Below, piece by piece: positions 1 through 64,000 of a stretch of DNA of 64,000 bases (position 1 is its first letter; each line of letters begins with the position of its first letter). The DNA is from Candidatus Methanoperedens sp. (GTDB lineage: Archaea > Halobacteriota > Methanosarcinia > Methanosarcinales > Methanoperedenaceae): the NCBI GenBank assembly GCA_027460525.1, contig JAPZAS010000004.1, positions 1 through 64,000 on the forward strand, read 5' to 3'. The notes below the pieces were generated by a model. The model was given only the letters and a program-made list of their open reading frames with translations. It did not search any database and was not told the DNA's origin. Both the position numbers and the translations under genes were made by a program.

Positions 1-646
1 TTGGAACAGGCTTGGAGATATTCGCTCCATGCAGTATATCCTGCCCGTGGCAACGTGTACAGCTTGGGAGACCAGCAGGATGAGCAGGAAAAGTAAAAAC
101 CACGTCTGAGGTATGGTTACCTAACATCGAGTTGCCTGCATTCTGCATCACGTTTGAGAAGGCGGTTGTGGAGTTCTGGTGGCAGTAGGCGCAGTACTGA
201 TTTCCTGGTGGCAAGCCAAAGCTTGCATTGATGCCGTAATGCGCTGCACTTGAATTGGCGTTGAATTTAAAAAGAGTAGAGGTAATGTTGTGGCAATCGA
301 AGCAATTTGCGCTCACCGAGATATTAGCGTTTCTTATATGATTATTAACTCTGGGAGAGCTGACGACTCCATTTATATGGCAATCCTCACAGGCATAGGT
401 GGACACTACGCCTTCGAGCATTTTTGAGGTATTGTAGTGGCATACTATGCAGTCACTGTTGGAAATAATGCCAGCGCCATCGGTGGTGTTAACATCTCTG
501 TGTGAACCAAAGAGGGTTTCGTTTATAGCAGGGAAAACCCCTATGTCGTTTCTGTGACAGGACATGCAATCTTCGAACTGAGCATCCCCTACGTGAATAA
601 ATAAGAGAGCAATCGACAGTGCCAGTAAAAACACAACGTTTTTCAT
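1..646 (-). CDS. Multihaem c-type cytochrome, 3' end beyond window
   Basis: This reading frame starts at ATG 646 and stays open to the left edge, so only the first 215 residues are visible. An N-terminal signal peptide (MKNVVFLLALSIALLFI, then a polar region) is followed by six CxxCH haem-binding motifs: CMSCH, CIVCH, CEDCH, CFDCH, CAYCH and CTRCH. The protein should be exported and carry covalently bound haems on the outside of the membrane, consistent with extracellular or pseudoperiplasmic electron transfer. Asn-Xaa-Ser/Thr sites are frequent, typical of secreted archaeal proteins. Cytochrome c maturation genes at 35.5-37.1 kb fit this product. The electron partner cannot be told from the sequence. 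Confidence 0.9.
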   Translation of the reverse strand, partial: MKNVVFLLALSIALLFIHVGDAQFEDCMSCHRNDIGVFPAINETLFGSHRDVNTTDGAGIISNSDCIVCHYNTSKMLEGVVSTYACEDCHINGVVSSPRVNNHIRNANISVSANCFDCHNITSTLFKFNANSSAAHYGINASFGLPPGNQYCAYCHQNSTTAFSNVMQNAGNSMLGNHTSDVVFTFPAHPAGLPSCTRCHGQDILHGANISKPVP

Positions 647-734
647 GTGAGTAATCAGCGAATCCTATAAGCCAATCTTTTTTTCAGCACAGCTATCTAT
701 TTAACTTTAATTCCATAAATACCTTTGAGTCACG

Positions 735-1022
735 TTAATGACGCAGAGTCTGCCATTTCAGGAATAGCACAGCCAGCAGCATCAGCACAATCGCCAGAAT
801 CATGAGGAGCAGGGCATACCTTTTATCTGTTCCGAAAACAATCGGCACTGGACCGATTAAAATCACGCCTCCGCCTTTTATCTTTTCTTCTGTGGGTTCT
901 TGACCTCCCTCCTCCAAACTGGCGCTTTCCCTGGCAGAACGCATTATACCAAAAACCACTAAAAAAAATCCCAGTATTATCAGTACCATTCCTGCTGTGA
1001 TCAGAAGAGCCCAGTCAGGCAT
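735..1022 (-). CDS. TIGR00304/DUF131 family membrane protein, second copy
   Basis: A 95-residue protein with two predicted transmembrane segments around a GGGVILIGPVPIVFG motif. This motif is shared almost exactly with the gene immediately upstream, so the two are tandem paralogues of the archaeal TIGR00304/DUF131 family, whose function is unknown. I chose ATG 1022 because AGGAGG lies five bases upstream; a longer in-frame start at 1049 has no such site. The start lies 8 bases inside the end of the upstream gene, indicating translational coupling. Confidence 0.75.
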   Translation of the reverse strand: MPDWALLITAGMVLIILGFFLVVFGIMRSARESASLEEGGQEPTEEKIKGGGVILIGPVPIVFGTDKRYALLLMILAIVLMLLAVLFLKWQTLRH

Positions 1023-1239
1023 TTTTCCTCCTGAGAATAAAATACGCAATCATAAGCAGCAAGCCTATGACCATCGCAATTAACATCATCAAGGGTGATG
1101 TGCCGAATGCGATTGGTACCGGACCTATCATGACAAGTCCTCCGAAAGAGATATTCTGCGCTGATAATATCGTCCCGATTAGAATAAGCGCAGAACCTAT
1201 GAGTACAAGGTAAATCCCGAATTTGATTGTATCCGTCAT
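1015..1239 (-). CDS. TIGR00304/DUF131 family membrane protein, first copy
   Basis: A 74-residue protein with two hydrophobic segments and the central motif FGGLVMIGPVPIAFG, matching its neighbour at 735-1022. It overlaps the 3' end of the DUF366 gene by four bases, so the three genes form one minus-strand operon. Family members are small archaeal integral membrane proteins of unknown function; nothing in the sequence suggests a catalytic site. Confidence 0.75.
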   Translation of the reverse strand: MTDTIKFGIYLVLIGSALILIGTILSAQNISFGGLVMIGPVPIAFGTSPLMMLIAMVIGLLLMIAYFILRRKNA

Positions 1240-1796
1240 AGACTCTTTGTTTTTGCAATATCGCTTTCGATATCCTCTACTTCATGTACAAAAGTTTCGG
1301 CTATCTCGCTGGCAAAAGTTTTCCAGTCCTTTATCCCAAAGTCCAGAAGTGCGGCAGTCTTAACATCTTCGGGTGTCCCTCGTGTGATGAGGTTTATCCC
1401 GCAGTGTATTTTCTCACTCGATACGCCGGCGCTGGCAATACTCACTGTGAGCTTTCTCCCATCGATAAAAAGGTCATCACCGTTTCTGGTTGCTTTTATT
1501 CCATGCCTCTCAAGTGCATCCTTGATACAAACTATGAGAAGGCGCTGCATGTAATAAGCAAGGCGCATACTTGCAGGTGAATCGAACCTCTCCACGATAA
1601 TATGGATTAAATCATCGCCCCGAATGGTTTTTTTTGCTTTCCGGTCTTCAAGGTCCTTCATGTTATCAGGCGTCACATCCATCGGTCCATGGAAAACCAC
1701 GATGGAGTCACCCTTTATTCCCATGCTGTACGCCCAGAGCGGAGCTATCTGCGAGCCGTCGTATTTTATCGGGTTGGGGAGAAGCTTGGAGATCAT
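1236..1796 (-). CDS. DUF366 family protein
   Basis: A soluble 186-residue protein recognised as the archaeal DUF366 family, including the conserved opening around YDGSQIAPLWAY and a central ERFDSP region. The biochemical role is unknown. It overlaps the following DUF131 gene by four bases and lies 21 bases downstream of the pyrG stop codon, so it may be the second gene of a pyrG-led operon. There is no signal peptide or membrane segment. Confidence 0.75.
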   Translation of the reverse strand: MISKLLPNPIKYDGSQIAPLWAYSMGIKGDSIVVFHGPMDVTPDNMKDLEDRKAKKTIRGDDLIHIIVERFDSPASMRLAYYMQRLLIVCIKDALERHGIKATRNGDDLFIDGRKLTVSIASAGVSSEKIHCGINLITRGTPEDVKTAALLDFGIKDWKTFASEIAETFVHEVEDIESDIAKTKSL

Positions 1797-1817
1797 ACTA
1801 ATTGCTTTATTTACTCC

Positions 1818-3392
1818 TCACTCACTCGCTGCTTTCACAAATGCCAGAAAAGGAGGCGAGGGCTTCCCGGGTCGGGATCTGAACTCGGGGTGGAACTGCG
1901 AGCTAAAGAAGAACTTATGCCCCGGTATCTCAGCAATCTCCATCCTGCGGTCGCTCCTGCCTGTGAATTTCATGCCTTTTGCCTCTATCTGCGATATATA
2001 CTTGGGGTTTACCTCATACCTGTGCCTGTGACGTTCGATGAGTCGATCGCCATACATTTTGTATGCGAGCGACCCTTCTGTCAGTACAGCCTCGCAGTTT
2101 CCAAGGCGCATCGTGCCTCCCATGTTTTTAATATTTTCCTGCTCAGGCAAAAGGTCAATCACGGGATGTTCAGTCCGTGCAAGCTCAGAGCTATTGGCAT
2201 CCATCCATCCCACCATGTTGCGTGCAAACTCGATGACTGCAAGCTGCATCCCGAGGCACAAACCAAGATAGGGAACATTGTTTTCTCTCGCAAATTTTAT
2301 CGCAAGTATCTTGCCTTCAGTCCCGCGCACCCCAAAACCTCCCGGCACAAGAATTCCCTTGTATTTTTTAAGCATCTCCACTGCATCGGGTCTCTTCTCA
2401 AACTCCTCTGCATCAAGCCAATCGATCCTGACCCTGCAGCCACACTCTATCCCGGCATGCTTGAGCGCTTCGTTTATGCTTATGTAGGAATCCCCAAGAT
2501 GGGCGTATTTTCCAACAACAGCGACGCGTATCTCCTTCTCTATAGAAGCCATCTTTTTCATCAGGATATCCCATTCGTGGGATGTTTCCCCCGGAGTAAG
2601 CTTGAGCTTCTCCATCAGGTAGTCGGAAAGTCCCTCCTGTTCCATCATGGATGGGACGTAATAGATATCCTTTGCATCATGTGCGCTTACAACAGCATTC
2701 ACCGGGACATCGCAGAATAGTGCGATTTTTGATTTGGTATCAGAAAGTAAAGCTTCCTTGCACCGCGCCACGATGGCATCGGGCTGGAGACCAAGGCTTC
2801 GAAGTTCCCTTACCGAATGCTGCGTGGGCTTTGTCTTCTGCTCACCCTGCGTGTCCAATGGTACCAACGTTACATGCACCAGAGCAATATCCTCCCGTGT
2901 TTCATCGCTGTGCATCTGGCGCACCGCTTCAAGGAAAGGCATGCTCTCTATATCTCCGACTGTGCCGCCTATTTCTATGATGCATATATCTGCGCTGCTT
3001 TTTTTAGCCACTTTCCTTATACGTTCTTTTATCTCGTTTGTTATGTGGGGAATAATCTGCACAGTCTTTCCGAGATAATCCCCACGCCTCTCTTTTTCTA
3101 TAACTGTCTGGTACACCTGTCCTGTGGTGATGTTGTTCTCGCGCGTGAGTTCGATGTCGAGAAAGCGTTCATAGTTGCCAAGGTCAAGGTCGACCTCGCC
3201 CCCGTCCTTCAGTACAAAAACCTCGCCGTGCTGGTAGGGGCTCATGGTACCTGCATCGATATTGATGTAAGGGTCTATCTTGATAGCGGTTACATTGAAG
3301 CCCTTGTTTTTGAGAATTCTGCCGATGGAAGCTGCTGTTATCCCTTTCCCAAGCCCGCTCATCACACCGCCTGTGACTATGATGTACTTCAT
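1818..3392 (-). CDS. pyrG: CTP synthase
   Basis: Makes CTP from UTP using ATP and glutamine, the last step of de novo pyrimidine nucleotide synthesis. The N-terminal synthetase domain opens with the P-loop-like [17 protein letters not shown]. The C-terminal class I glutamine amidotransferase domain has the nucleophile region [10 protein letters not shown] and the His/Glu pair of SQFHPEF. At 524 residues it has normal family length. I start at ATG 3392; a GTG two codons earlier (3398) is possible. It probably heads the operon continuing into DUF366 and the two DUF131 genes. Confidence 0.96.
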
Positions 3393-3502
3393 GACCACTT
3401 TTTAGGAAAGCATTTGGCATATAGTTAATGGATTGCAGGATACAGATTCAAGCAAAGCAAACTTTTATATCCATACCTGCTTACATTTAGCCGGTGATCC
3501 AA

Positions 3503-3661
3503 ATGAAAGTATATATCTGCGAAAAAAGCTGCTGTCCTGCAGTCGAAATCCTTGGAGATGTGGTATTGATCGGAGAAGCCGCAAATACCGTGAGGTTAAA
3601 GAAGAATGAGTGGAACAGGCTGGTTGAGAAAATAAAATCAGGAGAGCTTGGCCTTATTTAA
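3503..3661 (+). CDS. Small Cys-containing protein of unknown function (52 aa)
   Basis: A short frame starts at ATG 3503 and encodes [18 protein letters not shown] followed by a charged helix-like tail. Three early cysteines (C6, C10, C11) are conspicuous. The evidence that it is real is positional: a TATA-like ACTTTTATATCC lies at 3461-3472 and GGTGATCC, complementary to the archaeal 16S 3' end, lies just upstream of the start. It overlaps the convergent pcm gene by eight bases at their 3' ends. I do not recognise the family; the cysteines could bind a metal, but that is a guess. Confidence 0.6.
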
Positions 3662-4286
3662 ATCCCTTTTTACCCACAAGGGGCACGAACACAACGCCCC
3701 CTTTTGCCTCCTTTTTCAATCCATTGGTTTTTGTCACAAGATAAAGTTCCTGGAAATGCCTGCCCACAGGGATAATGAGTTTTCCCCCGACCCTGAGCTG
3801 GTCGGTCAATGTGTCAAGAATCTCAGGTGAGGCGCATGCAACGCTGATCCTGTCGTAGGGCGCAAAACCTGGCAATCCAAGGGAGCCGTCCTCCACAAGT
3901 ACGGTGACGTTGGTAATGCCCGCTTTTTTCAGGTTATCCCTGGCAAATAAAGCCAGACCTTCTATCGTTTCAACTGCATACACATGCCCGCTTCCGGCAA
4001 GTACTGCCATCACTGCAGCATGGTAGCCCGAACCGGCTCCTATCTCAAGGATTTTCATGCCATCCTGAATATCAAGGAGGTCGCACATTATAGCGACCAT
4101 ATGAGGGGCTGATATAGTCTGCCCCCATCCTATGGGTAATGGATAATCAACATACGCATTCCTCTTCTCCCTTTCAGGGACAAAGAGGTGTCTTGGGACT
4201 TTACGCATGGCATCAAGCACCCGTTCGCTTATACCGTGCAGCCGCAAATCCTCCATCAGGTTGTTGTTCTGGACTTCAAACTCCAT
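3654..4286 (-). CDS. pcm: Protein-L-isoaspartate O-methyltransferase
   Basis: Repairs age-damaged proteins by SAM-dependent methylation of L-isoaspartyl residues. The 210-residue length, the substrate-side sequence around [20 protein letters not shown] and the SAM-binding motif [15 protein letters not shown] are diagnostic of the PCMT family. It starts 31 bases inside the 3' end of the upstream zinc-finger gene, so the two are likely co-transcribed and coupled. Confidence 0.94.
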
Positions 4287-4924
4287 ACAGACTCCCGCTT
4301 TTTAATCACAACGCGCTCCCCAGCGCTTGAAATTCTTCTGGGTTCGCGGATTCCGGAGTCGGCGTAAATGCGCCTGATATCCTTTGCCTTAATTGCAACA
4401 CCTTTTCTGCTTTTAAAGCCACCGCCCCTTATTTTTATCCTGATGATTTTTAATTCGCGATTGTTTACCCTGACTTTATCCCCGATCACAAATTCCCGCT
4501 CACCTGGCACCCGCATTTCTATGGATTCGGTTATTCTCCCGCGGCTTATTGCTATTTTCGCAACCACCTCATCAATCGCACGCGCCCAGATGGTGTTTAT
4601 GTCTTCTGCCTCAGCGCTATCTTTCCTTTTATCCCCGACCTCAAGAGAAGCAACCTGCACAAGAGTGGCTTCCCCGGTTTCCTCGTCGTCTATAACGAGT
4701 TCGTCACCCTTCCTTATTATACCTGAAAGCATGGCACTTGCATGAATTGCTTTTTCTCCCCTGCTCACGATCACCCTCACCAGCATTTTTTTAGGCTTTT
4801 TCTCTCTGTGAACCGATCCGCACTCCTCGCACTGCAAAAGTATATCCCTTCCGCCTTTCAGAATAATATGGGGTACAGGTGTAAGCGGCGAGCATGAAGG
4901 ACATGCTGCCTCGATTTTTTCCAT
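4256..4924 (-). CDS. HVO_0476 family zinc-finger protein
   Basis: A 222-residue protein with an N-terminal zinc ribbon formed by two CxxC pairs (CPSC near residue 9 and CEEC near residue 33), then a long beta-rich region ending in a basic tail. It matches the archaeal family named after Haloferax HVO_0476, whose function is unknown but which looks like a nucleic-acid-associated protein. A TATA element (TATTTATATG on the minus strand, about 4945-4955) lies shortly upstream, so it is probably the first gene of the pair with pcm. Confidence 0.75.
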
Positions 4925-5040
4925 ATCACAAAATTGGAGGCTCTCTACATATAAATATCTAATAGAGTTACAAATATAAGGTCAGGTAAGATAATTTTAA
5001 ATAGAAAGATAACCTACAAAGACTAACCGGAGGTAATGGT

Positions 5041-5388
5041 ATGAGGCTGAGCAAACAAACTTTAATTTTTGCAACAATTGTACCCCTGATATTTGGAGTA
5101 GTAATTCTCTGGAATTTCATGGATGCAATAAATATATTAAAGCCGCTTGATCAATCCACAGCGCTGGTATACAGCCAGGTGGTTGTTATCGGTATTTTTT
5201 CATTCTTGGCTCTTGCAGTGTACTGGTGCGTAATGATGTACCTGATATATCTGCTCCAGGAGAACTTGCAAATACTGGATGCAAATCTTGATAAGGCAGC
5301 AGATATCGGTGCCAAGCACCTTACAGAATCAAAGAACCTGCTGAATCAGGTTATAGCCATTCTGAAAAGATATGAATCAAGCCAGTAA
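5041..5388 (+). CDS. Two-TM membrane protein with C-terminal coiled coil, unknown function
   Basis: A 115-residue protein with two transmembrane helices (about residues 7-27 and 45-71) separated by a short loop, followed by a soluble, heptad-like helical tail from about residue 75. It resembles membrane-anchored scaffold proteins but I do not recognise a family. Expression signals are clear: TATA-like TTTTAAATAG at about 4993-5003 and GGAGGT ten bases before ATG 5041. It appears monocistronic and ends in a strong hairpin terminator. Confidence 0.65.
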   Translation: MRLSKQTLIFATIVPLIFGVVILWNFMDAINILKPLDQSTALVYSQVVVIGIFSFLALAVYWCVMMYLIYLLQENLQILDANLDKAADIGAKHLTESKNLLNQVIAILKRYESSQ

Positions 5389-5426
5389 TATGCCAAAAGC
5401 ATATTACTAATTTTTTTTATTTTTAT
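5384..5426 (+). terminator. Hairpin plus T-tract terminator
   Basis: A perfect 10-bp inverted repeat, AGTAATATGC and GCATATTACT with a five-base loop (5384-5408), is followed by a long T-rich run. The stop codon of the membrane protein lies in the 5' arm. This looks like a bacterial intrinsic terminator; in archaea the T-run alone usually suffices. It lies between two convergent genes and may serve both. Confidence 0.7.
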
Positions 5427-5427
5427 T

Positions 5428-5952
5428 TTACACCACTAATTTTTTAGCATACCCTATAAGCCCGCCGGCATCGACTATACCGCGCACGAAGTCGGGAAGC
5501 GGCGTTGCCTTGTAAGTCTGGCCCTTTGTGGTATTGGTGATTATGCCGGACTTAAAATCGACTTCTACGTGGTCTCCTTCCTCTATCTTATCCGTATCTG
5601 CGCACTCAAGCAGTGGAAGTCCGATGTTTATGGCGTTCCTGAAAAAGATGCGCGCAAAGGAGCTTGCGATGATGCATTGTACCTTCGCTCCCCGAAGCGC
5701 GAGAGGCGCATGTTCGCGCGATGAGCCGCACCCGAAATTGAAGCCTCCTACTACGATATCCCCTTCTTTCACGCCGCGGGCAAATTCAGGGCGCACGCCC
5801 TCAAAAGCGTGTTTTGCAAGCTCTTCGGGTTTATTGATGGTGAGGTACTTGCCCGGGATTATTGCATCGGTGTCTATGTCATCCCCGAATTTCCAGACGT
5901 TTGCGGGGAGTTTAAGGTCTTTTTCAAGGTCAACTGTGAGTTTCTGCTTCAT
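5428..5952 (-). CDS. 3-isopropylmalate dehydratase / homoaconitase small subunit
   Basis: The 174-residue small (swivel) subunit of an aconitase-family isomerase. Key features are DDIDTDAIIPGKYLT, FNFGCGSSREHAPLAL and SFARIFFRNAINIGLPLLE. Small subunits of this type pair with a [4Fe-4S] large subunit, which is not in the window. The substrate-recognition loop reads YLTI; this loop is what separates isopropylmalate isomerase (leucine pathway) from methanogen homoaconitase (coenzyme B pathway), and YLTI does not match either classic version I recall, so I leave the specificity open. Confidence 0.88.
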   Translation of the reverse strand: MKQKLTVDLEKDLKLPANVWKFGDDIDTDAIIPGKYLTINKPEELAKHAFEGVRPEFARGVKEGDIVVGGFNFGCGSSREHAPLALRGAKVQCIIASSFARIFFRNAINIGLPLLECADTDKIEEGDHVEVDFKSGIITNTTKGQTYKATPLPDFVRGIVDAGGLIGYAKKLVV

Positions 5953-5988
5953 GAAGGGCTGAATTGGCTGGAAAGGTAATAAGATTTA

Positions 5989-6291
5989 TTAATTATACTC
6001 TCTCCACGTCTTCCCGCACTTCGTGCACCTGAAAAACCTCACCTCGCTCTCATCAGCCGAGCGAAGCTGCCTGAGCCACCAGTAAGCTGTATCGTTTCCG
6101 CAGTCCTCGCATCTAACTCTGGTCGTGGGCATCCCCATCTCGCGTCCCTCCAGGACAGTTACCTCGCGCTCATCCCGTTTGGTCTTTGAGACAAAACCTC
6201 CTTTTATCTCTTGTTCATGCCCACATTTCCTGCACTTATAGACATTTTTAGCGGGCATCATCATGCTCTTGCATTTAGGACAAAATTCCAT
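5989..6291 (-). CDS. tfs: Transcription factor S (TFIIS-like cleavage factor)
   Basis: A 100-residue archaeal TFS, which stimulates RNA cleavage by stalled RNA polymerase. An N-terminal zinc ribbon (CPKC and CRKC) and a C-terminal TFIIS-type ribbon (CEDC and CTKC) are visible. The tip of the C-terminal ribbon carries the acidic pair DE in [11 protein letters not shown], which is essential for cleavage stimulation in the family. I use ATG 6291, preceded by GAGTGAT, rather than a GTG three codons earlier. The start overlaps the end of the Nudix gene by 17 bases. Confidence 0.93.
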
Positions 6292-6727
6292 TGATATCAC
6301 TCTTGGCGTTCTCTATGATTTTATTATGGTCAAATGCCAGTTCGGGTATTTCATTCAAACCGAAAAGCCCTGTCTCTTTAGCATCCGAACCTGCTTTAAG
6401 TTTTCCCCTGCCTTTTGCAAGATAACATATTGAAACAGTATGACCTCTGGGGTCGCGCAAAGGTTCCGAGTACACGCCAAGAAGCTTGATTATTTCTATA
6501 TCAAGCCCTGTCTCCTCCTTTGCCTCACGAACAGCAGCCTCTTCAACAGTTTCTCCCACTTCAACAAACCCGCCGGGAAGCGCAAAACGATCCTTAAAAG
6601 GCGGGTTTTTGCGCCTGATAAGCACGATTTTCCCATCGTATATAATAAGTGCATCCACAGTCAGCAATGGCGTTACAGGAACAAATCTGCTCCCTTCCGA
6701 GGCGCGATTCGGAATCTGCGGTTCCAT
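6275..6727 (-). CDS. Nudix hydrolase, ADP-ribose pyrophosphatase-like
   Basis: Hydrolyses a nucleoside diphosphate linked to another moiety. The Nudix box runs from [15 protein letters not shown] through REAKEETGL and keeps the REXXEE metal-binding core. The protein is 150 residues, one domain, and resembles the ADP-ribose pyrophosphatase/NUDT group; the true substrate cannot be read from the sequence. It lies two bases downstream of the Drg GTPase stop and overlaps the TFS start, so drg-nudix-tfs form an operon. Confidence 0.88.
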
Positions 6728-6729
6728 TC

Positions 6730-7821
6730 TTATTTCCTCAATACTATCGTAAGTATATCGTTGTCGTACAGCACATGCTCAATACCTGCGCGCTGACCTT
6801 CATGCTTCGCAGACAAGCCCCAGACCTGCGCGTACCTGAACCTTTTTTTGAAATCGCGGTGAAGTTTGTCGCATATGTCGCCAACTGTGGAACCGTACCT
6901 CACTATCAGTGGTTCGTCCATGTCGGCGGGCTTGCCCTGGGGCTTCAGGTAAATCCTGATAAACCCTAATTTTTCATACAGTTTTTCTTTAAGCTCTTCG
7001 ATATGCACCTTTTTATCAGCAGAAACCAAAAGCGCATCCGGGAATTTCTCTTTACATTCCCTGAGTGTGTATTCGTCCGCAAGATCGATTTTATTGATTA
7101 CCACAACAGCAGGGATATATTTCCTGTTACCAAGGACAGCATCTATCAACTGGTCGATGGTGATATTCTCACGTATCAATACGTTGGCGTTGTGGATTCT
7201 GTACTCTCCAAGAATGGATTTTATGGTGTCCTCATCTAGACCCAGTTCAACAGTGCTGTTGATACCTACTCCACCCCTTGCTTTTTTCTTTATCGTGACA
7301 TCCGGCGGTCTTGAATTGACGCGGATGCCCGCTTCATTTAATTCCTGGACGAGAACATCATAGTGTACGAGCTGGAAAACGTCGAGCAATATCACCGCAA
7401 GGTCAGCGTTCCGTATTACAGCGATGACCTCCTTGCCCCTGCCCCTGCCTGAGGCAGCCCCCCGTACAAGTCCAGGCACGTCCAGTATCTGGATTGTGGC
7501 TCCCTTGTATTCCATCGCCCCCGGCACCACGTCAGTTGTGGTAAATTCATAGGCTGCAACCGCAGATTCTGTACCTGTGAGACTGTTCAGGAGTGTACTT
7601 TTGCCTACCGACGGGAATCCCACGAGAACAACGGACGCATCGCCGGATTTCTTCACCGAGAACCCCTCCCCGCCCGATTTTGACGACGCTCTTTTCTGTA
7701 CCTCGTCCCTCAAACGGGCAATCTTGGATTTAAGGCGACCGAGGTGACCTTCGGTGGCTTTGTTGTATTTTGTTTTGGAGATTTCATCTCCGATTGCCTT
7801 TATTTCTTCTTCGATGGTCAT
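6730..7821 (-). CDS. Drg-type Obg-family GTPase with TGS domain
   Basis: A 363-residue GTPase of the DRG branch of the Obg family, usually ribosome-associated. G1 is [10 protein letters not shown]3 is DVPG and G4 is NKID. An N-terminal helical region (1-60) precedes the G domain and a TGS domain closes the protein (about residues 290-363, with the late motif [19 protein letters not shown]). DRG proteins occur in nearly all archaea and eukaryotes. It is the first gene of the operon with the Nudix hydrolase and TFS. Confidence 0.93.
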
Positions 7822-7884
7822 CTGCTCTAATAGCTGTAATCAAGGCAAAAAGGATTTGGGTTATAAGAGCGTGCTTGAACCACA

Positions 7885-9153
7885 ATGCAAGCATTACTCG
7901 ATTATCTGGAATCCAAAACAGGCGAGACTGTAAAGAAACTGGACGAACTTGTACGCATTCCCACGCAGGTGCCACCGGGTGAGAACTATGAAAAAATTAT
8001 GGACTTTGTAGCTTCCAGACTCAAAGACCTTGATTTTGAGGTTGAGATTATTCACATGCCCAGGGAATTATTTGAGAAGAAAAATCCCAGGCTTTCGCAT
8101 CTTCAGGGAATGAGGGTTAATTTATGTGCTACAAAAAATGTGAGTGCACAGAAGACGCTTCTGATCAACACCCATCTTGACGTTGTCCCTGCAAGTGCCA
8201 ACTGGAGTGTGCCGCCGTTTGAAGTCACGACCAAGGATGGGCGCCTCTTGGGGAGAGGCGTAGCAGATTCAAAAGGAGGTGTTGCCGCGCTTTTAACTGT
8301 ACTCTCAGCTATGCGAGAACTAAAACTAAAACCAAAGTACAACCTGACCATCGCCCTGACGACGGATGAGGAGATGGGGCCCTATTCCGGTCTTTGCCAC
8401 CTTGCAGACCTCGGAAAACTCAAGGCTGATTATTTTTTAAGTATGGACGGAGACAGCGATGATATCACAATAGCTTCCAATGGCAATGTGGACTGGCAGA
8501 TAGATGTATTTGGGAAATCATACCACAGCGGGAGCAGTTTTCTTGGCGTGAATGCCATAGAGAAATCAGTTCCTGTGATGAATGAACTGCTTGAATTGAA
8601 GGCAAAGGTTGAGAAAAGACGCTCAACAGTGCCGGCAAGTGTTGCGATTTCCCGGAAAACCGGGATTAAAACGCTCATGCCCGTTCTCAATATAACAGTG
8701 ATCAACGCAGGTGTAAAACAGAACATCATACCCGATCGGTGCACGATGAAAGGAGACCGGCGATACATCCCGGAAGAGAAATTCCAGGACGTCTGCAGGG
8801 AATTGAACGCTGCAATCACGCGCGTAAAGGAAAAACACCCTGATATTGATCTTAAATTGAGATGCGATGACATATATGCGCCTATGCTTACTGATAGGAA
8901 CCATCCATGGGTTACGGAAGTGGCGAGGGTTGCGGAGGAGGTTGCCGGAAGGGAGGTGAGGCTTGCAGGAGCGCAGGGGAGCCTTGACGTGGCTTATGCG
9001 GTTAAAGTTACGGGGCTGCCTGCATGCTGTTTTGGACTGGGAAGAAGGACGGAGAGCAACGCACATGCAGAGGATGAGAATATCCTGATAGAGGATCTGG
9101 TGATGTACACCAAGTTCCTGGCGAGGTTGATGTGTGGCAAATTTCAAGAATAA
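7885..9153 (+). CDS. M20 family metallo-hydrolase (ArgE/DapE/ACY1 type)
   Basis: A 422-residue zinc-dependent amidohydrolase. Metal-site motifs are visible in order: NTHLDVVP, GRGVADSKGG, TTDEEMGP and a late His region near NAHAEDEN. A dimerisation domain is inserted at about residues 195-310 (begins near FGKSYHSG). Family members release succinate or acetate from N-acyl amino acids. A diaminopimelate epimerase is encoded at 17.6 kb, so DapE is a reasonable guess, but specificity is not settled. TATA-like GTTATAAGA at 7859-7867 lies about 25 bases before ATG 7885, suggesting a leaderless mRNA. Confidence 0.85.
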   Translation: MQALLDYLESKTGETVKKLDELVRIPTQVPPGENYEKIMDFVASRLKDLDFEVEIIHMPRELFEKKNPRLSHLQGMRVNLCATKNVSAQKTLLINTHLDVVPASANWSVPPFEVTTKDGRLLGRGVADSKGGVAALLTVLSAMRELKLKPKYNLTIALTTDEEMGPYSGLCHLADLGKLKADYFLSMDGDSDDITIASNGNVDWQIDVFGKSYHSGSSFLGVNAIEKSVPVMNELLELKAKVEKRRSTVPASVAISRKTGIKTLMPVLNITVINAGVKQNIIPDRCTMKGDRRYIPEEKFQDVCRELNAAITRVKEKHPDIDLKLRCDDIYAPMLTDRNHPWVTEVARVAEEVAGREVRLAGAQGSLDVAYAVKVTGLPACCFGLGRRTESNAHAEDENILIEDLVMYTKFLARLMCGKFQE

Positions 9154-9229
9154 TAGCTGATCCAATTATTTTAAAAAGTGCAAGGCTGGTTATCGCATTA
9201 ATTTTATATTCCCCTGCCACCATTATACA

Positions 9230-9254
9230 CACCTGCGCTTTTAAGCGTGAGGTG
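9230..9254 (+). promoter_or_regulatory. Hairpin sequestering the ribosome binding site of the DUF350 gene
   Basis: CACCT-CGCTT pairs with AAGCG-AGGTG around a two-base loop, with small internal bulges. The 3' arm contains most of the GAGGTGA ribosome binding site for ATG 9260. A TATA-like TTTTATATT lies at about 9202-9210, so the transcript would begin close to the 5' arm. Translation may depend on opening this stem; inferred from sequence only. Confidence 0.45.
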
Positions 9255-9259
9255 AAATT

Positions 9260-9760
9260 ATGGAATTGGTAAATGCAGTTGTAGGGATCATACAATTAGT
9301 TATTGCCATTATACTTGCAGTCGTTGCATTGTATATTGGGTTTTCAGTGCTGGGAAAAATAACTAAAGGAATAGATGAAGAAAAAGAGATAGCTAAGGGT
9401 AATGTTGCGGTAGGTATTCTTGTCGCATCAGTATTTATCGCCATAGGTATCGTGGTGCAGTCAGGTGTTTCAGGCATCTCGATAGGGATATCCCAAGCCA
9501 TGAAAGCCGGCATAATGTCAGGCACTGGAATCGCGATAATTGTTGTTAGCATTGTCCAGTTGATACTGGGAATAGTGCTTGCAATAGTTGCAATATATCT
9601 TGCATTGAATATCCTGGACAAATTGACCAAGGGAATTGAGGAATTTGAGGAACTCAAGAAGGGAAACGTCGCGGTTGCGCTTGAGATGGCCGGTGTAATA
9701 ATCACTGTTGCAATCATCATTCAGTCAGGCGTATTGGGAATAACTGCAGCATTGATCTGA
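9260..9760 (+). CDS. DUF350 membrane protein with internal duplication
   Basis: A 166-residue integral membrane protein made of two similar halves. Each has a long hydrophobic helix, then a KITKGID or KLTKGIE motif, a charged EEKEIAKGN or FEELKKGN turn, and NVAV starting the next helix. This is the DUF350 pattern, with four transmembrane helices in two repeats. The function of DUF350 proteins is unknown. The gene stands alone, with the RBS hairpin in front and a T-rich terminator behind. Confidence 0.78.
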   Translation: MELVNAVVGIIQLVIAIILAVVALYIGFSVLGKITKGIDEEKEIAKGNVAVGILVASVFIAIGIVVQSGVSGISIGISQAMKAGIMSGTGIAIIVVSIVQLILGIVLAIVAIYLALNILDKLTKGIEEFEELKKGNVAVALEMAGVIITVAIIIQSGVLGITAALI

Positions 9761-9765
9761 TCCTC

Positions 9766-9786
9766 AGTTTTCCTTTTTTATTTTTT
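9766..9786 (+). terminator. T-rich terminator
   Basis: Directly after the DUF350 stop codon the coding strand has two runs of six T separated by one A, a typical archaeal termination signal. No stem is needed. Confidence 0.5.
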
Positions 9787-9899
9787 GATTTCATTAGCTC
9801 TTGTTATTGTAATTTTTTTGAATACTGATTAGTTTCACCCTGCTTGCATCAGATATAATATCCTGAGATTCTCTCTTGGAATCAAGGAGTAATGAGATT

Positions 9900-10127
9900 A
9901 TGGAATTAACTATTGAAAGAATAGATATCGAAAGAAATTTTGAATATACGCAGAATATCAAGGAATGCCCTGAATTCGTAATGAGGGAAGCCGCTCTGGA
10001 TTATACCTGCGCTATGATGCTGCTTCGAAACATTGGAGAAAGGAAAGATACCACATCGCTTGAGAGAGAAGCCCTTTCTGCTGCTATTCGTCTTCTCAAG
10101 CGCAATATCGACAATAAACAACAATAA
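9900..10127 (+). CDS. Small acidic/basic helical protein, unknown (75 aa)
   Basis: A small soluble protein rich in charged residues and probably helical, with two Cys (in KECPEF and YTCAMM). I do not recognise the family. ATG 9900 is chosen because AGGAG (9885-9889) is ten bases upstream; a TTG at 9876 in the same frame would overlap that site. It is monocistronic and lies between the DUF350 terminator and the inverted-repeat promoter of the DUF2124 operon. Confidence 0.5.
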   Translation: MELTIERIDIERNFEYTQNIKECPEFVMREAALDYTCAMMLLRNIGERKDTTSLEREALSAAIRLLKRNIDNKQQ

Positions 10128-10143
10128 AAACTGTAATATTTTC

Positions 10144-10223
10144 AATCACAGGTATCTTTGAAATCAAAACCATCTTAAAAATAAAGTGTTATATCCCACC
10201 TTTAACAATCCATACCTGTGATT
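10144..10223 (+). promoter_or_regulatory. 12-bp inverted repeat flanking the TATA box of the DUF2124 operon
   Basis: AATCACAGGTAT (10144-10155) and its exact reverse complement ATACCTGTGATT (10212-10223) bracket a 56-base interval that contains a TATA-like GTTATATCC at about 10188-10196. The second arm sits at the expected transcription start and ends two bases before ATG 10226. This looks like two copies of a regulator site in opposite orientation. Confidence 0.55.
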
Positions 10224-10225
10224 TC

Positions 10226-10702
10226 ATGAAACCGATAGAAAAGACCGAAGGCATAGGCGGAATGCTCACCGCTTTCAGGAAGCTTGCGCGCGGCAGTAAA
10301 AAAATCACCTTTATCGGCTGCCCGGGCTGGTGCAACCCGTTTGCTGAACTTCTTGGCTATGTTTTGCGCGATGCCGGGAAGGAGATGGTCTTTATACCAA
10401 ATCTAAGGAAGGATATGGCGGCAAAGGTCGAAATGACCGGTTATGGGATGCAGCTTGGAGATAAAGCCGACCCAAGTTCGGATACAGTCGTGCTTCTCGG
10501 TGGTCTTGCGATGCCAAAAATGGAAGTGGATGTCAACGGATTGAATAGATTGATCGATGAGATTACGGATGGGCATCCTGAGAGGCAAGTATTTGGAGTC
10601 TGCGTCGGAGGGGTTTTCCAGAAAGCAGGCTGGGATAAATTGATTGATTTTGATTATCTTGTGGATGCGGACATGGAAGTTGTGACATACGGCTTTAAGT
10701 GA
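10226..10702 (+). CDS. DUF2124 family protein
   Basis: A 158-residue soluble protein matching the methanogen-associated DUF2124 family. It has a Rossmann-like alternation of hydrophobic strands (ITFIGCPGWCNPF, TVVLLGGLAMPK, FGVCVGGVF). The two cysteines in GCPGWCNP and the one in GVCVGG are candidates for metal or thiol chemistry; no function is established to my knowledge. It is followed four bases later by the CGGC-domain gene, so the two are an operon. Confidence 0.7.
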   Translation: MKPIEKTEGIGGMLTAFRKLARGSKKITFIGCPGWCNPFAELLGYVLRDAGKEMVFIPNLRKDMAAKVEMTGYGMQLGDKADPSSDTVVLLGGLAMPKMEVDVNGLNRLIDEITDGHPERQVFGVCVGGVFQKAGWDKLIDFDYLVDADMEVVTYGFK

Positions 10703-10706
10703 TACG

Positions 10707-11207
10707 ATGGAATGGGAACCCGAGGCAGCCCAAGAACTTGAGAGAATACCCGAGCATGGCCGCAAAATGGCGAAAATGGGTATCGAGGCGTCGGCAGAAA
10801 AGAATGGTAAGGACATCGTAACTTATGAGGATGTAAAGGAAGCTGCGCAGCGTTTCGGGGCTTTAATGGAAACGGACGAAAAGACTGCGAAGATTGCAGT
10901 TGTAAGATGCGATATCGTAAGCGAAGTCTGCCCGGGTGTGGCATGTTTTAAAGCATTCAATAAGAGAAAGGTGCATTTCAGCGGTTACGGCGAAGCTGAG
11001 ATTGTTGGTTTTTTCACCTGTGGAGGCTGCCCAGGGAGGCGGGTTCACAGGCTTGTGGACAGCCTCTTGAAGCACGGGGTGGATGTGGTTCATTTAAGTT
11101 CATGCATGCTCATGGAAAGTGGTTATCCTAAATGCCCTCACGCAGAGGAGATAAAACAGATGATCATCAAAAAAGGTGTGAAAGTCGTGGAAGGGACGCA
11201 TCATTGA
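10707..11207 (+). CDS. PCP_red-like helical domain fused to CGGC domain
   Basis: A 166-residue fusion. Residues 1-55 (EAAQELERIPEHGRKMAKMG and following) resemble the small helical domain at the C terminus of light-independent protochlorophyllide reductase subunits, often attached to Fe-S or redox proteins. Residues 58-166 form a CGGC domain: RCDIVSEVCPG, FFTCGGCPGRRV and SSCMLMESGYPKCPH carry clustered cysteines likely to bind metal or an Fe-S cluster. The ribosome binding site is AAGTGAT. Paired with DUF2124, it suggests a small redox or metal-handling module, but the function is unknown. Confidence 0.75.
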   Translation: MEWEPEAAQELERIPEHGRKMAKMGIEASAEKNGKDIVTYEDVKEAAQRFGALMETDEKTAKIAVVRCDIVSEVCPGVACFKAFNKRKVHFSGYGEAEIVGFFTCGGCPGRRVHRLVDSLLKHGVDVVHLSSCMLMESGYPKCPHAEEIKQMIIKKGVKVVEGTHH

Positions 11208-11279
11208 TAGGCAGGACATAACTTTTAAGTTCGTGAAAGACAGTTAGATTTCTGAAAGGGTAAGAAAGCTTTATTAATG

Positions 11280-11295
11280 TTCGTTAATATACGAA
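11280..11295 (+). promoter_or_regulatory. Palindromic operator candidate TTCGT-N6-ACGAA
   Basis: TTCGTTAATATACGAA is a perfect 5-bp inverted repeat with a six-base A/T spacer, 12 bases before ATG 11308 and just downstream of a TATA-like CTTTATTA at about 11269-11276. The position, over the transcription start, fits a repressor site. Confidence 0.45.
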
Positions 11296-11307
11296 TAAAG
11301 AGGAAAC

Positions 11308-11514
11308 ATGACAATAACCAAAGAAATGACAATAGAAGAGGTAGTCACCCAGTATCCTGAAACCATGATGGTGTTTATGAGGCACGGCTTGCACTGCGTC
11401 GGATGCCATGTATCGGCTTTTGAAAGCATCGAGGAAGGCGCAATGGCGCACGGGATTAATGTAGATGCGCTGGTCTTAGACCTGAATAAGGTTGCAGCGA
11501 TGAGAAAATCCTAA
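11308..11514 (+). CDS. DUF1858 domain protein
   Basis: A 68-residue single-domain protein: MTIEEVVTQYPETMMVFM, then GLHCVGCHVSAFESIEEGA. The CVGC pair in this context is the hallmark of DUF1858 (ScdA N-terminal-like) proteins, proposed to act in disulfide or Fe-S chemistry. GAGG precedes the ATG by a few bases. It overlaps the convergent carbamate kinase gene by four bases. Confidence 0.85.
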   Translation: MTITKEMTIEEVVTQYPETMMVFMRHGLHCVGCHVSAFESIEEGAMAHGINVDALVLDLNKVAAMRKS

Positions 11515-12437
11515 TCGCCAACAACTCTTGTGCCTGCCTTTCCTTCCAGCGCCGCAAGTGCCTTCTCAAGACTTGAAATAATCGCAACCTCTCCACCTGA
11601 TTTTATGAATCTGACTGCCGCAACTACCTTTGGCTCCATGCTCCCCTTCCCGAAATGCCCCTCTTTGATATATCTCTTTGCATCTTTAACTGTTATTTCA
11701 TCGAGGTCAAGCTGGTTCTCCTTTCCAAAATTCAGGGCTACCTTTTCAACGTCGGTCAGTATAAGAAAAGTCCCTGCTCCGATAGAGGATGCCATTAAGC
11801 TGCCCGTGATGTCTTTATCGATCACAGCCTCAACACCCAGAAGCGAACCCTGCTTTCGGATAACGGGAATCCCGCCTCCACCTGCCGCTATTACTATAAC
11901 GCCTTCCTGAACGAGCTTCTTGATGATCTCTACTTCCACGATCTCTTCTGGCTCGGGAGATGGAACAATCCGCCTGTAACCCTTTTTGTCCTGCATCATC
12001 GTTACCCCCTGCTCAATCATTTTCCTTGCACGGTATTGCGGATAATAAAGACCTATTGGCTTTGTCGGGTTCTTAAATGAGGGGCTTTCCTCATCCACTA
12101 TAACCTGAGTCAGTATTGTGGTGACGTGCCTCTTAATTTTCTTTTCTTTAAGCCTGTTATCCAGCGATTGCTGAAGCGAGTAACCGAGCATCCCCTGCGT
12201 CTCTGCCCCGCATACATCCAGGGGCTGGGGGTGAACGATACCGCATTCTTCCTGCATGGCAAGGATGTTCCCTATCTGGGGACCGTTGCCGTGTGTCAGG
12301 ACTACATCATAACCAAGGCTTATGGTTTGAACGATTTCCCTGCAGGTCTTATCTATCAATTCTTGCTGCTCTATCGGGCTTCCCCTGGTTGGATTCAATA
12401 TCGCGTTCCCGCCTATTGCTATCACTATTTTGTTCAT
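11511..12437 (-). CDS. arcC: Carbamate kinase
   Basis: Transfers phosphate between carbamoyl phosphate and ADP (or ATP and carbamate). Recognisable parts are MNKIVIAIGGNAI at the start, THGNGPQIGN, AAGGGGIPV, and DKDITGSLMA. Length is 308 residues with the amino-acid-kinase fold. I start at ATG 12437, where the family begins; an upstream in-frame TTG would add five residues. No arginine deiminase or catabolic ornithine transcarbamoylase gene is adjacent, so the metabolic direction is open. Confidence 0.93.
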   Translation of the reverse strand: MNKIVIAIGGNAILNPTRGSPIEQQELIDKTCREIVQTISLGYDVVLTHGNGPQIGNILAMQEECGIVHPQPLDVCGAETQGMLGYSLQQSLDNRLKEKKIKRHVTTILTQVIVDEESPSFKNPTKPIGLYYPQYRARKMIEQGVTMMQDKKGYRRIVPSPEPEEIVEVEIIKKLVQEGVIVIAAGGGGIPVIRKQGSLLGVEAVIDKDITGSLMASSIGAGTFLILTDVEKVALNFGKENQLDLDEITVKDAKRYIKEGHFGKGSMEPKVVAAVRFIKSGGEVAIISSLEKALAALEGKAGTRVVGD

Positions 12438-12473
12438 ATCTTGCTTAAACAACTATCGTGCTGTGCTTTATAG

Positions 12474-13790
12474 CTATAGCACAACACACGAATAATTGAG
12501 CTTTCTCTCTTTCACTTTCTCAATTACCCGCTCAGCCATCCCACCCGATGCGAAAATGGTCACATCAAAACCCCGCAAGGCAGCGAGTATGCCTGACTGG
12601 ATTACATCAAACTCGAAATCGCATCTGGTTCCCATCCTGTTCATCAATACCTTTGCAGATGTGCCCATAGCACCTATTTTTTGATGCTCATTTTTAGAAA
12701 GTATATCACGTACCCTGTCCAGATGCGCAGCCCTCGATCCCCCTTCAATTATTCCAGGAACCCTGATTATGGTGATATTACCGGCCAGTTGACGCAAGTC
12801 CCCTACCACGTCTTTTACAGCAATATCCTCGCCTTTTTTCCCGTCAAATAAGGCTTTTCCAGCTACGCCTTTTGAACTTTTGTTTGCAGCCAGCATGCCG
12901 TCCTTGATCTCAAGGCAGACCTCATCGCCCGCTTTTATATCGCACCCTGCTATTGCACACCTGATATTCATTACCTTCACATCAACAGATTCCATAAAAT
13001 CAAGAACAGTGAGCGGGACCTCTCCTTTTGATATGCCGCGCGCTTTGAATTCACGATACGTCTGGACAATGACAGGCTGCCTCAATCCAGCATCTGCAAT
13101 CAGTTTTTCATCTGCAAAAATATGTCTTGGGGCACCTGACCTGAAAACCTTTCCTTTATTGAGTATATACACGCGGTCAGCCCAGGATGCAGCGAGGTCA
13201 GAATCATGGGTTGATATGATGATTGTTTTCCCTTCATCGCCTAATTCATCCAGGATCTCCATGGTGTCCGTAATTCCGCCTGCATCCATGCCTGAAGTGG
13301 GTTCATCCAGCACAAGGACATCAGGCTCCATCGCAACAACACCTGCAATAGCCACTCTTTTTTTCTGTCCCCCGCTCAGGTTGGCAGGATTTCTTCCAGA
13401 AAGGCTTTCTATCTCATATTTGTGCAGCACCTTTGAAACCCTTTCTTTGGTTTCCTTTGTGTCCAGTCCGAGATTTTTGAGACCGAAAGCGATATCTTCA
13501 AAAACAGTAGGTGCAAATAACTGGCTGTCTGGCTCCTGGAAGATTAGCCCCACACGTTTCCTCACCTCATCTATATTGGTTTTGCTGATATTTTCACCGA
13601 ATATCAGTACCTCCCCGCATGTGGGTTTGATCAAGCCGTTGAAGTGATAGAACAACGTGGTTTTTCCGCTTCCGTTTGGTCCGAGCACGGCAATTTTTTC
13701 GTATTCCTTTGCTTCAAAATTTATGCCTGACAGGGCATTTGTCCCGTCGGCATACGTATATTCAAGTCCGATTGTTCTTATAGCGTTCAT
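12474..13790 (-). CDS. cbiO: Cobalt/nickel ECF transporter ATPase with C-terminal extension
   Basis: A 438-residue protein. Residues 1-265 are a complete ABC ATPase: Walker A GPNGSGKT, Q-loop FQEPDSQLF, signature NLSGGQKKR, Walker B VLVLDEPTSG and switch His in STHD. This energises uptake of Co2+ or Ni2+ with CbiM and CbiQ. The remaining ~170 residues are an extra domain not found in ordinary CbiO, with a glycine-rich IIRVPGIIEGGSRAAH stretch and a late FASGGMAERVIEKV motif; its role is unknown. ATG 13790 comes one base after the cbiQ stop. Confidence 0.9.
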   Translation of the reverse strand: MNAIRTIGLEYTYADGTNALSGINFEAKEYEKIAVLGPNGSGKTTLFYHFNGLIKPTCGEVLIFGENISKTNIDEVRKRVGLIFQEPDSQLFAPTVFEDIAFGLKNLGLDTKETKERVSKVLHKYEIESLSGRNPANLSGGQKKRVAIAGVVAMEPDVLVLDEPTSGMDAGGITDTMEILDELGDEGKTIIISTHDSDLAASWADRVYILNKGKVFRSGAPRHIFADEKLIADAGLRQPVIVQTYREFKARGISKGEVPLTVLDFMESVDVKVMNIRCAIAGCDIKAGDEVCLEIKDGMLAANKSSKGVAGKALFDGKKGEDIAVKDVVGDLRQLAGNITIIRVPGIIEGGSRAAHLDRVRDILSKNEHQKIGAMGTSAKVLMNRMGTRCDFEFDVIQSGILAALRGFDVTIFASGGMAERVIEKVKERKLNYSCVVL

Positions 13791-13791
13791 T

Positions 13792-14631
13792 CTACCACAC
13801 CAGCCTGTCAAGTCCAAGCAGTACGAAAATCCCAGAAGATAACATAATTCCCATAATCAAATCTCTTTTATTTAATGGTCGGGTCTCTATCGAATACCTC
13901 AAATCAGGCTTCCAGCCCCGCGAGAGCATGGCTCTGTAAACCTCTTCACTTCTTGCAAATGCGCGCGTGATGAGCGCCCCTGATATCGAGGCAATGTTGT
14001 GCATTTTCTTCGTGAACCCCGCATTCTTTGAAAAGCCGCACCGTGATTCCTGCGCCAGTTTCAGTTTTTTCCCCTCGCTTGAAAACGTCTTGATGTAGCG
14101 TGCCATGAACGAGGAAATCTCAAGCATGGTTTTTGGAACCCCAAAGTAGCGCATGCTTTCAAGCAGCTCGCTCTCGGAAGTTGTGATTACAAGGAGCAGC
14201 AGGATAGAGGCAGAAGCCAACACCCGCGAGAATATTAGAAAACCATACTCAACTCCCTCTGAATATACCGAAACGATCCCCACATTAATTGTATTTGCAC
14301 CATAGGTAAAACTCTGGAGCGCGAAAATAAATAAAGCTAAAACCAACGGAAAAAAAAGCTTTTTACTGTAATCCCTGATTACATCGAGTTTTGCCGCAAA
14401 AAGAATGCACAGTATTGATATGGCGATTGGAAAATACCAGTGTTTCATCAAGGTTGCGGCAGTAATCAGGAGGAACGATACAAGGATTTTAATTCTGGAA
14501 TCAACAATCTTGCCTCTGCATTCGGGTTGCTGTCTTCTTTTTCCAAGATATCTGCCTATAATCATAGAGATAAAAAAAGTCAGGGTGATTACGACTCCGT
14601 TCAAGGGGTCGCGGGTAAGCCATTCCAGCAT
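13792..14631 (-). CDS. cbiQ: ECF transporter transmembrane subunit CbiQ
   Basis: The 279-residue T-component of the cobalt/nickel transporter, with about six transmembrane helices. It keeps coupling-helix motifs with Ala-Arg-Gly-type signatures (ARSEEVYRAMLSRGW) that contact the ATPase. ATG 14631 overlaps the cbiM stop as TGATG, with GGAGG eight bases upstream; a start five codons earlier is less well placed. Confidence 0.92.
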   Translation of the reverse strand: MLEWLTRDPLNGVVITLTFFISMIIGRYLGKRRQQPECRGKIVDSRIKILVSFLLITAATLMKHWYFPIAISILCILFAAKLDVIRDYSKKLFFPLVLALFIFALQSFTYGANTINVGIVSVYSEGVEYGFLIFSRVLASASILLLLVITTSESELLESMRYFGVPKTMLEISSFMARYIKTFSSEGKKLKLAQESRCGFSKNAGFTKKMHNIASISGALITRAFARSEEVYRAMLSRGWKPDLRYSIETRPLNKRDLIMGIMLSSGIFVLLGLDRLVW

Positions 14632-15542
14632 CAGTTTTTCCTCCATGCGTTCCAGAAATATCCTGTAAAGAGACCTCCTGTTATACCCACAAGAGCAAAA
14701 CCCAATGGTTCACCAAAACGTGCCATCAATCTCACCCCTATTCCATCATGGGCTGCTGCAGGAGCGGCGAGCGCTTCTATAGTGCCGTCAGTCCCTGCCA
14801 TACTTCCCCCTCCTGAGTAACCGATGTAAGCGCCCGCTGCAATAACAGATGCGATTAATATCATTAACAATAGAGCTGTTTTTGTGAACCTGTCAAGAAA
14901 AACACCGGCTGGCGCAACCACTTCTGGTTTTGTCTCGGATATATATTTTATCACATATCCTGTGAATGCGAATTCAGCAAATGCAAGAGGCAGTTGTGTG
15001 GGGATAAAACCCAGGGAATACAATTTCCAGTAGTGCATCACATTTTCAGGGTTCAGGGAAAGCGCAAGCTCAAAAGCTGTCATGAGGTAAGTTAAGATGC
15101 TTCCCACAAATCCTGCCATTCCAGCGGAAAACCACAAAGGAGAGATATTTTTCAGCATCCTGTATACAAGATAGCCGCTAAATGCTCCCACAATTCCCAT
15201 AGAAAACGTGTTCGCGCCGATGGTGGTTAAACCGCCGTGACCTACGAATGCCTGGAAGAACAGGGCAATCGCGCTTATCACGACTGTAGCAAATGGTCCT
15301 ATGATAATTGCAGCCAGAGGAGTCCCGACTGGATGGGAGGATGAACCAGTCACAGGCACAGGGATGTGCCATACCGAGATAACAAAAACCACGGCGCCAA
15401 TCAGTGAAACCCTGGGAAGATACGATGGATTGTCCCTGATACGCGCATTGATTATCCGCAAACCGAGGGCGATAAATATTGCTGATATCAGATACCAGAA
15501 TAAAATCCACTGCGGCTCCAGAATCCCGTCTGAGATGTGCAT
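14631..15542 (-). CDS. cbiM: ECF transporter substrate subunit CbiM with fused CbiN-like tail
   Basis: The 303-residue metal-binding S-component. The N terminus MHISDGIL carries the invariant His2 that coordinates the metal once the start Met is in place. After six or so helices, residues ~225-303 add two more helices around a GTDGTIEALA loop, resembling a fused CbiN or PDGLE module, so no separate cbiN gene is needed. Co2+ versus Ni2+ cannot be decided. It is first in cbiMQO and lies behind a palindromic operator. Confidence 0.92.
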   Translation of the reverse strand: MHISDGILEPQWILFWYLISAIFIALGLRIINARIRDNPSYLPRVSLIGAVVFVISVWHIPVPVTGSSSHPVGTPLAAIIIGPFATVVISAIALFFQAFVGHGGLTTIGANTFSMGIVGAFSGYLVYRMLKNISPLWFSAGMAGFVGSILTYLMTAFELALSLNPENVMHYWKLYSLGFIPTQLPLAFAEFAFTGYVIKYISETKPEVVAPAGVFLDRFTKTALLLMILIASVIAAGAYIGYSGGGSMAGTDGTIEALAAPAAAHDGIGVRLMARFGEPLGFALVGITGGLFTGYFWNAWRKN

Positions 15543-15553
15543 TTATGCTCACC

Positions 15554-15573
15554 AAATCAATTAAACTTGATTT
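15554..15573 (-). promoter_or_regulatory. Operator candidate AAATCAA-N6-TTGATTT upstream of cbiM
   Basis: A perfect 7-bp inverted repeat with a six-base spacer lies 11 bases before the cbiM start. A TATA element (TATTTATATC on the minus strand, about 15588-15598) and a further ATCAAGT half-site lie just upstream. The placement over the transcription start fits a metal-responsive repressor site; it does not match the GTATGA-type NikR box. Confidence 0.5.
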
Positions 15574-15697
15574 CGCTAAAGTTTACTTGATATAAATAGG
15601 TGATGGTTGGGTTTTGTGTCACGGTATACCCCGCACAATGTAAGTGGCCTGTATATAACCTCAGCCTATCGATTATCTCCGGCAATATAATATTTCG

Positions 15698-15874
15698 TCA
15701 ACACTTCTCATCGCGCATCTTTCTTATCCGTAAAGCAAAATCAATGAGATCAATGCTCTGCTCAAGGGTTTCAGCACCTGAAAATTTCCTCGCCCGCAAA
15801 GCATCCCTTATAATTTCTTTTTCAGTGGTCTCCCTGACCTTTTTCCTGAATTCTTCCTTCTCTTTTTTGTTCAT
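15698..15874 (-). CDS. Small charged helical protein (58 aa), unknown
   Basis: A frame beginning at ATG 15874 encodes MNKKEKEEFRKKVRE, then a helical stretch ending RKMRDEKC before TGA at 15698. It is highly charged and predicted helical throughout. It lies 20 bases downstream of the stop of the 79-residue gene on the same strand, so both may be one transcript. I do not recognise the family. It resembles antitoxin-like small proteins in composition only, and no toxin gene is adjacent. Confidence 0.5.
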   Translation of the reverse strand: MNKKEKEEFRKKVRETTEKEIIRDALRARKFSGAETLEQSIDLIDFALRIRKMRDEKC

Positions 15875-15894
15875 AAATCCGAACCAAGACGCGC

Positions 15895-16134
15895 CTACTT
15901 CCTTTTCTTCCCCTCATGCATCTTCTTTATCTCGTCCTCTGCCGCCTGCATTTTGGGCTTATTCTCCTCGTAAATCTTCGAGACATTTTCCATAGCCCTC
16001 TCAAGCCTTTTTTTGAGAACAAGCAGTTCCTGCGTCGTGAGGTTGTAGTTAGGAGTATTCTCAATCCACAACTGCTCCACGTCAATCAGAGCGTTGATGG
16101 CAGCCTTTGTCCTGTTTACGGTGTTCTCATCCAT
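15895..16134 (-). CDS. Small coiled-coil protein (79 aa), unknown
   Basis: A soluble helical protein: MDENTVNRTKAAINALIDVE followed by a region of leucine and charged residues, ending in a lysine-rich tail (KKMHEGKKRK). Probably a helical hairpin. It lies 40 bases downstream of pyrI on the same strand and upstream of the 58-residue gene. No family or function recognised. Confidence 0.55.
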   Translation of the reverse strand: MDENTVNRTKAAINALIDVEQLWIENTPNYNLTTQELLVLKKRLERAMENVSKIYEENKPKMQAAEDEIKKMHEGKKRK

Positions 16135-16174
16135 GCGATGATATAGTCTTTTTTCTTAAATTAAGGTTTGCACC

Positions 16175-17589
<1,415 letters not shown>

Positions 17590-17597
17590 CTATATAC

Positions 17598-18404
17598 TCA
17601 AAGAATCGTACCCTCAAACACCCGCTCTGCTGGGCCTTCCATAAAAGCACCATCTTCTGTAAGGGTTATTCTCAATTCTCCACCCTTTGTATTCACCTTT
17701 ACTTTTTTTTCTGTTTTGCCAAGCCTGTGAGCCATTGCTGCGCATGCCACTGCACCTGTGCCGCAGCTCGGAGTTTCAGCTTCCACTCCGCGCTCGTATG
17801 TACGTACTGTAATCTCGTTGCTTGAGTTCACAACCACAAAATTCACGTTTGTACCTTTTGGAAAAACAGGGTCATAGCGAATCCTGGGCGCTATCGACAT
17901 CAAATCGGCATTAAAAGAGTCCACAAAAATTACAGCATGTGGAACTCCGGTATTTACCGCCGAGACTTTATTTCCATGGAGAGACACATCGAGAAATTCC
18001 CCGCTTCCTTTTGAAGGGATTTTTTCCCTTGTAAATTGTGGTTTTCCCATATCGACTTTCACCCATGTCCTGTCATCAATCCGGGAGCTGACCGATAAAG
18101 TGCCTGCAGGTGTTTCAACGCTGGCATTCTCTCTGACATACCCTTCATCCAGCGCATACTTCACAAGACAGCGTATGCCGTTGCCGCACATCTCAGCCTC
18201 AGTACCGTCCGGATTAAAAATCCGCATCCCGATATCAGCTTTATACGAGCTTCCAAGATACAGCACGCCGTCCGCCCCTATTCCGAAACGGCGGTCACAA
18301 TATTTTGATGCAAAAGCGGATTTTTCAGATATTGTCTCTCCTTTATATTCGTCTATGAGAATGAAATCATTCCCGTTGCCTTGGAGTTTGGTGAAATGGA
18401 TCAT
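17598..18404 (-). CDS. dapF: Diaminopimelate epimerase
   Basis: Converts LL- to meso-diaminopimelate on the way to lysine. The 268-residue protein shows the start FTKLQGNGNDFILID and both catalytic cysteine motifs, EMCGNGIRC and ETPSCGTGAVAC. It begins two bases before the stop of the upstream diadenylate cyclase-like gene, so they are an operon; the functional link is not obvious. Confidence 0.95.
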   Translation of the reverse strand: MIHFTKLQGNGNDFILIDEYKGETISEKSAFASKYCDRRFGIGADGVLYLGSSYKADIGMRIFNPDGTEAEMCGNGIRCLVKYALDEGYVRENASVETPAGTLSVSSRIDDRTWVKVDMGKPQFTREKIPSKGSGEFLDVSLHGNKVSAVNTGVPHAVIFVDSFNADLMSIAPRIRYDPVFPKGTNVNFVVVNSSNEITVRTYERGVEAETPSCGTGAVACAAMAHRLGKTEKKVKVNTKGGELRITLTEDGAFMEGPAERVFEGTIL

Positions 18405-18405
18405 A

Positions 18406-19035
18406 TCACTTCTTTTCTTTCTTTAAGGCAGAAGAAATCATAGAACCTGCGGTTTTCACCACCATGTATGCGCCGCCCACTACCAGTATCGCCGGCGCAG
18501 CAACACCAGCGGCTGCGGCTATTCCCGCGCTTGCAAGCAGTGCCATGTCATGGTTTGTGAGAAAACGGGAAACCTTATCGAGCGTGGATGGCTCGATAGC
18601 TACGGAGTCGGTTTCAAGAACTACCTCCCCTTTCTGGAAGACTTTTATCCATCCGCTTTCCTCTGATATAAGTACTGCAGTGAACGAATCATCAAATAAT
18701 GTAATACCATGAGCGGCTGCGTGTCTCGTCCCAAAACCGAGCAGCGTTTTTGATTTCAATATCCTTGAACCGTATGCAATCAGCTCACCTTCAGGTGTTA
18801 AAATCACAGCGCCGTCGAGCATGGCAAGTTTTTCTACCACAGCATCCATTCCCTTGCTCAGGAGATTACCGGCAAACTGGAGTTGAGGATAGTGGAAGCG
18901 GTAATTCCCTTCGATTTTATCCCGGTCTGCTATGATGAAAAGAGCGCCCTGATTCTCTTTAGCCAGACTCTTGGATATATTAAGGATGATACGCATTACC
19001 TCTGGTTTAATATCCTGGCTGTTCTCTTTACTCAT
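18406..19035 (-). CDS. DisA-N/DAC domain protein, putative diadenylate cyclase
   Basis: A 209-residue protein. Residues ~25-145 match the DAC domain that makes c-di-AMP from two ATP: the DGA motif is at 74-76 (LDGAVILTPEGELIAYGS) and the second motif at 102-108 reads GTRHAAA, with SEESG following. The canonical second motif is RHR, so the second arginine is alanine here. A hydrophobic hairpin (about 159-200) suggests membrane anchoring at the C terminus. c-di-AMP usually controls osmotic and potassium balance. Cyclase activity is plausible but unproven because of the substitution. Confidence 0.8.
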   Translation of the reverse strand: MSKENSQDIKPEVMRIILNISKSLAKENQGALFIIADRDKIEGNYRFHYPQLQFAGNLLSKGMDAVVEKLAMLDGAVILTPEGELIAYGSRILKSKTLLGFGTRHAAAHGITLFDDSFTAVLISEESGWIKVFQKGEVVLETDSVAIEPSTLDKVSRFLTNHDMALLASAGIAAAAGVAAPAILVVGGAYMVVKTAGSMISSALKKEKK

Positions 19036-19161
19036 GTCATCTTCTTGGAATCGAGATAAGTTATAGGTTTTGGTTAATTGATTTTTAGTTCAAGATGCGA
19101 AAATTCAAATACAAAGGTGGAAAATTGGTACAGCCACAAAAACATAAATAAAAGAGGTAAG

Positions 19162-19839
19162 TTGCAAAAAAAAGAATATATCCAGAAAATGTTTGCCGGC
19201 ATTTCCCATCGCTACGATTTTCTCAATCGTTTATTGAGCATGGGACGTGATAAATACTGGCGAAGGTTCGCAGCAGCTTTACTGCCACACGGATATATAA
19301 TTGATGTTTGTTCAGGAACAGGTGATGTGGCAGTAGAAGTTTCAAAAAAAAGCAACGTAATCGCCTCGGATTTTTGTGAAGAAATGCTGCAATTATGTCT
19401 CAAAAAAATAAAAAAACAGAATATAAAGAATGTCTACTGCGTCCAGAACGACGCTGAGAATCTTTCTTTTAAGGATGGAACTTTTAATGGCGCTATCGTT
19501 GCTTTCGGAATCAGGAACGTGGCGGATATCAAAAAAGCATTATCTGAGATGAACCGCGTTGTCAAAAAAAGTGGAAAAGTAGTCGTACTTGAGTTTTCTT
19601 TGCCAGAGAATAAAGCTTTCAAATCGATTTATTATCTTTATTTTCATAAGATATTACCTTTCATAGGCGCCTTGGTTTCTAAAAAGAAGGACGCATACAG
19701 TTATCTCCCATCTTCTGTGACGGCATTTCCGCAAAGGAATGAGTTTGTTGAACTTATGAAAGGAGCGGGTCTGATAGATATTGAATCTTATGACCTCACT
19801 TTTGGAATAGTTACAGTTTATGCAGGTAGGAAATCCTAA
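19162..19839 (+). CDS. menG: Demethylmenaquinone methyltransferase (MenG/UbiE)
   Basis: SAM-dependent C-methylation of the quinone ring, the last step of menaquinone synthesis. Diagnostic sequence: KMFAGISHRYDFLNRLLS, DVCSGTGDVA, AFGIRNVAD, and LEFSLPENK. I choose TTG 19162 because GAGGTAA lies immediately upstream and this gives a normal 225 residues; an in-frame TTG at 19078 would add 28 unrelated residues. The gene implies a quinone-based respiratory chain, unlike methanophenazine-using Methanosarcina. No other men or mqn genes are in the window. Confidence 0.9.
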   Translation: MQKKEYIQKMFAGISHRYDFLNRLLSMGRDKYWRRFAAALLPHGYIIDVCSGTGDVAVEVSKKSNVIASDFCEEMLQLCLKKIKKQNIKNVYCVQNDAENLSFKDGTFNGAIVAFGIRNVADIKKALSEMNRVVKKSGKVVVLEFSLPENKAFKSIYYLYFHKILPFIGALVSKKKDAYSYLPSSVTAFPQRNEFVELMKGAGLIDIESYDLTFGIVTVYAGRKS

Positions 19840-19875
19840 CTATTATGTATAAACAGAATGAATAAAGGATAGAAA

Positions 19876-20790
19876 ATGAATAAAGAAGATGTTTGCATAT
19901 TAATTCCCACACTCAATGAGGGAAAGACAATAGGCGGGATGGTAAGGGAATTTAAATCATTGGGTTATTCAAATGTTCTTGTCATCGACGGTCACAGTAC
20001 CGATGATACAGTGGAGAAGGCACAAAACGAAGGCGCAAAGGTTATAATCCAGAGCGGGACAGGAAAAGGACAGGCTGTGAGCCAGGCATTCCAGTCAATA
20101 ACAAGTGAATATGTGGTAATGCTGGATGGAGATGGAACGTATCTCCCCGAAGAGGTTGATAAAATTCTTGAACCAGTTATCGCAGGAATAGCCGACCATG
20201 TGATTGGAAACAGGTTTGCAAACTATCAGAAAGGCGCATTTACCCGCTTGAATCTTCTGGGGAACAGATTGCTCAACAAGATGTTCGGCTTTGCCTATGG
20301 TGTCTGGCTTGAGGACATACTTTCGGGTTACAGAGCCTTTAACAATACTGCTGTTAAACAGATTGAATTGAACAGAACAGGTTTTGAGGTTGAAACCGAA
20401 ATTACGGTTGAATGCGTGAAAAAAGACCTGAAAATAGTCGAGGTACCCATAACTTACCTTGCAAGGGTAAGCGGTGCTGCCACAAAACTGCAACCTATCA
20501 GGGATGGTTTCAGAATCGCATCTACCATATACCTGCTTGCGAAAACACACAATCCTCTTTTTTATTTCAATTTAATTGGAGGGTTTCTTACTCTAGGAGG
20601 CTTAGCCATTGGTATCTATGTCGTTGACGAATGGCTGAAAAACATTACCCATATTCCTCTTACCATCCTCGCAACGCTTCTCATCGTTACCGGGATTCAG
20701 ATGTTCATTTTTGCTATCATGAGCGACCTTATCGTGTCCATGCACAGGGAAAATATGCATATGTTGCGCAGAATAATAAAGGAAAGGTAA
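19876..20790 (+). CDS. Family 2 glycosyltransferase, dolichol-phosphate sugar transferase (AglJ-like)
   Basis: A 304-residue enzyme transferring a sugar from a nucleotide donor to a polyprenyl phosphate. The GT-A domain starts VCILIPTLNEGKTI and has metal-binding DGDGTY at about residue 80 and the EDILSGYRAF motif. Two transmembrane helices close the protein (about 238-262 and 268-292). It resembles the TIGR04182 archaeal group used in N-glycosylation of S-layer proteins. It is followed five bases later by npdG, probably only by packing. Confidence 0.85.
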   Translation: MNKEDVCILIPTLNEGKTIGGMVREFKSLGYSNVLVIDGHSTDDTVEKAQNEGAKVIIQSGTGKGQAVSQAFQSITSEYVVMLDGDGTYLPEEVDKILEPVIAGIADHVIGNRFANYQKGAFTRLNLLGNRLLNKMFGFAYGVWLEDILSGYRAFNNTAVKQIELNRTGFEVETEITVECVKKDLKIVEVPITYLARVSGAATKLQPIRDGFRIASTIYLLAKTHNPLFYFNLIGGFLTLGGLAIGIYVVDEWLKNITHIPLTILATLLIVTGIQMFIFAIMSDLIVSMHRENMHMLRRIIKER

Positions 20791-20795
20791 AAATT

Positions 20796-21452
20796 ATGAA
20801 GATAGCAATACTCGGAGGCACAGGCAGCATAGGGGAAGGATTCGCGCTTCGGTGGGCAGCAAAACATGATATAATGGTTTGTTCGCGTGAGATTGACAGG
20901 GCGGTCAGAGCAGCGGAAGAATATAAAGGCACGCTTTCAACTAAAGGGCTGCTGTGCTGCGGCATTACAGGATGCGGGAATGAAACCGCTATCGGCGATG
21001 CTGATGTTGTAGTGCTCTCAGTCCCGTACCAGGGCGTGGTGGCGATGTTAAAAAACCTGAAGCCGTGTTTTAAGGAGCAGATTGTAATCTCACTTGTAGT
21101 ACCAATGAAAAAAAATAAATGGTTTGAATATACGCCTCCAAAGCAGGGCAGCGCCGCACTTGAGATAAGGGATATCCTTCCAGAGGGTGTAAAGATTGTA
21201 TCGGCTTACCATAATGTGTCTGCAAAGAAACTGGCACATCCTGAATTGAGCCTTGACTATGATGTTGTTGTTTGCGGCGATGATGAGGATGCGAAAAAAA
21301 CCGTGATGGGGTTAACGAAGGAAATAAAGAATCTTCGTCCTCTTGATGGGGGAAGTCTTGCCTCTTCGTATATGAGCGAGTCCCTGACACCATTTTTGAT
21401 CAACCTTGCGATTCGAAACGGGCTCTTTGACCTCGGCGTTAAATTTGTATGA
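20796..21452 (+). CDS. npdG: F420-dependent NADP reductase
   Basis: Moves hydride between reduced coenzyme F420 and NADP+. The start MKIAILGGTGSIGEGFALRW is the nucleotide-binding motif, and SVPYQGV and HNVSAKKL follow as in characterised archaeal enzymes. Length 218 residues. ATG 20796 is six bases after the preceding stop with AAAGG in front. The gene shows that the organism makes F420. Downstream lies the palindrome cluster. Confidence 0.93.
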   Translation: MKIAILGGTGSIGEGFALRWAAKHDIMVCSREIDRAVRAAEEYKGTLSTKGLLCCGITGCGNETAIGDADVVVLSVPYQGVVAMLKNLKPCFKEQIVISLVVPMKKNKWFEYTPPKQGSAALEIRDILPEGVKIVSAYHNVSAKKLAHPELSLDYDVVVCGDDEDAKKTVMGLTKEIKNLRPLDGGSLASSYMSESLTPFLINLAIRNGLFDLGVKFV

Positions 21453-21504
21453 AAAACTTTAAGAAAGTTTTATCAAAAACTGTTGCGTCAGTTTACACCG
21501 CGCA

Positions 21505-21608
21505 CACGTATGGCTTCGCCATACGTGGACACGCCCTCCCGAGGCGTGACTCGGGAAGGGGATGTTTCACATCCCCTATACGTCATAAAGGGGCGTAACC
21601 CTTTATGA
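21505..21608 (+). repeat. Cluster of four adjacent palindromes between npdG and the glycosylase gene
   Basis: Four perfect stems follow one another. P1: CACGTATGGC/GCCATACGTG, loop TTC (21505-21527). P2: CACGCC/GGCGTG (21530-21548), which competes with TCCCGAG/CTCGGGA (21537-21556). P3: AGGGGATGT/ACATCCCCT, loop TTC (21557-21577). P4: TCATAAAGGG/CCCTTTATGA, six-base loop (21583-21608). The 3' arm of P4 contains ATG 21605 of the next gene. The GC-rich stems contrast with the A/T-rich intergenic DNA around. This may be a mobile palindromic element or a translational control structure. Confidence 0.8.
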
Positions 21609-22231
21609 TTTCAGCAATAAGGCTCTTCGAGATTTACAATAGACTTTTAGATGAATTCGGGCACAGGCACTGGTGGCCTGCAGACACACCTTTCGAGGTC
21701 GTGGTGGGCGCCGTGCTCACCCAGCAGACCAAATGGGAGAACGTAGAGAGGGCAATCCTGAACCTGAAAGAGCGGGGATTGATGGAGCCAGAACCTCTTT
21801 CAAAGGCTGATATTGAAGACGTGGAGGAGCGCATCAGGTGCACGGGGTTTTACAGGCAGAAAGCCCGGAGGGTAAAAAATATCTCAGCATTTTTTTTTGA
21901 ACATCCCCGAATCCTTGAAAAACCTGCGGATGAACTTCGCAATATGCTTCTGTCTCTTCCTGGTATTGGGGATGAAACGGCTGATAGCATCGTATTATAT
22001 GCAGCAGACAAGCCCAGATTCGTAATCGATGCTTATACAAAGAGGATGTGCAGATGTCTGGGAATTGAGGGTGATTACAGGAAATTGCAGTCGCTTTTCG
22101 AAGAGTCGCTTCCTCAGGATGTTCCCCTTTACAAGGAATTTCATGCCCTCATCGTGGAATACGGAAAACAATTCTGCGGGAAAAAGAGATGCATGGGATG
22201 TATATTGGTAGAAAATGGCAAGATGTCATAA
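21605..22231 (+). CDS. Endonuclease III-type DNA glycosylase
   Basis: A 208-residue HhH-GPD base-excision glycosylase. The helix-hairpin-helix is LPGIGDETADSIVLYA and the catalytic Asp lies in FVIDAYTKRM. C-terminal cysteines (MCRCL, FCGKKRCMGC) suggest a [4Fe-4S] cluster. The VLTQQTKWENV motif resembles 3-methyladenine (MagIII-like) and Mig-like members more than classic Nth, so substrate specificity is uncertain. The start codon sits inside palindrome P4 and no separate Shine-Dalgarno is apparent. Its end overlaps the radical SAM gene by 17 bases. Confidence 0.85.
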   Translation: MISAIRLFEIYNRLLDEFGHRHWWPADTPFEVVVGAVLTQQTKWENVERAILNLKERGLMEPEPLSKADIEDVEERIRCTGFYRQKARRVKNISAFFFEHPRILEKPADELRNMLLSLPGIGDETADSIVLYAADKPRFVIDAYTKRMCRCLGIEGDYRKLQSLFEESLPQDVPLYKEFHALIVEYGKQFCGKKRCMGCILVENGKMS

Positions 22232-23216
22232 TATCCTCATCCGCGATTTGCCTCTTTTCGGCTGCATAGCTTTTGGAATCATCGACCGCGGAACGAATGT
22301 GCTGCAGGTGCGCCCCATCAGCGAATGTCCATTATCCTGTATCTTCTGCTCAACCGATGCTGGTCCTCATTCAAGGCGCAGGATATCCGAGTACATGGTT
22401 GACCTTCCGCAATTACTCGCTGCATTTGATTGGGCGGCTTCTTACAAGGAAATTAACGAAATCGAGGCACACATCGACACGGTCGGGGAGCCGCTGATGT
22501 ACCCTCATATTGTTGAGCTTGTATCTGGTTTATCGGGGAACAGGCATGTCAGGACAGTATCCATGCAGACCAACGGCACGCTGCTGAACACTGAACTTAT
22601 AGATGAACTTGAAGATGCCGGGCTTTCAAGGATAAATATGTCCATCGAGTCGCTTGACCCGGAGCTTGCGAGGAGGATTGCAGGGACTAAATCTTACAAT
22701 ATAGATGAGGTTCTTGAGAATGCTGAATACATCGCTAAAAGCTCTGCTATCGACCTTCTCGTCGCCCCAGTGTGGCTTCCCGGCATTAACGATGATGAGA
22801 TACCAAAACTAATCCAGTTTGCCTGCGAAATAGGTGCAGGGAAAAAATGGCCTGCGCTGGGCATACAGAAGTTCCTGCCCCACAGGTACGGAAGAAAACC
22901 GAATATAGAGGTAATGGGCTGGCAGGTATTCTATTCCAGGCTCAAGGAGTGGGAAAAAATCTATAATACAAAGATTGTTCTGGCGCCGCAGGATTTTGGA
23001 AGTTTCCAGTGTAAAGCTCTGCCGCGTGTTTTCAAAAGGTATGAAAGGGTGAAGGTCAAAGTAGTGGGCCCGGGCTGGATGAAGGGGGAGAAGCTTGCAG
23101 TTGCTAGGGACAGGGTGGTTACAATTCTGGATGCCGATAGAATCCCTGTGGGAATAGATGTTTTTGTGAGGATGGAAAGGGTTGTGGACGGGATATATAT
23201 AGCAAGGAAAAGCTAA
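22215..23216 (+). CDS. Radical SAM protein
   Basis: A 333-residue radical SAM enzyme with cluster motif CPLSCIFC at about residues 38-45, then GEPLMYPH and a normal TIM-barrel order. The last ~70 residues (RYERVKVKVVGPGW onward) look like a beta-rich TRAM-like domain, which in related enzymes binds RNA. The exact reaction is unknown; archaeal homologues are annotated only as radical SAM proteins. Overlap with the glycosylase gene indicates an operon. Confidence 0.85.
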   Translation: MARCHNILIRDLPLFGCIAFGIIDRGTNVLQVRPISECPLSCIFCSTDAGPHSRRRISEYMVDLPQLLAAFDWAASYKEINEIEAHIDTVGEPLMYPHIVELVSGLSGNRHVRTVSMQTNGTLLNTELIDELEDAGLSRINMSIESLDPELARRIAGTKSYNIDEVLENAEYIAKSSAIDLLVAPVWLPGINDDEIPKLIQFACEIGAGKKWPALGIQKFLPHRYGRKPNIEVMGWQVFYSRLKEWEKIYNTKIVLAPQDFGSFQCKALPRVFKRYERVKVKVVGPGWMKGEKLAVARDRVVTILDADRIPVGIDVFVRMERVVDGIYIARKS

Positions 23217-23287
23217 AAATCGGAATGGTTTGTTTGAGTTAAGTTTATATGTAATTAATATTCAGTAGGTATCCGTATTCTTATAGC

Positions 23288-24610
23288 ATGGAAGATGAAA
23301 AAATGAATATCAAAAGCCCTCTACACTATTTGAAGTATATTTTGCTGTCAGCAATTCCACTGTTAGTACTGGCGGATGCAGCGTATGCAGCCGCGCCGCA
23401 AATAGACAAAGCCGATACCGCTTGGGTTCTTGCCAGCGCAGCGCTCGTGATGATAATGATTCCTGGAGTAGGTCTTTTCTACGGAGGCATGGTGCGAAAG
23501 AAAAATGCCATCTCAACGATAATATTAAGCTTTGCAATCCTGGCGCTGATAAGCGTGCAGTGGGTGCTTTTTGGCTACAGCCTTGCCTTCGGACCTGATG
23601 TGGGCGGCGTGATCGGGAACCTTCACTGGGCCGGGCTCATTGGCGTAGGTCAGGAGCCTAATAATTACGCTACTACCATCCCTGCACTTGCTTTTATGAT
23701 ATTCCAGGCGATGTTTGCCATAATCGCAGTCGCTCTGATTACCGGTGCATTCGTTGAGCGAATAAAGTTCAGTGCTTTCCTGATATTCTCTTTTCTCTGG
23801 GCTACTCTTGTTTACGACCCCATAGCGCACTGGGTCTGGAGCGCAGGAGGATGGCTTCACAACCTTGGAGTGCTAGATTTCGCCGGCGGTGCAGTGGTGC
23901 ACATAAGCGCCGGAATGTCAGCTCTCGCAATTGCCCTGGTGATAGGTGCGCGCAAGGATTTTGGAAAATATACGATGGAGCCTCACAGCATACCCATAAC
24001 CATGCTGGGCGCAGCGCTTCTGTGGTTTGGCTGGTTCGGGTTTAACGCAGGCAGCGCAGTCACAAGTAATGGAGTCGCCGCAAGCGCATTTGTGGCAACA
24101 AATACAGCCGGAGCCGTTGGCGCGCTGACATGGACGCTGCTGGGCTGGTATTACAAAAAACCAACTGCCCTTGGTATGGCAACAGGCGCAGTTGTAGGAC
24201 TTGCTGCAATTACGCCGGCATCTGGTTTTGTCACACCTCTTGCAGCCATGGTAATAGGTGCTGTAGCTGCAGTGATATGCTATTACGCAATGCTTTTCAG
24301 GATGAAACAGAACGTGGACGAATCCCTTGATGTCTGGGCATGCCACGGCATAGGCGGAATATGGGGTATAATTGCCGTGGGCATATTTGCGACAACTTTA
24401 GTAAATCCGGCAGGTTCAGGTTTGATAGATAACCATGCAGGGCAGGTCGTGACACAATTGATAGCGGTCGTAGCGACCTCGGTCTACGCTTTTGTGGCGA
24501 CCTTTATTCTTTCGAAGGTTATCGACTCAACCATTGGCTTGCGCGTTCGCGATGAAGAGGAAGCAGTGGGTCTGGACATCGCCCAGCATGCAGAAAAGGC
24601 TTATTCGTGA
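23288..24610 (+). CDS. amt: Ammonium transporter Amt
   Basis: A 440-residue channel for ammonium uptake. A cleavable signal sequence (residues ~14-37, ending DAAYAAAP) precedes 11 transmembrane helices. Typical motifs are GVGLFYGGMVRKKNAI, the pore region LVYDPIAHWVWSAGGWL, FAGGAVVHISAG and the C-terminal DVWACHGIGGIWG. There is no glnK gene next to it, which is unusual for an archaeal amt; instead a small GDCC gene is coupled through a GTGA overlap. Confidence 0.95.
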   Translation: MEDEKMNIKSPLHYLKYILLSAIPLLVLADAAYAAAPQIDKADTAWVLASAALVMIMIPGVGLFYGGMVRKKNAISTIILSFAILALISVQWVLFGYSLAFGPDVGGVIGNLHWAGLIGVGQEPNNYATTIPALAFMIFQAMFAIIAVALITGAFVERIKFSAFLIFSFLWATLVYDPIAHWVWSAGGWLHNLGVLDFAGGAVVHISAGMSALAIALVIGARKDFGKYTMEPHSIPITMLGAALLWFGWFGFNAGSAVTSNGVAASAFVATNTAGAVGALTWTLLGWYYKKPTALGMATGAVVGLAAITPASGFVTPLAAMVIGAVAAVICYYAMLFRMKQNVDESLDVWACHGIGGIWGIIAVGIFATTLVNPAGSGLIDNHAGQVVTQLIAVVATSVYAFVATFILSKVIDSTIGLRVRDEEEAVGLDIAQHAEKAYS

Positions 24611-24800
24611 TATCATACGAAGCAACCATAACCTGCCCTGAGTGCGGCTATTCCCGCAAGGAAACAATGCCGCGGGATAGCTGCCTTGTCTTTTATCAGT
24701 GCAGGAAATGCGGGTTGTCATAAGACCTGAGGAAGGCGATTGCTGCGTATTCTGTTCGTATGCGGATAAGCGGTGCCCGCCCATGCAAACGACTACTTAA
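24607..24800 (+). pseudogene. GDCCVxC-type small protein gene with frameshift
   Basis: GTG 24607 overlaps the amt stop (GTGA). The first frame gives ATITCPECGYSRKETMPRDS and YQCRKCGLS, then TAA at 24721-24723. The expected continuation, IRPEEGDCCVFCSYADKRCP and a stop at 24798, is found in the -1-shifted frame. Together they match the GDCCVxC family, whose members keep this order in one frame and sometimes use selenocysteine. One missing base near 24717-24720 would restore the gene. It may be decayed, a sequence error, or use recoding. Confidence 0.7.
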
Positions 24801-26133
24801 TCCGCTTTATGATTATTATTCCAGCGATAATTACAATCAATATTAGAATAATCGCAATAATATTCCTGATGCCAAGACCTGCCTCTGCACTCTTAAAATT
24901 GAATTCTTTATCCGAGTCAAGCGATACGTGCTCCTCATACGTTCCTCCTGCACCAGCGGCTTTCAGTGTATAACTCGTATTCAAGGGCAGTCCTGCAAAA
25001 ACAAGCTCGGAATCTTGGCTTTCAGATAGTTTCCCGCCGTCATTCCATAATGAAACTGTATACTGCGAATCCGCTTTTATGAATATGCTGGCGTAATTTT
25101 TTATATTGATGGTTTTACCATCCGCATACTGGAGATGATTGGGGAGGTCAAGCACGCTCAGGAGAGTGGGAGCAATATCCTCCTGTCCGTATTCTCCTGA
25201 TACAACCCCGGATACCGCATTTGGGGAAAGTATGACGAGAGGTATCCTCAGGCTTTCCTGCTTTGAAACGTATTTATCACCCGAATGCCCGCCCCTTCGT
25301 GCGTTTTTCGTGGCGAAAGACATTCCGTGGTCGGCGGTTAAGAATAAAGCGATATTGTTATCGGAAGCGGTTCTGTACAGAGGATAAAAATCCCGGTCCA
25401 GGTCTTCGATTAACTTCACGTAATCATCATTCCCGAGATTGTGACCACCGCTATCTATTTCTCCCACATTCACTGTGAGCAGGAATTTTTGATTCGGGTG
25501 GTTTTCTATCATGGCGCCAGCAACTGCATTGGCAGCGTCGATGCTCCATTTATTGTAAGCAGCATACTTCTCTGTCCCGGATAGGTTGTTCAGATATGAA
25601 GGCATTTTCATCTTCCAGTCATACATCAGTTCATAAACACCCGAGGGCGCATTTTTTATCTGGATAGAAATCAGTGGCTTGTCAAGTGAATTATTCTCCG
25701 CGAACAGGATTATATCCTGCTCCGCCCTCATGTTCGAAAAATCGCCGGTTTCCATTACTGCAAGATTAACGAAGCCGTGCTGCCTTGTGATATCATAAAT
25801 GGTCGCATCAGGATAGCCAACGATTTCCTCGTTTGCTTTCGAATCGCCTGTGACTATCACCGAATGCGCTATTCCGGTGACAGGGGTTGGGGTTTTAATG
25901 TTTATTACCCTTGCCCCGAAGGAAAGGTTTTGTGTTATTGCTTTGGGTATTTCACCGCCATCGAGGGCGATGGGTGTAAGTTCAGGATAATAATACGAGG
26001 AGCCGAAACCGTCAACGATAAAAAGGATGGCGCTTTGTGGTTTTTTGACATCGTTTAATGTGATTTCTGAGACCGCAGAGGCGGTGTTTGAGACCAAAAT
26101 TAATAATACTATAATTATCAAAAATTTTTTCAT
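24793..26133 (-). CDS. Membrane-anchored alkaline-phosphatase-superfamily hydrolase
   Basis: A 446-residue exported protein with a signal peptide (residues 1-20), a large catalytic domain and a C-terminal transmembrane anchor (about 420-444). Metal-binding motifs of the sulfatase/phosphopentomutase group are present: FIVDGFGSSYY near the start, FLTADHGMSF and RGGHSGD. A beta-sandwich-like segment (about 345-405) precedes the anchor. It should act outside the cell on a phosphate or sulfate ester; the substrate is unknown. Confidence 0.8.
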   Translation of the reverse strand: MKKFLIIIVLLILVSNTASAVSEITLNDVKKPQSAILFIVDGFGSSYYYPELTPIALDGGEIPKAITQNLSFGARVINIKTPTPVTGIAHSVIVTGDSKANEEIVGYPDATIYDITRQHGFVNLAVMETGDFSNMRAEQDIILFAENNSLDKPLISIQIKNAPSGVYELMYDWKMKMPSYLNNLSGTEKYAAYNKWSIDAANAVAGAMIENHPNQKFLLTVNVGEIDSGGHNLGNDDYVKLIEDLDRDFYPLYRTASDNNIALFLTADHGMSFATKNARRGGHSGDKYVSKQESLRIPLVILSPNAVSGVVSGEYGQEDIAPTLLSVLDLPNHLQYADGKTINIKNYASIFIKADSQYTVSLWNDGGKLSESQDSELVFAGLPLNTSYTLKAAGAGGTYEEHVSLDSDKEFNFKSAEAGLGIRNIIAIILILIVIIAGIIIIKRIK

Positions 26134-26189
26134 GGGACGTGCTGATAGATTGGCGAGATAAAAAGATTTCTAAATGTTCGCCGTTAATG

Positions 26190-27215
26190 TCAATTCCCGT
26201 CAGGTTTTCCTTTCTTCAGTATCCATGCCTTCCTCCGGTAATAGTTCAACGGATGCGAAATCCGCTCACACAGCGCCTCCTTCCCGAAACAATTCCCGTA
26301 CGTTATCATGGTGGCGCACGAAGGGGAAGTATAGGCAGTACCTGTGGCGCCGTGGATATGCATTACCTGATACCTTGTGCGCTCTTCATCAAAATCAGGC
26401 GAGACCTTGAAAAGTTCAATAATTCCTTCGGCATTCATTCCTATATTGAGCAGAAAAGAGACAAGGGCGAAGCGCATCGAATGGGGGAGATTCACGCCAG
26501 CTTTGGCATTTGAAAGCGCATGAACCATGCACGGGGGAAAACAATCCGGCATTATTTCCTTGAACTCCTCAATGCTGAACTCTGATTTGCGTGATGTCAG
26601 GGCATTACGGATTTCGCCAATGTAGCTTTGAAGTTTTGAACATATCGTGGGAGGTACGTCTACAGGCAGGTTTGATTCAATCCTTTTCCTGATAGCCTCT
26701 TCCAGGATGCGCGAGAAATCCTCCCTGATGAGAGTTACATTCCCGTGGTCCATATTCCTGTTTACGAGCTTCCATTTAGGTTCATGGATAGCATTTGCAA
26801 AGCGGATATAGTCGGTAAAATGCATCACCACTGACCGCTCATCCAGCACAGCGGAGATATTAAAATCCTCTGCAAGCTCTTTAAGATCATCACCTGAGAG
26901 TTGTTTTACCTGCTCATGGGCATATTTTGCTTCAGCAAGGGCATACCGTCGGATAAGATAATTGTCATTTATGCACGAAACAAGTATCCTTGCTACAGGG
27001 TACGAGAGCAGCTCTTTCTCCGCACTCACCGTGTCAGGATATTCATTCTTTGCGATTCCCTCCCCGAGGGCGGAAAGTACGCGCTCTTTTCCCCGCAATC
27101 GAACCTGTTCGAACGCCCTTTCAGAAAAAAGCTCATCGAGTTTGAAATCCAGAGCTTCTACATATTTTACCGCGCCGTTAACAAATGGAAAATAAGCAAA
27201 CTTGAAAACATCCAT
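26190..27215 (-). CDS. priL: DNA primase large subunit
   Basis: The 341-residue regulatory subunit of archaeal/eukaryotic primase. Conserved cysteines (in PPCMVH, PSCATMITYGNCFG and ALCERISHP) would ligate the [4Fe-4S] cluster of the C-terminal domain. The region following, HPLNYYRRKAW, is also typical. It begins three bases after the pcn stop, so the replication clamp and primase subunit are co-expressed. Confidence 0.93.
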   Translation of the reverse strand: MDVFKFAYFPFVNGAVKYVEALDFKLDELFSERAFEQVRLRGKERVLSALGEGIAKNEYPDTVSAEKELLSYPVARILVSCINDNYLIRRYALAEAKYAHEQVKQLSGDDLKELAEDFNISAVLDERSVVMHFTDYIRFANAIHEPKWKLVNRNMDHGNVTLIREDFSRILEEAIRKRIESNLPVDVPPTICSKLQSYIGEIRNALTSRKSEFSIEEFKEIMPDCFPPCMVHALSNAKAGVNLPHSMRFALVSFLLNIGMNAEGIIELFKVSPDFDEERTRYQVMHIHGATGTAYTSPSCATMITYGNCFGKEALCERISHPLNYYRRKAWILKKGKPDGN

Positions 27216-27217
27216 GC

Positions 27218-27955
27218 TTATTCGGATTCAACCCTGGGAGCCAGCATATAACTGACCTCGCCATGCCCTTCGGCTATCTTAAGCCGAAGCTTCAGGGGAT
27301 AGTCCTTTCCAAGATCGATTGTAATCTCATTGGCTTTCCCCACGATTTTGCTCATGTCCGAGAGATAGTCAAGCGAGAATAAGGATCTGGCTTCTGCCGG
27401 CTGGATATCTATTAGCTGGTCTTTGGTCATCTCCACCAGCACCTTATCCGTATCCCCTTCGGCTTCCATAAAGAAAACATCTCCTTTTACCCCTATGGAC
27501 ATATAATCGCTCACCTTTTCAGCAGCTTTAATCGCCCGTTTCATATCCTCGCCCCTGATAACTATGCGCGCAGGCAGGTCAAGGGCAGGGACTTTTGGTT
27601 CCTTCCTGATAGAAGAGGGGTCAAGCAGGGACATGGTGTAGGCAAGTCCGCGCATTCTGACAACGAGTTTATGGGCATTCTCGTCAAGCTCAAGTTCAAT
27701 ATTGTCGCTCTTATCTGCCATTTCCATTACCCCGTTCAATTTTGTCAGGTCGATGCCTAATTCTCCCTCTGTCGCTTCAAAGGAATCAAAGGCATCTTTT
27801 GCAAGGTCGAAACTCACCATGGCGACATTGGCAGGATCTACAGCCCTGACAGATATACCCTCAGGCGTAAGTTTAAACTTCGCTTCATCCACCAGTGTGG
27901 ATATCGATTCTATTGAATCCTTTAGTTTTTCAGCGCCAATTACTGCCTTAAACAT
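27218..27955 (-). CDS. pcn: DNA polymerase sliding clamp (PCNA)
   Basis: The 245-residue subunit of the homotrimeric clamp that tethers DNA polymerase B/D, ligase and Fen1. Two PCNA folds are joined by the interdomain connector near LLDPSSIRKEPKVPALDLPA. C-terminal APRVE is as in other euryarchaea. A GAGG lies just upstream of ATG 27955. First gene of the pcn-priL operon. Confidence 0.95.
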   Translation of the reverse strand: MFKAVIGAEKLKDSIESISTLVDEAKFKLTPEGISVRAVDPANVAMVSFDLAKDAFDSFEATEGELGIDLTKLNGVMEMADKSDNIELELDENAHKLVVRMRGLAYTMSLLDPSSIRKEPKVPALDLPARIVIRGEDMKRAIKAAEKVSDYMSIGVKGDVFFMEAEGDTDKVLVEMTKDQLIDIQPAEARSLFSLDYLSDMSKIVGKANEITIDLGKDYPLKLRLKIAEGHGEVSYMLAPRVESE

Positions 27956-28126
27956 TTTAAGCCTCCTCGATACAAATATAATATGGGATATTAATAAGTT
28001 ACTCTATCTATTTTATTCTATCCCTTTAAACAGCGATACTTTCAATCTTCTGCATTTTTAAAATTACAGGCTTAGAAGCACATTCAACAATATTTATTTT
28101 CAATGCAAACATTAATTAGTTAATAA

Positions 28127-28762
28127 ATGAATAGAGCATTCATTCAAATTTTAACGGGTGGCTTAAAGATTAACATGCACTGGCGTGAAAGAGAATTACT
28201 TGGGGTTGTGAAAAAAGGAAAACAGACAACCACTGAGATAGTGAGCAGGGTTAATATGAGCAAGGTAACAGCCCTGAAGTACCTGGAAAGCCTGAAAGAA
28301 AAAAATCTGGTTGATTACCAAGAGATAGGTCCTGCAAAGGTCTGGTTTTTAAAACCACAAGAAGGAGAAATTGAAAAGAAAGTCAAGGTGCTGGTTGCCG
28401 ACGATGATAAGAATGTCATAAACATTATCCGGGATTCGCTTGCTGCGGAATTATTTGAAGTTTTAGAAGCTGTGAATGGAAAAGAAGCATTGGGAATGGT
28501 TTTTGCTGAATCACCTGACATTCTTATTCTGGATATTATGATGCCGGACATGGATGGCTACAAGGTATGCGAGGAATTAAAAAAACATGAGCATACAAAG
28601 AATATGCCTATAATAATATTATCTGCAAAGGTCAGCGTGGAGGATAAGCTCAGGGCGATGGAAATGGGCATAGACGATTACATTGTAAAACCTTTTGACC
28701 CGAGGGAGTTAAAGGCAAGAATAAAAATGAGGATGAGGCAAAATAATTCGAATCATGCCTGA
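28127..28762 (+). CDS. Winged-helix plus receiver-domain response regulator
   Basis: A 211-residue protein with the unusual order DNA-binding domain first, receiver second. Residues 17-78 are a winged helix (TTTEIVSRVNMSKVTALKYL). Residues 85-205 form a receiver with acidic pocket VADDDKN, phospho-acceptor Asp136 in LILDIMMPDMDGY, and KPFD near the end. It lies 0.8 kb from the PAS histidine kinase on the same strand, a plausible partner. ATG 28127 seems nearly leaderless; an alternative ATG at 28175 would remove the first 16 residues only. Confidence 0.88.
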   Translation: MNRAFIQILTGGLKINMHWRERELLGVVKKGKQTTTEIVSRVNMSKVTALKYLESLKEKNLVDYQEIGPAKVWFLKPQEGEIEKKVKVLVADDDKNVINIIRDSLAAELFEVLEAVNGKEALGMVFAESPDILILDIMMPDMDGYKVCEELKKHEHTKNMPIIILSAKVSVEDKLRAMEMGIDDYIVKPFDPRELKARIKMRMRQNNSNHA

Positions 28763-28780
28763 TAATTTTAAAAATTAAAG

Positions 28781-29002
28781 CTATGCTTCTATCTCGGGAT
28801 ACTGGCCTATTACTTCAGCTGCTGCAATGGTATCCACAAAATTTTCTCTCTGGATTTTACCCTTTGCCTCATTGAATTTCTGCTGCCACACGCTTATCTG
28901 CTCTATTGCGAACTTAGCCCGCTGGAAGTGGTCAAGTCTCCGAAATTCTTTATCCATGTCGTTCAACAATGTTTCGATTCTGTTTTCATTTTTTTCTTCC
29001 AT
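28781..29002 (-). CDS. Small coiled-coil protein (73 aa) behind structured leader
   Basis: MEEKNENRIETLLNDMDKEF begins a wholly helical, charged protein ending YPEIEA. ATG 29002 has the strong site AGGAGGT upstream; reading further upstream would enter the structured leader. No family recognised. It lies between the response regulator and the histidine kinase but on the opposite strand. A ~110-nt leader with two hairpins precedes it (separate entry). Confidence 0.65.
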   Translation of the reverse strand: MEEKNENRIETLLNDMDKEFRRLDHFQRAKFAIEQISVWQQKFNEAKGKIQRENFVDTIAAAEVIGQYPEIEA

Positions 29003-29176
29003 CTTTTTACCTCCTATTTTTATCTTAATTATTGGAAATGTGCCCTTCACCTGGTTACTGATGCAAAGGTTGGGCACGATGATTTCCCACTCCTTGCTCC
29101 TCTGTCACGAGCAAGGGTAATCGTATGTTATAATGGTATTTAAATTTTTCTATTAAATCCATTCATTTTTAAACGC
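29003..29176 (-). ncRNA. Structured leader RNA A with its promoter (candidate regulatory RNA)
   Basis: Reading the minus strand: an A/T-rich block, TATA element AATTTAAATACC (29135-29146), then an expected start near 29117. The RNA would begin with hairpin P1, an 8-bp stem CCTTGCTC/GAGCAAGG (29092-29116). P2 is a long stem of GGAAAT plus GTGCCC against GGGCAC plus ATTTCC (29034-29087) with a four-base bulge. The AGGAGGT site of the 73-residue gene follows P2 unpaired. The two ends of the module are repeated in element B. It could be a riboswitch-like leader or an sRNA. Confidence 0.55.
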
Positions 29177-29227
29177 TCTGCAAATAGATAAAATATTTTG
29201 TTTAGGATAATGAACGTTCAACCACAC

Positions 29228-29402
29228 TTTAATTACTGGAAGTGTGCCCCTCTCCTGAATACGGGATCTTAATACATAGGAAAGTTAGGAGCGATAACCG
29301 ATCCGGGAGATGGGCAACTAACCCCAACCATGCCAACCAATAAGAGTATGCCAGTAAAGTATTTAAAACTTTCTAATTAGTTCATTAATTTTTAAACGCT
29401 AT
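29228..29402 (-). ncRNA. Structured RNA element B, paralogue of A without downstream gene
   Basis: Shares with A a ~45-bp promoter block (AGCGTTTAAAAAT, then A/T-rich, TTTAAATAC; about 29357-29402) and a ~29-bp 3' block containing GGAARTGTGCCC (29228-29256). The middle differs in sequence but again folds: TGCCCCTCTCC pairs with GGAGATGGGCA (29245-29255 with 29306-29316, one mismatch), and GGATC with GATCC inside. No start codon or ribosome site follows before element A, so B may be a stand-alone small RNA or a relic. Confidence 0.5.
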
Positions 29403-29549
29403 GTACAACCCCTCTATTTCTACTGGAACTTGATATTTCAAGATATAGGGATGATTTCTCAGGTAAACACAGCCAATTCAGTTTTCCACAAAACTTATCA
29501 TAATTCAAACCAAAATTAAACGAAGAAAGGTGAAGTTTACCTGCATAAA
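29403..29549 (+). promoter_or_regulatory. Leader/promoter region of the PAS histidine kinase
   Basis: A 147-base non-coding stretch. It holds AGGTAAAC (29461-29468) and its reverse complement GTTTACCT (29535-29542), which could pair in the transcript close to ATG 29550. No strong TATA box is evident and the nearest AAAGGTG is about 17 bases from the ATG. Little else can be said. Confidence 0.3.
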
Positions 29550-31916
29550 ATGAATAAAAAAGAAAAAAATTCAAAACTCGGTGGGGAAAATTCTGGAACC
29601 CCTCACAACTCCAAAAGCAATAAGGAATCGAAGGAGGAATTGAAAAGTCTGATTGAAAGTGTTCCTCTCGGCATTTCAATCACAACTCTTGAAGGGATAA
29701 CAACTGAAGTAAACTCCACTATGCTGAAAATATTTGGCTACGACTCAAAAGAATCCTTCTTAAAAATACCTGCTTCTGCTTTCTATTACGACCCTGAGGA
29801 CAGGAAGAGATTAGTTGAACTCGCTAAAAAGGGTACGGGTAAAGATTTTGAAGCACGCTTTATGCGTAAGGATGGTACTGTATTCTGGGGCTCTCTAAGC
29901 TCAATAACTCAGACAAACTCAACTGGGGAGATTCTGCTAACCAATGCATTCCAGGACATCACAGAGCGCAAGCTGATCGAGGAGGCGCTGCGGGAGAGCG
30001 AGCAAAAATACCGCAACCTATTCGACAGTGCAGTTGATGCAATCATAACCATCGACCTTGAAGACAGGATTACCTCCTGGAATCAAGGCGCAGAGAGGAT
30101 ATTTGGATGGACCAGCGAAGCGATAGGAAAGAACCTCAATGAGCTAACAATTCCCAAGGATCTGCAATCCGAGAGGAAAAAGATCTTGCGTGATGCCTTA
30201 ACGGGCAAAAATATTACAGGGATTGAGACGGTTCGCCTGCGCAAGGACGGCAGAAGAGTTGACGTGAGTTTGACCTTCTCTCCGATAATAAATACAGAGG
30301 GGAAAATTATCGGCTTATCGGGTATACTCAGGGACATCACAGAGCGCAAGCAGGCTGAAAAAGAACGCCTGCGCCTGATCGAGGAAATAAAGAAAAGGCA
30401 CGGGCAAGCAGAAAATTTAGCGATGAACCTTAAGAAAGAGCGTGATACCCTCCAGATAATCATGGAAAATACCGGGACACAGCTTGCCTACCTCGACTCG
30501 AATTTCAATTTCGTCAGGGTGAACTCAGCATACGCAGATGGTTCAGGGCATAAGAAGGGGGAACTGATAGGCAAAAACTATTTCGAGCTTTTCCCTGACC
30601 CTGAAAACAAGGCAATATTTGAGAGGGTTAGAGATACAGGAGAGGCTGTAGAGTTCAAAGCCAGGCCCTTTGAGTTTCCAGACCAGCCATGGAGAGGCAC
30701 CACCTACAGGGACTGGACGCTTACTCCAATCAAGGAAGCTTCAGGGAAAGTTGACAGGCTGGTATTATCTCTTGTGGACGTGACCGAGCGCATAAAAGCC
30801 GAACAGGCTACCCAGAAAGCTCTGACCTATGCGGAAAGCATTGTAGATACAGTACCTCAACCCCTTGTAATCATCGATTCAAGCCTGAGAGTGAAAACTG
30901 CGAATCATGCTTTTTATAAAATATTCAAGGTCTCGATAGAAGATACTAAGGACAAATTGCTCTATGAACTTGGGAACCGCCAGTGGGATATTCCTGAGTT
31001 GAGAAAATTGCTGGAGGAGGTTATCCCCAGGAATAAACATGTCAAGGATTTCAGGGTTGACCACGAATTCCCAATTATAGGAAAAAGGACGATGCTGCTC
31101 AATGCCAGCTCATTCTACCAGGATGGTGCAGAGATGATTCTACTTGCCATCGATGATATTACCGAGCGCGAAAAAATAGAAGAAGTACGTCTTGAAAACG
31201 AGCGGCTCATGAGTGCGAGCAGAGCCAGGTCAGAGTTTTTGACCGTGATGAGCCATGAACTGCGCACTCCTCTTACTTCAATAATCGGTTATTCGATACT
31301 CCTTAAGGAAAAGACCTACGGGGGATTGAACGAAAAACAGGAGTTCTATGTGGATAATACTCTTACAAGCAGCAAACACCTGCTTGATCTTATCAACGGT
31401 ATTCTCGACCTTGCAAAAATAGAAGCCGGGAAGATAGAACTGGCTTTCGAGGATGTATCTGTGCCAGATACAATAAACGAGGTGCTATACCTAATGAAAG
31501 AGAAAGCTGCAGGGCAGAATATTGTTCTGAAAAAAGAACTTGACCCTGCCATGTCGCTCATAAAAGCAGACAGGCAGAAATTTAAGCAGATATTGTTCAA
31601 CCTGCTTAGCAATGCATTGAAATTCAGCAAGGAAGACGGGGGTACTGTTACAATATCAGCGAAAAAAGAAGGGAATATGGCAAAAATTTCAATCTCTGAC
31701 GCAGGCATAGGAATCAGGGAGGACGACATACCAAAACTTTTCCAGAAATTCGAACAGCTTGATTCTGGAATATCCAGAAAATACGGCGGAACGGGGCTGG
31801 GACTTGCGATAACAAAACAGCTCGTGGAGCTGCACGGAGGGAAGATCACAGTTGAGAGCAGGTACAGAGAAGGCAGCACGTTTACCTTTTTACTGCCGAC
31901 AGCAGGAAGAGAGTAA
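29550..31916 (+). CDS. Multi-PAS sensor histidine kinase
   Basis: A 788-residue soluble kinase without transmembrane segments, so it senses a cytoplasmic signal. Four PAS domains occur at about 35-145, 150-265, 295-415 and 425-535; the junctions carry repeated DITERK-type ends. The HisKA domain contains phospho-acceptor His569 in FLTVMSHELRTPLTS. The HATPase_c domain has the N box NLLSNALKFS, G1 DAGIGIREDD and G2 GTGLGLAI. The nearby receiver protein at 28.1 kb is a possible partner. Such kinases in Methanosarcinales are generally taken to be of bacterial origin. Confidence 0.93.
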   Translation: MNKKEKNSKLGGENSGTPHNSKSNKESKEELKSLIESVPLGISITTLEGITTEVNSTMLKIFGYDSKESFLKIPASAFYYDPEDRKRLVELAKKGTGKDFEARFMRKDGTVFWGSLSSITQTNSTGEILLTNAFQDITERKLIEEALRESEQKYRNLFDSAVDAIITIDLEDRITSWNQGAERIFGWTSEAIGKNLNELTIPKDLQSERKKILRDALTGKNITGIETVRLRKDGRRVDVSLTFSPIINTEGKIIGLSGILRDITERKQAEKERLRLIEEIKKRHGQAENLAMNLKKERDTLQIIMENTGTQLAYLDSNFNFVRVNSAYADGSGHKKGELIGKNYFELFPDPENKAIFERVRDTGEAVEFKARPFEFPDQPWRGTTYRDWTLTPIKEASGKVDRLVLSLVDVTERIKAEQATQKALTYAESIVDTVPQPLVIIDSSLRVKTANHAFYKIFKVSIEDTKDKLLYELGNRQWDIPELRKLLEEVIPRNKHVKDFRVDHEFPIIGKRTMLLNASSFYQDGAEMILLAIDDITEREKIEEVRLENERLMSASRARSEFLTVMSHELRTPLTSIIGYSILLKEKTYGGLNEKQEFYVDNTLTSSKHLLDLINGILDLAKIEAGKIELAFEDVSVPDTINEVLYLMKEKAAGQNIVLKKELDPAMSLIKADRQKFKQILFNLLSNALKFSKEDGGTVTISAKKEGNMAKISISDAGIGIREDDIPKLFQKFEQLDSGISRKYGGTGLGLAITKQLVELHGGKITVESRYREGSTFTFLLPTAGRE

Positions 31917-31963
31917 TAAAACAGCGATACTTTCATATCCAGCTTTTACATTTATTGCAGTGT

Positions 31964-32446
31964 ATGACAAGATCGATTGATATCGCACTCACTCGTGCTG
32001 AAGCCGGAGACGGCATGGAAACAGTATATGAAAATGTATGCACACTTGCAACAGAGCCAGAACTGTGCTTTAATTATGCCACAACAGAGGAATTGAAAAA
32101 CTGGGGATTTTCAGAAGGTTGTTTTAGCGGTTTGTTGCTGGATAAGAAGGATGTAATAATACAGGTGGTTACCACATTTCAGAATCGCGACGGGGCAAAC
32201 CAGGCATATAATGCAGACGTGAATTATTTAAAGGAGAACAATTACGGAAGGCCTGTAAAAGCAAAAACAGTAGGTGAAGCGTCAATTATTTTAAAGAAAA
32301 GGCAAAGCGATGGCACAACGTATAATCTCCTGTTCTTAAAAAGCAATGTTTTTGCAGCGGTAAGTGCGAAGTACAAGAAAGATAAAGCTGGTAATATCGA
32401 GCATCTAAGAGGGATTGCTGAAAAAATACAGGAAAAAATCAGGTAA
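31964..32446 (+). CDS. Conserved-looking soluble protein, unknown (160 aa)
   Basis: A mixed alpha/beta protein with no signal peptide or membrane helix. Recognisable only as a compact domain: CTLATEPELCFNYATTEELK, then VVTTFQNRDGANQAYN and a basic C-terminal helix. Three Cys lie in the first 60 residues. It follows the histidine kinase by 47 bases with its own promoter-like sequence (31919-31935), so it may be separately transcribed. No family recognised. Confidence 0.6.
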   Translation: MTRSIDIALTRAEAGDGMETVYENVCTLATEPELCFNYATTEELKNWGFSEGCFSGLLLDKKDVIIQVVTTFQNRDGANQAYNADVNYLKENNYGRPVKAKTVGEASIILKKRQSDGTTYNLLFLKSNVFAAVSAKYKKDKAGNIEHLRGIAEKIQEKIR

Positions 32447-32533
32447 TTGTTAATTTTTGTACTGCTTCAACTCAATCATATAGAGCTTAAGTATTATTAC
32501 TTATAAAAGAGTTATAATAATCAGGTGATTGAA

Positions 32534-32764
32534 ATGAATATCGACGTAGAGACAATAGCTAAGAAAGTTGATGCTCTTGAATCTAAAATATCTGAGCTTG
32601 AAAAACCCCCTACGCCTCGCATAATCGATGCCAATACCAAGAAAATAAAGGATGCACTTAAAAGATATTTTAGATCCTCGAGCGAGATTAGAACTCTCTG
32701 GAAGGGGAGATTATCGGCAGTAGAGGAAGTCAGAGCAATGCGGAGACATGCAAGAGGCTACTGA
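32534..32764 (+). CDS. Antitoxin-like protein upstream of PIN gene
   Basis: A 76-residue protein. The first part (VETIAKKVDALESKISELEK) is a coiled coil and the second a basic region ending RAMRRHARGY. Size, charge and position immediately before a PIN-domain gene (stop TGA adjoins its ATG) suggest a VapB-like antitoxin, although no standard AbrB or RHH fold is obvious. AGGTGAT precedes ATG 32534. Confidence 0.6.
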   Translation: MNIDVETIAKKVDALESKISELEKPPTPRIIDANTKKIKDALKRYFRSSSEIRTLWKGRLSAVEEVRAMRRHARGY

Positions 32765-33196
32765 ATGCTAAAGTTGCTTACTCTTGACTCAAACATCTTT
32801 ATTAGCGAGACAAAAGGGAATGAAAAGTAGAGCGATAAGTGCACAGATATAATTTCTCGGATAGGTTCTGATTTTTTGCTTGTAGAACCAACAGTTCTTC
32901 TTGCGGAAATTGGAAACGCTATTGGCAGAAATGTCGGCATAAAATCTGGAGCAAACAGAGTTATTGAGGTTGAAAATATTGTTTCCTGGTTTACCGCATG
33001 CGATAAAGAATTCTGCAAAAAGGCTGGAATAACTGGGGCTGTGCACAGGATATATTCAACCGATTCCTTATACTTACAAACCGCTCTGGACTCGTACTCG
33101 ATTCTTTTATCTCTTGACAATGAGGACTTTATTTTAAAATTGAAAGATGAAAATTTACCGATTGAGGTTTATCATCCAGAAGATTTTCCATATTAA
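32765..33196 (+). pseudogene. PIN-domain (VapC-like) toxin with in-frame TAG
   Basis: The frame opened by ATG 32765 reads LTLDSNIFISETKGNEK and then TAG at codon 22 (32828-32830), after which it stays open to 33196. The rest keeps the PIN acidic residues: E in VEPTVLLAEIGNAIG, D in YSTDSLYL and D in SLDNEDF, with the first D in LTLDSN. PIN homologues commonly have Tyr at the TAG position, so one point change explains it. It is probably an inactivated toxin; amber suppression or pyrrolysine decoding is possible but unsupported. Confidence 0.75.
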
Positions 33197-33257
33197 TTAG
33201 GCAGTCCACGCCGATGCCCCGGCTTTCGCCTTGTAAGGGATTTGTAGTCTTTTTCAC

Positions 33258-34469
33258 TTACACGAACATCCCCGCTACTTCCTCTTTCGTTTCCTTGACT
33301 ATTATCTTGTTATAGGCATCCTTGAAGTCCTGCATGGTAACAGCTTTGCCTCTTCGCCTGATTACAAACATCCCTGCCTCTGTAACGATTGCCTTTAATT
33401 CAGCGCCGCTTAACCCCTCAGTTATTTTTGTTAACTCTTCAAGATCAACATTTTCAAGTTTCATGTTTCGTGTATGTATCTTAAATATTTCCTTACGCCC
33501 TTCGGCATCAGGCGATGGTATATCGATTATCCTGTCAAACCTTCCGGGCCGCAATAGCGCAGGGTCGAGAAGGTCGATGCGGTTTGTGGCTGCAACTATT
33601 CTCACATCTCCACGCGTATCAAAGCCATCAAGTTCAGCCAGCAACTGAACCATCGTCCTGTTTACTTCCGAGGAACCCGTGGTGCCGTCATAGGTTCTTC
33701 TGCTTCCCACGGCATCTATCTCATCGATGAAAACGATACTCGGAGCTTTTTCCCTTGCTATGTTGAACACATCCCTTACAAGCCTTGCCCCTTCTCCTAT
33801 GTATTTCTGCACAAGCTCACTCCCGCTCATCCTGATAAAAGTGGCTTTAGCCCTGTGCGCCACGGCTTTTGCTATGAGGGTCTTGCCGTTCCCGGGAGGA
33901 CCGTAAAGCAGTATTCCGTGGGGAGGTTCAATCCCCACCTCAGCAAAAAGCTCAGGGTTTGTGAGCGGAAGTTCAAGCGTTTCTATGACTTCCTCGATCT
34001 GCTTTTGCAAGCCTCCTATCATGTTGTAATCCACATCCGGAGCTTCTATCAGTTCCATTACCCGTGCACGGACGTCAACGGATCTTGACAATACTTTTAC
34101 AATTGCAAGGTTTCCTGTAACAGCAACTCTTGCTCCTGTTTCTATCTCCGGGATAAGCTCATCGGGTATCTTGGTCACCACTTCCTGATTGCTTCCGTGC
34201 TGTCTTAATAGTGCCATATCATCAAGCACTTCAACAATACTGCAAATGAACAACGGCGGCTTCTTCAACTGTTCTATCTGTTTCTGATATTCCTGAACGG
34301 TCTGGATATATTTATTATTCAGAACAGCGGCTTCAAGAAGCCTTGAATGCATCTCTTTTATCTGGTTTTTCAGCGACTCAAGGGTTTCCTGAAGTTCTTT
34401 TATCTCAGCCTCAGAGTCTTTTTTTATCGTGCCCCCGGTAACAGGAGTCTTTGCTATTGCATCTGCCAT
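33258..34469 (-). CDS. pan: Proteasome-activating nucleotidase PAN
   Basis: A 403-residue AAA+ ATPase that unfolds substrates for the 20S proteasome. An N-terminal coiled coil (about 18-70) and an OB domain (75-150) precede the AAA module: Walker A GPPGNGKT, Walker B IVFIDEIDA and the arginine-finger region RPGRFDR. The C terminus ends GMFV, where the family gate-opening HbYX motif has Tyr; Phe here is a variant. It is divergent from the UPF0200 kinase-like gene, with a 76-bp shared promoter region. Confidence 0.95.
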   Translation of the reverse strand: MADAIAKTPVTGGTIKKDSEAEIKELQETLESLKNQIKEMHSRLLEAAVLNNKYIQTVQEYQKQIEQLKKPPLFICSIVEVLDDMALLRQHGSNQEVVTKIPDELIPEIETGARVAVTGNLAIVKVLSRSVDVRARVMELIEAPDVDYNMIGGLQKQIEEVIETLELPLTNPELFAEVGIEPPHGILLYGPPGNGKTLIAKAVAHRAKATFIRMSGSELVQKYIGEGARLVRDVFNIAREKAPSIVFIDEIDAVGSRRTYDGTTGSSEVNRTMVQLLAELDGFDTRGDVRIVAATNRIDLLDPALLRPGRFDRIIDIPSPDAEGRKEIFKIHTRNMKLENVDLEELTKITEGLSGAELKAIVTEAGMFVIRRRGKAVTMQDFKDAYNKIIVKETKEEVAGMFV

Positions 34470-34545
34470 ATATACTATACTCTGGACTTATTTCCATATA
34501 AACATTACATAGATTTAATATCTTCAAGCAAGATTTACTCGCCCC

Positions 34546-35082
34546 ATGAAGCTCATTGCATTTGTAGGAATGCCGGCATCAGGAAAATCAGAAGCCGCAG
34601 CCATAGCAAGAAGCCTTAATATCCCTGTTATCAACATGGGCGATGTTGTAAGGGAAGAAACTGCAAAACGCGGTCTTCCTCCCACGGATGAGAATATCGG
34701 AGGCACGGGAACTGCGCTTCGCAGGGAAGAGGGCTTGGATGCGGTTGCAAAACGCTGTGTTCCCAGAATCCCGTTGAATTCCCGTGTGGCAGTGGTTGAC
34801 GGGATACGGAATATAGAGGAAGTAAATTACTTCAAAAAAACATTCGGGGATGATTTTAAACTTATAGCGATTCACACTCCTTTTGAACTGCGGTTTGAAC
34901 GCGTGAAAAGGCGCTCCCGTTCAGACGATATGAGCAGCATGGAGGAATTAAAAAGACGGGATGAACGTGAAAAAGGCTGGGGACTTTATTCCGCCATCGA
35001 AACTGCGGATGTGACCATCGAGAATACCGGCACTATTGAAAAATTTCGAAAACAAATGGAACAATTGCTAAGAGATTTATGA
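34546..35082 (+). CDS. UPF0200 P-loop nucleotide kinase-like protein
   Basis: A 178-residue P-loop protein: MKLIAFVGMPASGKSEAAAI is the Walker A region, VVREETAKRG and DGIRNIEEVNYF resemble nucleoside monophosphate and dephospho-CoA kinases, and RRSRSDD a lid. It belongs to the archaeal UPF0200 family; the substrate is not established. The stop overlaps the ATG of the next gene (ATGA). Confidence 0.85.
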   Translation: MKLIAFVGMPASGKSEAAAIARSLNIPVINMGDVVREETAKRGLPPTDENIGGTGTALRREEGLDAVAKRCVPRIPLNSRVAVVDGIRNIEEVNYFKKTFGDDFKLIAIHTPFELRFERVKRRSRSDDMSSMEELKRRDEREKGWGLYSAIETADVTIENTGTIEKFRKQMEQLLRDL

Positions 35083-35501
35083 AAGTAACGCTGAAAGTCT
35101 CTGCACTGGTCTATCCAACTGAAATCGAGGAAAATGTCAAGAAAGCAATAACCAATTTATTTCCTGTTGAACTTCATACTGAAGAGTTTGGAATCCCGCG
35201 GCTCTGCGGTGAAGGAAACCTTGAGGGCCTGCGTTCGCTGCACCTTCGTTTAAGGGAGGAGCAGATTCTTGATACTGCGCGCCATGTTCTCATGTCTGGT
35301 ATTTCAGGGAATACAACACAGTTTCGTTTGAATAAACAGGTGGCTTTCACGGGAAAGGTGAACTTCCCGGCAGGTGAGGAAAGCCTGGGTTCGGTATATG
35401 TTGAGATAACTGCAGAGAATAGGGAAGACCTTTTGAAAATTATCGACTGGCTTGCACCCCAAACAATCGAAGGCAAGCCGATTGAGGAGATCGAGCTGTA
35501 A
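35079..35501 (+). CDS. UPF0201 RNA-binding-like protein
   Basis: A 140-residue archaeal protein of the UPF0201 family: VSALVYPTEIEENVKKAI, then a ferredoxin-like alternation, LRLREEQILDTARHV and LNKQVAFTGKVNF. The family fold resembles RNA-binding domains (S5/L5-like), but no role is proven. It overlaps both UPF0200 (four bases) and the cytochrome c maturation gene (one base), so these are one operon. Confidence 0.8.
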   Translation: MKVTLKVSALVYPTEIEENVKKAITNLFPVELHTEEFGIPRLCGEGNLEGLRSLHLRLREEQILDTARHVLMSGISGNTTQFRLNKQVAFTGKVNFPAGEESLGSVYVEITAENREDLLKIIDWLAPQTIEGKPIEEIEL

Positions 35502-36484
35502 TGGGTTTTTCTGAATATGAGGCTGCAAGGGAATATTTGGGCTTTATTGGACAGCCTGTAATCACATATATACTTGTAATGTCGTTTTTGCTGGGTGCTT
35601 TTTCAATCCTTTATTTCCTGAAAAAAGAGAAATATTATAATTATTTAATAAAATGCTTATATATCACCGCAGGTCTGTATATCCTCGGATTTATCTTTTT
35701 AGCATGGTTCCACCTACAGATTTATAATACCGTTTTAATTGAATATCCGGTATTCTTGCGGCAGATGATACCGGTTGAGAACAGCCGCATAGCCGTACCC
35801 CTGTGGATCGAATCTGAAAAACTCTACTTCCTGGCTATGGTCTCAATGGTATTTGTATTAACGATGCAGCGCAGGAAAGAACTGGTTTCCTTTCTCGGTG
35901 TAATTCTATCCCTTCTCTCCATAATAGTATATTTCTTCTCGAACCCTTTCAGGGAGCCGCTGCCCATACTGAATGCAGAGATCACCCGATGGTATGCATC
36001 CCTCGCGGCTGGGGATGAGAGTATTTTCCAGATTGCCGGGACTTTCTACGGGCGCATTACTTTCTACTATAATTCAACATATATGTGGACGCATCCTCCC
36101 ATGCTTTTTATTGCATACGCCTCGCTCATCATTACGTTTGCGGCATGTGTTTACATGCTTACGAACCGCGATAAGCTCTATGATGAGATTGCCTACAGGT
36201 ATGCGAAAATAGGTTACATCCTGCTTACGGCAGGAATGCTTATCGGCTACCCCTGGGCAGTCGAGGCATGGAAGGGCAGTGCATGGTGGTGGGATCCTAT
36301 AATCTCAGGCTCTATAATGATGTGGGCGCTCTATACTGCGTACTTACATGCCAGGATATATGTGGCAAGGGAAAAGATGTGGAGCACGACAGCCTACCTC
36401 GGGATAGCTTGCTTTGCGTCATTAATCTTTACTTATCTTTTGCCTTATCTTGTTCCAGGAATTCACTCGGTGGTGCAGCCGTGA
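35501..36484 (+). CDS. Cytochrome c maturation haem lyase, CcsA/CcmF type
   Basis: A 327-residue membrane protein with about eight helices. The haem-handling tryptophan-rich motif reads KGSAWWWDPIISGS (residues ~258-271), and helix-bounding histidines (for instance in MWTHPPMLF and AYLHARIY) could hold the haem. This is the CcsA/CcmF family that attaches haem to CxxCH apocytochromes. It is short compared with full CcmF; the following gene probably supplies the rest. It fits the multihaem cytochrome at the left edge. Confidence 0.88.
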   Translation: MGFSEYEAAREYLGFIGQPVITYILVMSFLLGAFSILYFLKKEKYYNYLIKCLYITAGLYILGFIFLAWFHLQIYNTVLIEYPVFLRQMIPVENSRIAVPLWIESEKLYFLAMVSMVFVLTMQRRKELVSFLGVILSLLSIIVYFFSNPFREPLPILNAEITRWYASLAAGDESIFQIAGTFYGRITFYYNSTYMWTHPPMLFIAYASLIITFAACVYMLTNRDKLYDEIAYRYAKIGYILLTAGMLIGYPWAVEAWKGSAWWWDPIISGSIMMWALYTAYLHARIYVAREKMWSTTAYLGIACFASLIFTYLLPYLVPGIHSVVQP

Positions 36485-37077
36485 GGCAGAGATACGACTA
36501 TTATCTGATTATCGTGACTGTGCTCATCCTTTTCGCCATCGGCATAGTCTGCGTTTACGGGATTTCTTACTACAACTACCTTGCCGTAAGCCCGGAGTGG
36601 ACGGGCACAATCCAGTATACGAAGTACATCGGCGACATGAATTCATACCTCTATCCCCTCCTTGTGCTGCTTCTTATTTCCCTCGGCTTATGCATCCCGA
36701 AAAGGCTGTTTGAACAGGATATTCTGATAAAGTTCAGCGCGCTGGCGCTTGCAGCGACTCTTATCCTGACGGCTTTATACGGCATCGAGACGGGACTGGG
36801 TTTTATCCTTGCGGTTATGACAGGCGTGCAGGGTCTTGTATTTATAATGACTTTTAAAAAGAGCAAAACAATCAGGTATGAAAAAGAAAGTTATATAGGA
36901 AGACTTGGCTCATCGCTTCTGCATCTGGGTGTTGTGCTGCTGATTTTTAATTTTGTGTCACTGAGAGAAAGCCCATTTCATTTATCAATTTTCTGGAGCG
37001 GGATGATATTGATCACTGCGGGGAACATTTTTTCTTTTTATCCGGACAGAATAGCTTCGTTTATTGTCGTTGAATAA
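36481..37077 (+). CDS. Membrane protein of cytochrome c maturation operon (CcmF C-terminal-like)
   Basis: A 198-residue protein starting at GTG 36481, which overlaps the preceding stop (GTGA). It has about six transmembrane helices and a soluble loop around residues 35-55 (SPEWTGTIQYTKYIGDMN). The spacing and coupling suggest it is the second half of a split CcmF-like lyase or a partner subunit. There is no strong catalytic motif of its own. It converges with and overlaps the next gene by 17 bases. Confidence 0.65.
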   Translation: MRQRYDYYLIIVTVLILFAIGIVCVYGISYYNYLAVSPEWTGTIQYTKYIGDMNSYLYPLLVLLLISLGLCIPKRLFEQDILIKFSALALAATLILTALYGIETGLGFILAVMTGVQGLVFIMTFKKSKTIRYEKESYIGRLGSSLLHLGVVLLIFNFVSLRESPFHLSIFWSGMILITAGNIFSFYPDRIASFIVVE

Positions 37078-37456
37078 ACTGCTCTGCACGATGGGAATTT
37101 TTCAACCCGACGATGATGCGAAGCACATGAACACCCAGGTTGACGCTTACAAGAGTGGCAAGTGTAAAGAGAAAGGGTGTAACCTGGATTAAATTGGTTA
37201 CATGTATGCCGGTAGTGCTAAGATAGCTTATTGCGGCTGGAAAAGTGAGCTCGATGAGCCAGCCAAGGAGCCAGCCAGTTGCCCACATACCAATGATTAT
37301 ACAGGCTGTAAGCAGCGTGTGCCTGCTGACCGCGCGCCATCGCTCCGGGTTGCTACGCCTGCGCAGGGTGGAGTAAAACTCACGGATTGACATCCACAGA
37401 GCCATAAGCAGATAGAAGAGCCCGCCAATCCCGGTTCCTGGAAGTCCTGCAATCAT
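37061..37456 (-). CDS. Small membrane protein next to glycosyltransferase, unknown (131 aa)
   Basis: A protein with three to four hydrophobic helices and a basic cytoplasmic segment (TLRRRSNPERWRAVSRH). I start at ATG 37456, one base after the upstream stop, with AAGGGG before it; an overlapping ATG at 37474 would add six residues. It is clearly coupled to the processive glycosyltransferase upstream and may help it in export or assembly of a polysaccharide. No family recognised. Confidence 0.6.
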   Translation of the reverse strand: MIAGLPGTGIGGLFYLLMALWMSIREFYSTLRRRSNPERWRAVSRHTLLTACIIIGMWATGWLLGWLIELTFPAAISYLSTTGIHVTNLIQVTPFLFTLATLVSVNLGVHVLRIIVGLKNSHRAEQFIQRQ

Positions 37457-37457
37457 G

Positions 37458-38531
37458 CTAATGCCCCTTCTCATAGACTAGTAATTGTTTTTTCAAAACC
37501 AGTTCGGTAAAGAATGCCTCAAGTATGAAGAATCCGTTAACAGTTCGCAGGATAAAGAATGAGGGTAAACTCGCCAGCGAGCGCAGTACCTCCTTCCTCT
37601 CCATAGATTTGGAGAGAACAGGAATTAGAACCACAGGGATGTCGATAACATAGCCGATAAGTATAATCGGATTTGCGAACAGGAGTGCTATAAGAGGAAG
37701 AAGAAAGAGATAAACGAGCGAGGCAACTACCGCATCCCACGTAGCAACAGCAACAAACGATCTAAGATACGGTATTTCAAGAATCCCTTTCCAGTGGAGC
37801 CTTACATTCTGAACATAGCCGTGAGACCAGCGCCGCAATTGCTTACGCATAAAGGTGTAGTTATGAGGCTCGATAGGATAGCATACAGCCTCCGGTACAA
37901 AACGTACACAATGCCCTTTCAGGTAGAAGCTCCATGTCAGATCCATGTCCTCTGCAAGCGTACGCCTCGACCATCCGCCATTTGCCTTTAGAATCTCAGT
38001 CCGGTACATGGAGAAACATCCGGACGAGATAAGGGGTTTTTCATAGTAGTCCTGAATAGGTTTATACCATGTGAACGCAAGGAGATATTCTATATAACGT
38101 CCGCGTTCCCATATGGTGCCCACATGTCTTGGAAGCACGAAGCCGCATGCAGCGGCTACTCTAGGGTCGTCGAACGCCGGCAAAAGTATCTCGATGGCAT
38201 CGGGCGCAAGCGTGGTATCCGCATCTATTGCCATTGTGAATTCGGTCTTGACCAAGCTCAGTGCAAAGTTCTGGGCACCAGCCTTGGAGCCTGTATTTAA
38301 GGGAGGTCGTATTACCGTCACCCCGCAAGAACGCGCAACATCACCAGTTCCGTCTGTCGAGCAGTCGTCCACGACAATTATCTCTTCTGCCGGCACTGTC
38401 TGCATCTTGAGACTGCGAATAGTATCGGCAATGCTTTCCTTTTCGTTATAAGCCGGGATTATCACGGTCAGCTTGCTGACCCTTACATCGGGATGAGACG
38501 CACATGATTGTTTATCTGATAGCTGTATCAT
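37458..38531 (-). CDS. Processive family 2 glycosyltransferase
   Basis: A 357-residue enzyme. The catalytic GT-A domain starts LTVIIPAYNEKESIADTI with DDCSTD and the metal-binding DADTT, followed by the acceptor-site EDMD and the QLRRW motif (Q-x-x-R-W) typical of processive synthases such as cellulose and hyaluronan synthases. Two to three transmembrane helices near the C terminus (about 250-345) would form the export path. The polymer made is unknown. Promoter and paired operators lie at 38.57-38.63 kb. Confidence 0.85.
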   Translation of the reverse strand: MIQLSDKQSCASHPDVRVSKLTVIIPAYNEKESIADTIRSLKMQTVPAEEIIVVDDCSTDGTGDVARSCGVTVIRPPLNTGSKAGAQNFALSLVKTEFTMAIDADTTLAPDAIEILLPAFDDPRVAAACGFVLPRHVGTIWERGRYIEYLLAFTWYKPIQDYYEKPLISSGCFSMYRTEILKANGGWSRRTLAEDMDLTWSFYLKGHCVRFVPEAVCYPIEPHNYTFMRKQLRRWSHGYVQNVRLHWKGILEIPYLRSFVAVATWDAVVASLVYLFLLPLIALLFANPIILIGYVIDIPVVLIPVLSKSMERKEVLRSLASLPSFFILRTVNGFFILEAFFTELVLKKQLLVYEKGH

Positions 38532-38571
38532 AATATAACTCCATAAGAAATTAGTTGGAAGGTAACAACCC

Positions 38572-38629
38572 CATCATGTACATAGTTATGATGAGTATAT
38601 ATATTTATTGCACATCAATAATTATGATG
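38572..38629. promoter_or_regulatory. Two CATCA/TGATG palindromes around a TATA box in a divergent promoter
   Basis: CATCAT-N10-ATGATG (38572-38593) and CATCA-N7-TGATG (38613-38629) flank the A/T element GTATATATATTTATTG (about 38594-38610). The region separates the minus-strand glycosyltransferase from the plus-strand isomerase gene. Two similar palindromes about 39 bp apart suggest cooperative binding of one regulator. Confidence 0.5.
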
Positions 38630-38703
38630 GAATTATCTCCTGAAAGAAAATCACTACTGCAAATCATATATTTTTAAATACACAAAGGCTTATTTAGCAT
38701 CTG

Positions 38704-39435
38704 ATGGAGACCATACTTGAGTTCGGGGCAAGGAACATCAAGCCGACAACCCGAAAACTTTTTGATATGAAAGATGTCATTTACGACCGCAAGTGGCTCT
38801 CCGGTGCAGACAACATCGAACTATACTACATGTACAGGGAACTGTGGCTCAGTAAAAATGATGCGCTCGTCATGAAAGAACACAATCTGCGGTATGACAT
38901 CACCATCATCCCGCCGCGCATGATGGGCTGCGAATTCGTGAAAACTGCAGGACATTACCACCCCAAAGTCCCTGGAACCGATACCACCTTTCCTGAGATA
39001 TATGAAGTGCTAAGCGGCGAGGCGCAGTATCTTATGCAAAAACCCGAGGATGACGGGATAAAAGATGTAGTACTGATAAAAGCAGGGGAGGGAGATAAGG
39101 TAATAATTCCCCCGGGTTACGGACACCTCACCATCAACTCTTCCAACAAGGTGCTGAAAATGGCAAACTGGGTAGCACGCGACTTTGAATCAATATATGC
39201 ACCCATAAAGGAAAAAGGCGGAGGCGCATATTTCTTTCTTGAAAAAGGGACTGTGAAAAACCCGAGATACAGCGAAGTGCCTGAAATACGGAATCTTGCG
39301 CCTTTTAATGTTAAGGAACTGGGGTTGCAAAAAGGCAGGGAGATGTACGGGCTTGTGAGGGATATCAAGAAACTTGAGTTTCTGACAGAACCGCATGAGC
39401 ACGCGGGGGTATTCGAAAAGATGCTACAGGAATAA
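38704..39435 (+). CDS. pgiA: Cupin-type glucose-6-phosphate isomerase
   Basis: The metal-dependent archaeal isomerase of the cupin superfamily, interconverting glucose-6-P and fructose-6-P. The metal site shows GHYHPK (His84, His86), FPEIYEVLSG (Glu98) and a late His in PPGYGHLTIN. The protein is 243 residues, longer than the ~190 of the Pyrococcus enzyme because of a C-terminal extension (about 195-243). ATG 38704 follows TATA-like TTTTTAAATAC by about 30 bases. Confidence 0.88.
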   Translation: METILEFGARNIKPTTRKLFDMKDVIYDRKWLSGADNIELYYMYRELWLSKNDALVMKEHNLRYDITIIPPRMMGCEFVKTAGHYHPKVPGTDTTFPEIYEVLSGEAQYLMQKPEDDGIKDVVLIKAGEGDKVIIPPGYGHLTINSSNKVLKMANWVARDFESIYAPIKEKGGGAYFFLEKGTVKNPRYSEVPEIRNLAPFNVKELGLQKGREMYGLVRDIKKLEFLTEPHEHAGVFEKMLQE

Positions 39436-39474
39436 ACAGCAATACTTTTAAATGCCTGCGGTATTGTACATTCC

Positions 39475-40230
39475 ATGATTCGGGTCTCGGACATTACGGT
39501 TTACCTGAAATGCCCCAGGATATGCTATTTCGTGAATAGGGGGCACAATTTAGTAAACGACATCACCCCAGCCTACGTAGAGCGCATAGTATTGAAAGAA
39601 CTGGCTTTAACGTATGGAGAGGCTTTTTTAGCGGCGGATAAACTTTCATTTCTTGGCGATGAGCTTGACAGGATTTCAGGTGAGATCCGTATAATCTACC
39701 GCAATGAGCTTTCAGGGATCGATGACGGCACGCTGGCAGATTCCGTGTCAAATGTCCGTTCCTGCCTTGGAAACATATGTTCGAATCTTTCTACAAACGG
39801 CGATTTTTATACAAACGATGCTCAGGTTGAGCCGCGGCTGCATTGTGAGAAATTCGGATTATCGGGAAGCCCGGATAAATTGATAAAGATAAACGGCGAA
39901 CTCATACCATCGATAATAAAAACGGGCAGCATACCGCAAAACGGCATCTGGAGCAGCGACAGGCTGGCGCTTACCGCATACGCTGTTCTTGTGGAAGAGC
40001 AATATAATTCATCGGTAGAAAAAGGGTTTGTGGAATATGCGCGCTGGGGTAAGGTGAGAGAGGCGGTTATCAAACGGCATGAGCGCAGGAAGGTGCTGCA
40101 GATAAGGGACAGGATTAAAAAGATACATGACGGTTTCATGCCTGAGAAACCCAAGGATGCGCCGTGTGAATACTGCGGGTTCACGGGGATATGCGATGTG
40201 AAATCCACGCTTGCGTCAAGGTTTTTTTAA
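39475..40230 (+). CDS. Cas4/DUF83-like PD-(D/E)XK protein, catalytic residue apparently missing
   Basis: A 251-residue protein with the Cas4 cysteine arrangement: CPRICYF at residue ~13 and CEYCGFTGIC near the C terminus, suggesting a [4Fe-4S] cluster. The nuclease Asp is present in GSPDKL, but the following E-x-K appears as IIK, so the acidic partner is lost. No CRISPR array or other cas gene is in the window, so it belongs to the solitary Cas4-like group. It has its own promoter-like motif at 39434-39450. Confidence 0.75.
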   Translation: MIRVSDITVYLKCPRICYFVNRGHNLVNDITPAYVERIVLKELALTYGEAFLAADKLSFLGDELDRISGEIRIIYRNELSGIDDGTLADSVSNVRSCLGNICSNLSTNGDFYTNDAQVEPRLHCEKFGLSGSPDKLIKINGELIPSIIKTGSIPQNGIWSSDRLALTAYAVLVEEQYNSSVEKGFVEYARWGKVREAVIKRHERRKVLQIRDRIKKIHDGFMPEKPKDAPCEYCGFTGICDVKSTLASRFF

Positions 40231-40608
40231 CTTATATGAAAGTATAATGGTGTTGAGCTATTAATGAAGTATTACTTGAGAGAAAAAGATACCACTAAAA
40301 AGTAATAAAAAATTCCATGATTGTACCATTTAGTACGGTTATTAAATTGTAATCGTACTCGACGGTAGACACAACCAGCAAATATTGCAATTAATAAAAT
40401 AATAACGCTAACCATCATTTCACCGCCACTTCAGCACTTTTTGCAGTGCCAAAGTACACTTATTATATACGTTCAAGGTGGTATATAAAATTTATTATAT
40501 TAACATGATTATAATTATTATTATTCTAATCATAGGTAAATAATATCCATCAAAATTGTTCTATGCTTATGCTTATTGTGTACCCTGAAAATAGGTTATA
40601 GGAGAAAA
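40231..40608. other. A/T-rich 378-bp intergenic region
   Basis: The stretch is strongly A/T-rich and lacks a convincing long gene. It contains one candidate 48-codon minus-strand frame (separate entry), a GCACT/AGTGC inverted repeat (40434-40449) near the start point expected for that frame, and ATGATTA/TAATCAT (40505-40533). It separates the Cas4-like gene from a gene fragment, so past rearrangement is likely. Confidence 0.5.
40272..40418 (-). CDS. Candidate 48-aa single-TM small protein
   Basis: ATG 40418 opens MMVSVIILLIAIFAGCVYRR, followed by a basic and aromatic tail and TAA at 40272. One transmembrane helix ends in Gly-Cys, reminiscent of a lipobox. GGTGA precedes the ATG, and a TATA-like GTATATAATA lies about 45 bases upstream. 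No homologue is known to me, so this could be chance. Confidence 0.3.
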   Translation of the reverse strand: MMVSVIILLIAIFAGCVYRRVRLQFNNRTKWYNHGIFYYFLVVSFSLK

Positions 40609-40839
40609 TTATTTATTGCCTATGTAGTACAAACGAATAAAATCCACTTTTATTTTCCCATCTGTTGACTGTCTCTCAATCTCTTCCCTCACATCATTAT
40701 TAAAACCGGTGATATAATCACCATCAATCCCGATGTCGTAGTATTCAATTAAAACAGTAGAGAATCCCTGTCTTTCAAAAAAGAGCTTATAGCCATCCTT
40801 AGTTGGGGCAAAAGCCTTATTACTGATAAATATTAACAT
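40609..40839 (-). pseudogene. Partial duplicate of the methyltransferase C terminus
   Basis: From residue ~14 onward this 76-codon frame repeats the C-terminal end of the methyltransferase at 41.2-42.0 kb: KDGYKLFFERQGFSTVLIE, then DGKIKVDFIRLYYIG. Compared with the intact gene it lacks exactly 29 residues (87 bp) after VLIE, and everything before LPTKDD. The DNA is clearly homologous over 40614-40806 and 41203-41477. It is a leftover of a tandem duplication followed by an in-frame deletion; expression is doubtful. Confidence 0.8.
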
Positions 40840-40861
40840 TATCTGTGGAGGTTACATCGAT

Positions 40862-41131
40862 ATGTTATTCATGGACACCTGGACGTGGGAACCGGAAAAT
40901 AGGCGCGAAGTAGAAAAAAGATGGAGCGAATTCAAATATCCTGAAGAGCTGAAGGTCGTTGGCGAGTGGCTTGACCTGACCAGTAACAGGATATTTGTCC
41001 TGTACGAGGTAGATGACCCCAAAGTCATGCTGGCAGCCAATGATATGTGGCTGGATATCGCGAAGGTTGATTCTGTGCCGGTGATGGAGGCTAAGGAAGT
41101 GGCGAAGATATTCGCGGAGAAGATGGGATAA
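40862..41131 (+). CDS. DUF3303 family protein
   Basis: An 89-residue protein beginning MLFMDTWTWEPENRREVEKR, as in DUF3303 proteins, with a ferredoxin-like dimeric alpha/beta-barrel pattern and a late VMEAKEVAKIF helix. GGAGG sits before ATG 40862. Function unknown. It lies between the methyltransferase fragment and the intact methyltransferase, so the duplication spans it. Confidence 0.75.
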   Translation: MLFMDTWTWEPENRREVEKRWSEFKYPEELKVVGEWLDLTSNRIFVLYEVDDPKVMLAANDMWLDIAKVDSVPVMEAKEVAKIFAEKMG

Positions 41132-41177
41132 GGGTAGTTTATTCTACCTTAACCTTATAGGAGTCTCTGCAAATTGA

Positions 41178-41981
41178 TTACACTCCCGAAAATTGTTTTT
41201 TGCCTATGTAGTACAAACGAATAAAATCCACCTTTATTTTCCCATCTTTTGACTGTCTCTCAATCTCTTCCTTAACACCATTATTAAAATAGGTGATATA
41301 ATCATCATCAATATCAATGTCGTAGTATTCTCTTCCAGTATATCCATTCGCAGTGCTTGAAAGATATATATTGAATGCATCTTCTGTTGAATAGTACGTT
41401 TCCTCATACTCTACTTCAATTAAAACAGTAGAGAACCCCTGTCTTTCAAAAAAGAGCTTATAGTCATCCTTGGTTGGAAGGCGAAACCACGGGTCTCTCC
41501 AGTGAGAAAAGATGGGTCTAATCTTTTCATCCTGCACAACTTTAGATATAATTCTGTCACTCCATGGTACCCAGTTATAGGTTCCAGGACAGGCAAGCCC
41601 CAATCTACCGGATTTCTTTAATGATCTGAAAACTGCTGCTATTGCCTTGGCTGGATCCCTGAACCACGGCAGTGCAGAATTACAGAAGGCAATGTCGAAT
41701 TCGTTATTGTAATCCATATCTTCAGCCGCGACCTGCCTGAATTCTATCCCCGGATACAATGCTCTGGCCTGTTTAATCATGCCGTCAGAAATATCTATGC
41801 CTGTAACTTTTCCGCTTGTTACTTTACTGAGCAAATTCGTAATATGCCCAGGTCCGCAGGCAACATCAATGGCGCTATCTGTACGGCCGATTTTTAAGAG
41901 ATCTAGCAGCTTCAGTGCTGCTTTTTGCTGAACCAGCGATTTTTCTTTATATTGACCTGATATATTATCGAAAGTGGTCAT
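41178..41981 (-). CDS. Class I SAM-dependent methyltransferase
   Basis: A 267-residue methyltransferase of the BioC/UbiE-like group: motif I AIDVACGPGHITNLLS, acidic loop GIDISDGMIKQAR and motif IV FDIAFCNSALPWF. Substrate unknown. GGAG lies six bases before ATG 41981. It begins 34 bases after the second Rieske gene on the same strand and may be the last gene of that cluster. Its 3' part has been copied to 40.6 kb. Confidence 0.85.
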   Translation of the reverse strand: MTTFDNISGQYKEKSLVQQKAALKLLDLLKIGRTDSAIDVACGPGHITNLLSKVTSGKVTGIDISDGMIKQARALYPGIEFRQVAAEDMDYNNEFDIAFCNSALPWFRDPAKAIAAVFRSLKKSGRLGLACPGTYNWVPWSDRIISKVVQDEKIRPIFSHWRDPWFRLPTKDDYKLFFERQGFSTVLIEVEYEETYYSTEDAFNIYLSSTANGYTGREYYDIDIDDDYITYFNNGVKEEIERQSKDGKIKVDFIRLYYIGKKQFSGV

Positions 41982-42015
41982 GTTAAGCTCCTGCGGCTAC
42001 GACGTTCTTAAAGAC

Positions 42016-42402
42016 CTAAACTTCCACTCTTATCGAATCTTCCTCTATTTTAACCTTATATGTTTCTATATCATACGTCTTAATCTTATCAAGGAGTGGG
42101 CTTACATACTGGAAAAATCTCTTCACACCTTCCGGGAACGGCTCATCTCCAAAATCGCGGGGAACAGGACCGCTCAATGCTTCGCCAGTCCGTATGTCGA
42201 ACTGTGAAAAGTGCAGGGGACAGGTCAGAATATAGCCTTCCAGGGTTCCCATTTCCAGAGGGGCATTCGTATGACCGCATCGTCTGCTGACTGCGTATAT
42301 TTTCCCATCGTAATTACACAGAACAATCTCTTTGCCATTCGCTTCAACTGCTTTCATTCCCCCGGGGGCTATATCATCCACTTTTGCTACTTCAACGAAC
42401 AT
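42016..42402 (-). CDS. Rieske-type [2Fe-2S] ferredoxin, long form
   Basis: A 128-residue soluble Rieske protein: cluster box 1 CGHTNAPLEMG and box 2 CPLHFSQFD provide two Cys and two His. The C-terminal ~45 residues (GDEPFPEGVKRFFQY onward) extend beyond a minimal Rieske ferredoxin. ATG 42402 follows the FTR stop by one base, with AGAGG overlapping that stop. It is part of the Rieske-Grx-FTR-Rieske operon and probably donates electrons to an unknown partner. Confidence 0.88.
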   Translation of the reverse strand: MFVEVAKVDDIAPGGMKAVEANGKEIVLCNYDGKIYAVSRRCGHTNAPLEMGTLEGYILTCPLHFSQFDIRTGEALSGPVPRDFGDEPFPEGVKRFFQYVSPLLDKIKTYDIETYKVKIEEDSIRVEV

Positions 42403-42403
42403 T

Positions 42404-42739
42404 TTAGCCTCTTTTGATTTCACTGAAAGGAATCTGCTTCAGTTCATTCGGATTGGTAACGTCCTTGTGCACAAAAAGTAAGCACCAGCAGCGTTTGATG
42501 GCATCGAAATGTTCCCTGTGGAAAGGTATGCAGGGACAGACTATTTTCATATTCTCCTCACGTTTCTTCGTGAGCCCCTGGCATGGACAGAAGGGGATGC
42601 CGTGTTTCTGTTCTAACATAACCTCCTGTTCAAGTAAAAAATCCACCATCTCCTCATCGGGACTGAATTTGTAGCCCAACGGGTCTACTACTTTCTGATA
42701 CAGGTATCTCAAAGCCTTTTTTCTTGATTCAACGTTCAT
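42404..42739 (-). CDS. Ferredoxin:thioredoxin reductase catalytic subunit homologue
   Basis: A 111-residue protein with three Cys pairs: CPC at 51-53, CPC at 68-70 and CWC at 84-86. In FTR these hold a [4Fe-4S] cluster and an adjacent redox disulfide, letting one-electron ferredoxin reduce a protein disulfide. Two departures stand out: spacing here is X14 and X13 rather than the X16 and X8 known from plants, and the His of the plant CHC is Trp. No variable subunit gene is present, as in other archaeal FTR-like proteins. It is flanked by glutaredoxin and Rieske genes. Confidence 0.85.
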   Translation of the reverse strand: MNVESRKKALRYLYQKVVDPLGYKFSPDEEMVDFLLEQEVMLEQKHGIPFCPCQGLTKKREENMKIVCPCIPFHREHFDAIKRCWCLLFVHKDVTNPNELKQIPFSEIKRG

Positions 42740-42743
42740 TTCT

Positions 42744-42995
42744 TTATTCCAGCCCTAATAAATCTGAATACTTTTCCGGGTTATATCCCACAACAATCTT
42801 ATCGCCAATTTTCACGAACGGAAAAGCCATGCCGCCGCCAAGCCTCCCCATTTCTTTCATTATCTTCTCCTGTTCTTCCTCTCCCTGCAGGTCATAATCC
42901 ACATAATCAAAAGGAATATTTTTGTCCTTGAAGAATAGTTTTGTTTTCCGACACCACGGGCAGGTACTGAGCGTGTACATGAATATTTTCGCCAT
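42744..42995 (-). CDS. Glutaredoxin-family protein
   Basis: An 83-residue thioredoxin-fold protein, MAKIFMYTLSTCPWCRKTK, with redox motif CPWC and the cis-Pro region in AFPFVKIG. ATG 42995 has AGGAGG directly upstream. It ends four bases before the FTR gene, so it is the obvious candidate substrate or partner of that reductase. Confidence 0.9.
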   Translation of the reverse strand: MAKIFMYTLSTCPWCRKTKLFFKDKNIPFDYVDYDLQGEEEQEKIMKEMGRLGGGMAFPFVKIGDKIVVGYNPEKYSDLLGLE

Positions 42996-43003
42996 ATTTC
43001 CTC

Positions 43004-43333
43004 CTATATCTTTAGAAATATTTTTCCATCCGATAACTTCCATTCATAAACAGGTATTTTAATCTCCCTTGCGTCTAAAAACTCACCTGTCCTGATATCA
43101 AATCTCCAGTCATGGCACGGGCATTCGATTGTATAATCATCTAATATACCTCCTGCCAGCGGGCATGCCATGTGCGCGCATTTATTCGATATAGCAAAAA
43201 TCTCCCCCGCCGTTTTGATAAGAAGAACCGGTAATCCTTTCGGGAACACCATGTTCAAGCTGTTTTCCTGCAATTTATTCTCCTCGATTGCAAAGACCCA
43301 TGAAGATTCAGGCGCCAATTTTTCCACTTCCAA
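43004..43333 (-). CDS. Rieske-type [2Fe-2S] ferredoxin
   Basis: A 109-residue Rieske ferredoxin: CAHMACPLAGG and CPCHDWRFD are the two cluster boxes. It is similar to NirD- and dioxygenase-ferredoxin-type proteins and has no membrane anchor. The likely start is TTG 43333; GTG 43327 is an alternative. TATA-like sequence lies only ~20-25 bases upstream, suggesting a leaderless transcript. First gene of the redox operon. Confidence 0.85.
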   Translation of the reverse strand: MEVEKLAPESSWVFAIEENKLQENSLNMVFPKGLPVLLIKTAGEIFAISNKCAHMACPLAGGILDDYTIECPCHDWRFDIRTGEFLDAREIKIPVYEWKLSDGKIFLKI

Positions 43334-43345
43334 TATAACTATTGG
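43330..43345 (-). promoter_or_regulatory. Operator candidate CCAATA-TAAC-TATTGG at the redox operon start
   Basis: A perfect 6-bp inverted repeat with four-base spacer overlaps the proposed TTG start and lies just downstream of the TATA element AATTATATAC (about 43348-43358 on the minus strand). A bound repressor would block initiation. It may also influence the divergent gene at 43430. Confidence 0.45.
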
Positions 43346-43429
43346 TAACGTTAGTATATAATTCCTGTTGTACAGACCGCAAGCTTTATTTCGGATACTT
43401 TACCATAAGAAAATGGGAGTGATAAAACT

Positions 43430-43864
43430 ATGAGCGTGGAAGAAAACCTGCGACTGATGAAAACGCTGGATGACGCATGGAATACCCAGGAATGGGATAC
43501 GTTCAAGGAACGCCATGCTGAGAATGTAGCCGTGTTCTGGCCGGGACAGCCTGAACCCACGAGAGGACGAATGGCGCATCACAGGGAAGCTGTGGAATTT
43601 TTCAAGACAATTCCCGACAACCGTGTGGAGAACAATCCATACAAGATCCTTTTCGGTCAGGGCGACTACACCTGCTCGGTAGCCGAATTTACAGGCACAA
43701 TGAAGGGAGCGATGAAGGGTCCTGGCGGCAAAATTATTCCGGCGACCAACAAAAAATTCCGACTCGAGTTCTGCACCGTCGCCCACTGGAAGAACGGGGA
43801 GATTGTAGAGGAGAGGCTCTTCTACGACCTGGTGGGAATGATGAAGCAGCTTGGATTGATGTGA
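43430..43864 (+). CDS. SnoaL/NTF2-like ester cyclase family protein
   Basis: A 144-residue NTF2-like fold protein (LRLMKTLDDAWNTQEWDTFK at the start, then LEFCTVAHWKNGEIVEERLF). Similar proteins are labelled ester cyclase or SnoaL-like; real substrates are mostly unknown. It is divergent from the Rieske operon and convergent with DoxX. The family is more frequent in bacteria, so acquisition by transfer is possible. Confidence 0.8.
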   Translation: MSVEENLRLMKTLDDAWNTQEWDTFKERHAENVAVFWPGQPEPTRGRMAHHREAVEFFKTIPDNRVENNPYKILFGQGDYTCSVAEFTGTMKGAMKGPGGKIIPATNKKFRLEFCTVAHWKNGEIVEERLFYDLVGMMKQLGLM

Positions 43865-43866
43865 GC

Positions 43867-44322
43867 CTAGGACAGCAGTTTTCCAAGAGCACCGCTGCCT
43901 GCTTTTTCCAGGATAATTCTGTCCAGCGACAGACCGCCGGCGCCGTTTATCGCAAGATACAGTGCCACGAGGAGAAGCGCAAATACATATTCGAACCCCA
44001 CTTTTCCGCCTGCTATGAAAAATCCCTGGGGTAGATGGACTGTTACCAGAGCAACTGCCATATCGATGGCTATGAGGGCTGCACCCAGCCGTGTGAAAAT
44101 GCCAAGTAACACCATGAGCCCGCCAAAGAATTCCGCGAAGATTGCCATGATTGTGAGCGCGGGCGGGATTCCAAGCTGGGTCTGGAAAAACTGGAGCGTT
44201 GCATCGAAACCAGCTCCTCCGAACCAGCCGAGGAGCTTCTGTGCGCCGTGGGCAAAAAGTATTATCCCAAGTGCAGCCCGCAGGATTATCAGGCTGTAAT
44301 TCTGGGATTTTTCAGGGCTCAG
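43867..44322 (-). CDS. DoxX family membrane protein with non-canonical CTG start
   Basis: A 151-residue DoxX protein of four transmembrane helices. The N-terminal hallmark LRAALGIILFAHGAQKLLGW lies upstream of the first ATG (44148), so that ATG cannot be the true start. Between the nearest upstream stop and this ATG the frame has no ATG, GTG or TTG; the best candidate is CTG 44322, which overlaps the Lrp stop as CTGA in the manner of ATGA/GTGA couplings. DoxX proteins are linked to quinone-related or thiol redox functions, not firmly defined. Confidence 0.8.
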   Translation of the reverse strand: MSPEKSQNYSLIILRAALGIILFAHGAQKLLGWFGGAGFDATLQFFQTQLGIPPALTIMAIFAEFFGGLMVLLGIFTRLGAALIAIDMAVALVTVHLPQGFFIAGGKVGFEYVFALLLVALYLAINGAGGLSLDRIILEKAGSGALGKLLS

Positions 44323-44552
44323 AACTTCGCCCCGGTCAGCGTCTTCGTCTCGGTAACGCCCTTCAACGCCCTTATCTTATTGACCACGATATCGCTCAGC
44401 GTCTCGTAATCGGGCGCCTGTATTTTCGCTATCAGGTCGTAATCCCCGAAAAGCGGATACAACTCCTGGATTTCCTCAAATTTTATCAGCGTGTCAAAAA
44501 CCTTTTTTTCAGCGCCTGGAGCGACATTTATTAACACAAAACCTACTGCCAT
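44319..44552 (-). CDS. Stand-alone Lrp/AsnC ligand-binding (RAM) domain
   Basis: A 77-residue RAM domain: AVGFVLINVAPGAEKKVFD, then PLFGDYDLIAKIQAPD and the closing strand TKTLTGAKF. The helix-turn-helix half of Lrp is absent. Such small proteins bind amino acids or modulate full Lrp regulators. ATG 44552 follows GGGTGA. Directly coupled to doxX. Confidence 0.88.
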   Translation of the reverse strand: MAVGFVLINVAPGAEKKVFDTLIKFEEIQELYPLFGDYDLIAKIQAPDYETLSDIVVNKIRALKGVTETKTLTGAKF

Positions 44553-44619
44553 TTTTTTCACCCGCAATCTCTATTGGGCTTTGGGAATATAATGCTTTCC
44601 AAATGAATAAACGTGATGA

Positions 44620-45357
44620 TTATTTTACAATCACGCTGCCTGCGATATCTGGATATTCAGTAATATTCTGATTTACGGGATTGTATTCGCCCAGCACAAA
44701 AGTATAATTTCCGGACTGGTTGAATTGGTAAGGGTATTTATCCGAATATTCCATAAGCCTGTCTTTAAACAAGCCTTCTTTGCTTATCAGGGCAACCCTG
44801 GGGCGCTGGTTTTCCCCGTTATCCCAGATTATGGTATCTGACCTGTTAATGGTTAGAACTTTAGGATTAAAACCATGTGTAACATCCATTTTTACAGAAT
44901 ATTTCTTTGGCTCCTGCATAACCTGTATTTCGGCAGGGGTTTCGGTTGATACAGCTCCTGACGACTGAGTTGTATTTACAAACTGGGCATTCGTCTCAGG
45001 CGCCTCGATTTTCGGTGATTGGGGCAGCAGGAATTGGAGTGCGTAGATTAGCAAAATAGACAGAATAATGACAACAATTGCACCCTTCACCACCATCATA
45101 TTTTCTTTGATTATTCCAGGAGTCCGTTTTTTTATTTCTGCCATCCTGTCCTTTGATACTGGGATTTTTACCTGCATGATGGTTTCCTCAAGCTCCTCAG
45201 GTTTTTTTGCCTCGGAGAAATCCTGGTACCAGTCGCATGTTGGATTTAAACAGAACTGCGCCACTGGAATATTCACAAAACCTAACCCTATGGATTTTCT
45301 TATACTCTTTGTCTGGACATTGCCGCCGCATTTCGGGCATTTCTTGGCAAATTTCAT
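44620..45357 (-). CDS. Zinc-ribbon, TM and cupredoxin-like protein
   Basis: A 245-residue protein in three parts: a cytoplasmic zinc ribbon with CPKC (residues ~8-11) and later Cys in QFCLNPTCDWY, a transmembrane helix at about 88-113, and an external domain of cupredoxin-like beta structure (FNPKVLTINRSDTIIWDN). The usual blue-copper Cys-His-Met ligand set is not visible, so it may not bind copper. Unknown function. ATG 45357 begins the conserved ribbon; longer frames upstream overlap the divergent promoter. Confidence 0.65.
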   Translation of the reverse strand: MKFAKKCPKCGGNVQTKSIRKSIGLGFVNIPVAQFCLNPTCDWYQDFSEAKKPEELEETIMQVKIPVSKDRMAEIKKRTPGIIKENMMVVKGAIVVIILSILLIYALQFLLPQSPKIEAPETNAQFVNTTQSSGAVSTETPAEIQVMQEPKKYSVKMDVTHGFNPKVLTINRSDTIIWDNGENQRPRVALISKEGLFKDRLMEYSDKYPYQFNQSGNYTFVLGEYNPVNQNITEYPDIAGSVIVK

Positions 45358-45452
45358 AAACCGTATATAATATTCTGGCAGTATTAAGATTAACGGAAAT
45401 CTATATAAAAAAGACCCCATATTTAAATACCGGGACTGACTAACAAAAACCA

Positions 45453-46022
45453 ATGCATATAAAACCGCAAATAAGGGTTCTTGCCATCGACGACTCTGCT
45501 TTGATCAACGAGAAAGTAACCATAATCGGGACTTTCTTCCGTGGAGGTGGGCAGCTCGACGGCGTCCTGCGTTCTGAGATCACAAAAGATGGCATGGATG
45601 CCACTGATATTATTATCCAGATGATTAAGAATTCAAAATACTATTCCCAGATCAGGGTCATTATGCTTGACGGTATCACGTATGCAGGTTTTAACCCTGT
45701 GGATATAAAAAGCCTTTACGATGAAACAAATATCCCGATCATTGTTTTCATGCGCTCATGTCCTGATTTTGAAAAAATCAAATCAGCCCTTGAAAATTTA
45801 CCCCAATCAGAAAAAAGATGGGAAATAATCCAGCGTGCGGGTAAAATATACAAAATTGCACAGGAGAATCCTGTTTTTATTCAATTCACTGGCATAGATA
45901 AGGAAAGCGCTGTTGAGATTGTGCGTAAGACCTCCACACACAGCAATATCCCGGAACCTCTAAGAGTTGCGCATCTTATTGCCACAGGTGTCGTGCTGGG
46001 GGAATCGACGGGGAAAGCCTAA
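45453..46022 (+). CDS. DUF99/UPF0215 family protein
   Basis: A 189-residue archaeal protein, RVLAIDDSALINEKVTIIGT at the start, IMLDGITYAGFNPVD in the middle and RVAHLIATGVV at the end. DUF99 is distantly related to endonuclease V, and the Asp pairs would correspond to a metal site; no activity is proven. TATA-like ATATTTAAATACC (45418-45432) lies ~25 bases before ATG 45453, pointing to leaderless transcription. It overlaps convergent tusA by four bases. Confidence 0.8.
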   Translation: MHIKPQIRVLAIDDSALINEKVTIIGTFFRGGGQLDGVLRSEITKDGMDATDIIIQMIKNSKYYSQIRVIMLDGITYAGFNPVDIKSLYDETNIPIIVFMRSCPDFEKIKSALENLPQSEKRWEIIQRAGKIYKIAQENPVFIQFTGIDKESAVEIVRKTSTHSNIPEPLRVAHLIATGVVLGESTGKA

Positions 46023-46255
46023 GTTCTCTGCACAAAGATATTAAAAATATTACCTTCGCGTTTGACTGCGAGCAGTTTGTTCCCTGACTTTTTTGCCCAT
46101 GAATCTATATTCTGGGGAGCAACAGAGTCGTCTGCTATTATCTCTAAAATCTGCCCGCTTTTTAACTGTTCAACTTTTTTTTTCGTTAAAATAAGAGGAT
46201 AGGGGCAGCATTCGCCCCTCACGTCAAGAGTTTCGTCTGGGATTATCTCAGCCAT
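46019..46255 (-). CDS. tusA: TusA-family sulfur carrier
   Basis: A 78-residue protein with the TusA active-site region LDVRGECCPYPLILTKKKVE, where Cys in CPYP carries a persulfide. The two-layer alpha/beta pattern is complete. It is last of a four-gene operon with three DsrE-like genes, sharing one base with the upstream stop. This arrangement resembles sulfur-relay modules that feed tRNA thiolation or sulfur metabolism. Confidence 0.9.
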   Translation of the reverse strand: MAEIIPDETLDVRGECCPYPLILTKKKVEQLKSGQILEIIADDSVAPQNIDSWAKKSGNKLLAVKREGNIFNIFVQRT

Positions 46256-46629
46256 CAGAATACCAGGTTAACATCAGCCTCAAGTATCCTGTCCGTTAAT
46301 TCGGAAAGTGAGATCTTCTTTATCCCGGCAATGATTTCGCTGTCGTTTATGCCGCGTTTTGCAATATCCCTATCAAGAGCAAAGAAACTCACAAGCTCGA
46401 TATTCTTGGTTATCTCAGCCTCAACTGTCGGGACATCCTTAATCCATACTGCAAGGTCTCCGTAGCCGGTTTTCTGCCCTTTGACAATGGAATGAACGCC
46501 GCCGCTCACAAATATCATGATGGCTTCGTTTCCCGCAGCCACCTGCGAAGCTGCCATCGGGATTGCTGAGAATGCATCTTCCTTCCCGTAGGGGGGCTGT
46601 GTTACTATTATATTTACTTTCTTGCTCAT
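46255..46629 (-). CDS. DsrE-like protein, third gene of sulfur-relay operon
   Basis: A 124-residue protein of DsrE/DsrF-like fold: NIIVTQPPYGKEDAFSAIPM, then FVSGGVHSIVKGQ. Unlike many DsrE proteins it has no Cys at the usual site, so it may be a structural partner (DsrF-like) in a hetero-oligomer. It lies four bases after the preceding gene. Confidence 0.8.
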   Translation of the reverse strand: MSKKVNIIVTQPPYGKEDAFSAIPMAASQVAAGNEAIMIFVSGGVHSIVKGQKTGYGDLAVWIKDVPTVEAEITKNIELVSFFALDRDIAKRGINDSEIIAGIKKISLSELTDRILEADVNLVF

Positions 46630-46633
46630 GTTT

Positions 46634-46999
46634 TCACCCTATGAGTATGGTCTTGTCCGATTCGCCAGTCCACTCGCCGAGGTCGTAAAGTCCGCCGATT
46701 ATGACACCTTCTGTCTGGTACTTTGTTACCCCTCGTGCATCCGTGCATTTTATGCATGCGACTGCATCTGCTTTGGGTTTCTTCAAGCCTTTCTTGACGA
46801 TAGTTCCGAAAATGGTTTCTATGGGAGGGAACTCCTTTGGTGCCTGGTCCCTGTGCGCAATCAACGTGGCATCAAGATAGTTAAAAAAATTTACTGTAAT
46901 GCCCTTTTCCTTTGCAGCGTGTGCAAGCCTCATCATTGTGAACACACCCTCGTCCCTGTAAGGACCGTTTATCGATACGATTGTAAGTTGTTTTGTCAT
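46634..46999 (-). CDS. DsrE-like protein with CxxC, second gene of operon
   Basis: A 121-residue DsrE-fold protein, QLTIVSINGPYRDEGVFTMM at the start, with the conserved cysteines in AVACIKCTDARG, probably the persulfide site. ATG 46999 follows AGGTGAT; the frame extends a few codons upstream into the preceding gene. Would form a complex with the other DsrE-like subunits and pass sulfur to TusA. Confidence 0.85.
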   Translation of the reverse strand: MTKQLTIVSINGPYRDEGVFTMMRLAHAAKEKGITVNFFNYLDATLIAHRDQAPKEFPPIETIFGTIVKKGLKKPKADAVACIKCTDARGVTKYQTEGVIIGGLYDLGEWTGESDKTILIG

Positions 47000-47007
47000 A
47001 TTATCAC

Positions 47008-47331
47008 CTAAAACCACACGACTCTGTCGTGCTCCATAATGAAATCAAGCAGCGTGCCTATTTCCTTGATTTCCACCCGGCTTATTAATTTATTGGTGAG
47101 TGAACGTGAAAGCACAGCCTTGTCGTCTGCGTATATCTTTATGCCTTTTTCATGCGCGGCAGCAAGTTTATTTCCGAACCCTGATTTCCTTGCAGCAGTG
47201 ACGCCGTCTTCAACCAGATACAGCGATACATCGTTCCCTTTTTCTTTTGCATCAAGCCCGATATCGAGTGCGAGATCGGGTGTTTCTGTTGTATATGGGT
47301 CTTTTGAAAGGACCAGTAACAAGTTTGTCAT
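47008..47331 (-). CDS. DsrE/DsrH-like protein, first gene of operon
   Basis: A 107-residue DsrE-fold protein: LLLVLSKDPYTTETPDLALD, then VSLYLVEDGVTAARK and a short C-terminal helix ending RVVWF. No cysteine is present. First gene of the sulfur-relay operon, with GAGGT before its ATG and an inverted repeat upstream. Confidence 0.8.
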   Translation of the reverse strand: MTNLLLVLSKDPYTTETPDLALDIGLDAKEKGNDVSLYLVEDGVTAARKSGFGNKLAAAHEKGIKIYADDKAVLSRSLTNKLISRVEIKEIGTLLDFIMEHDRVVWF

Positions 47332-47349
47332 TTTTTACCTCATTTTAAT

Positions 47350-47370
47350 GTTGTTGATTTAGTCAATAAC
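47350..47370 (-). promoter_or_regulatory. Operator candidate of the TusA/DsrE operon
   Basis: GTTGTTGA-TTTAG-TCAATAAC is an 8-bp inverted repeat with one mismatch. It lies 19 bases upstream of ATG 47331 and directly downstream of the TATA-like ATAAATAATAG (about 47371-47381, minus strand), over the expected start of transcription. Confidence 0.4.
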
Positions 47371-47441
47371 TATTATTTATGTTTAAATGTTTCGATGCAG
47401 GCAATATTAATAAGCAATGCGAACCATTTCGCAGGAAACAT

Positions 47442-47526
47442 GCCGAGGTAGCCCAGCGGCCTAAGGCGCCGGTCTTGAAAACCGGTTGTGCTACGCACAG
47501 CGGGAGTTCAAATCTCCCCCTCGGCG
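47442..47526 (+). tRNA. tRNA-Ser (anticodon UGA)
   Basis: The acceptor stem GCCGAGG (47442-47448) pairs with CCTCGGC (47519-47525), discriminator G. The anticodon stem CCGGT/ACCGG holds loop CTTGAAA with anticodon TGA. The long variable arm (GTGCTACGCAC) is typical of class II tRNA-Ser. The T arm is GGGAG/CTCCC with TTCAAAT. CCA is not encoded. TATA-like AATATTAATAAG lies upstream. Confidence 0.95.
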
Positions 47527-47570
47527 TAGGATAATAGCTAAAGAATATAAAATCGAAGCTAAAGAAAAGT

Positions 47571-48716
47571 ATGGCACACAGGATATTTTTTTCAGTATGC
47601 GGCGAGGGTTACGGTCACTCAAGCAGGGACATGGTGATAGCAGAGTCACTTACCGGCGCAGGCAGCGAAGTCCTGATGGGAAGTTATGGATACGTGTTAG
47701 ATCGCTTAAAAAAGAGTTTCAATGCTGTTGAAATCAAAAACGAGTTCGAGATGGTGGGAAAGGAAGGAACTTTTGACCTTAAAGGCACAATATCCCGAAG
47801 TTCAAGCACGGCAATTCATTTTTCAAAAACTATTTCAGATGAGAAAAAAATCATGGAGGAATTTGGCGCAACATGCGTGGTATCGGACGGCAGAATCGCT
47901 TCGGTTTTAGCTGCTTTCAAACTTGGGCTGCCATGCATTATGATCTCCAATCAGACGAGCCTTGAGCCTTTTTTCAAAGACGAGACATTTTTTTTGCGCC
48001 TTGTTGGGAAACCTATGGAATTAATGATGAAAACTACAATGTCACTTACGGACGAGGTTTTAATCCCGGATTTCCCGCCTCCGCATACCGTGTGTATTAA
48101 TACCCTGAGCAAAAGCAGGCATATCATGAAAAAACAGCGCTTTATCGGACCGGTAGTATCTATGAATGGTGTAAGCCAACAGAATATCCCTGATATGCCA
48201 GAAAAGCCTTTTGTTGTAACAATTCTTGGCGGGCATTCATTCAGACTTCCCATTTTCAATGGAATCTTAAAGATCGCCGATAGATTCCCGGATTTCGATT
48301 TCCTTATATTTACAAAATTCAAGAGCGAAAATATACCGAAAAATGTCAAAGTAATGGGATTTGCGGAGGATATTTCTTCGTATATGCAAGGTGCCGAATT
48401 GATAGTCACACAGGCAGGACACAGTACTGCTATGGAGATATTAACACTCGGAAAACCAGCCCTTATTATTCCTGATAAAGGACAGATTGAACAGGAAAGC
48501 AATGCAGCACGGATGAAGGAACTCGGGATTTGCGAAACCCTTGATTATGCATCCCTTGATACCGAGTCTTTTTTTGAAAAAATAAATTTACTATTAAACG
48601 ATTCAGGATTCGGGGAAAGAGCAAAACAGTACGCTGAGATGGCAAAAAAGATGGAGGGATGCAAAAAAGCAGCAGATATAATTTCAGGGTTATCTGACCG
48701 GATACAATGCTATTAG
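47571..48716 (+). CDS. MurG-like (GT28) glycosyltransferase, MJ1255 family
   Basis: A 381-residue GT-B enzyme: start IFFSVCGEGYGHSSRDMVIA and nucleotide-sugar site VTQAGHSTAMEILTLGKP. It matches the MJ1255/VC2487 family of predicted glycosyltransferases; substrate unknown. It lies 45 bases after tRNA-Ser. The last 13 codons and the trailing T-run are duplicated 3.1 kb downstream, flanking the next three genes. Confidence 0.85.
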   Translation: MAHRIFFSVCGEGYGHSSRDMVIAESLTGAGSEVLMGSYGYVLDRLKKSFNAVEIKNEFEMVGKEGTFDLKGTISRSSSTAIHFSKTISDEKKIMEEFGATCVVSDGRIASVLAAFKLGLPCIMISNQTSLEPFFKDETFFLRLVGKPMELMMKTTMSLTDEVLIPDFPPPHTVCINTLSKSRHIMKKQRFIGPVVSMNGVSQQNIPDMPEKPFVVTILGGHSFRLPIFNGILKIADRFPDFDFLIFTKFKSENIPKNVKVMGFAEDISSYMQGAELIVTQAGHSTAMEILTLGKPALIIPDKGQIEQESNAARMKELGICETLDYASLDTESFFEKINLLLNDSGFGERAKQYAEMAKKMEGCKKAADIISGLSDRIQCY

Positions 48717-48727
48717 AATGTTTTTTT
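48678..48727 (+). repeat. Left copy of direct repeat bounding the glycan cassette
   Basis: The end of the MurG-like gene plus its T-rich tail (from ATAATTTCAGGG through the TAG stop to TTTTTTT). It matches 51802-51850 with two substitutions and one T length difference. As the gene's own 3' end, this copy is likely the original. Confidence 0.9.
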
Positions 48728-48767
48728 CAGGCGTGCATGAGTGTTTTTTGTCAAAGAACAGATTTTT

Positions 48768-49466
48768 TCATCTGTAATTTCGTTTCGAGTATGAGTATTT
48801 TGAAGCTTTGCCTCCATTGGTAACTATGTAAAACCATTCATAAAGGGATTTTATAGTGCCAAATTGCTGGAATCTTCGCATTGAGAATCCAACTCTCATG
48901 CGACTATCCAACATTACATGACCTAGTTTTTTCATTCTTTGTGCAATCTCAAGATCATCGCCTGCATCGATGCATCGATACATGCCGGACTTGATGAATG
49001 CCTTTTTATCAAAGGCGGTATTGCATCCCAGCGTATAATAAAAGGTGCGGGTATAGTATCCTATTCTGGAAAAGATATTTGCACTTGAGAGGAAGAACTT
49101 ATGTTTTATCTCTTGTTCTAATGGATAAACAATCCCATAAACTTGCGCAATATCATGTGTTTCAAAATCATTCTTTATTATCTCCAGCCAATCAAAAGGA
49201 ATAAAGCAATCTGCATCAGTAGTAGCTATGATATCTCCACTGGCAAGATTTACTCCATCATTCCTCGCCCCTCCCACCTTTTTGCTACTTTGAATAATGA
49301 CATCATCCGCATAAGCCCGTGCTAATTCACGGGTGCTGTCTGTTGAATTTCCATCAACTACAATGATTTCGTATTTATCCCGGTGAAGTGTCTGGTGGCA
49401 GAGTGATTGCAGACAGGTTGTAACGTTCGCTTCTTCATTATAGGTAGGGACAATTACTGATATCAT
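48768..49466 (-). CDS. Family 2 glycosyltransferase
   Basis: A 232-residue GT-A enzyme: MISVIVPTYNEEANVTTCL, VDGNSTDSTREL, metal-binding TTDADCFIP and late GDDLEIAQR. There is no transmembrane domain beyond a short hydrophobic end. Third gene of the cassette, four bases overlapping the GT4 gene. Probably adds a sugar to a lipid-linked or surface glycan. Confidence 0.85.
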   Translation of the reverse strand: MISVIVPTYNEEANVTTCLQSLCHQTLHRDKYEIIVVDGNSTDSTRELARAYADDVIIQSSKKVGGARNDGVNLASGDIIATTDADCFIPFDWLEIIKNDFETHDIAQVYGIVYPLEQEIKHKFFLSSANIFSRIGYYTRTFYYTLGCNTAFDKKAFIKSGMYRCIDAGDDLEIAQRMKKLGHVMLDSRMRVGFSMRRFQQFGTIKSLYEWFYIVTNGGKASKYSYSKRNYR

Positions 49467-50440
49467 GATTCGACCAGCTTCCTGTATAGATCATAATGCA
49501 TGTCAGCAATATTTTTGATGTCGTAATGCTCGGTAAAATCACGAGCTTTGGCTGAATTGCGCCGCAATGAAACGTCATCTGTGATGTGGGCTCCTGCCTC
49601 CTCAATATTACTGAAGAACAGCGCCGCATCTCCGAAAATCTCTCTAAATTCTGGTATTCCGCGAGCAACTACAGGTAGACCACAGGATAGCGCCTCCAAT
49701 ATTGCCAGTCCAAAGGTCTCTGCATACGAAGGCATGAAAAATACATCTGCTCCACTGTAAGCCTCTACGATGTCGGGAATAAACCCAGTAAATATGGCAT
49801 TCTCTCTACACAAGCTCTTTATCTTTTTTATATTGAGATAATCCTTTGACAGCGCCCCGTAAGGAAACCCGCCTACCCAGACCCAGCGTATCTCAGGATA
49901 CTTTCTTGAGAGTTCAATAAAATCGTATATACCCTTTCGCGGTGTTAGCTGAGCCACCGTGAGCACAACTTTATCGTTATCATCGATATGGAAATTGTCC
50001 CTGAAAATCTTCCTTTTACCTGGATCCTTTTTGAAATAATCTCTATCAATTCCATTCGGTATTAATGTAGCAGGCATATCTGGTACCATCTGTTCAATCT
50101 CCCGCTGGCATGAAAGCGATATGTTGATAATATGATCAAACTTTCGATATATAGAGGGATAATGGGAATTGATGGAACTGCAAAAAGCCAGATTGCCTTC
50201 ATTAAGGCGAGGTGTGGAATGCGCAGTCAATACCTTGATACCTTGGGAATATTTTCGATTCAAAAGTGATAGTGGCCCAAAAGTATGGTAATGTACCAGA
50301 TCAAAATCATGACCATTCGAGTTCCACGATATGTCCATCCCTGGCATTTGGGATAAATGACTATATAACGTCTTTGCTACTGTTGCACATCCAATGTACT
50401 TTAAAAAAAGCATATCCTCCGCGAAAATATTCACTCGCAT
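49463..50440 (-). CDS. Family 4 glycosyltransferase
   Basis: A 325-residue GT-B enzyme. The N-terminal acceptor domain has an early LVHYHTFGPLSLLN region, and the C-terminal domain holds VLTVAQLTPRKG and the E-x7-E donor motif in ETFGLAILEALSCGLPVVA. It shares one base with the stop of the FAD enzyme upstream, so the three cassette genes are co-translated. Confidence 0.87.
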   Translation of the reverse strand: MRVNIFAEDMLFLKYIGCATVAKTLYSHLSQMPGMDISWNSNGHDFDLVHYHTFGPLSLLNRKYSQGIKVLTAHSTPRLNEGNLAFCSSINSHYPSIYRKFDHIINISLSCQREIEQMVPDMPATLIPNGIDRDYFKKDPGKRKIFRDNFHIDDNDKVVLTVAQLTPRKGIYDFIELSRKYPEIRWVWVGGFPYGALSKDYLNIKKIKSLCRENAIFTGFIPDIVEAYSGADVFFMPSYAETFGLAILEALSCGLPVVARGIPEFREIFGDAALFFSNIEEAGAHITDDVSLRRNSAKARDFTEHYDIKNIADMHYDLYRKLVES

Positions 50441-51750
50441 CAGTTGTTCCTCACAAAATTTATTGCACTTCTAATACAGTCATCCATATTGAGATATTTA
50501 AACTCTGCAAAACGCCCAATGAGCCCGATACCCCTCCTTGCGCAGAAATCTTTCACTACGGTTACATTCTGAATATAATCGAGATCGTATATAACATAGG
50601 CATATTTTTGCCTATCCAAAGCAGCTAATACCACATCTTTTTTGCTAGTTATAATCTCCATGTTTTTAAGCGCTGAGATTACATGGGTAATTATATCATT
50701 GTCGGTCATGGCTGATACCTGATCACCTTCGTGATATGTAATCTCAACGAGGATTGACGAGTGTCCAAGCGGTGCAACCTCGGTACTGTAGTTGGAAGGG
50801 AATGAGACCCGGTTAAAGAGCCCTAAATCTTTCTCATGAACATACAGCCATGAAATGTCCGGAACTTTACCCCTTATGCCAAGGAAAACGCATGCAAGCG
50901 AGTTATACTTTAATTCATCACAACATCGCTGGACACTTTCAGGGACATTATCCAGGCATTTCAGGAGATCCTGTAATGGGATGGTTGATATGCAGCGATC
51001 GGCAGTAATTTTATTGACACCGTCACTGATAATAAACATTCCATCTTCTACTCTGATCGAAGAAACCGTGAATCCTGTTTGTATGTTTTTTTCAATGAGT
51101 AATGCGATTGCTTTGATCATGGCTTCTATTCCGCCTCTTTTAGGGTAATTAAAAATTGCTTGGTGGGTATATCCTTCTGTCTCAATCCCGACAGCAGACT
51201 TTATCACATCCTCAACCGGGGGTCTGGGAATGCGCCCTTCTACCCAATGCAACGACATAAATTCCGTGGGAAATTTCCAGATTTTCTCGTTATAAGGGAT
51301 CAGGTATAAATCAGCTATGCCTTTCCCGAAGGTGTATGTTATCCACTCACGAAAATTTTTAGGGGGTTGCAATTCACCTTTTTCAACTGCAATCAAAGTC
51401 TTGACAAATTCGTTGATACAGAAATAAAGATCCTCCTTTGGAAGCTGATATAGCCCATTTTCAAAAGGATATTTGATATATCGCCCCCTGTAGAAAATTT
51501 TTGTATTGCGTTTGTTCTGTTGGCTGTTCTCTCCCAGCACATCACGCATGAATTTGAGGACCTCTGCATCCCGGCTGAAAATGATGTGTGAGCCTCCTAT
51601 ATCAAAAGTGAACCCTGAATCGCACCTTGAACGGCATAACCCTCCATAATCAGATTCTCGCTCAAGTACTAAAACTTCATTACCTTTTTCATGAAGCAGT
51701 CGGGCTACCGTGACACCGGTAAGACCTCCACCTAGGATCGCGGTTTTCAC
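50440..51750 (-). CDS. FAD-dependent amine-oxidase/mutase-like enzyme
   Basis: A 436-residue flavoprotein: dinucleotide motif MKTAILGGGLTGVTVARLL, LERESDYGGLCRS, GGSHIIF, and C-terminal FAD contact GLIGRFAEFKYLNMDD. Homologues in glycan clusters are described as UDP-galactopyranose-mutase-like or protoporphyrinogen-oxidase-like. Its position ahead of two glycosyltransferases suggests sugar-nucleotide modification, but the reaction is unknown. First gene of the cassette. Confidence 0.82.
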   Translation of the reverse strand: MKTAILGGGLTGVTVARLLHEKGNEVLVLERESDYGGLCRSRCDSGFTFDIGGSHIIFSRDAEVLKFMRDVLGENSQQNKRNTKIFYRGRYIKYPFENGLYQLPKEDLYFCINEFVKTLIAVEKGELQPPKNFREWITYTFGKGIADLYLIPYNEKIWKFPTEFMSLHWVEGRIPRPPVEDVIKSAVGIETEGYTHQAIFNYPKRGGIEAMIKAIALLIEKNIQTGFTVSSIRVEDGMFIISDGVNKITADRCISTIPLQDLLKCLDNVPESVQRCCDELKYNSLACVFLGIRGKVPDISWLYVHEKDLGLFNRVSFPSNYSTEVAPLGHSSILVEITYHEGDQVSAMTDNDIITHVISALKNMEIITSKKDVVLAALDRQKYAYVIYDLDYIQNVTVVKDFCARRGIGLIGRFAEFKYLNMDDCIRSAINFVRNN

Positions 51751-51801
51751 ATCCTATAACTTGTTATCACTACTTATATAAGTTAATGTTTTCTATCGAC
51801 A

Positions 51802-51850
51802 ATAATTTCAGGGTTATCTGACCGGATACAATGTTATTAGAATCTTTTTT
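51802..51850 (+). repeat. Right copy of direct repeat bounding the glycan cassette
   Basis: A second copy of the MurG-like gene's 3' end and T-tail, here outside any gene, 3124 bp from the left copy. Two substitutions separate the copies. It may now serve as a terminator or simply mark the right border of an inserted segment. Confidence 0.9.
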
Positions 51851-51933
51851 CACCCTTGCAAATCTTGAATCTAAAAATATATATGTAGCAACTCCTATCT
51901 GGGACGATTAATAATGCTAAATGAGATGCAATA

Positions 51934-53217
51934 ATGGCAAAAAAGATTAAACTCTCCGAACTCGGAAGCCTGCTTGGCGGCGAAATCCAGTCCCTCGAAG
52001 GAGTGAAGATAGAAGGCGATGTGGAGATCGACCTTGGACAAATGGGGCTCAGCCCCCAGCTTGCATATGCGCTGGGGCATGAGACGGCGCAACTTGCCCT
52101 TCACTTAATGAATATCTCCAGGATTCTGGGTTATCCCATTGACCAGATGCTCGGCGCCGCCCCCCAGCCGAAGAAGCTCTCAAAATTAATCGAGTCAAAG
52201 TTCAGCGTCGGCAGAACCGAGGAATGGAAGACGCCGATACAGGAGGTGGTGCTGGGTGCTACTTCCTCTGACGGAGGCTCACGCAAGAGCACGGTAACAC
52301 TGGGAGGGGAGGGAGCGCTTCCGTATTATTTCGATTCCCCGATGCCCCACCGCAATTACATAACCATGGATGTTTTCGACATGCCCATAAACATGGCAAA
52401 GGCTGTCAAATCCAACTATGAGGACGTAATCAACAGCCCTGCAGAGTGGGCAAAAAAGGTGGTACGGGATTATGGGGCAGACATGGTCACGATCCATCTC
52501 ATAAGCACGGACCCCAATGTCAAGGACACCTCTCCGAAGGACGCGGCAAAAACAGTGGAAGATGTTCTCCAGGCTGTGGATGTTCCGATCGTGATCGGAG
52601 GCTCCGGCAATCCTGAAAAAGATCCTGCCGTACTTGAGAAAGCTGCAGAGGCAGCAGAAGGTGAACGCTGCCTGCTTGCCTCGGCAAGCCTGAACCTTGA
52701 CTATGCGCGAATAGCGGAAGCAGCCAAGAAATACAACCATGTCGTGCTTTCATGGACGCAGCTTGAGATAAATGCACAGAAAGAGCTGAACAGGAAATTA
52801 ATGAAGCAGTGCGGCGTGGCGCGCGAGAATATGCTGATGGACCCCACGACCGCAGCACTTGGATACGGCCTTGATTATGCTTACACCAATATGGAAAGGA
52901 TAAGGCTTGCAGGCTTGTCTGGCGATGCCGAGCTCAATTTCCCCATGTCGAGCGGCACCACCAACGCATGGGGAGCGCGCGAGGCATGGATGGTTTCATC
53001 GCCTCTAAAAGAAGACTCGGACTGGGGACCCCGTGAATACAGGGGACCGATATGGGAGATTGTCACAGGATTGACTTTATCGCTCGCAGGCAACGACCTT
53101 TTTATGATGATGCATCCAACGGCTGTGCAGGTTTTGAAAGAGATAACCCAGACGTTGTACGGCTTGAAGGAAACCGAATTAATAAATATCGATAACTGGA
53201 TATCGGCGGTGGTATAA
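51934..53217 (+). CDS. cdhD: Acetyl-CoA decarbonylase/synthase, corrinoid delta subunit
   Basis: The 427-residue small subunit of the corrinoid/iron-sulfur protein that passes methyl groups between tetrahydrosarcinapterin and the acetyl-CoA synthase centre. A TIM-barrel with [29 protein letters not shown] and [13 protein letters not shown] is typical. TATA-like AATATATATG lies at about 51872-51882. The cdhA, B and C genes that usually precede it are not adjacent; instead the glycan cassette lies upstream. Confidence 0.96.
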
Positions 53218-54626
53218 TGAAACTGAATAGCCCGCTTCAGGTTTATAAGTATTTACCCCAGACAAACTGCGCGGAATGCGGCGAAGCGACATGCATGGCT
53301 TTTGCATCCCATCTCATTGACCGCTCAAAGAAGCTGGAGGATTGTCCTCCCATGCTTAAAGGCGAGTTCAAGAAAAAATATGTAGAGTTACAGACGCTTC
53401 TTGCTCCAGAGATACGTGAAATCACAATAGGCACTGGGGAACATGCCAAAAAGATAGGCGGAGACGACGTTCTCTACCGCCACCAGTTGACCTTTTTTGA
53501 CCCCACCGCGTTGGCCTATGATGTCTGGGACACCATGCCCGACATCGAACTTGTGGAGAGGATAAACAGGATTCAGAACTTCAGGAAATTCTATGTCGGA
53601 AAATTCCTGAAAGTGAACATGGTGGCAGTGAGGTGCGTTTCAGGAGATGCGCTAAAGTTTGCCAGTACTGTTAAGAAGGTAAGTGAAACAACGAAACTTC
53701 CCCTGATACTGTGCTCTTTTGACCCGGCTGTTCTTAAGGCTGCACTTGAAGTGGTCAAGGATGAAAACCCGCTGATATACGCTGCAACAGAGAAAAACTG
53801 GGGAGAAGTGGCAGAACTTGCCCTGAATTATAAGGTTCCAGTGGTGCTGTTCTCGACTGATCTGGATAAACTCAAATCGCTTGCTCTGACGTTCCGGGAA
53901 ATGGGAATAAAAGACCTTGTGCTCGATCCAGGTACTTATCCGCAGGGAAAGCAACTGAAAGAAACCTTCGAGAGATTCGTAAAGCTTCGCCGCGCCGGTA
54001 TAAAAGAAGGGCAGAAGGATATAGCCTATCCGATTATGGCTGTTCCACTGAATGCATGGCTTGTTTATAAGGACACGGTGACGGCTTCCTACTGGGAAAC
54101 AGTGCTTGCTTCGGTTTTCATGGTCAGGTATGGGGACATCATGATTCTTCACAGCCTTGAGCCGTATGCCGTATTACCCGAGGTTCATATCAGGGATACG
54201 ATTTACACAGACCCCAGAACCCCTGTTAAAGTGGCGCCTGGCGTGAATGAAGTTGGCTCGCCAACAAAGGATTCGCCAGTGATAATTACAACCAATTTTG
54301 CCCTCACTTATTATACTGTGGAGAGCGACCTTTCTTCCAACAAGATAAACTGTTATCTTGCAGCTGTGGATACAGACGGCATAGGAGTAGAGGCTTCAGT
54401 TGCAGGCGGGCAGCTCACCGCAGCCAAGATAAAGGATACCTTCCAGAAAGCCAATTTCGAATTCAAGGATAAGACAACTCATAATACCCTGATACTGCCA
54501 GGTCTTGCAGCCCGGCTGCAGGGGGATGTGGAGGATGCGACGGGCTTGAGGGTTATGATAGGACCCCCTGATTCCGGGCGTATCCCGGGATGGATGGAGA
54601 AAAATTGGCCGCCTAAACCAAAGTAA
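53217..54626 (+). CDS. cdhE: Acetyl-CoA decarbonylase/synthase, corrinoid gamma subunit
   Basis: The 469-residue large subunit of the corrinoid/iron-sulfur protein. The N-terminal [4Fe-4S] motif uses Cys18, Cys21, Cys26 and Cys43 (QTNCAECGEATC and DCPPM). The middle is a TIM barrel and the C-terminal ~150 residues (from about TDPRTPVKVAPGVNEVGSPT) bind the corrinoid. Its start overlaps the cdhD stop by one base (TAATG), giving equal production. Confidence 0.96.
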   Translation: MKLNSPLQVYKYLPQTNCAECGEATCMAFASHLIDRSKKLEDCPPMLKGEFKKKYVELQTLLAPEIREITIGTGEHAKKIGGDDVLYRHQLTFFDPTALAYDVWDTMPDIELVERINRIQNFRKFYVGKFLKVNMVAVRCVSGDALKFASTVKKVSETTKLPLILCSFDPAVLKAALEVVKDENPLIYAATEKNWGEVAELALNYKVPVVLFSTDLDKLKSLALTFREMGIKDLVLDPGTYPQGKQLKETFERFVKLRRAGIKEGQKDIAYPIMAVPLNAWLVYKDTVTASYWETVLASVFMVRYGDIMILHSLEPYAVLPEVHIRDTIYTDPRTPVKVAPGVNEVGSPTKDSPVIITTNFALTYYTVESDLSSNKINCYLAAVDTDGIGVEASVAGGQLTAAKIKDTFQKANFEFKDKTTHNTLILPGLAARLQGDVEDATGLRVMIGPPDSGRIPGWMEKNWPPKPK

Positions 54627-54700
54627 AGCCCGGAGCTTTTTTTCAACTCCACACGAGTTCATCAATAATATCTATATACTTAAAAGTTGTAACTGGAGTA

Positions 54701-54734
54701 GCCATAATTTGGTAGATTTAAGCCATAATTTGGT
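54701..54734 (+). promoter_or_regulatory. Tandem 13-bp repeats before ftsZ
   Basis: GCCATAATTTGGT occurs at 54701-54713 and 54722-54734, a 21-bp period (two helical turns). A TATA-like CTATATACTT lies at about 54671-54680, so the first copy starts close to the transcription start and the second reaches the AAGGAGG ribosome site. This fits a regulator that binds one face of the DNA or the 5' leader. Confidence 0.55.
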
Positions 54735-54750
54735 TTAAGGAGGCATTAAC

Positions 54751-55731
54751 ATGGTTAACGAGAAGTTAGCAGAATTCGTAAAAACTGCAAAACCATCTGT
54801 GGCCGTAGTCGGGCTTGGTGGTGCAGGATGCAATATAACGACTTGGATTCACGAAAAGGGAATGGCTGGCGGCAAGATTATCGCAGCCAACACTGATGTA
54901 AATCACCTGAGTACAATGAGCAAGGCTGATAAGCTGATTTTACTTGGTGAGAAATTATGCAAGGGGCATGGATGCGGTGGATATCCTGAAATGGGTGCGC
55001 AGGCAACCAAAGAGAATATTTCAGAGATAAAAGCTGAATTAGAGGGGGCAAACCTCGTTTTCCTCGTTGCAGGATTGGGAGGAGGAACAGGTACAGGCGC
55101 GATCCCTGTCGTTGCAGAAGTGTCAAGAGAAGTCGGGGCACTTACAATCGCATGCACAACGATTCCTTTCAAGATTGAGCAGTTTAGAAGAGAGAAGGCA
55201 AGAGAAGCCATAAAGGCACTCACAGAAAGCTGCGATTCAACTATCGTGATCGATAACTCAAAGTTAAGGGAAGTGGCAGGAAACCTTCCTTTGAAAGAAG
55301 CACTCGCAGTCGCAAATGCACTTGTGGGCGCGTTCGTAAAGAACATAACCGAGACAATCACCCAGCCAAGCCTTATTAACCTTGACTATGCAGACCTTCG
55401 TGCTGTCATGGAGAGGGGCGGGATATCCGCTATTGGCATAGGCGAAGGCGACGGCGAGGACAGAGTGGCAAAAGCCGTATCACAGGCAATCGCTGTTCCA
55501 TTGCTCGATATCTCCGACATGGCAGCAACGTATGGTGTGCTCATCCACATCGTGGGCGGCGAGGACTTAACTCTCGAAGAGGTCGCTGTAACTGGCGAGT
55601 TGATCATGGACAAGGTCCCGAATACCAAGAGGGTTATCTGGGGCGCAAAAGTGGATGATCAACTGACAGGCAGAGTACGTGTGATGGCGGTCTTGACAGG
55701 TGTCAAGAGCCCATTCATGGAAGGTCAGTAA
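54751..55731 (+). CDS. ftsZ: FtsZ cell-division GTPase, short form
   Basis: A 326-residue tubulin-like GTPase. The nucleotide site shows VVGLGGAGCNITTW, the tubulin signature GGGTGTGAIPVVAEV, and the T7 catalytic loop around NLDYADLRAVM. The protein stops soon after the core; the C-terminal linker and membrane-adaptor peptide usual in FtsZ are absent. It may be a secondary FtsZ or one that uses other anchors. AAGGAGG lies eight bases before the ATG. Confidence 0.92.
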   Translation: MVNEKLAEFVKTAKPSVAVVGLGGAGCNITTWIHEKGMAGGKIIAANTDVNHLSTMSKADKLILLGEKLCKGHGCGGYPEMGAQATKENISEIKAELEGANLVFLVAGLGGGTGTGAIPVVAEVSREVGALTIACTTIPFKIEQFRREKAREAIKALTESCDSTIVIDNSKLREVAGNLPLKEALAVANALVGAFVKNITETITQPSLINLDYADLRAVMERGGISAIGIGEGDGEDRVAKAVSQAIAVPLLDISDMAATYGVLIHIVGGEDLTLEEVAVTGELIMDKVPNTKRVIWGAKVDDQLTGRVRVMAVLTGVKSPFMEGQ

Positions 55732-55842
55732 AGTTTAAAGTGATGTGATAACCACATCACATAATTTCTTTTTTATTAGATTAAATTTGACATATCGGTA
55801 TTCCATACGTTTTTTGCTTATTATCTCATATAACTCAACTGG

Positions 55843-56046
55843 ATGAGTTCGATTTCGATAGAGTCAAGCAATGAAAACCAGCTCACGGTTGAGGAGTATG
55901 TGCGCTATATCAGGATAAAGGAAGAGATTCAGCAGATTTTAGACAAAGCAAATATAAAAGAAGCTCTGCGCGAAGCAGAGGAATCCATCAATGGGCTTAC
56001 CATTGATTTGACAGTAAAATGCAGAGTATGCAAGAAAAAATATTAG
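55843..56046 (+). CDS. Small coiled-coil protein with C-terminal CxxC (67 aa), unknown
   Basis: A helical protein (EEYVRYIRIKEEIQQILDKA and following) ending CRVCKKKY. The CxxC could bind zinc through a dimer. It converges with prf1 and overlaps its end by four bases. I do not recognise the family. Confidence 0.5.
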   Translation: MSSISIESSNENQLTVEEYVRYIRIKEEIQQILDKANIKEALREAEESINGLTIDLTVKCRVCKKKY

Positions 56047-57290
56047 ATTCCCGTCTTGAATCTCAGTATCGCCCCTATCCCTCCAAACGCCGTGAGTAAT
56101 TGATTGCCTTCTTCAAACTCATTTGAAATGAAAACTACGTTCGTCCCCATCTGGTCTGCAATGGTTGAAAGCTCATCCACGATATCAATGGACTCCACGA
56201 TACGGAGGCTTGACCCGCACTTAGGACAGTTCCCGGGCTGGTATTCCTCCTCGCCGGGTTTTTTCGTAAAGGTCTTCTTTTCCTCAAAATCACAGTTATT
56301 GCATTTCAGCGTGAGGCGCATCTTTCGAAGTTCATCCGAAAGCAAAAGCGTCTCCACAGAACCCATCTCCAGGTTCTTCCTGACCTGTTCCTCGCCATAG
56401 GAGGCAAGCCCCATCTCATTCACAAGTTCTTTAAGGAAACGCTCCATGTGTTTTTTTTCCTGGACAACTTCCACATTTTGCAGGGCATCGCCAAGTTTAT
56501 CGAAAAGTTCGGTCAAACCCGACTCATCAGTGTTTGCCACATCGAAAAGGCCAAGTATCTTTTTCTGTATCTCATGATGAAGGAATTCGCCCGCTTCAAA
56601 TTCTTCTTTGGTGGGAGATGGTCCGCCTATGAAAACACCCTCGAAGTCCTTAGGGTCAATCCCCAAATAGACTTCGCTTGCGGCATCTGCGATGCGTGTA
56701 TAAAAGTCATTAATGGCAATGAGGCGAAGCTGCTGGAACCTGTGAGAACTCTGACCTCCTTTTCTCTGCTTGCCAGGAACATTAGAAGTAAGATGAGCCA
56801 TCTCTTCGATATGCTTGCCGCGCAGCACGCCCACAGTGGCCTCTCGCCTGTCAATAACAAGGAGACCGTATGTCTTTTTTTCATGAAGCATCTCCTCAAG
56901 CGGCGTGAGAAGGAAGGATGAATCGCAGTGGTACTTGTATGACGTTATTGGCTGAGGCGGCTCGATTATGTATGTCTCCATATCTGTCTTGTTAGCGCCT
57001 ATATCCACTGCGCCGCAGAAAATCACAACGCCGTCCTCGGGCGCTTTTGGTATTAACTTGAGCCTTGAAAGCAGCGATTCGATTGCACCAGTCACGTTCT
57101 GTCTTGTCACTCTTGATTTGATGTTGGATGCCTGACCGAATTCTTCCCTGAGCTGGGAGGCTACTTCGTGTATCTGTTTATCATGCGGGATGTAGAGCGA
57201 GATGAGCTCCGTGCCTCTGCCGTGCTTGTTGCGCAGCGCATCAAGCGTTTTTTTGAATTCGTATTTTTTATGGGCTTCTGATTCTACCAT
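56043..57290 (-). CDS. prf1: Peptide chain release factor aRF1
   Basis: Reads all three stop codons and triggers peptide release. Three domains are visible: NIKS stop-recognition loop in SNIKSRVTRQ, the GGQ catalytic loop in KQRKGGQSSHRF, and the C-terminal domain with a zinc-ribbon-like CNNC and CPKC set. Starting at ATG 57290 gives 415 residues and the family start VESEAHKKYEFKK; an ATG at 57326 adds 12 residues. Confidence 0.95.
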   Translation of the reverse strand: MVESEAHKKYEFKKTLDALRNKHGRGTELISLYIPHDKQIHEVASQLREEFGQASNIKSRVTRQNVTGAIESLLSRLKLIPKAPEDGVVIFCGAVDIGANKTDMETYIIEPPQPITSYKYHCDSSFLLTPLEEMLHEKKTYGLLVIDRREATVGVLRGKHIEEMAHLTSNVPGKQRKGGQSSHRFQQLRLIAINDFYTRIADAASEVYLGIDPKDFEGVFIGGPSPTKEEFEAGEFLHHEIQKKILGLFDVANTDESGLTELFDKLGDALQNVEVVQEKKHMERFLKELVNEMGLASYGEEQVRKNLEMGSVETLLLSDELRKMRLTLKCNNCDFEEKKTFTKKPGEEEYQPGNCPKCGSSLRIVESIDIVDELSTIADQMGTNVVFISNEFEEGNQLLTAFGGIGAILRFKTGI

Positions 57291-57356
57291 CGGGTATGCT
57301 CCGAGAAACAGGAGATTTTGATTCATTCATATTGGCTAAGATAGATAAATGTTGAC

Positions 57357-58298
57357 TCAATTATATTCTATTCTTGCCCCTTCGTTCCTCGCCTTAGTGA
57401 TAAACACCTGCCCTTTTTCCCCCAGAAATTCCTTCGCTATTTTTTTGAGATTCCATGTATCCTCTCCGAATGCATACACAGTGGGACCGAATGAACTCAT
57501 GCCTGCGCCGTAGGCGCCGGCGTCTCTCAGCGCCTTCATCAGCTTCATTGAAACCGGCTGAAGTTCCACTTCCTTCTTTTTGAATCCAATTTCCTGAATC
57601 GCGTTAATACTTTTCCCGAAGGTCAACATATCCTCTTCCACAAGCGCGGGCAGAAGCTGCATCAGGATGATATGGGACAGTTTTTCCACTTCTTTCAAAG
57701 GCAAAGGACATTCTTTCTGGAATATGTTTACCTCGTTCTTCAATGACGCACCTTTTTGCTCCGGCACTGCAACTACAATATCCCAGTCAGGAAAATCCCT
57801 TCTCAATAAAACAGGCGCAGGCGGAAGCTTGCTTGCCGATGAAGGGAGAAAATCCTTCTTCATGCTGAACTTATGCCCTCCGTCGAGAATGAAGCCTCCA
57901 GTTTCAAAAGCAGCCACGCCTATGCCGCTTGTGCCTCCTCTTCCGACTTTTACCGCAATCTCGTACACGCTAAGACCAAGGTCATATAGTTTATTAGCAG
58001 CCATTCCTGATGCAAGGGCAGCCTGCGTTCCTGAGCCAAGACCTATATGAGAGGGATAATCCTTTTCTATTCCGATGTTTATTCCTGCGCCTTCAGGCAA
58101 AAGCTTTGTTGCGCTGTGTCTCATTCTTTCCGCATGCTCGCTTTCTCCTGTAATCTCAACGATGTCCGATTTCTCCGCATTTATGCTTATAACAGGCTCA
58201 TCAAGCGTCAGCCCGATGCCCCCGTCCACGCGCCCGATGCTTGCATTCATGTCGATTAAAGTTATATGAAGGCGGGATGGTGTGGTGATTTTTAACAT
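57357..58298 (-). CDS. mptG: Beta-ribofuranosylaminobenzene 5'-phosphate synthase
   Basis: Joins 4-hydroxybenzoate-type acceptor and PRPP with decarboxylation, the committed step of methanopterin synthesis. The GHMP-kinase-like fold shows TPSRLHITLIDMN, GLGSGTQAALASG and GRGGTSGIGVAAFE. Length 313 residues. It confirms that the organism makes a methanopterin-type C1 carrier. Seven bases from hisG upstream. Confidence 0.92.
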   Translation of the reverse strand: MLKITTPSRLHITLIDMNASIGRVDGGIGLTLDEPVISINAEKSDIVEITGESEHAERMRHSATKLLPEGAGINIGIEKDYPSHIGLGSGTQAALASGMAANKLYDLGLSVYEIAVKVGRGGTSGIGVAAFETGGFILDGGHKFSMKKDFLPSSASKLPPAPVLLRRDFPDWDIVVAVPEQKGASLKNEVNIFQKECPLPLKEVEKLSHIILMQLLPALVEEDMLTFGKSINAIQEIGFKKKEVELQPVSMKLMKALRDAGAYGAGMSSFGPTVYAFGEDTWNLKKIAKEFLGEKGQVFITKARNEGARIEYN

Positions 58299-58304
58299 AT
58301 TTTG

Positions 58305-59177
58305 TTAATGCACAATCTTGGCAATGTCCATCTCAAGTATATCCTCTGCACCCAGGCTCTTGAGTTTCGGGATGAGTATATTGATCTCACTCTTGCTTAT
58401 CACGGTTTCAACGGCATAATAATCCGATTTGTAGAGTTTCGAGACCGTGGGTTTCTTCATCGCCGGCAGTGCGCTCACAACACTGTCCAGTTTATCTTCG
58501 CGTACATTCATCACAATAAAAACCCTGCCTCGCGCTTCCAGAACAGCCAGCAGGAGGATTTTTATTTCCTCGATTTCCTTCCTTTTCACGGGGTCTTTCC
58601 AGCTTTTCTTGTTCGCTATGAGTTTTGTATTGGATTCAAGTATAATGTCCACGATTTTTAATCCGTTTTTCCTCAGAGTCGAGCCTGTCTCCGTAAGGTC
58701 AACAATAACGTCAACAAGTTCAGGGACTTTCGCCTCTGTCGCCCCGTAGGAGTAGCGTATATCCACAGGGATTCCAAGCTTATCAAAGAACCGTTTCGTG
58801 AGTTTAGGATACTCTGTCGAGACCCTGCTCCCGGGTTTAATATCCTTTGCGCTTTTTATCTCCTTATCAACAGGAACTGCAACAACTATTTTCACTATCC
58901 CCTCTCCAAGTTTGCTGTAGAACATATCCGCTACTTCCACCACATCGGCATCCGACTCTATAACCCAGTCCTTTCCGGATATTCCCAGGTCAAAGTAACC
59001 CTCTTCAACGTACTTGGGTATTTCTTGCGGCCGGAGTATCTTGACCTTTTTTATCCTCGGGTCATGTACCGTGGGGTTATACTCGCGGTCGGTTTTTCTT
59101 ATCTCAAGGTCTGCCTGCTTGAACAAAAGCAGCGTCTGTTCCTCAAGGCTGCCTTTCGGGAGAGCGATGTCTATCAT
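58305..59177 (-). CDS. hisG: ATP phosphoribosyltransferase, long form
   Basis: First step of histidine synthesis. The 290-residue long form needs no HisZ: the catalytic part includes IALPKGSLEEQT, DLGISGKDWV and VDLTETGSTLRKNGL, and a C-terminal PII-like regulatory domain (about 215-290) would bind histidine. It is followed by mptG, both PRPP-using enzymes. Confidence 0.95.
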   Translation of the reverse strand: MIDIALPKGSLEEQTLLLFKQADLEIRKTDREYNPTVHDPRIKKVKILRPQEIPKYVEEGYFDLGISGKDWVIESDADVVEVADMFYSKLGEGIVKIVVAVPVDKEIKSAKDIKPGSRVSTEYPKLTKRFFDKLGIPVDIRYSYGATEAKVPELVDVIVDLTETGSTLRKNGLKIVDIILESNTKLIANKKSWKDPVKRKEIEEIKILLLAVLEARGRVFIVMNVREDKLDSVVSALPAMKKPTVSKLYKSDYYAVETVISKSEINILIPKLKSLGAEDILEMDIAKIVH

Positions 59178-59216
59178 ACTAACCCTAACATGAATTCAGC
59201 GATTAAAAGCTTTGCT

Positions 59217-59645
59217 TTACTTGGATCCCTTTCTCGAATTTCTTTTATTGAAAACCACCTCAAGAATCCCATTCTTATACGTTGTTTTCATGCCAGTTTT
59301 ATTGACCCTTGCAGGCAGGTTGATAACCTCTCTTACGGTTTTTGCATCGTTATCTGCTGTTATCTCAAGAACCGTTCCTGAACAGGTCAGTTGAATCTTT
59401 TCTTCCGCCATTCCGGGAAGTGATACCACGGCATGAATATTTTTCTCCGTTTCAAGTATATCCACAGGGGTTTTCCCAGGCGCTTCGGCAGCGATCCCTG
59501 AATTAAAAAACATGTGCGGGCACAGGTTTATTGAGATTTCAATATTTACAGGTCTGTCTTCCGGCAGGTTCATCTCATCTATAATATTATCGATAGCTTC
59601 CTCTAATTGTCTCAGGAATTCTTCAAATTCATTTCGTTTTCTCAT
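59217..59645 (-). CDS. Hsp20-like small heat-shock domain protein
   Basis: A 142-residue protein with a helical N terminus (MRKRNEFEEFLRQLEEAI) and an alpha-crystallin-like domain from about residue 58 (VDILETEKNIHAVVSLPGM, then LPARVNKTGMKTTYKNGILE). ATG 59645 lies four bases after the CDC48 stop, so the chaperone is coupled to the ATPase, a common archaeal pairing. Confidence 0.82.
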   Translation of the reverse strand: MRKRNEFEEFLRQLEEAIDNIIDEMNLPEDRPVNIEISINLCPHMFFNSGIAAEAPGKTPVDILETEKNIHAVVSLPGMAEEKIQLTCSGTVLEITADNDAKTVREVINLPARVNKTGMKTTYKNGILEVVFNKRNSRKGSK

Positions 59646-59649
59646 AGTT

Positions 59650-61863
<2,214 letters not shown>

Positions 61864-61925
61864 TTAGTCATGTTTTATTACTGATAATACATAAAGCATG
61901 ACATGGATTTAGAACATCGGTAATT

Positions 61926-63383
61926 TCACAGTATATCAAATCTGGGGCATGGCGCCTTCGCTATTAAAACGGATATTCCCTTCTTTTTGAGTTTTTCCAG
62001 AAGTTTGTCTTTTAAATCAATGTCCTGCGGGTCTATTATTGCGGTATCTTTGACACACGTTTTGATTAAATCTGTTAAATCAGGAACTTCCTGCCCCCCT
62101 GTCATGGCAGCCACCTCGTTCTGCAGCACCACGACCAAGACCTCATGTTTATTATGGACTGCGTTGATAAGTCCGCAAATCCCTGAATGTGCAAGACCGA
62201 AATCACCGATTATCGCTATTCCCTTCCTGCTGAACCCGCACGCTGTGGCAATGGACGAGCCGAGGGAAAACGCGGCGTCAAGGAGGGAGAGCGGCGGCGA
62301 TGCTGTCATTATGGAGCATCCGATGTCGCCTGCCACGGGCACTCCTAGCTCTTTTATCGCCCTGTAAAGAGGGATGTAGGGGCAGTCCTCGCAGAGGGGA
62401 CGGCTCCCTCTTTTCTTGATGGTCTGTGGTATTATTCTGCGCTCTACTGCGTCGTTGTTGATATTTTTGATTGCACTTCGTATATCCCTGGCTTCAACGA
62501 GCCCGTAAGGCAGGTGTCCTGTTAGTTTCCCGAGCACTCTTTTTGAAAGCTGTCTTTCAATAACGGGTTCTGTCTCTTCCACAACGAGCACGCGGTCATG
62601 CTCTCCTATGAAGCGGTTAATTAACCGAAGTGGCAGGGGATTGGTTATTGCGAGGTAAAGATGGGAAAAGTTTTGAGGTTTTATGGATTCAACGAGAGAT
62701 GCCGGGAAACCTGATGAGATTACTCCTGTGCCGCCTCTTTTTTTATATTTGTTGAATTTTGAGCTTTCGGCGTACTCACACATTTTTGGATAAGACGTGC
62801 TGTGAAAACGCTGGTGTTTGCCCTGCATTGTGAGATGCCATATTTTTTTGTCAAAGGATATGTGTGCAGCAGGTTCGTTTCTCCTTGTAACTTCGCCCTC
62901 ACTTTTGAGGAGTCTATCCGTAATTCTGATTATCACGGGAGTACTGGCATCTTCTGACAGAAGAAACGCCTCTTTGATACACTGGTAGGCAGTTTGCGGC
63001 GTCGATGGGTCAAATACCGGAACCTCTGCAACCAATCCGTAAAAACGCGAATCCTGTTCGTTCTGGGATTTCTGTGCGCCCGGGTCGTCCCCTGCAATGA
63101 TTACCACGCCTGCACCTATCGTATGCGTTGCAGAAGAGATAAGCGGGTCTGCGAGGATGTTCACACCTACATGTTTTGCTATCACTGCGCTGCGTTCCCC
63201 GCATACCGATGAGCCGAGGGCAATTTCAAGTGCAACCTTTTCATTCACAGACCATTCATGCTTTGTTTTGATAGCTTCCATGAGTTCGGTTATCGGGAAA
63301 CCCGGGACTCCAGTCACTATTTTAACGCCGCAGTCCGAAAGCGCAGCAGCTATGGCCTCAAGACCATTCATAGAGTTTTTCAT
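61926..63383 (-). CDS. IorA-like thiamine-pyrophosphate enzyme without ferredoxin domain
   Basis: A 485-residue protein related to the alpha subunit of indolepyruvate ferredoxin oxidoreductase. The N-terminal pyrimidine domain (TGVPGFPITELMEAI, GANHIGVN-like KHVGVNILADPL) and C-terminal pyrophosphate domain (GDIGCSIM, GDFGLAHSGICGLINAV) are both present. The usual C-terminal 2[4Fe-4S] domain is missing and there is no beta subunit gene nearby, so it may use another acceptor or a different reaction. It starts four bases inside the mmp11 gene end (ATGA). Confidence 0.8.
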   Translation of the reverse strand: MKNSMNGLEAIAAALSDCGVKIVTGVPGFPITELMEAIKTKHEWSVNEKVALEIALGSSVCGERSAVIAKHVGVNILADPLISSATHTIGAGVVIIAGDDPGAQKSQNEQDSRFYGLVAEVPVFDPSTPQTAYQCIKEAFLLSEDASTPVIIRITDRLLKSEGEVTRRNEPAAHISFDKKIWHLTMQGKHQRFHSTSYPKMCEYAESSKFNKYKKRGGTGVISSGFPASLVESIKPQNFSHLYLAITNPLPLRLINRFIGEHDRVLVVEETEPVIERQLSKRVLGKLTGHLPYGLVEARDIRSAIKNINNDAVERRIIPQTIKKRGSRPLCEDCPYIPLYRAIKELGVPVAGDIGCSIMTASPPLSLLDAAFSLGSSIATACGFSRKGIAIIGDFGLAHSGICGLINAVHNKHEVLVVVLQNEVAAMTGGQEVPDLTDLIKTCVKDTAIIDPQDIDLKDKLLEKLKKKGISVLIAKAPCPRFDIL

Positions 63384-64000
63384 AGTGCCACCGCTTCATC
63401 ATTGCGCGAAAACCATGGAAGTGCTGCCAGAGCGCCAATTACGCCTTTACCATCAATGCATATTTCAACGCCATTTTCCTTTGCTGTTTTTTGAGCAAGT
63501 TCCTTTGATACAATCCCGCTCCTGCACAGCCTGCTGTATTCCATGAGAGCGGAGGCATCAAATTCCGATAGAGCCACCATTCCGGTCTCAGGGGACACGC
63601 TGTATTTTAGAAGTCCTTTTCTTATTTTTGCAAGCAATTCTTTTTTTGCTCCGCCGATGCATGCAAATTCAAGAACCGTCGAAACGCAGTTCTGTGTCTT
63701 CTCTGGCACGGGATAAAGCTGGACAAGGGTATGGGAGATGTACTTATGCTCAGGCGTATCGACCGCATCTGCGATATTGTGGGCGAGCGTCCAGGTCGCT
63801 CCAACCTCTTTTGAATCTGTGTTGTCAATTCCTACAAGCACTCTTTCCCTTCGCGGGACAACGATTGTACCGCTTGCACGTTTTCCTCCTCCCGACTCTG
63901 AAATTCGACAGCGCAGAACACCGTTCGCATAGGCTCTGCATGTGGTTGCCCCAACGCCTCCGCCCCCGAGACCGCTGTATGTTATCTCGATTTCTTTATC
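63380..64000 (-). CDS. mmp11: Methanogenesis marker protein 11, 5' end beyond window
   Basis: The frame is open to the right edge; 206 codons are visible. It carries ITYSGLGGGGVGATTCR, a Gly-rich stretch near SESGGGKRASG, and VLVGIDNTDSKEVGATW, the last resembling the ATP-binding motif of the TiaS-like superfamily. This combination is diagnostic of methanogenesis marker 11, found in methanogens and ANME archaea but of unproven function. It is coupled to the TPP enzyme downstream. Confidence 0.9.
   Translation of the reverse strand, partial: DKEIEITYSGLGGGGVGATTCRAYANGVLRCRISESGGGKRASGTIVVPRRERVLVGIDNTDSKEVGATWTLAHNIADAVDTPEHKYISHTLVQLYPVPEKTQNCVSTVLEFACIGGAKKELLAKIRKGLLKYSVSPETGMVALSEFDASALMEYSRLCRSGIVSKELAQKTAKENGVEICIDGKGVIGALAALPWFSRNDEAVAL

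Follow-up and report, generated by a model that had tools for sequence, protein, structure and literature searches.

How did three genes come to lie between a glycosyltransferase gene and cdhD in an uncultured methane-oxidising archaeon, bracketed by two copies of the 3' end of that same glycosyltransferase gene? The locus lies in the window, which here means the whole stretch of 64,000 nucleotides of Candidatus Methanoperedens DNA that was analysed. The window sits on a contig of 113 kb, and its genome (G000) comprises 2.44 Mb in 37 contigs and is 99.5% complete. The locus was compared across 31 genomes of the genus, G000 and 30 others, with one genome per species; the relatives of G000 include Ca. 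M. nitroreducens. The view that a mobile three-gene block was inserted behind the MurG-like gene, with duplication of the gene's end, is well supported. The insertion was most likely fairly recent and was most likely the work of ordinary recombination, not of a dedicated integrase.

The duplicated gene end and its surroundings

The gene order is DsrEFH-like genes (minus strand), tRNA-Ser(tga), the MurG-like gene (plus), GT2-GT4-FAD (minus), and cdhD with cdhE (plus). The features of the interval are as follows.

47441..47527, plus strand: tRNA-Ser(tga), bounding the target interval on the left (ARAGORN)
47571..48716, plus strand: MurG-like GT-B glycosyltransferase gene, intact, 3' end duplicated (Pfam PF13528, PF04101)
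48678..48726, plus strand: left copy of the 49-bp repeat, made up of the MurG-like gene's final 12 codons with its stop codon and T-tail
48768..49466, minus strand: GT2 family glycosyltransferase, cassette gene 3 (PF00535)
49463..50440, minus strand: GT4 family glycosyltransferase, cassette gene 2 (PF00534)
50440..51750, minus strand: FAD enzyme, UDP-galactopyranose-mutase-like, cassette gene 1 (PF01593)
51751..51801, minus strand: cassette promoter and upstream region (flanks compared by eye)
51802..51850, plus strand: right copy of the 49-bp repeat, non-coding, differing from the left one at 2 positions
51868..51933, plus strand: core promoter and leader of cdhD, conserved in a comparison of its upstream regions from 20 genomes
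51934..53217, plus strand: cdhD, right landmark (PF03599)

The initial annotation had described the end of the MurG-like gene, with its T-tail, as recurring 3124 bp away over about 49 bp with two changes. This was borne out, as 48678-48726 and 51802-51850 are identical at 47 of 49 positions. When the 2.5-kb flanks of the cassette were compared with each other by BLAST, this pair had an E value of 3e-18 and the next best pair one of 0.06. A 28-nt core of the repeat, searched for with up to three mismatches, occurs twice in the 2.44-Mb genome, both times at this locus, and is absent from all 30 other genomes of the genus. Since the core pattern is found only twice in 31 genomes, an att-like or dispersed repeat was rejected. 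A palindromic recombinase core was also rejected: exact matches to TATCTGACCGGATA are confined to the two repeat copies, and the one further match in the window has two mismatches. The tRNA-Ser gene was discarded as an integration site, with no second copy of its 3' end within the window. A longer repeat of about 60 nt, reaching past the T-tail across a one-base gap, was no better than shuffled sequence.

The edges of the right copy are sharp. It begins where the FAD-upstream-like sequence of the cassette ends (flanks compared by eye), and as far as that edge the region upstream of the cassette resembles what precedes FAD in other species. Both copies carry the T-tail of G000's own MurG-like gene. 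At its other end, the right copy stops 17 bp short of the conserved cdhD promoter, whose TATA region is conserved genus-wide and begins near 51868, to the right of the repeat. The cassette was said to separate cdhD from whatever preceded it. This holds for position but has little consequence: cdhD is probably unaffected because its own conserved promoter is intact, and the gene preceding it differs between members of the genus.

Between the repeats lie the GT2, GT4 and FAD genes alone, on the minus strand and opposite to the plus-strand MurG-like gene and cdhD, with no recombinase among them; here the first description was accurate. Its name for the resident gene needs a correction. The product is a GT-B glycosyltransferase, for which the best model is TIGR00661 (134 bits, below the cut-off of 196), but it is not MurG itself, scoring 53 bits against the MurG model TIGR01133, for which the cut-off is 250.

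The duplication is young. Over the 39 coding bases (12 codons and stop), the two copies differ from each other at one position and from the sister genome G028 at 11 and 12 positions, which places the copying (or a homogenisation) later than the divergence from G028. Between G028 and the window, the MurG-like proteins are 87% identical.

The cassette and the MurG-like gene across the genus

Thirteen other genomes of the genus carry FAD-GT4-GT2 as an intact operon with unchanged gene order, at several unrelated loci. A tree of the three concatenated cassette proteins places G005 and G009 with G010 (support 100/99). In the cdhDE tree, G010 groups with G025, G016 and G006, and G005/G009 group with G007, G015 and G024. 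The conflict between the trees and the several unrelated loci together show that the operon moves between species. The window cassette branches alone and is not specifically sister to the G005/G009 cassette; its donor is therefore unsampled. As carriers, viruses and plasmids were considered and rejected. Viral contigs hold only distant relatives of the FAD enzyme (31-43%), and identity to plasmid proteins is at most about 32% among the matches listed.

Another flanking repeat was found at the cassette of G010 alone (61 bp, 87%), where direct repeats at 417-477 and 5187-5247 of locus L128 flank the block f27-FAD-GT4-GT2-f21. Flanking repeats were nevertheless rejected as a general feature of the cassette, since the G010 repeat is a promoter-like element that is found singly in six other genomes. 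The gene order of the G010 block is circularly permuted relative to that in G003, G018, G021 and G022, as after tandem duplication or through a circular intermediate.

Is the arrangement seen in the window found in other species? The same order with both repeats in all relatives would have spoken against an insertion; none of the 30 has that order. The landmarks themselves are widespread: cdhD was found in 27 of the 31 genomes, and a DNA search with the DsrH-tRNA unit across the genus showed that tRNA-Ser(tga) is linked to DsrEFH in most relatives. In G010 (L218), DsrEFH and tRNA-Ser are followed by a broken EamA-type transporter gene (named from sequence) and cdhD within about 1 kb. In G020 (L085), other genes occupy the roughly 3 kb from tRNA-Ser to cdhD. 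The sister G028, whose assembly is 68% complete and lacks cdhD, has the same tRNA-Ser to MurG-like junction as the window and no cassette behind the gene. The comparison of relatives proposed in the initial annotation thus yielded other contents and a cassette-free sister, but among the 31 genomes, with one per species, none has the MurG-like gene followed directly by one repeat copy and then cdhD. The interval from tRNA-Ser to cdhD is probably older than the MurG-cassette block, with variable contents. Its content (window 47441-51934) differs among three species, in the manner of a small variable spot.

The MurG-like gene has orthologues in 14 other genomes of the genus. In six relatives (L062, L064, L065, L066, L071, L074), it lies between f11, encoding a Lon-C/S16 protein, and the gene of a PAP2 phosphatase. 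In G005 and G009 (L129, L130), the same slot holds GT2-GT4-FAD, oriented against f11 and PAP2. About 25 bases of the MurG-like 5' end remain between f11 and GT2, and about 140 bases of its decayed 3' end lie between FAD and PAP2; both matches beat all of 2000 shuffles. Because remnants of both gene ends flank it, the cassette has evidently replaced the MurG-like gene in place in these two species. In five further genomes (L236-L240), f11 and PAP2 are adjacent. The slot therefore occurs in three states in the genus, with the MurG-like gene, with FAD-GT4-GT2 and MurG-like remnants at both ends, or with nothing.

In G000, f11 lies at contig position 64298-66181 and is followed by neither the MurG-like gene nor PAP2, and an orthologous PAP2 was not found in this genome. 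The MurG-like gene adjoins tRNA-Ser in both the window and G028, so it has moved in this lineage if the position between f11 and PAP2 is the original one. The window and G005/G009 share the relative orientation of the cassette and MurG-like 3' sequence beside FAD; an intact MurG-like gene is present in the window only. In all three genomes the MurG-like 3' sequence is on the FAD side and the GT2 side has no shared flank. The events in the window and in G005/G009 were probably independent, since the copies in the window carry the gene's own T-tail and not the PAP2 leader. Joint movement of the MurG-like gene and the cassette out of the f11-PAP2 slot is disfavoured on the same ground, and one travelling unit was further rejected because G028 has the gene with no cassette behind it.

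How the cassette arrived

We give a probability of about one half to the reading that the cassette was inserted by host recombination at the 3' end of the MurG-like gene. The MurG-like gene would first have moved beside tRNA-Ser, and the cassette would have arrived later. The incoming DNA would have carried a MurG-like 3' end beside its FAD gene, as in G005/G009. This end may have recombined with the resident one; a circle could have entered through a single crossover, or homology could have assisted the event on one side. The MurG-like gene would have come out intact, with its last 49 bp repeated on the FAD side. What we infer in this scheme is the crossover and the form in which the DNA came in.

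Recombination at this site is favoured because the operon in G005/G009 is likewise oriented, with a MurG-like 3' remnant beside FAD. It is supported by the presence of the operon at several loci in 13 species, by the tree conflict and by the near identity of the copies (1/39), and also by the fact that the cassette upstream region stops at the right repeat and both copies have the gene's own T-tail. Against it, no donor is known that has a MurG-like 3' end beside a close relative of the window cassette, the remnants in G005/G009 are more decayed and are joined at other points, and the exact empty site was not found among the 31 genomes. A homology of 49 bp is also short for ordinary recombination.

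The main alternative needs no incoming homology. A break at the MurG-like 3' end, staggered or resected, could have taken up a linear fragment with the operon by end joining, and fill-in would have left the 49 bp as a target-site-like duplication. The clean edges of the repeat on both sides would be accounted for, as would an insert with no MurG-like sequence beyond the 49 bp and the different joins in G005/G009. It leaves unexplained why the operon met the MurG-like gene twice, in equal orientation and with MurG-like 3' sequence beside FAD, and we regard it as possible but on the unlikely side. Recombination at the gene's 3' end can also be extended into a wider proposal, in which the MurG-like gene and FAD-GT4-GT2 are interchangeable modules and the 3' end is a repeated, integrase-free anchor where the operon lands and may replace the gene. 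This is suggested by the two apparently independent landings, both with equal orientation and MurG-like 3' sequence beside FAD, and is offered as a tentative and rather doubtful extension.

Could the cassette instead be the old resident, around which the MurG-like gene later moved or was partly duplicated? Two points speak for it: the MurG-like gene has changed place in this lineage, and the G023 cassette (L136, 7822-17367) is likewise a few kb away from the eRF1 - hisG cluster, matching the window in side and strand. The intervening genes of G023, however, are wholly unrelated to those of the window. In addition, G028 has the tRNA-Ser to MurG-like junction without the cassette, and the repeat is younger than the split from G028. 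An old resident is therefore improbable.

Site-specific integration at the MurG-like 3' end would call for an integrase that worked in trans or has since disappeared, and was judged slightly less probable still. Regeneration of a gene's 3' end by a direct repeat is its usual sign, such integration has been documented at the 3' ends of archaeal protein-coding genes (PMC6563490), and four tyrosine-recombinase genes are present in the genome, on other contigs. The insert has neither an integrase nor any other element gene, there is no integrase nearby, and the repeat core is no att site elsewhere in the 31 genomes. The 13 other operon copies are not at such a site, and in G005/G009 the joins differ and most of the MurG-like sequence was lost. 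Of the site-specific or homologous insertion that had first been suggested, insertion is upheld by the mobility of the operon and the absence of the order in relatives, and the analogy with integrases at tRNA genes is not supported. An assembly chimera at the short repeat is very unlikely: many assembly k-mers are longer than 49 bp, which would allow one, but two mismatches distinguish the copies, completeness of the genome is 99.5%, the contig spans 113 kb, and the FAD-repeat junction would still require its own reads.

Parallels and gene content

The locus is a well-resolved new case of an already known kind of event. The nearest published parallels appear to be type VI secretion (T6SS) modules for the event and integrative elements for the form of the scar. 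In Vibrio cholerae, homology-facilitated illegitimate recombination has been proposed for the displacement of T6SS effector-immunity modules, which leaves orphan 3' regions of rhs genes (PMC5361080). As in the window, a module arrives at a resident gene, 3'-end sequence is left on its far side and no integrase takes part. In the T6SS case, the upstream side of the module holds the anchor, and the module displaces the resident effector (PMC5361080). In contrast, the resident gene is intact in the window, the gene in G005/G009 has given way to the cassette with a remnant left at either side, and no effector-immunity pair is involved. Integrative elements, including archaeal examples, restore the 3' end of the tRNA or protein-coding gene that they enter (PMC6563490). 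They resemble the window in having the target 3' end at both ends of the insert, as direct repeats that restore the gene (PMC6563490). Unlike them, the window insert consists of three metabolic genes only, with no integrase, replication or virus-like genes, and other copies of its block are not at one att site. Aquatic prokaryotes have been described as having replacement flexible genomic islands that encode surface glycans (PMC4033161). The f11-PAP2 slot is similar in holding differing glycan genes in related genomes (MurG-like, FAD-GT4-GT2 or nothing), and it differs from such islands in being small, at one to three genes, and in that the cassette is also found at unrelated loci.

The locus provides a base-resolved scar of an operon-sized gene exchange between uncultured methane-oxidising archaea. 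Two sister cases accompany it, in which a three-gene alternative took over the position of one glycosyltransferase gene. Together they offer a concrete handle on the turnover of surface-glycan genes in ANME-2d archaea without mobile-element machinery.

The best solved-structure match of the FAD enzyme is 4dsg (E 8e-45), among solved eukaryotic-type mutases. It scores 57 bits against the UDP-galactopyranose mutase model TIGR00031, below the curated cut-off of 304, and its orthologues in the genus are 73-80% identical. For GT4, the nearest models are the glycolipid glucosyltransferases NF053513 and NF049987, both below cut-off; GT2 falls nearest to a broad GT2 group, also below the curated cut-off. 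To judge from these matches, the cassette may produce a furanose-containing glycolipid or glycan. The GC3 of the cassette genes is 0.35-0.41 against 0.49 (sd 0.055) for the genes of the window, which is weak evidence of foreign base composition since the MurG-like gene also has a GC3 of 0.42.

Broken, shortened or replaced MurG-like genes occur only in genomes that carry the cassette (G011 at L074, G018 at L075, and G005 and G009 at L129/L130), and all eight cassette-free genomes have the gene intact; these numbers are small, and the G011 case may be a sequencing error. In G030 (L131, 6552-10095), PAP2 follows FAD-GT4-GT2 on one strand, in the opposite arrangement to that in G005/G009, which suggests that the cassette and the PAP2 phosphatase are functionally connected.
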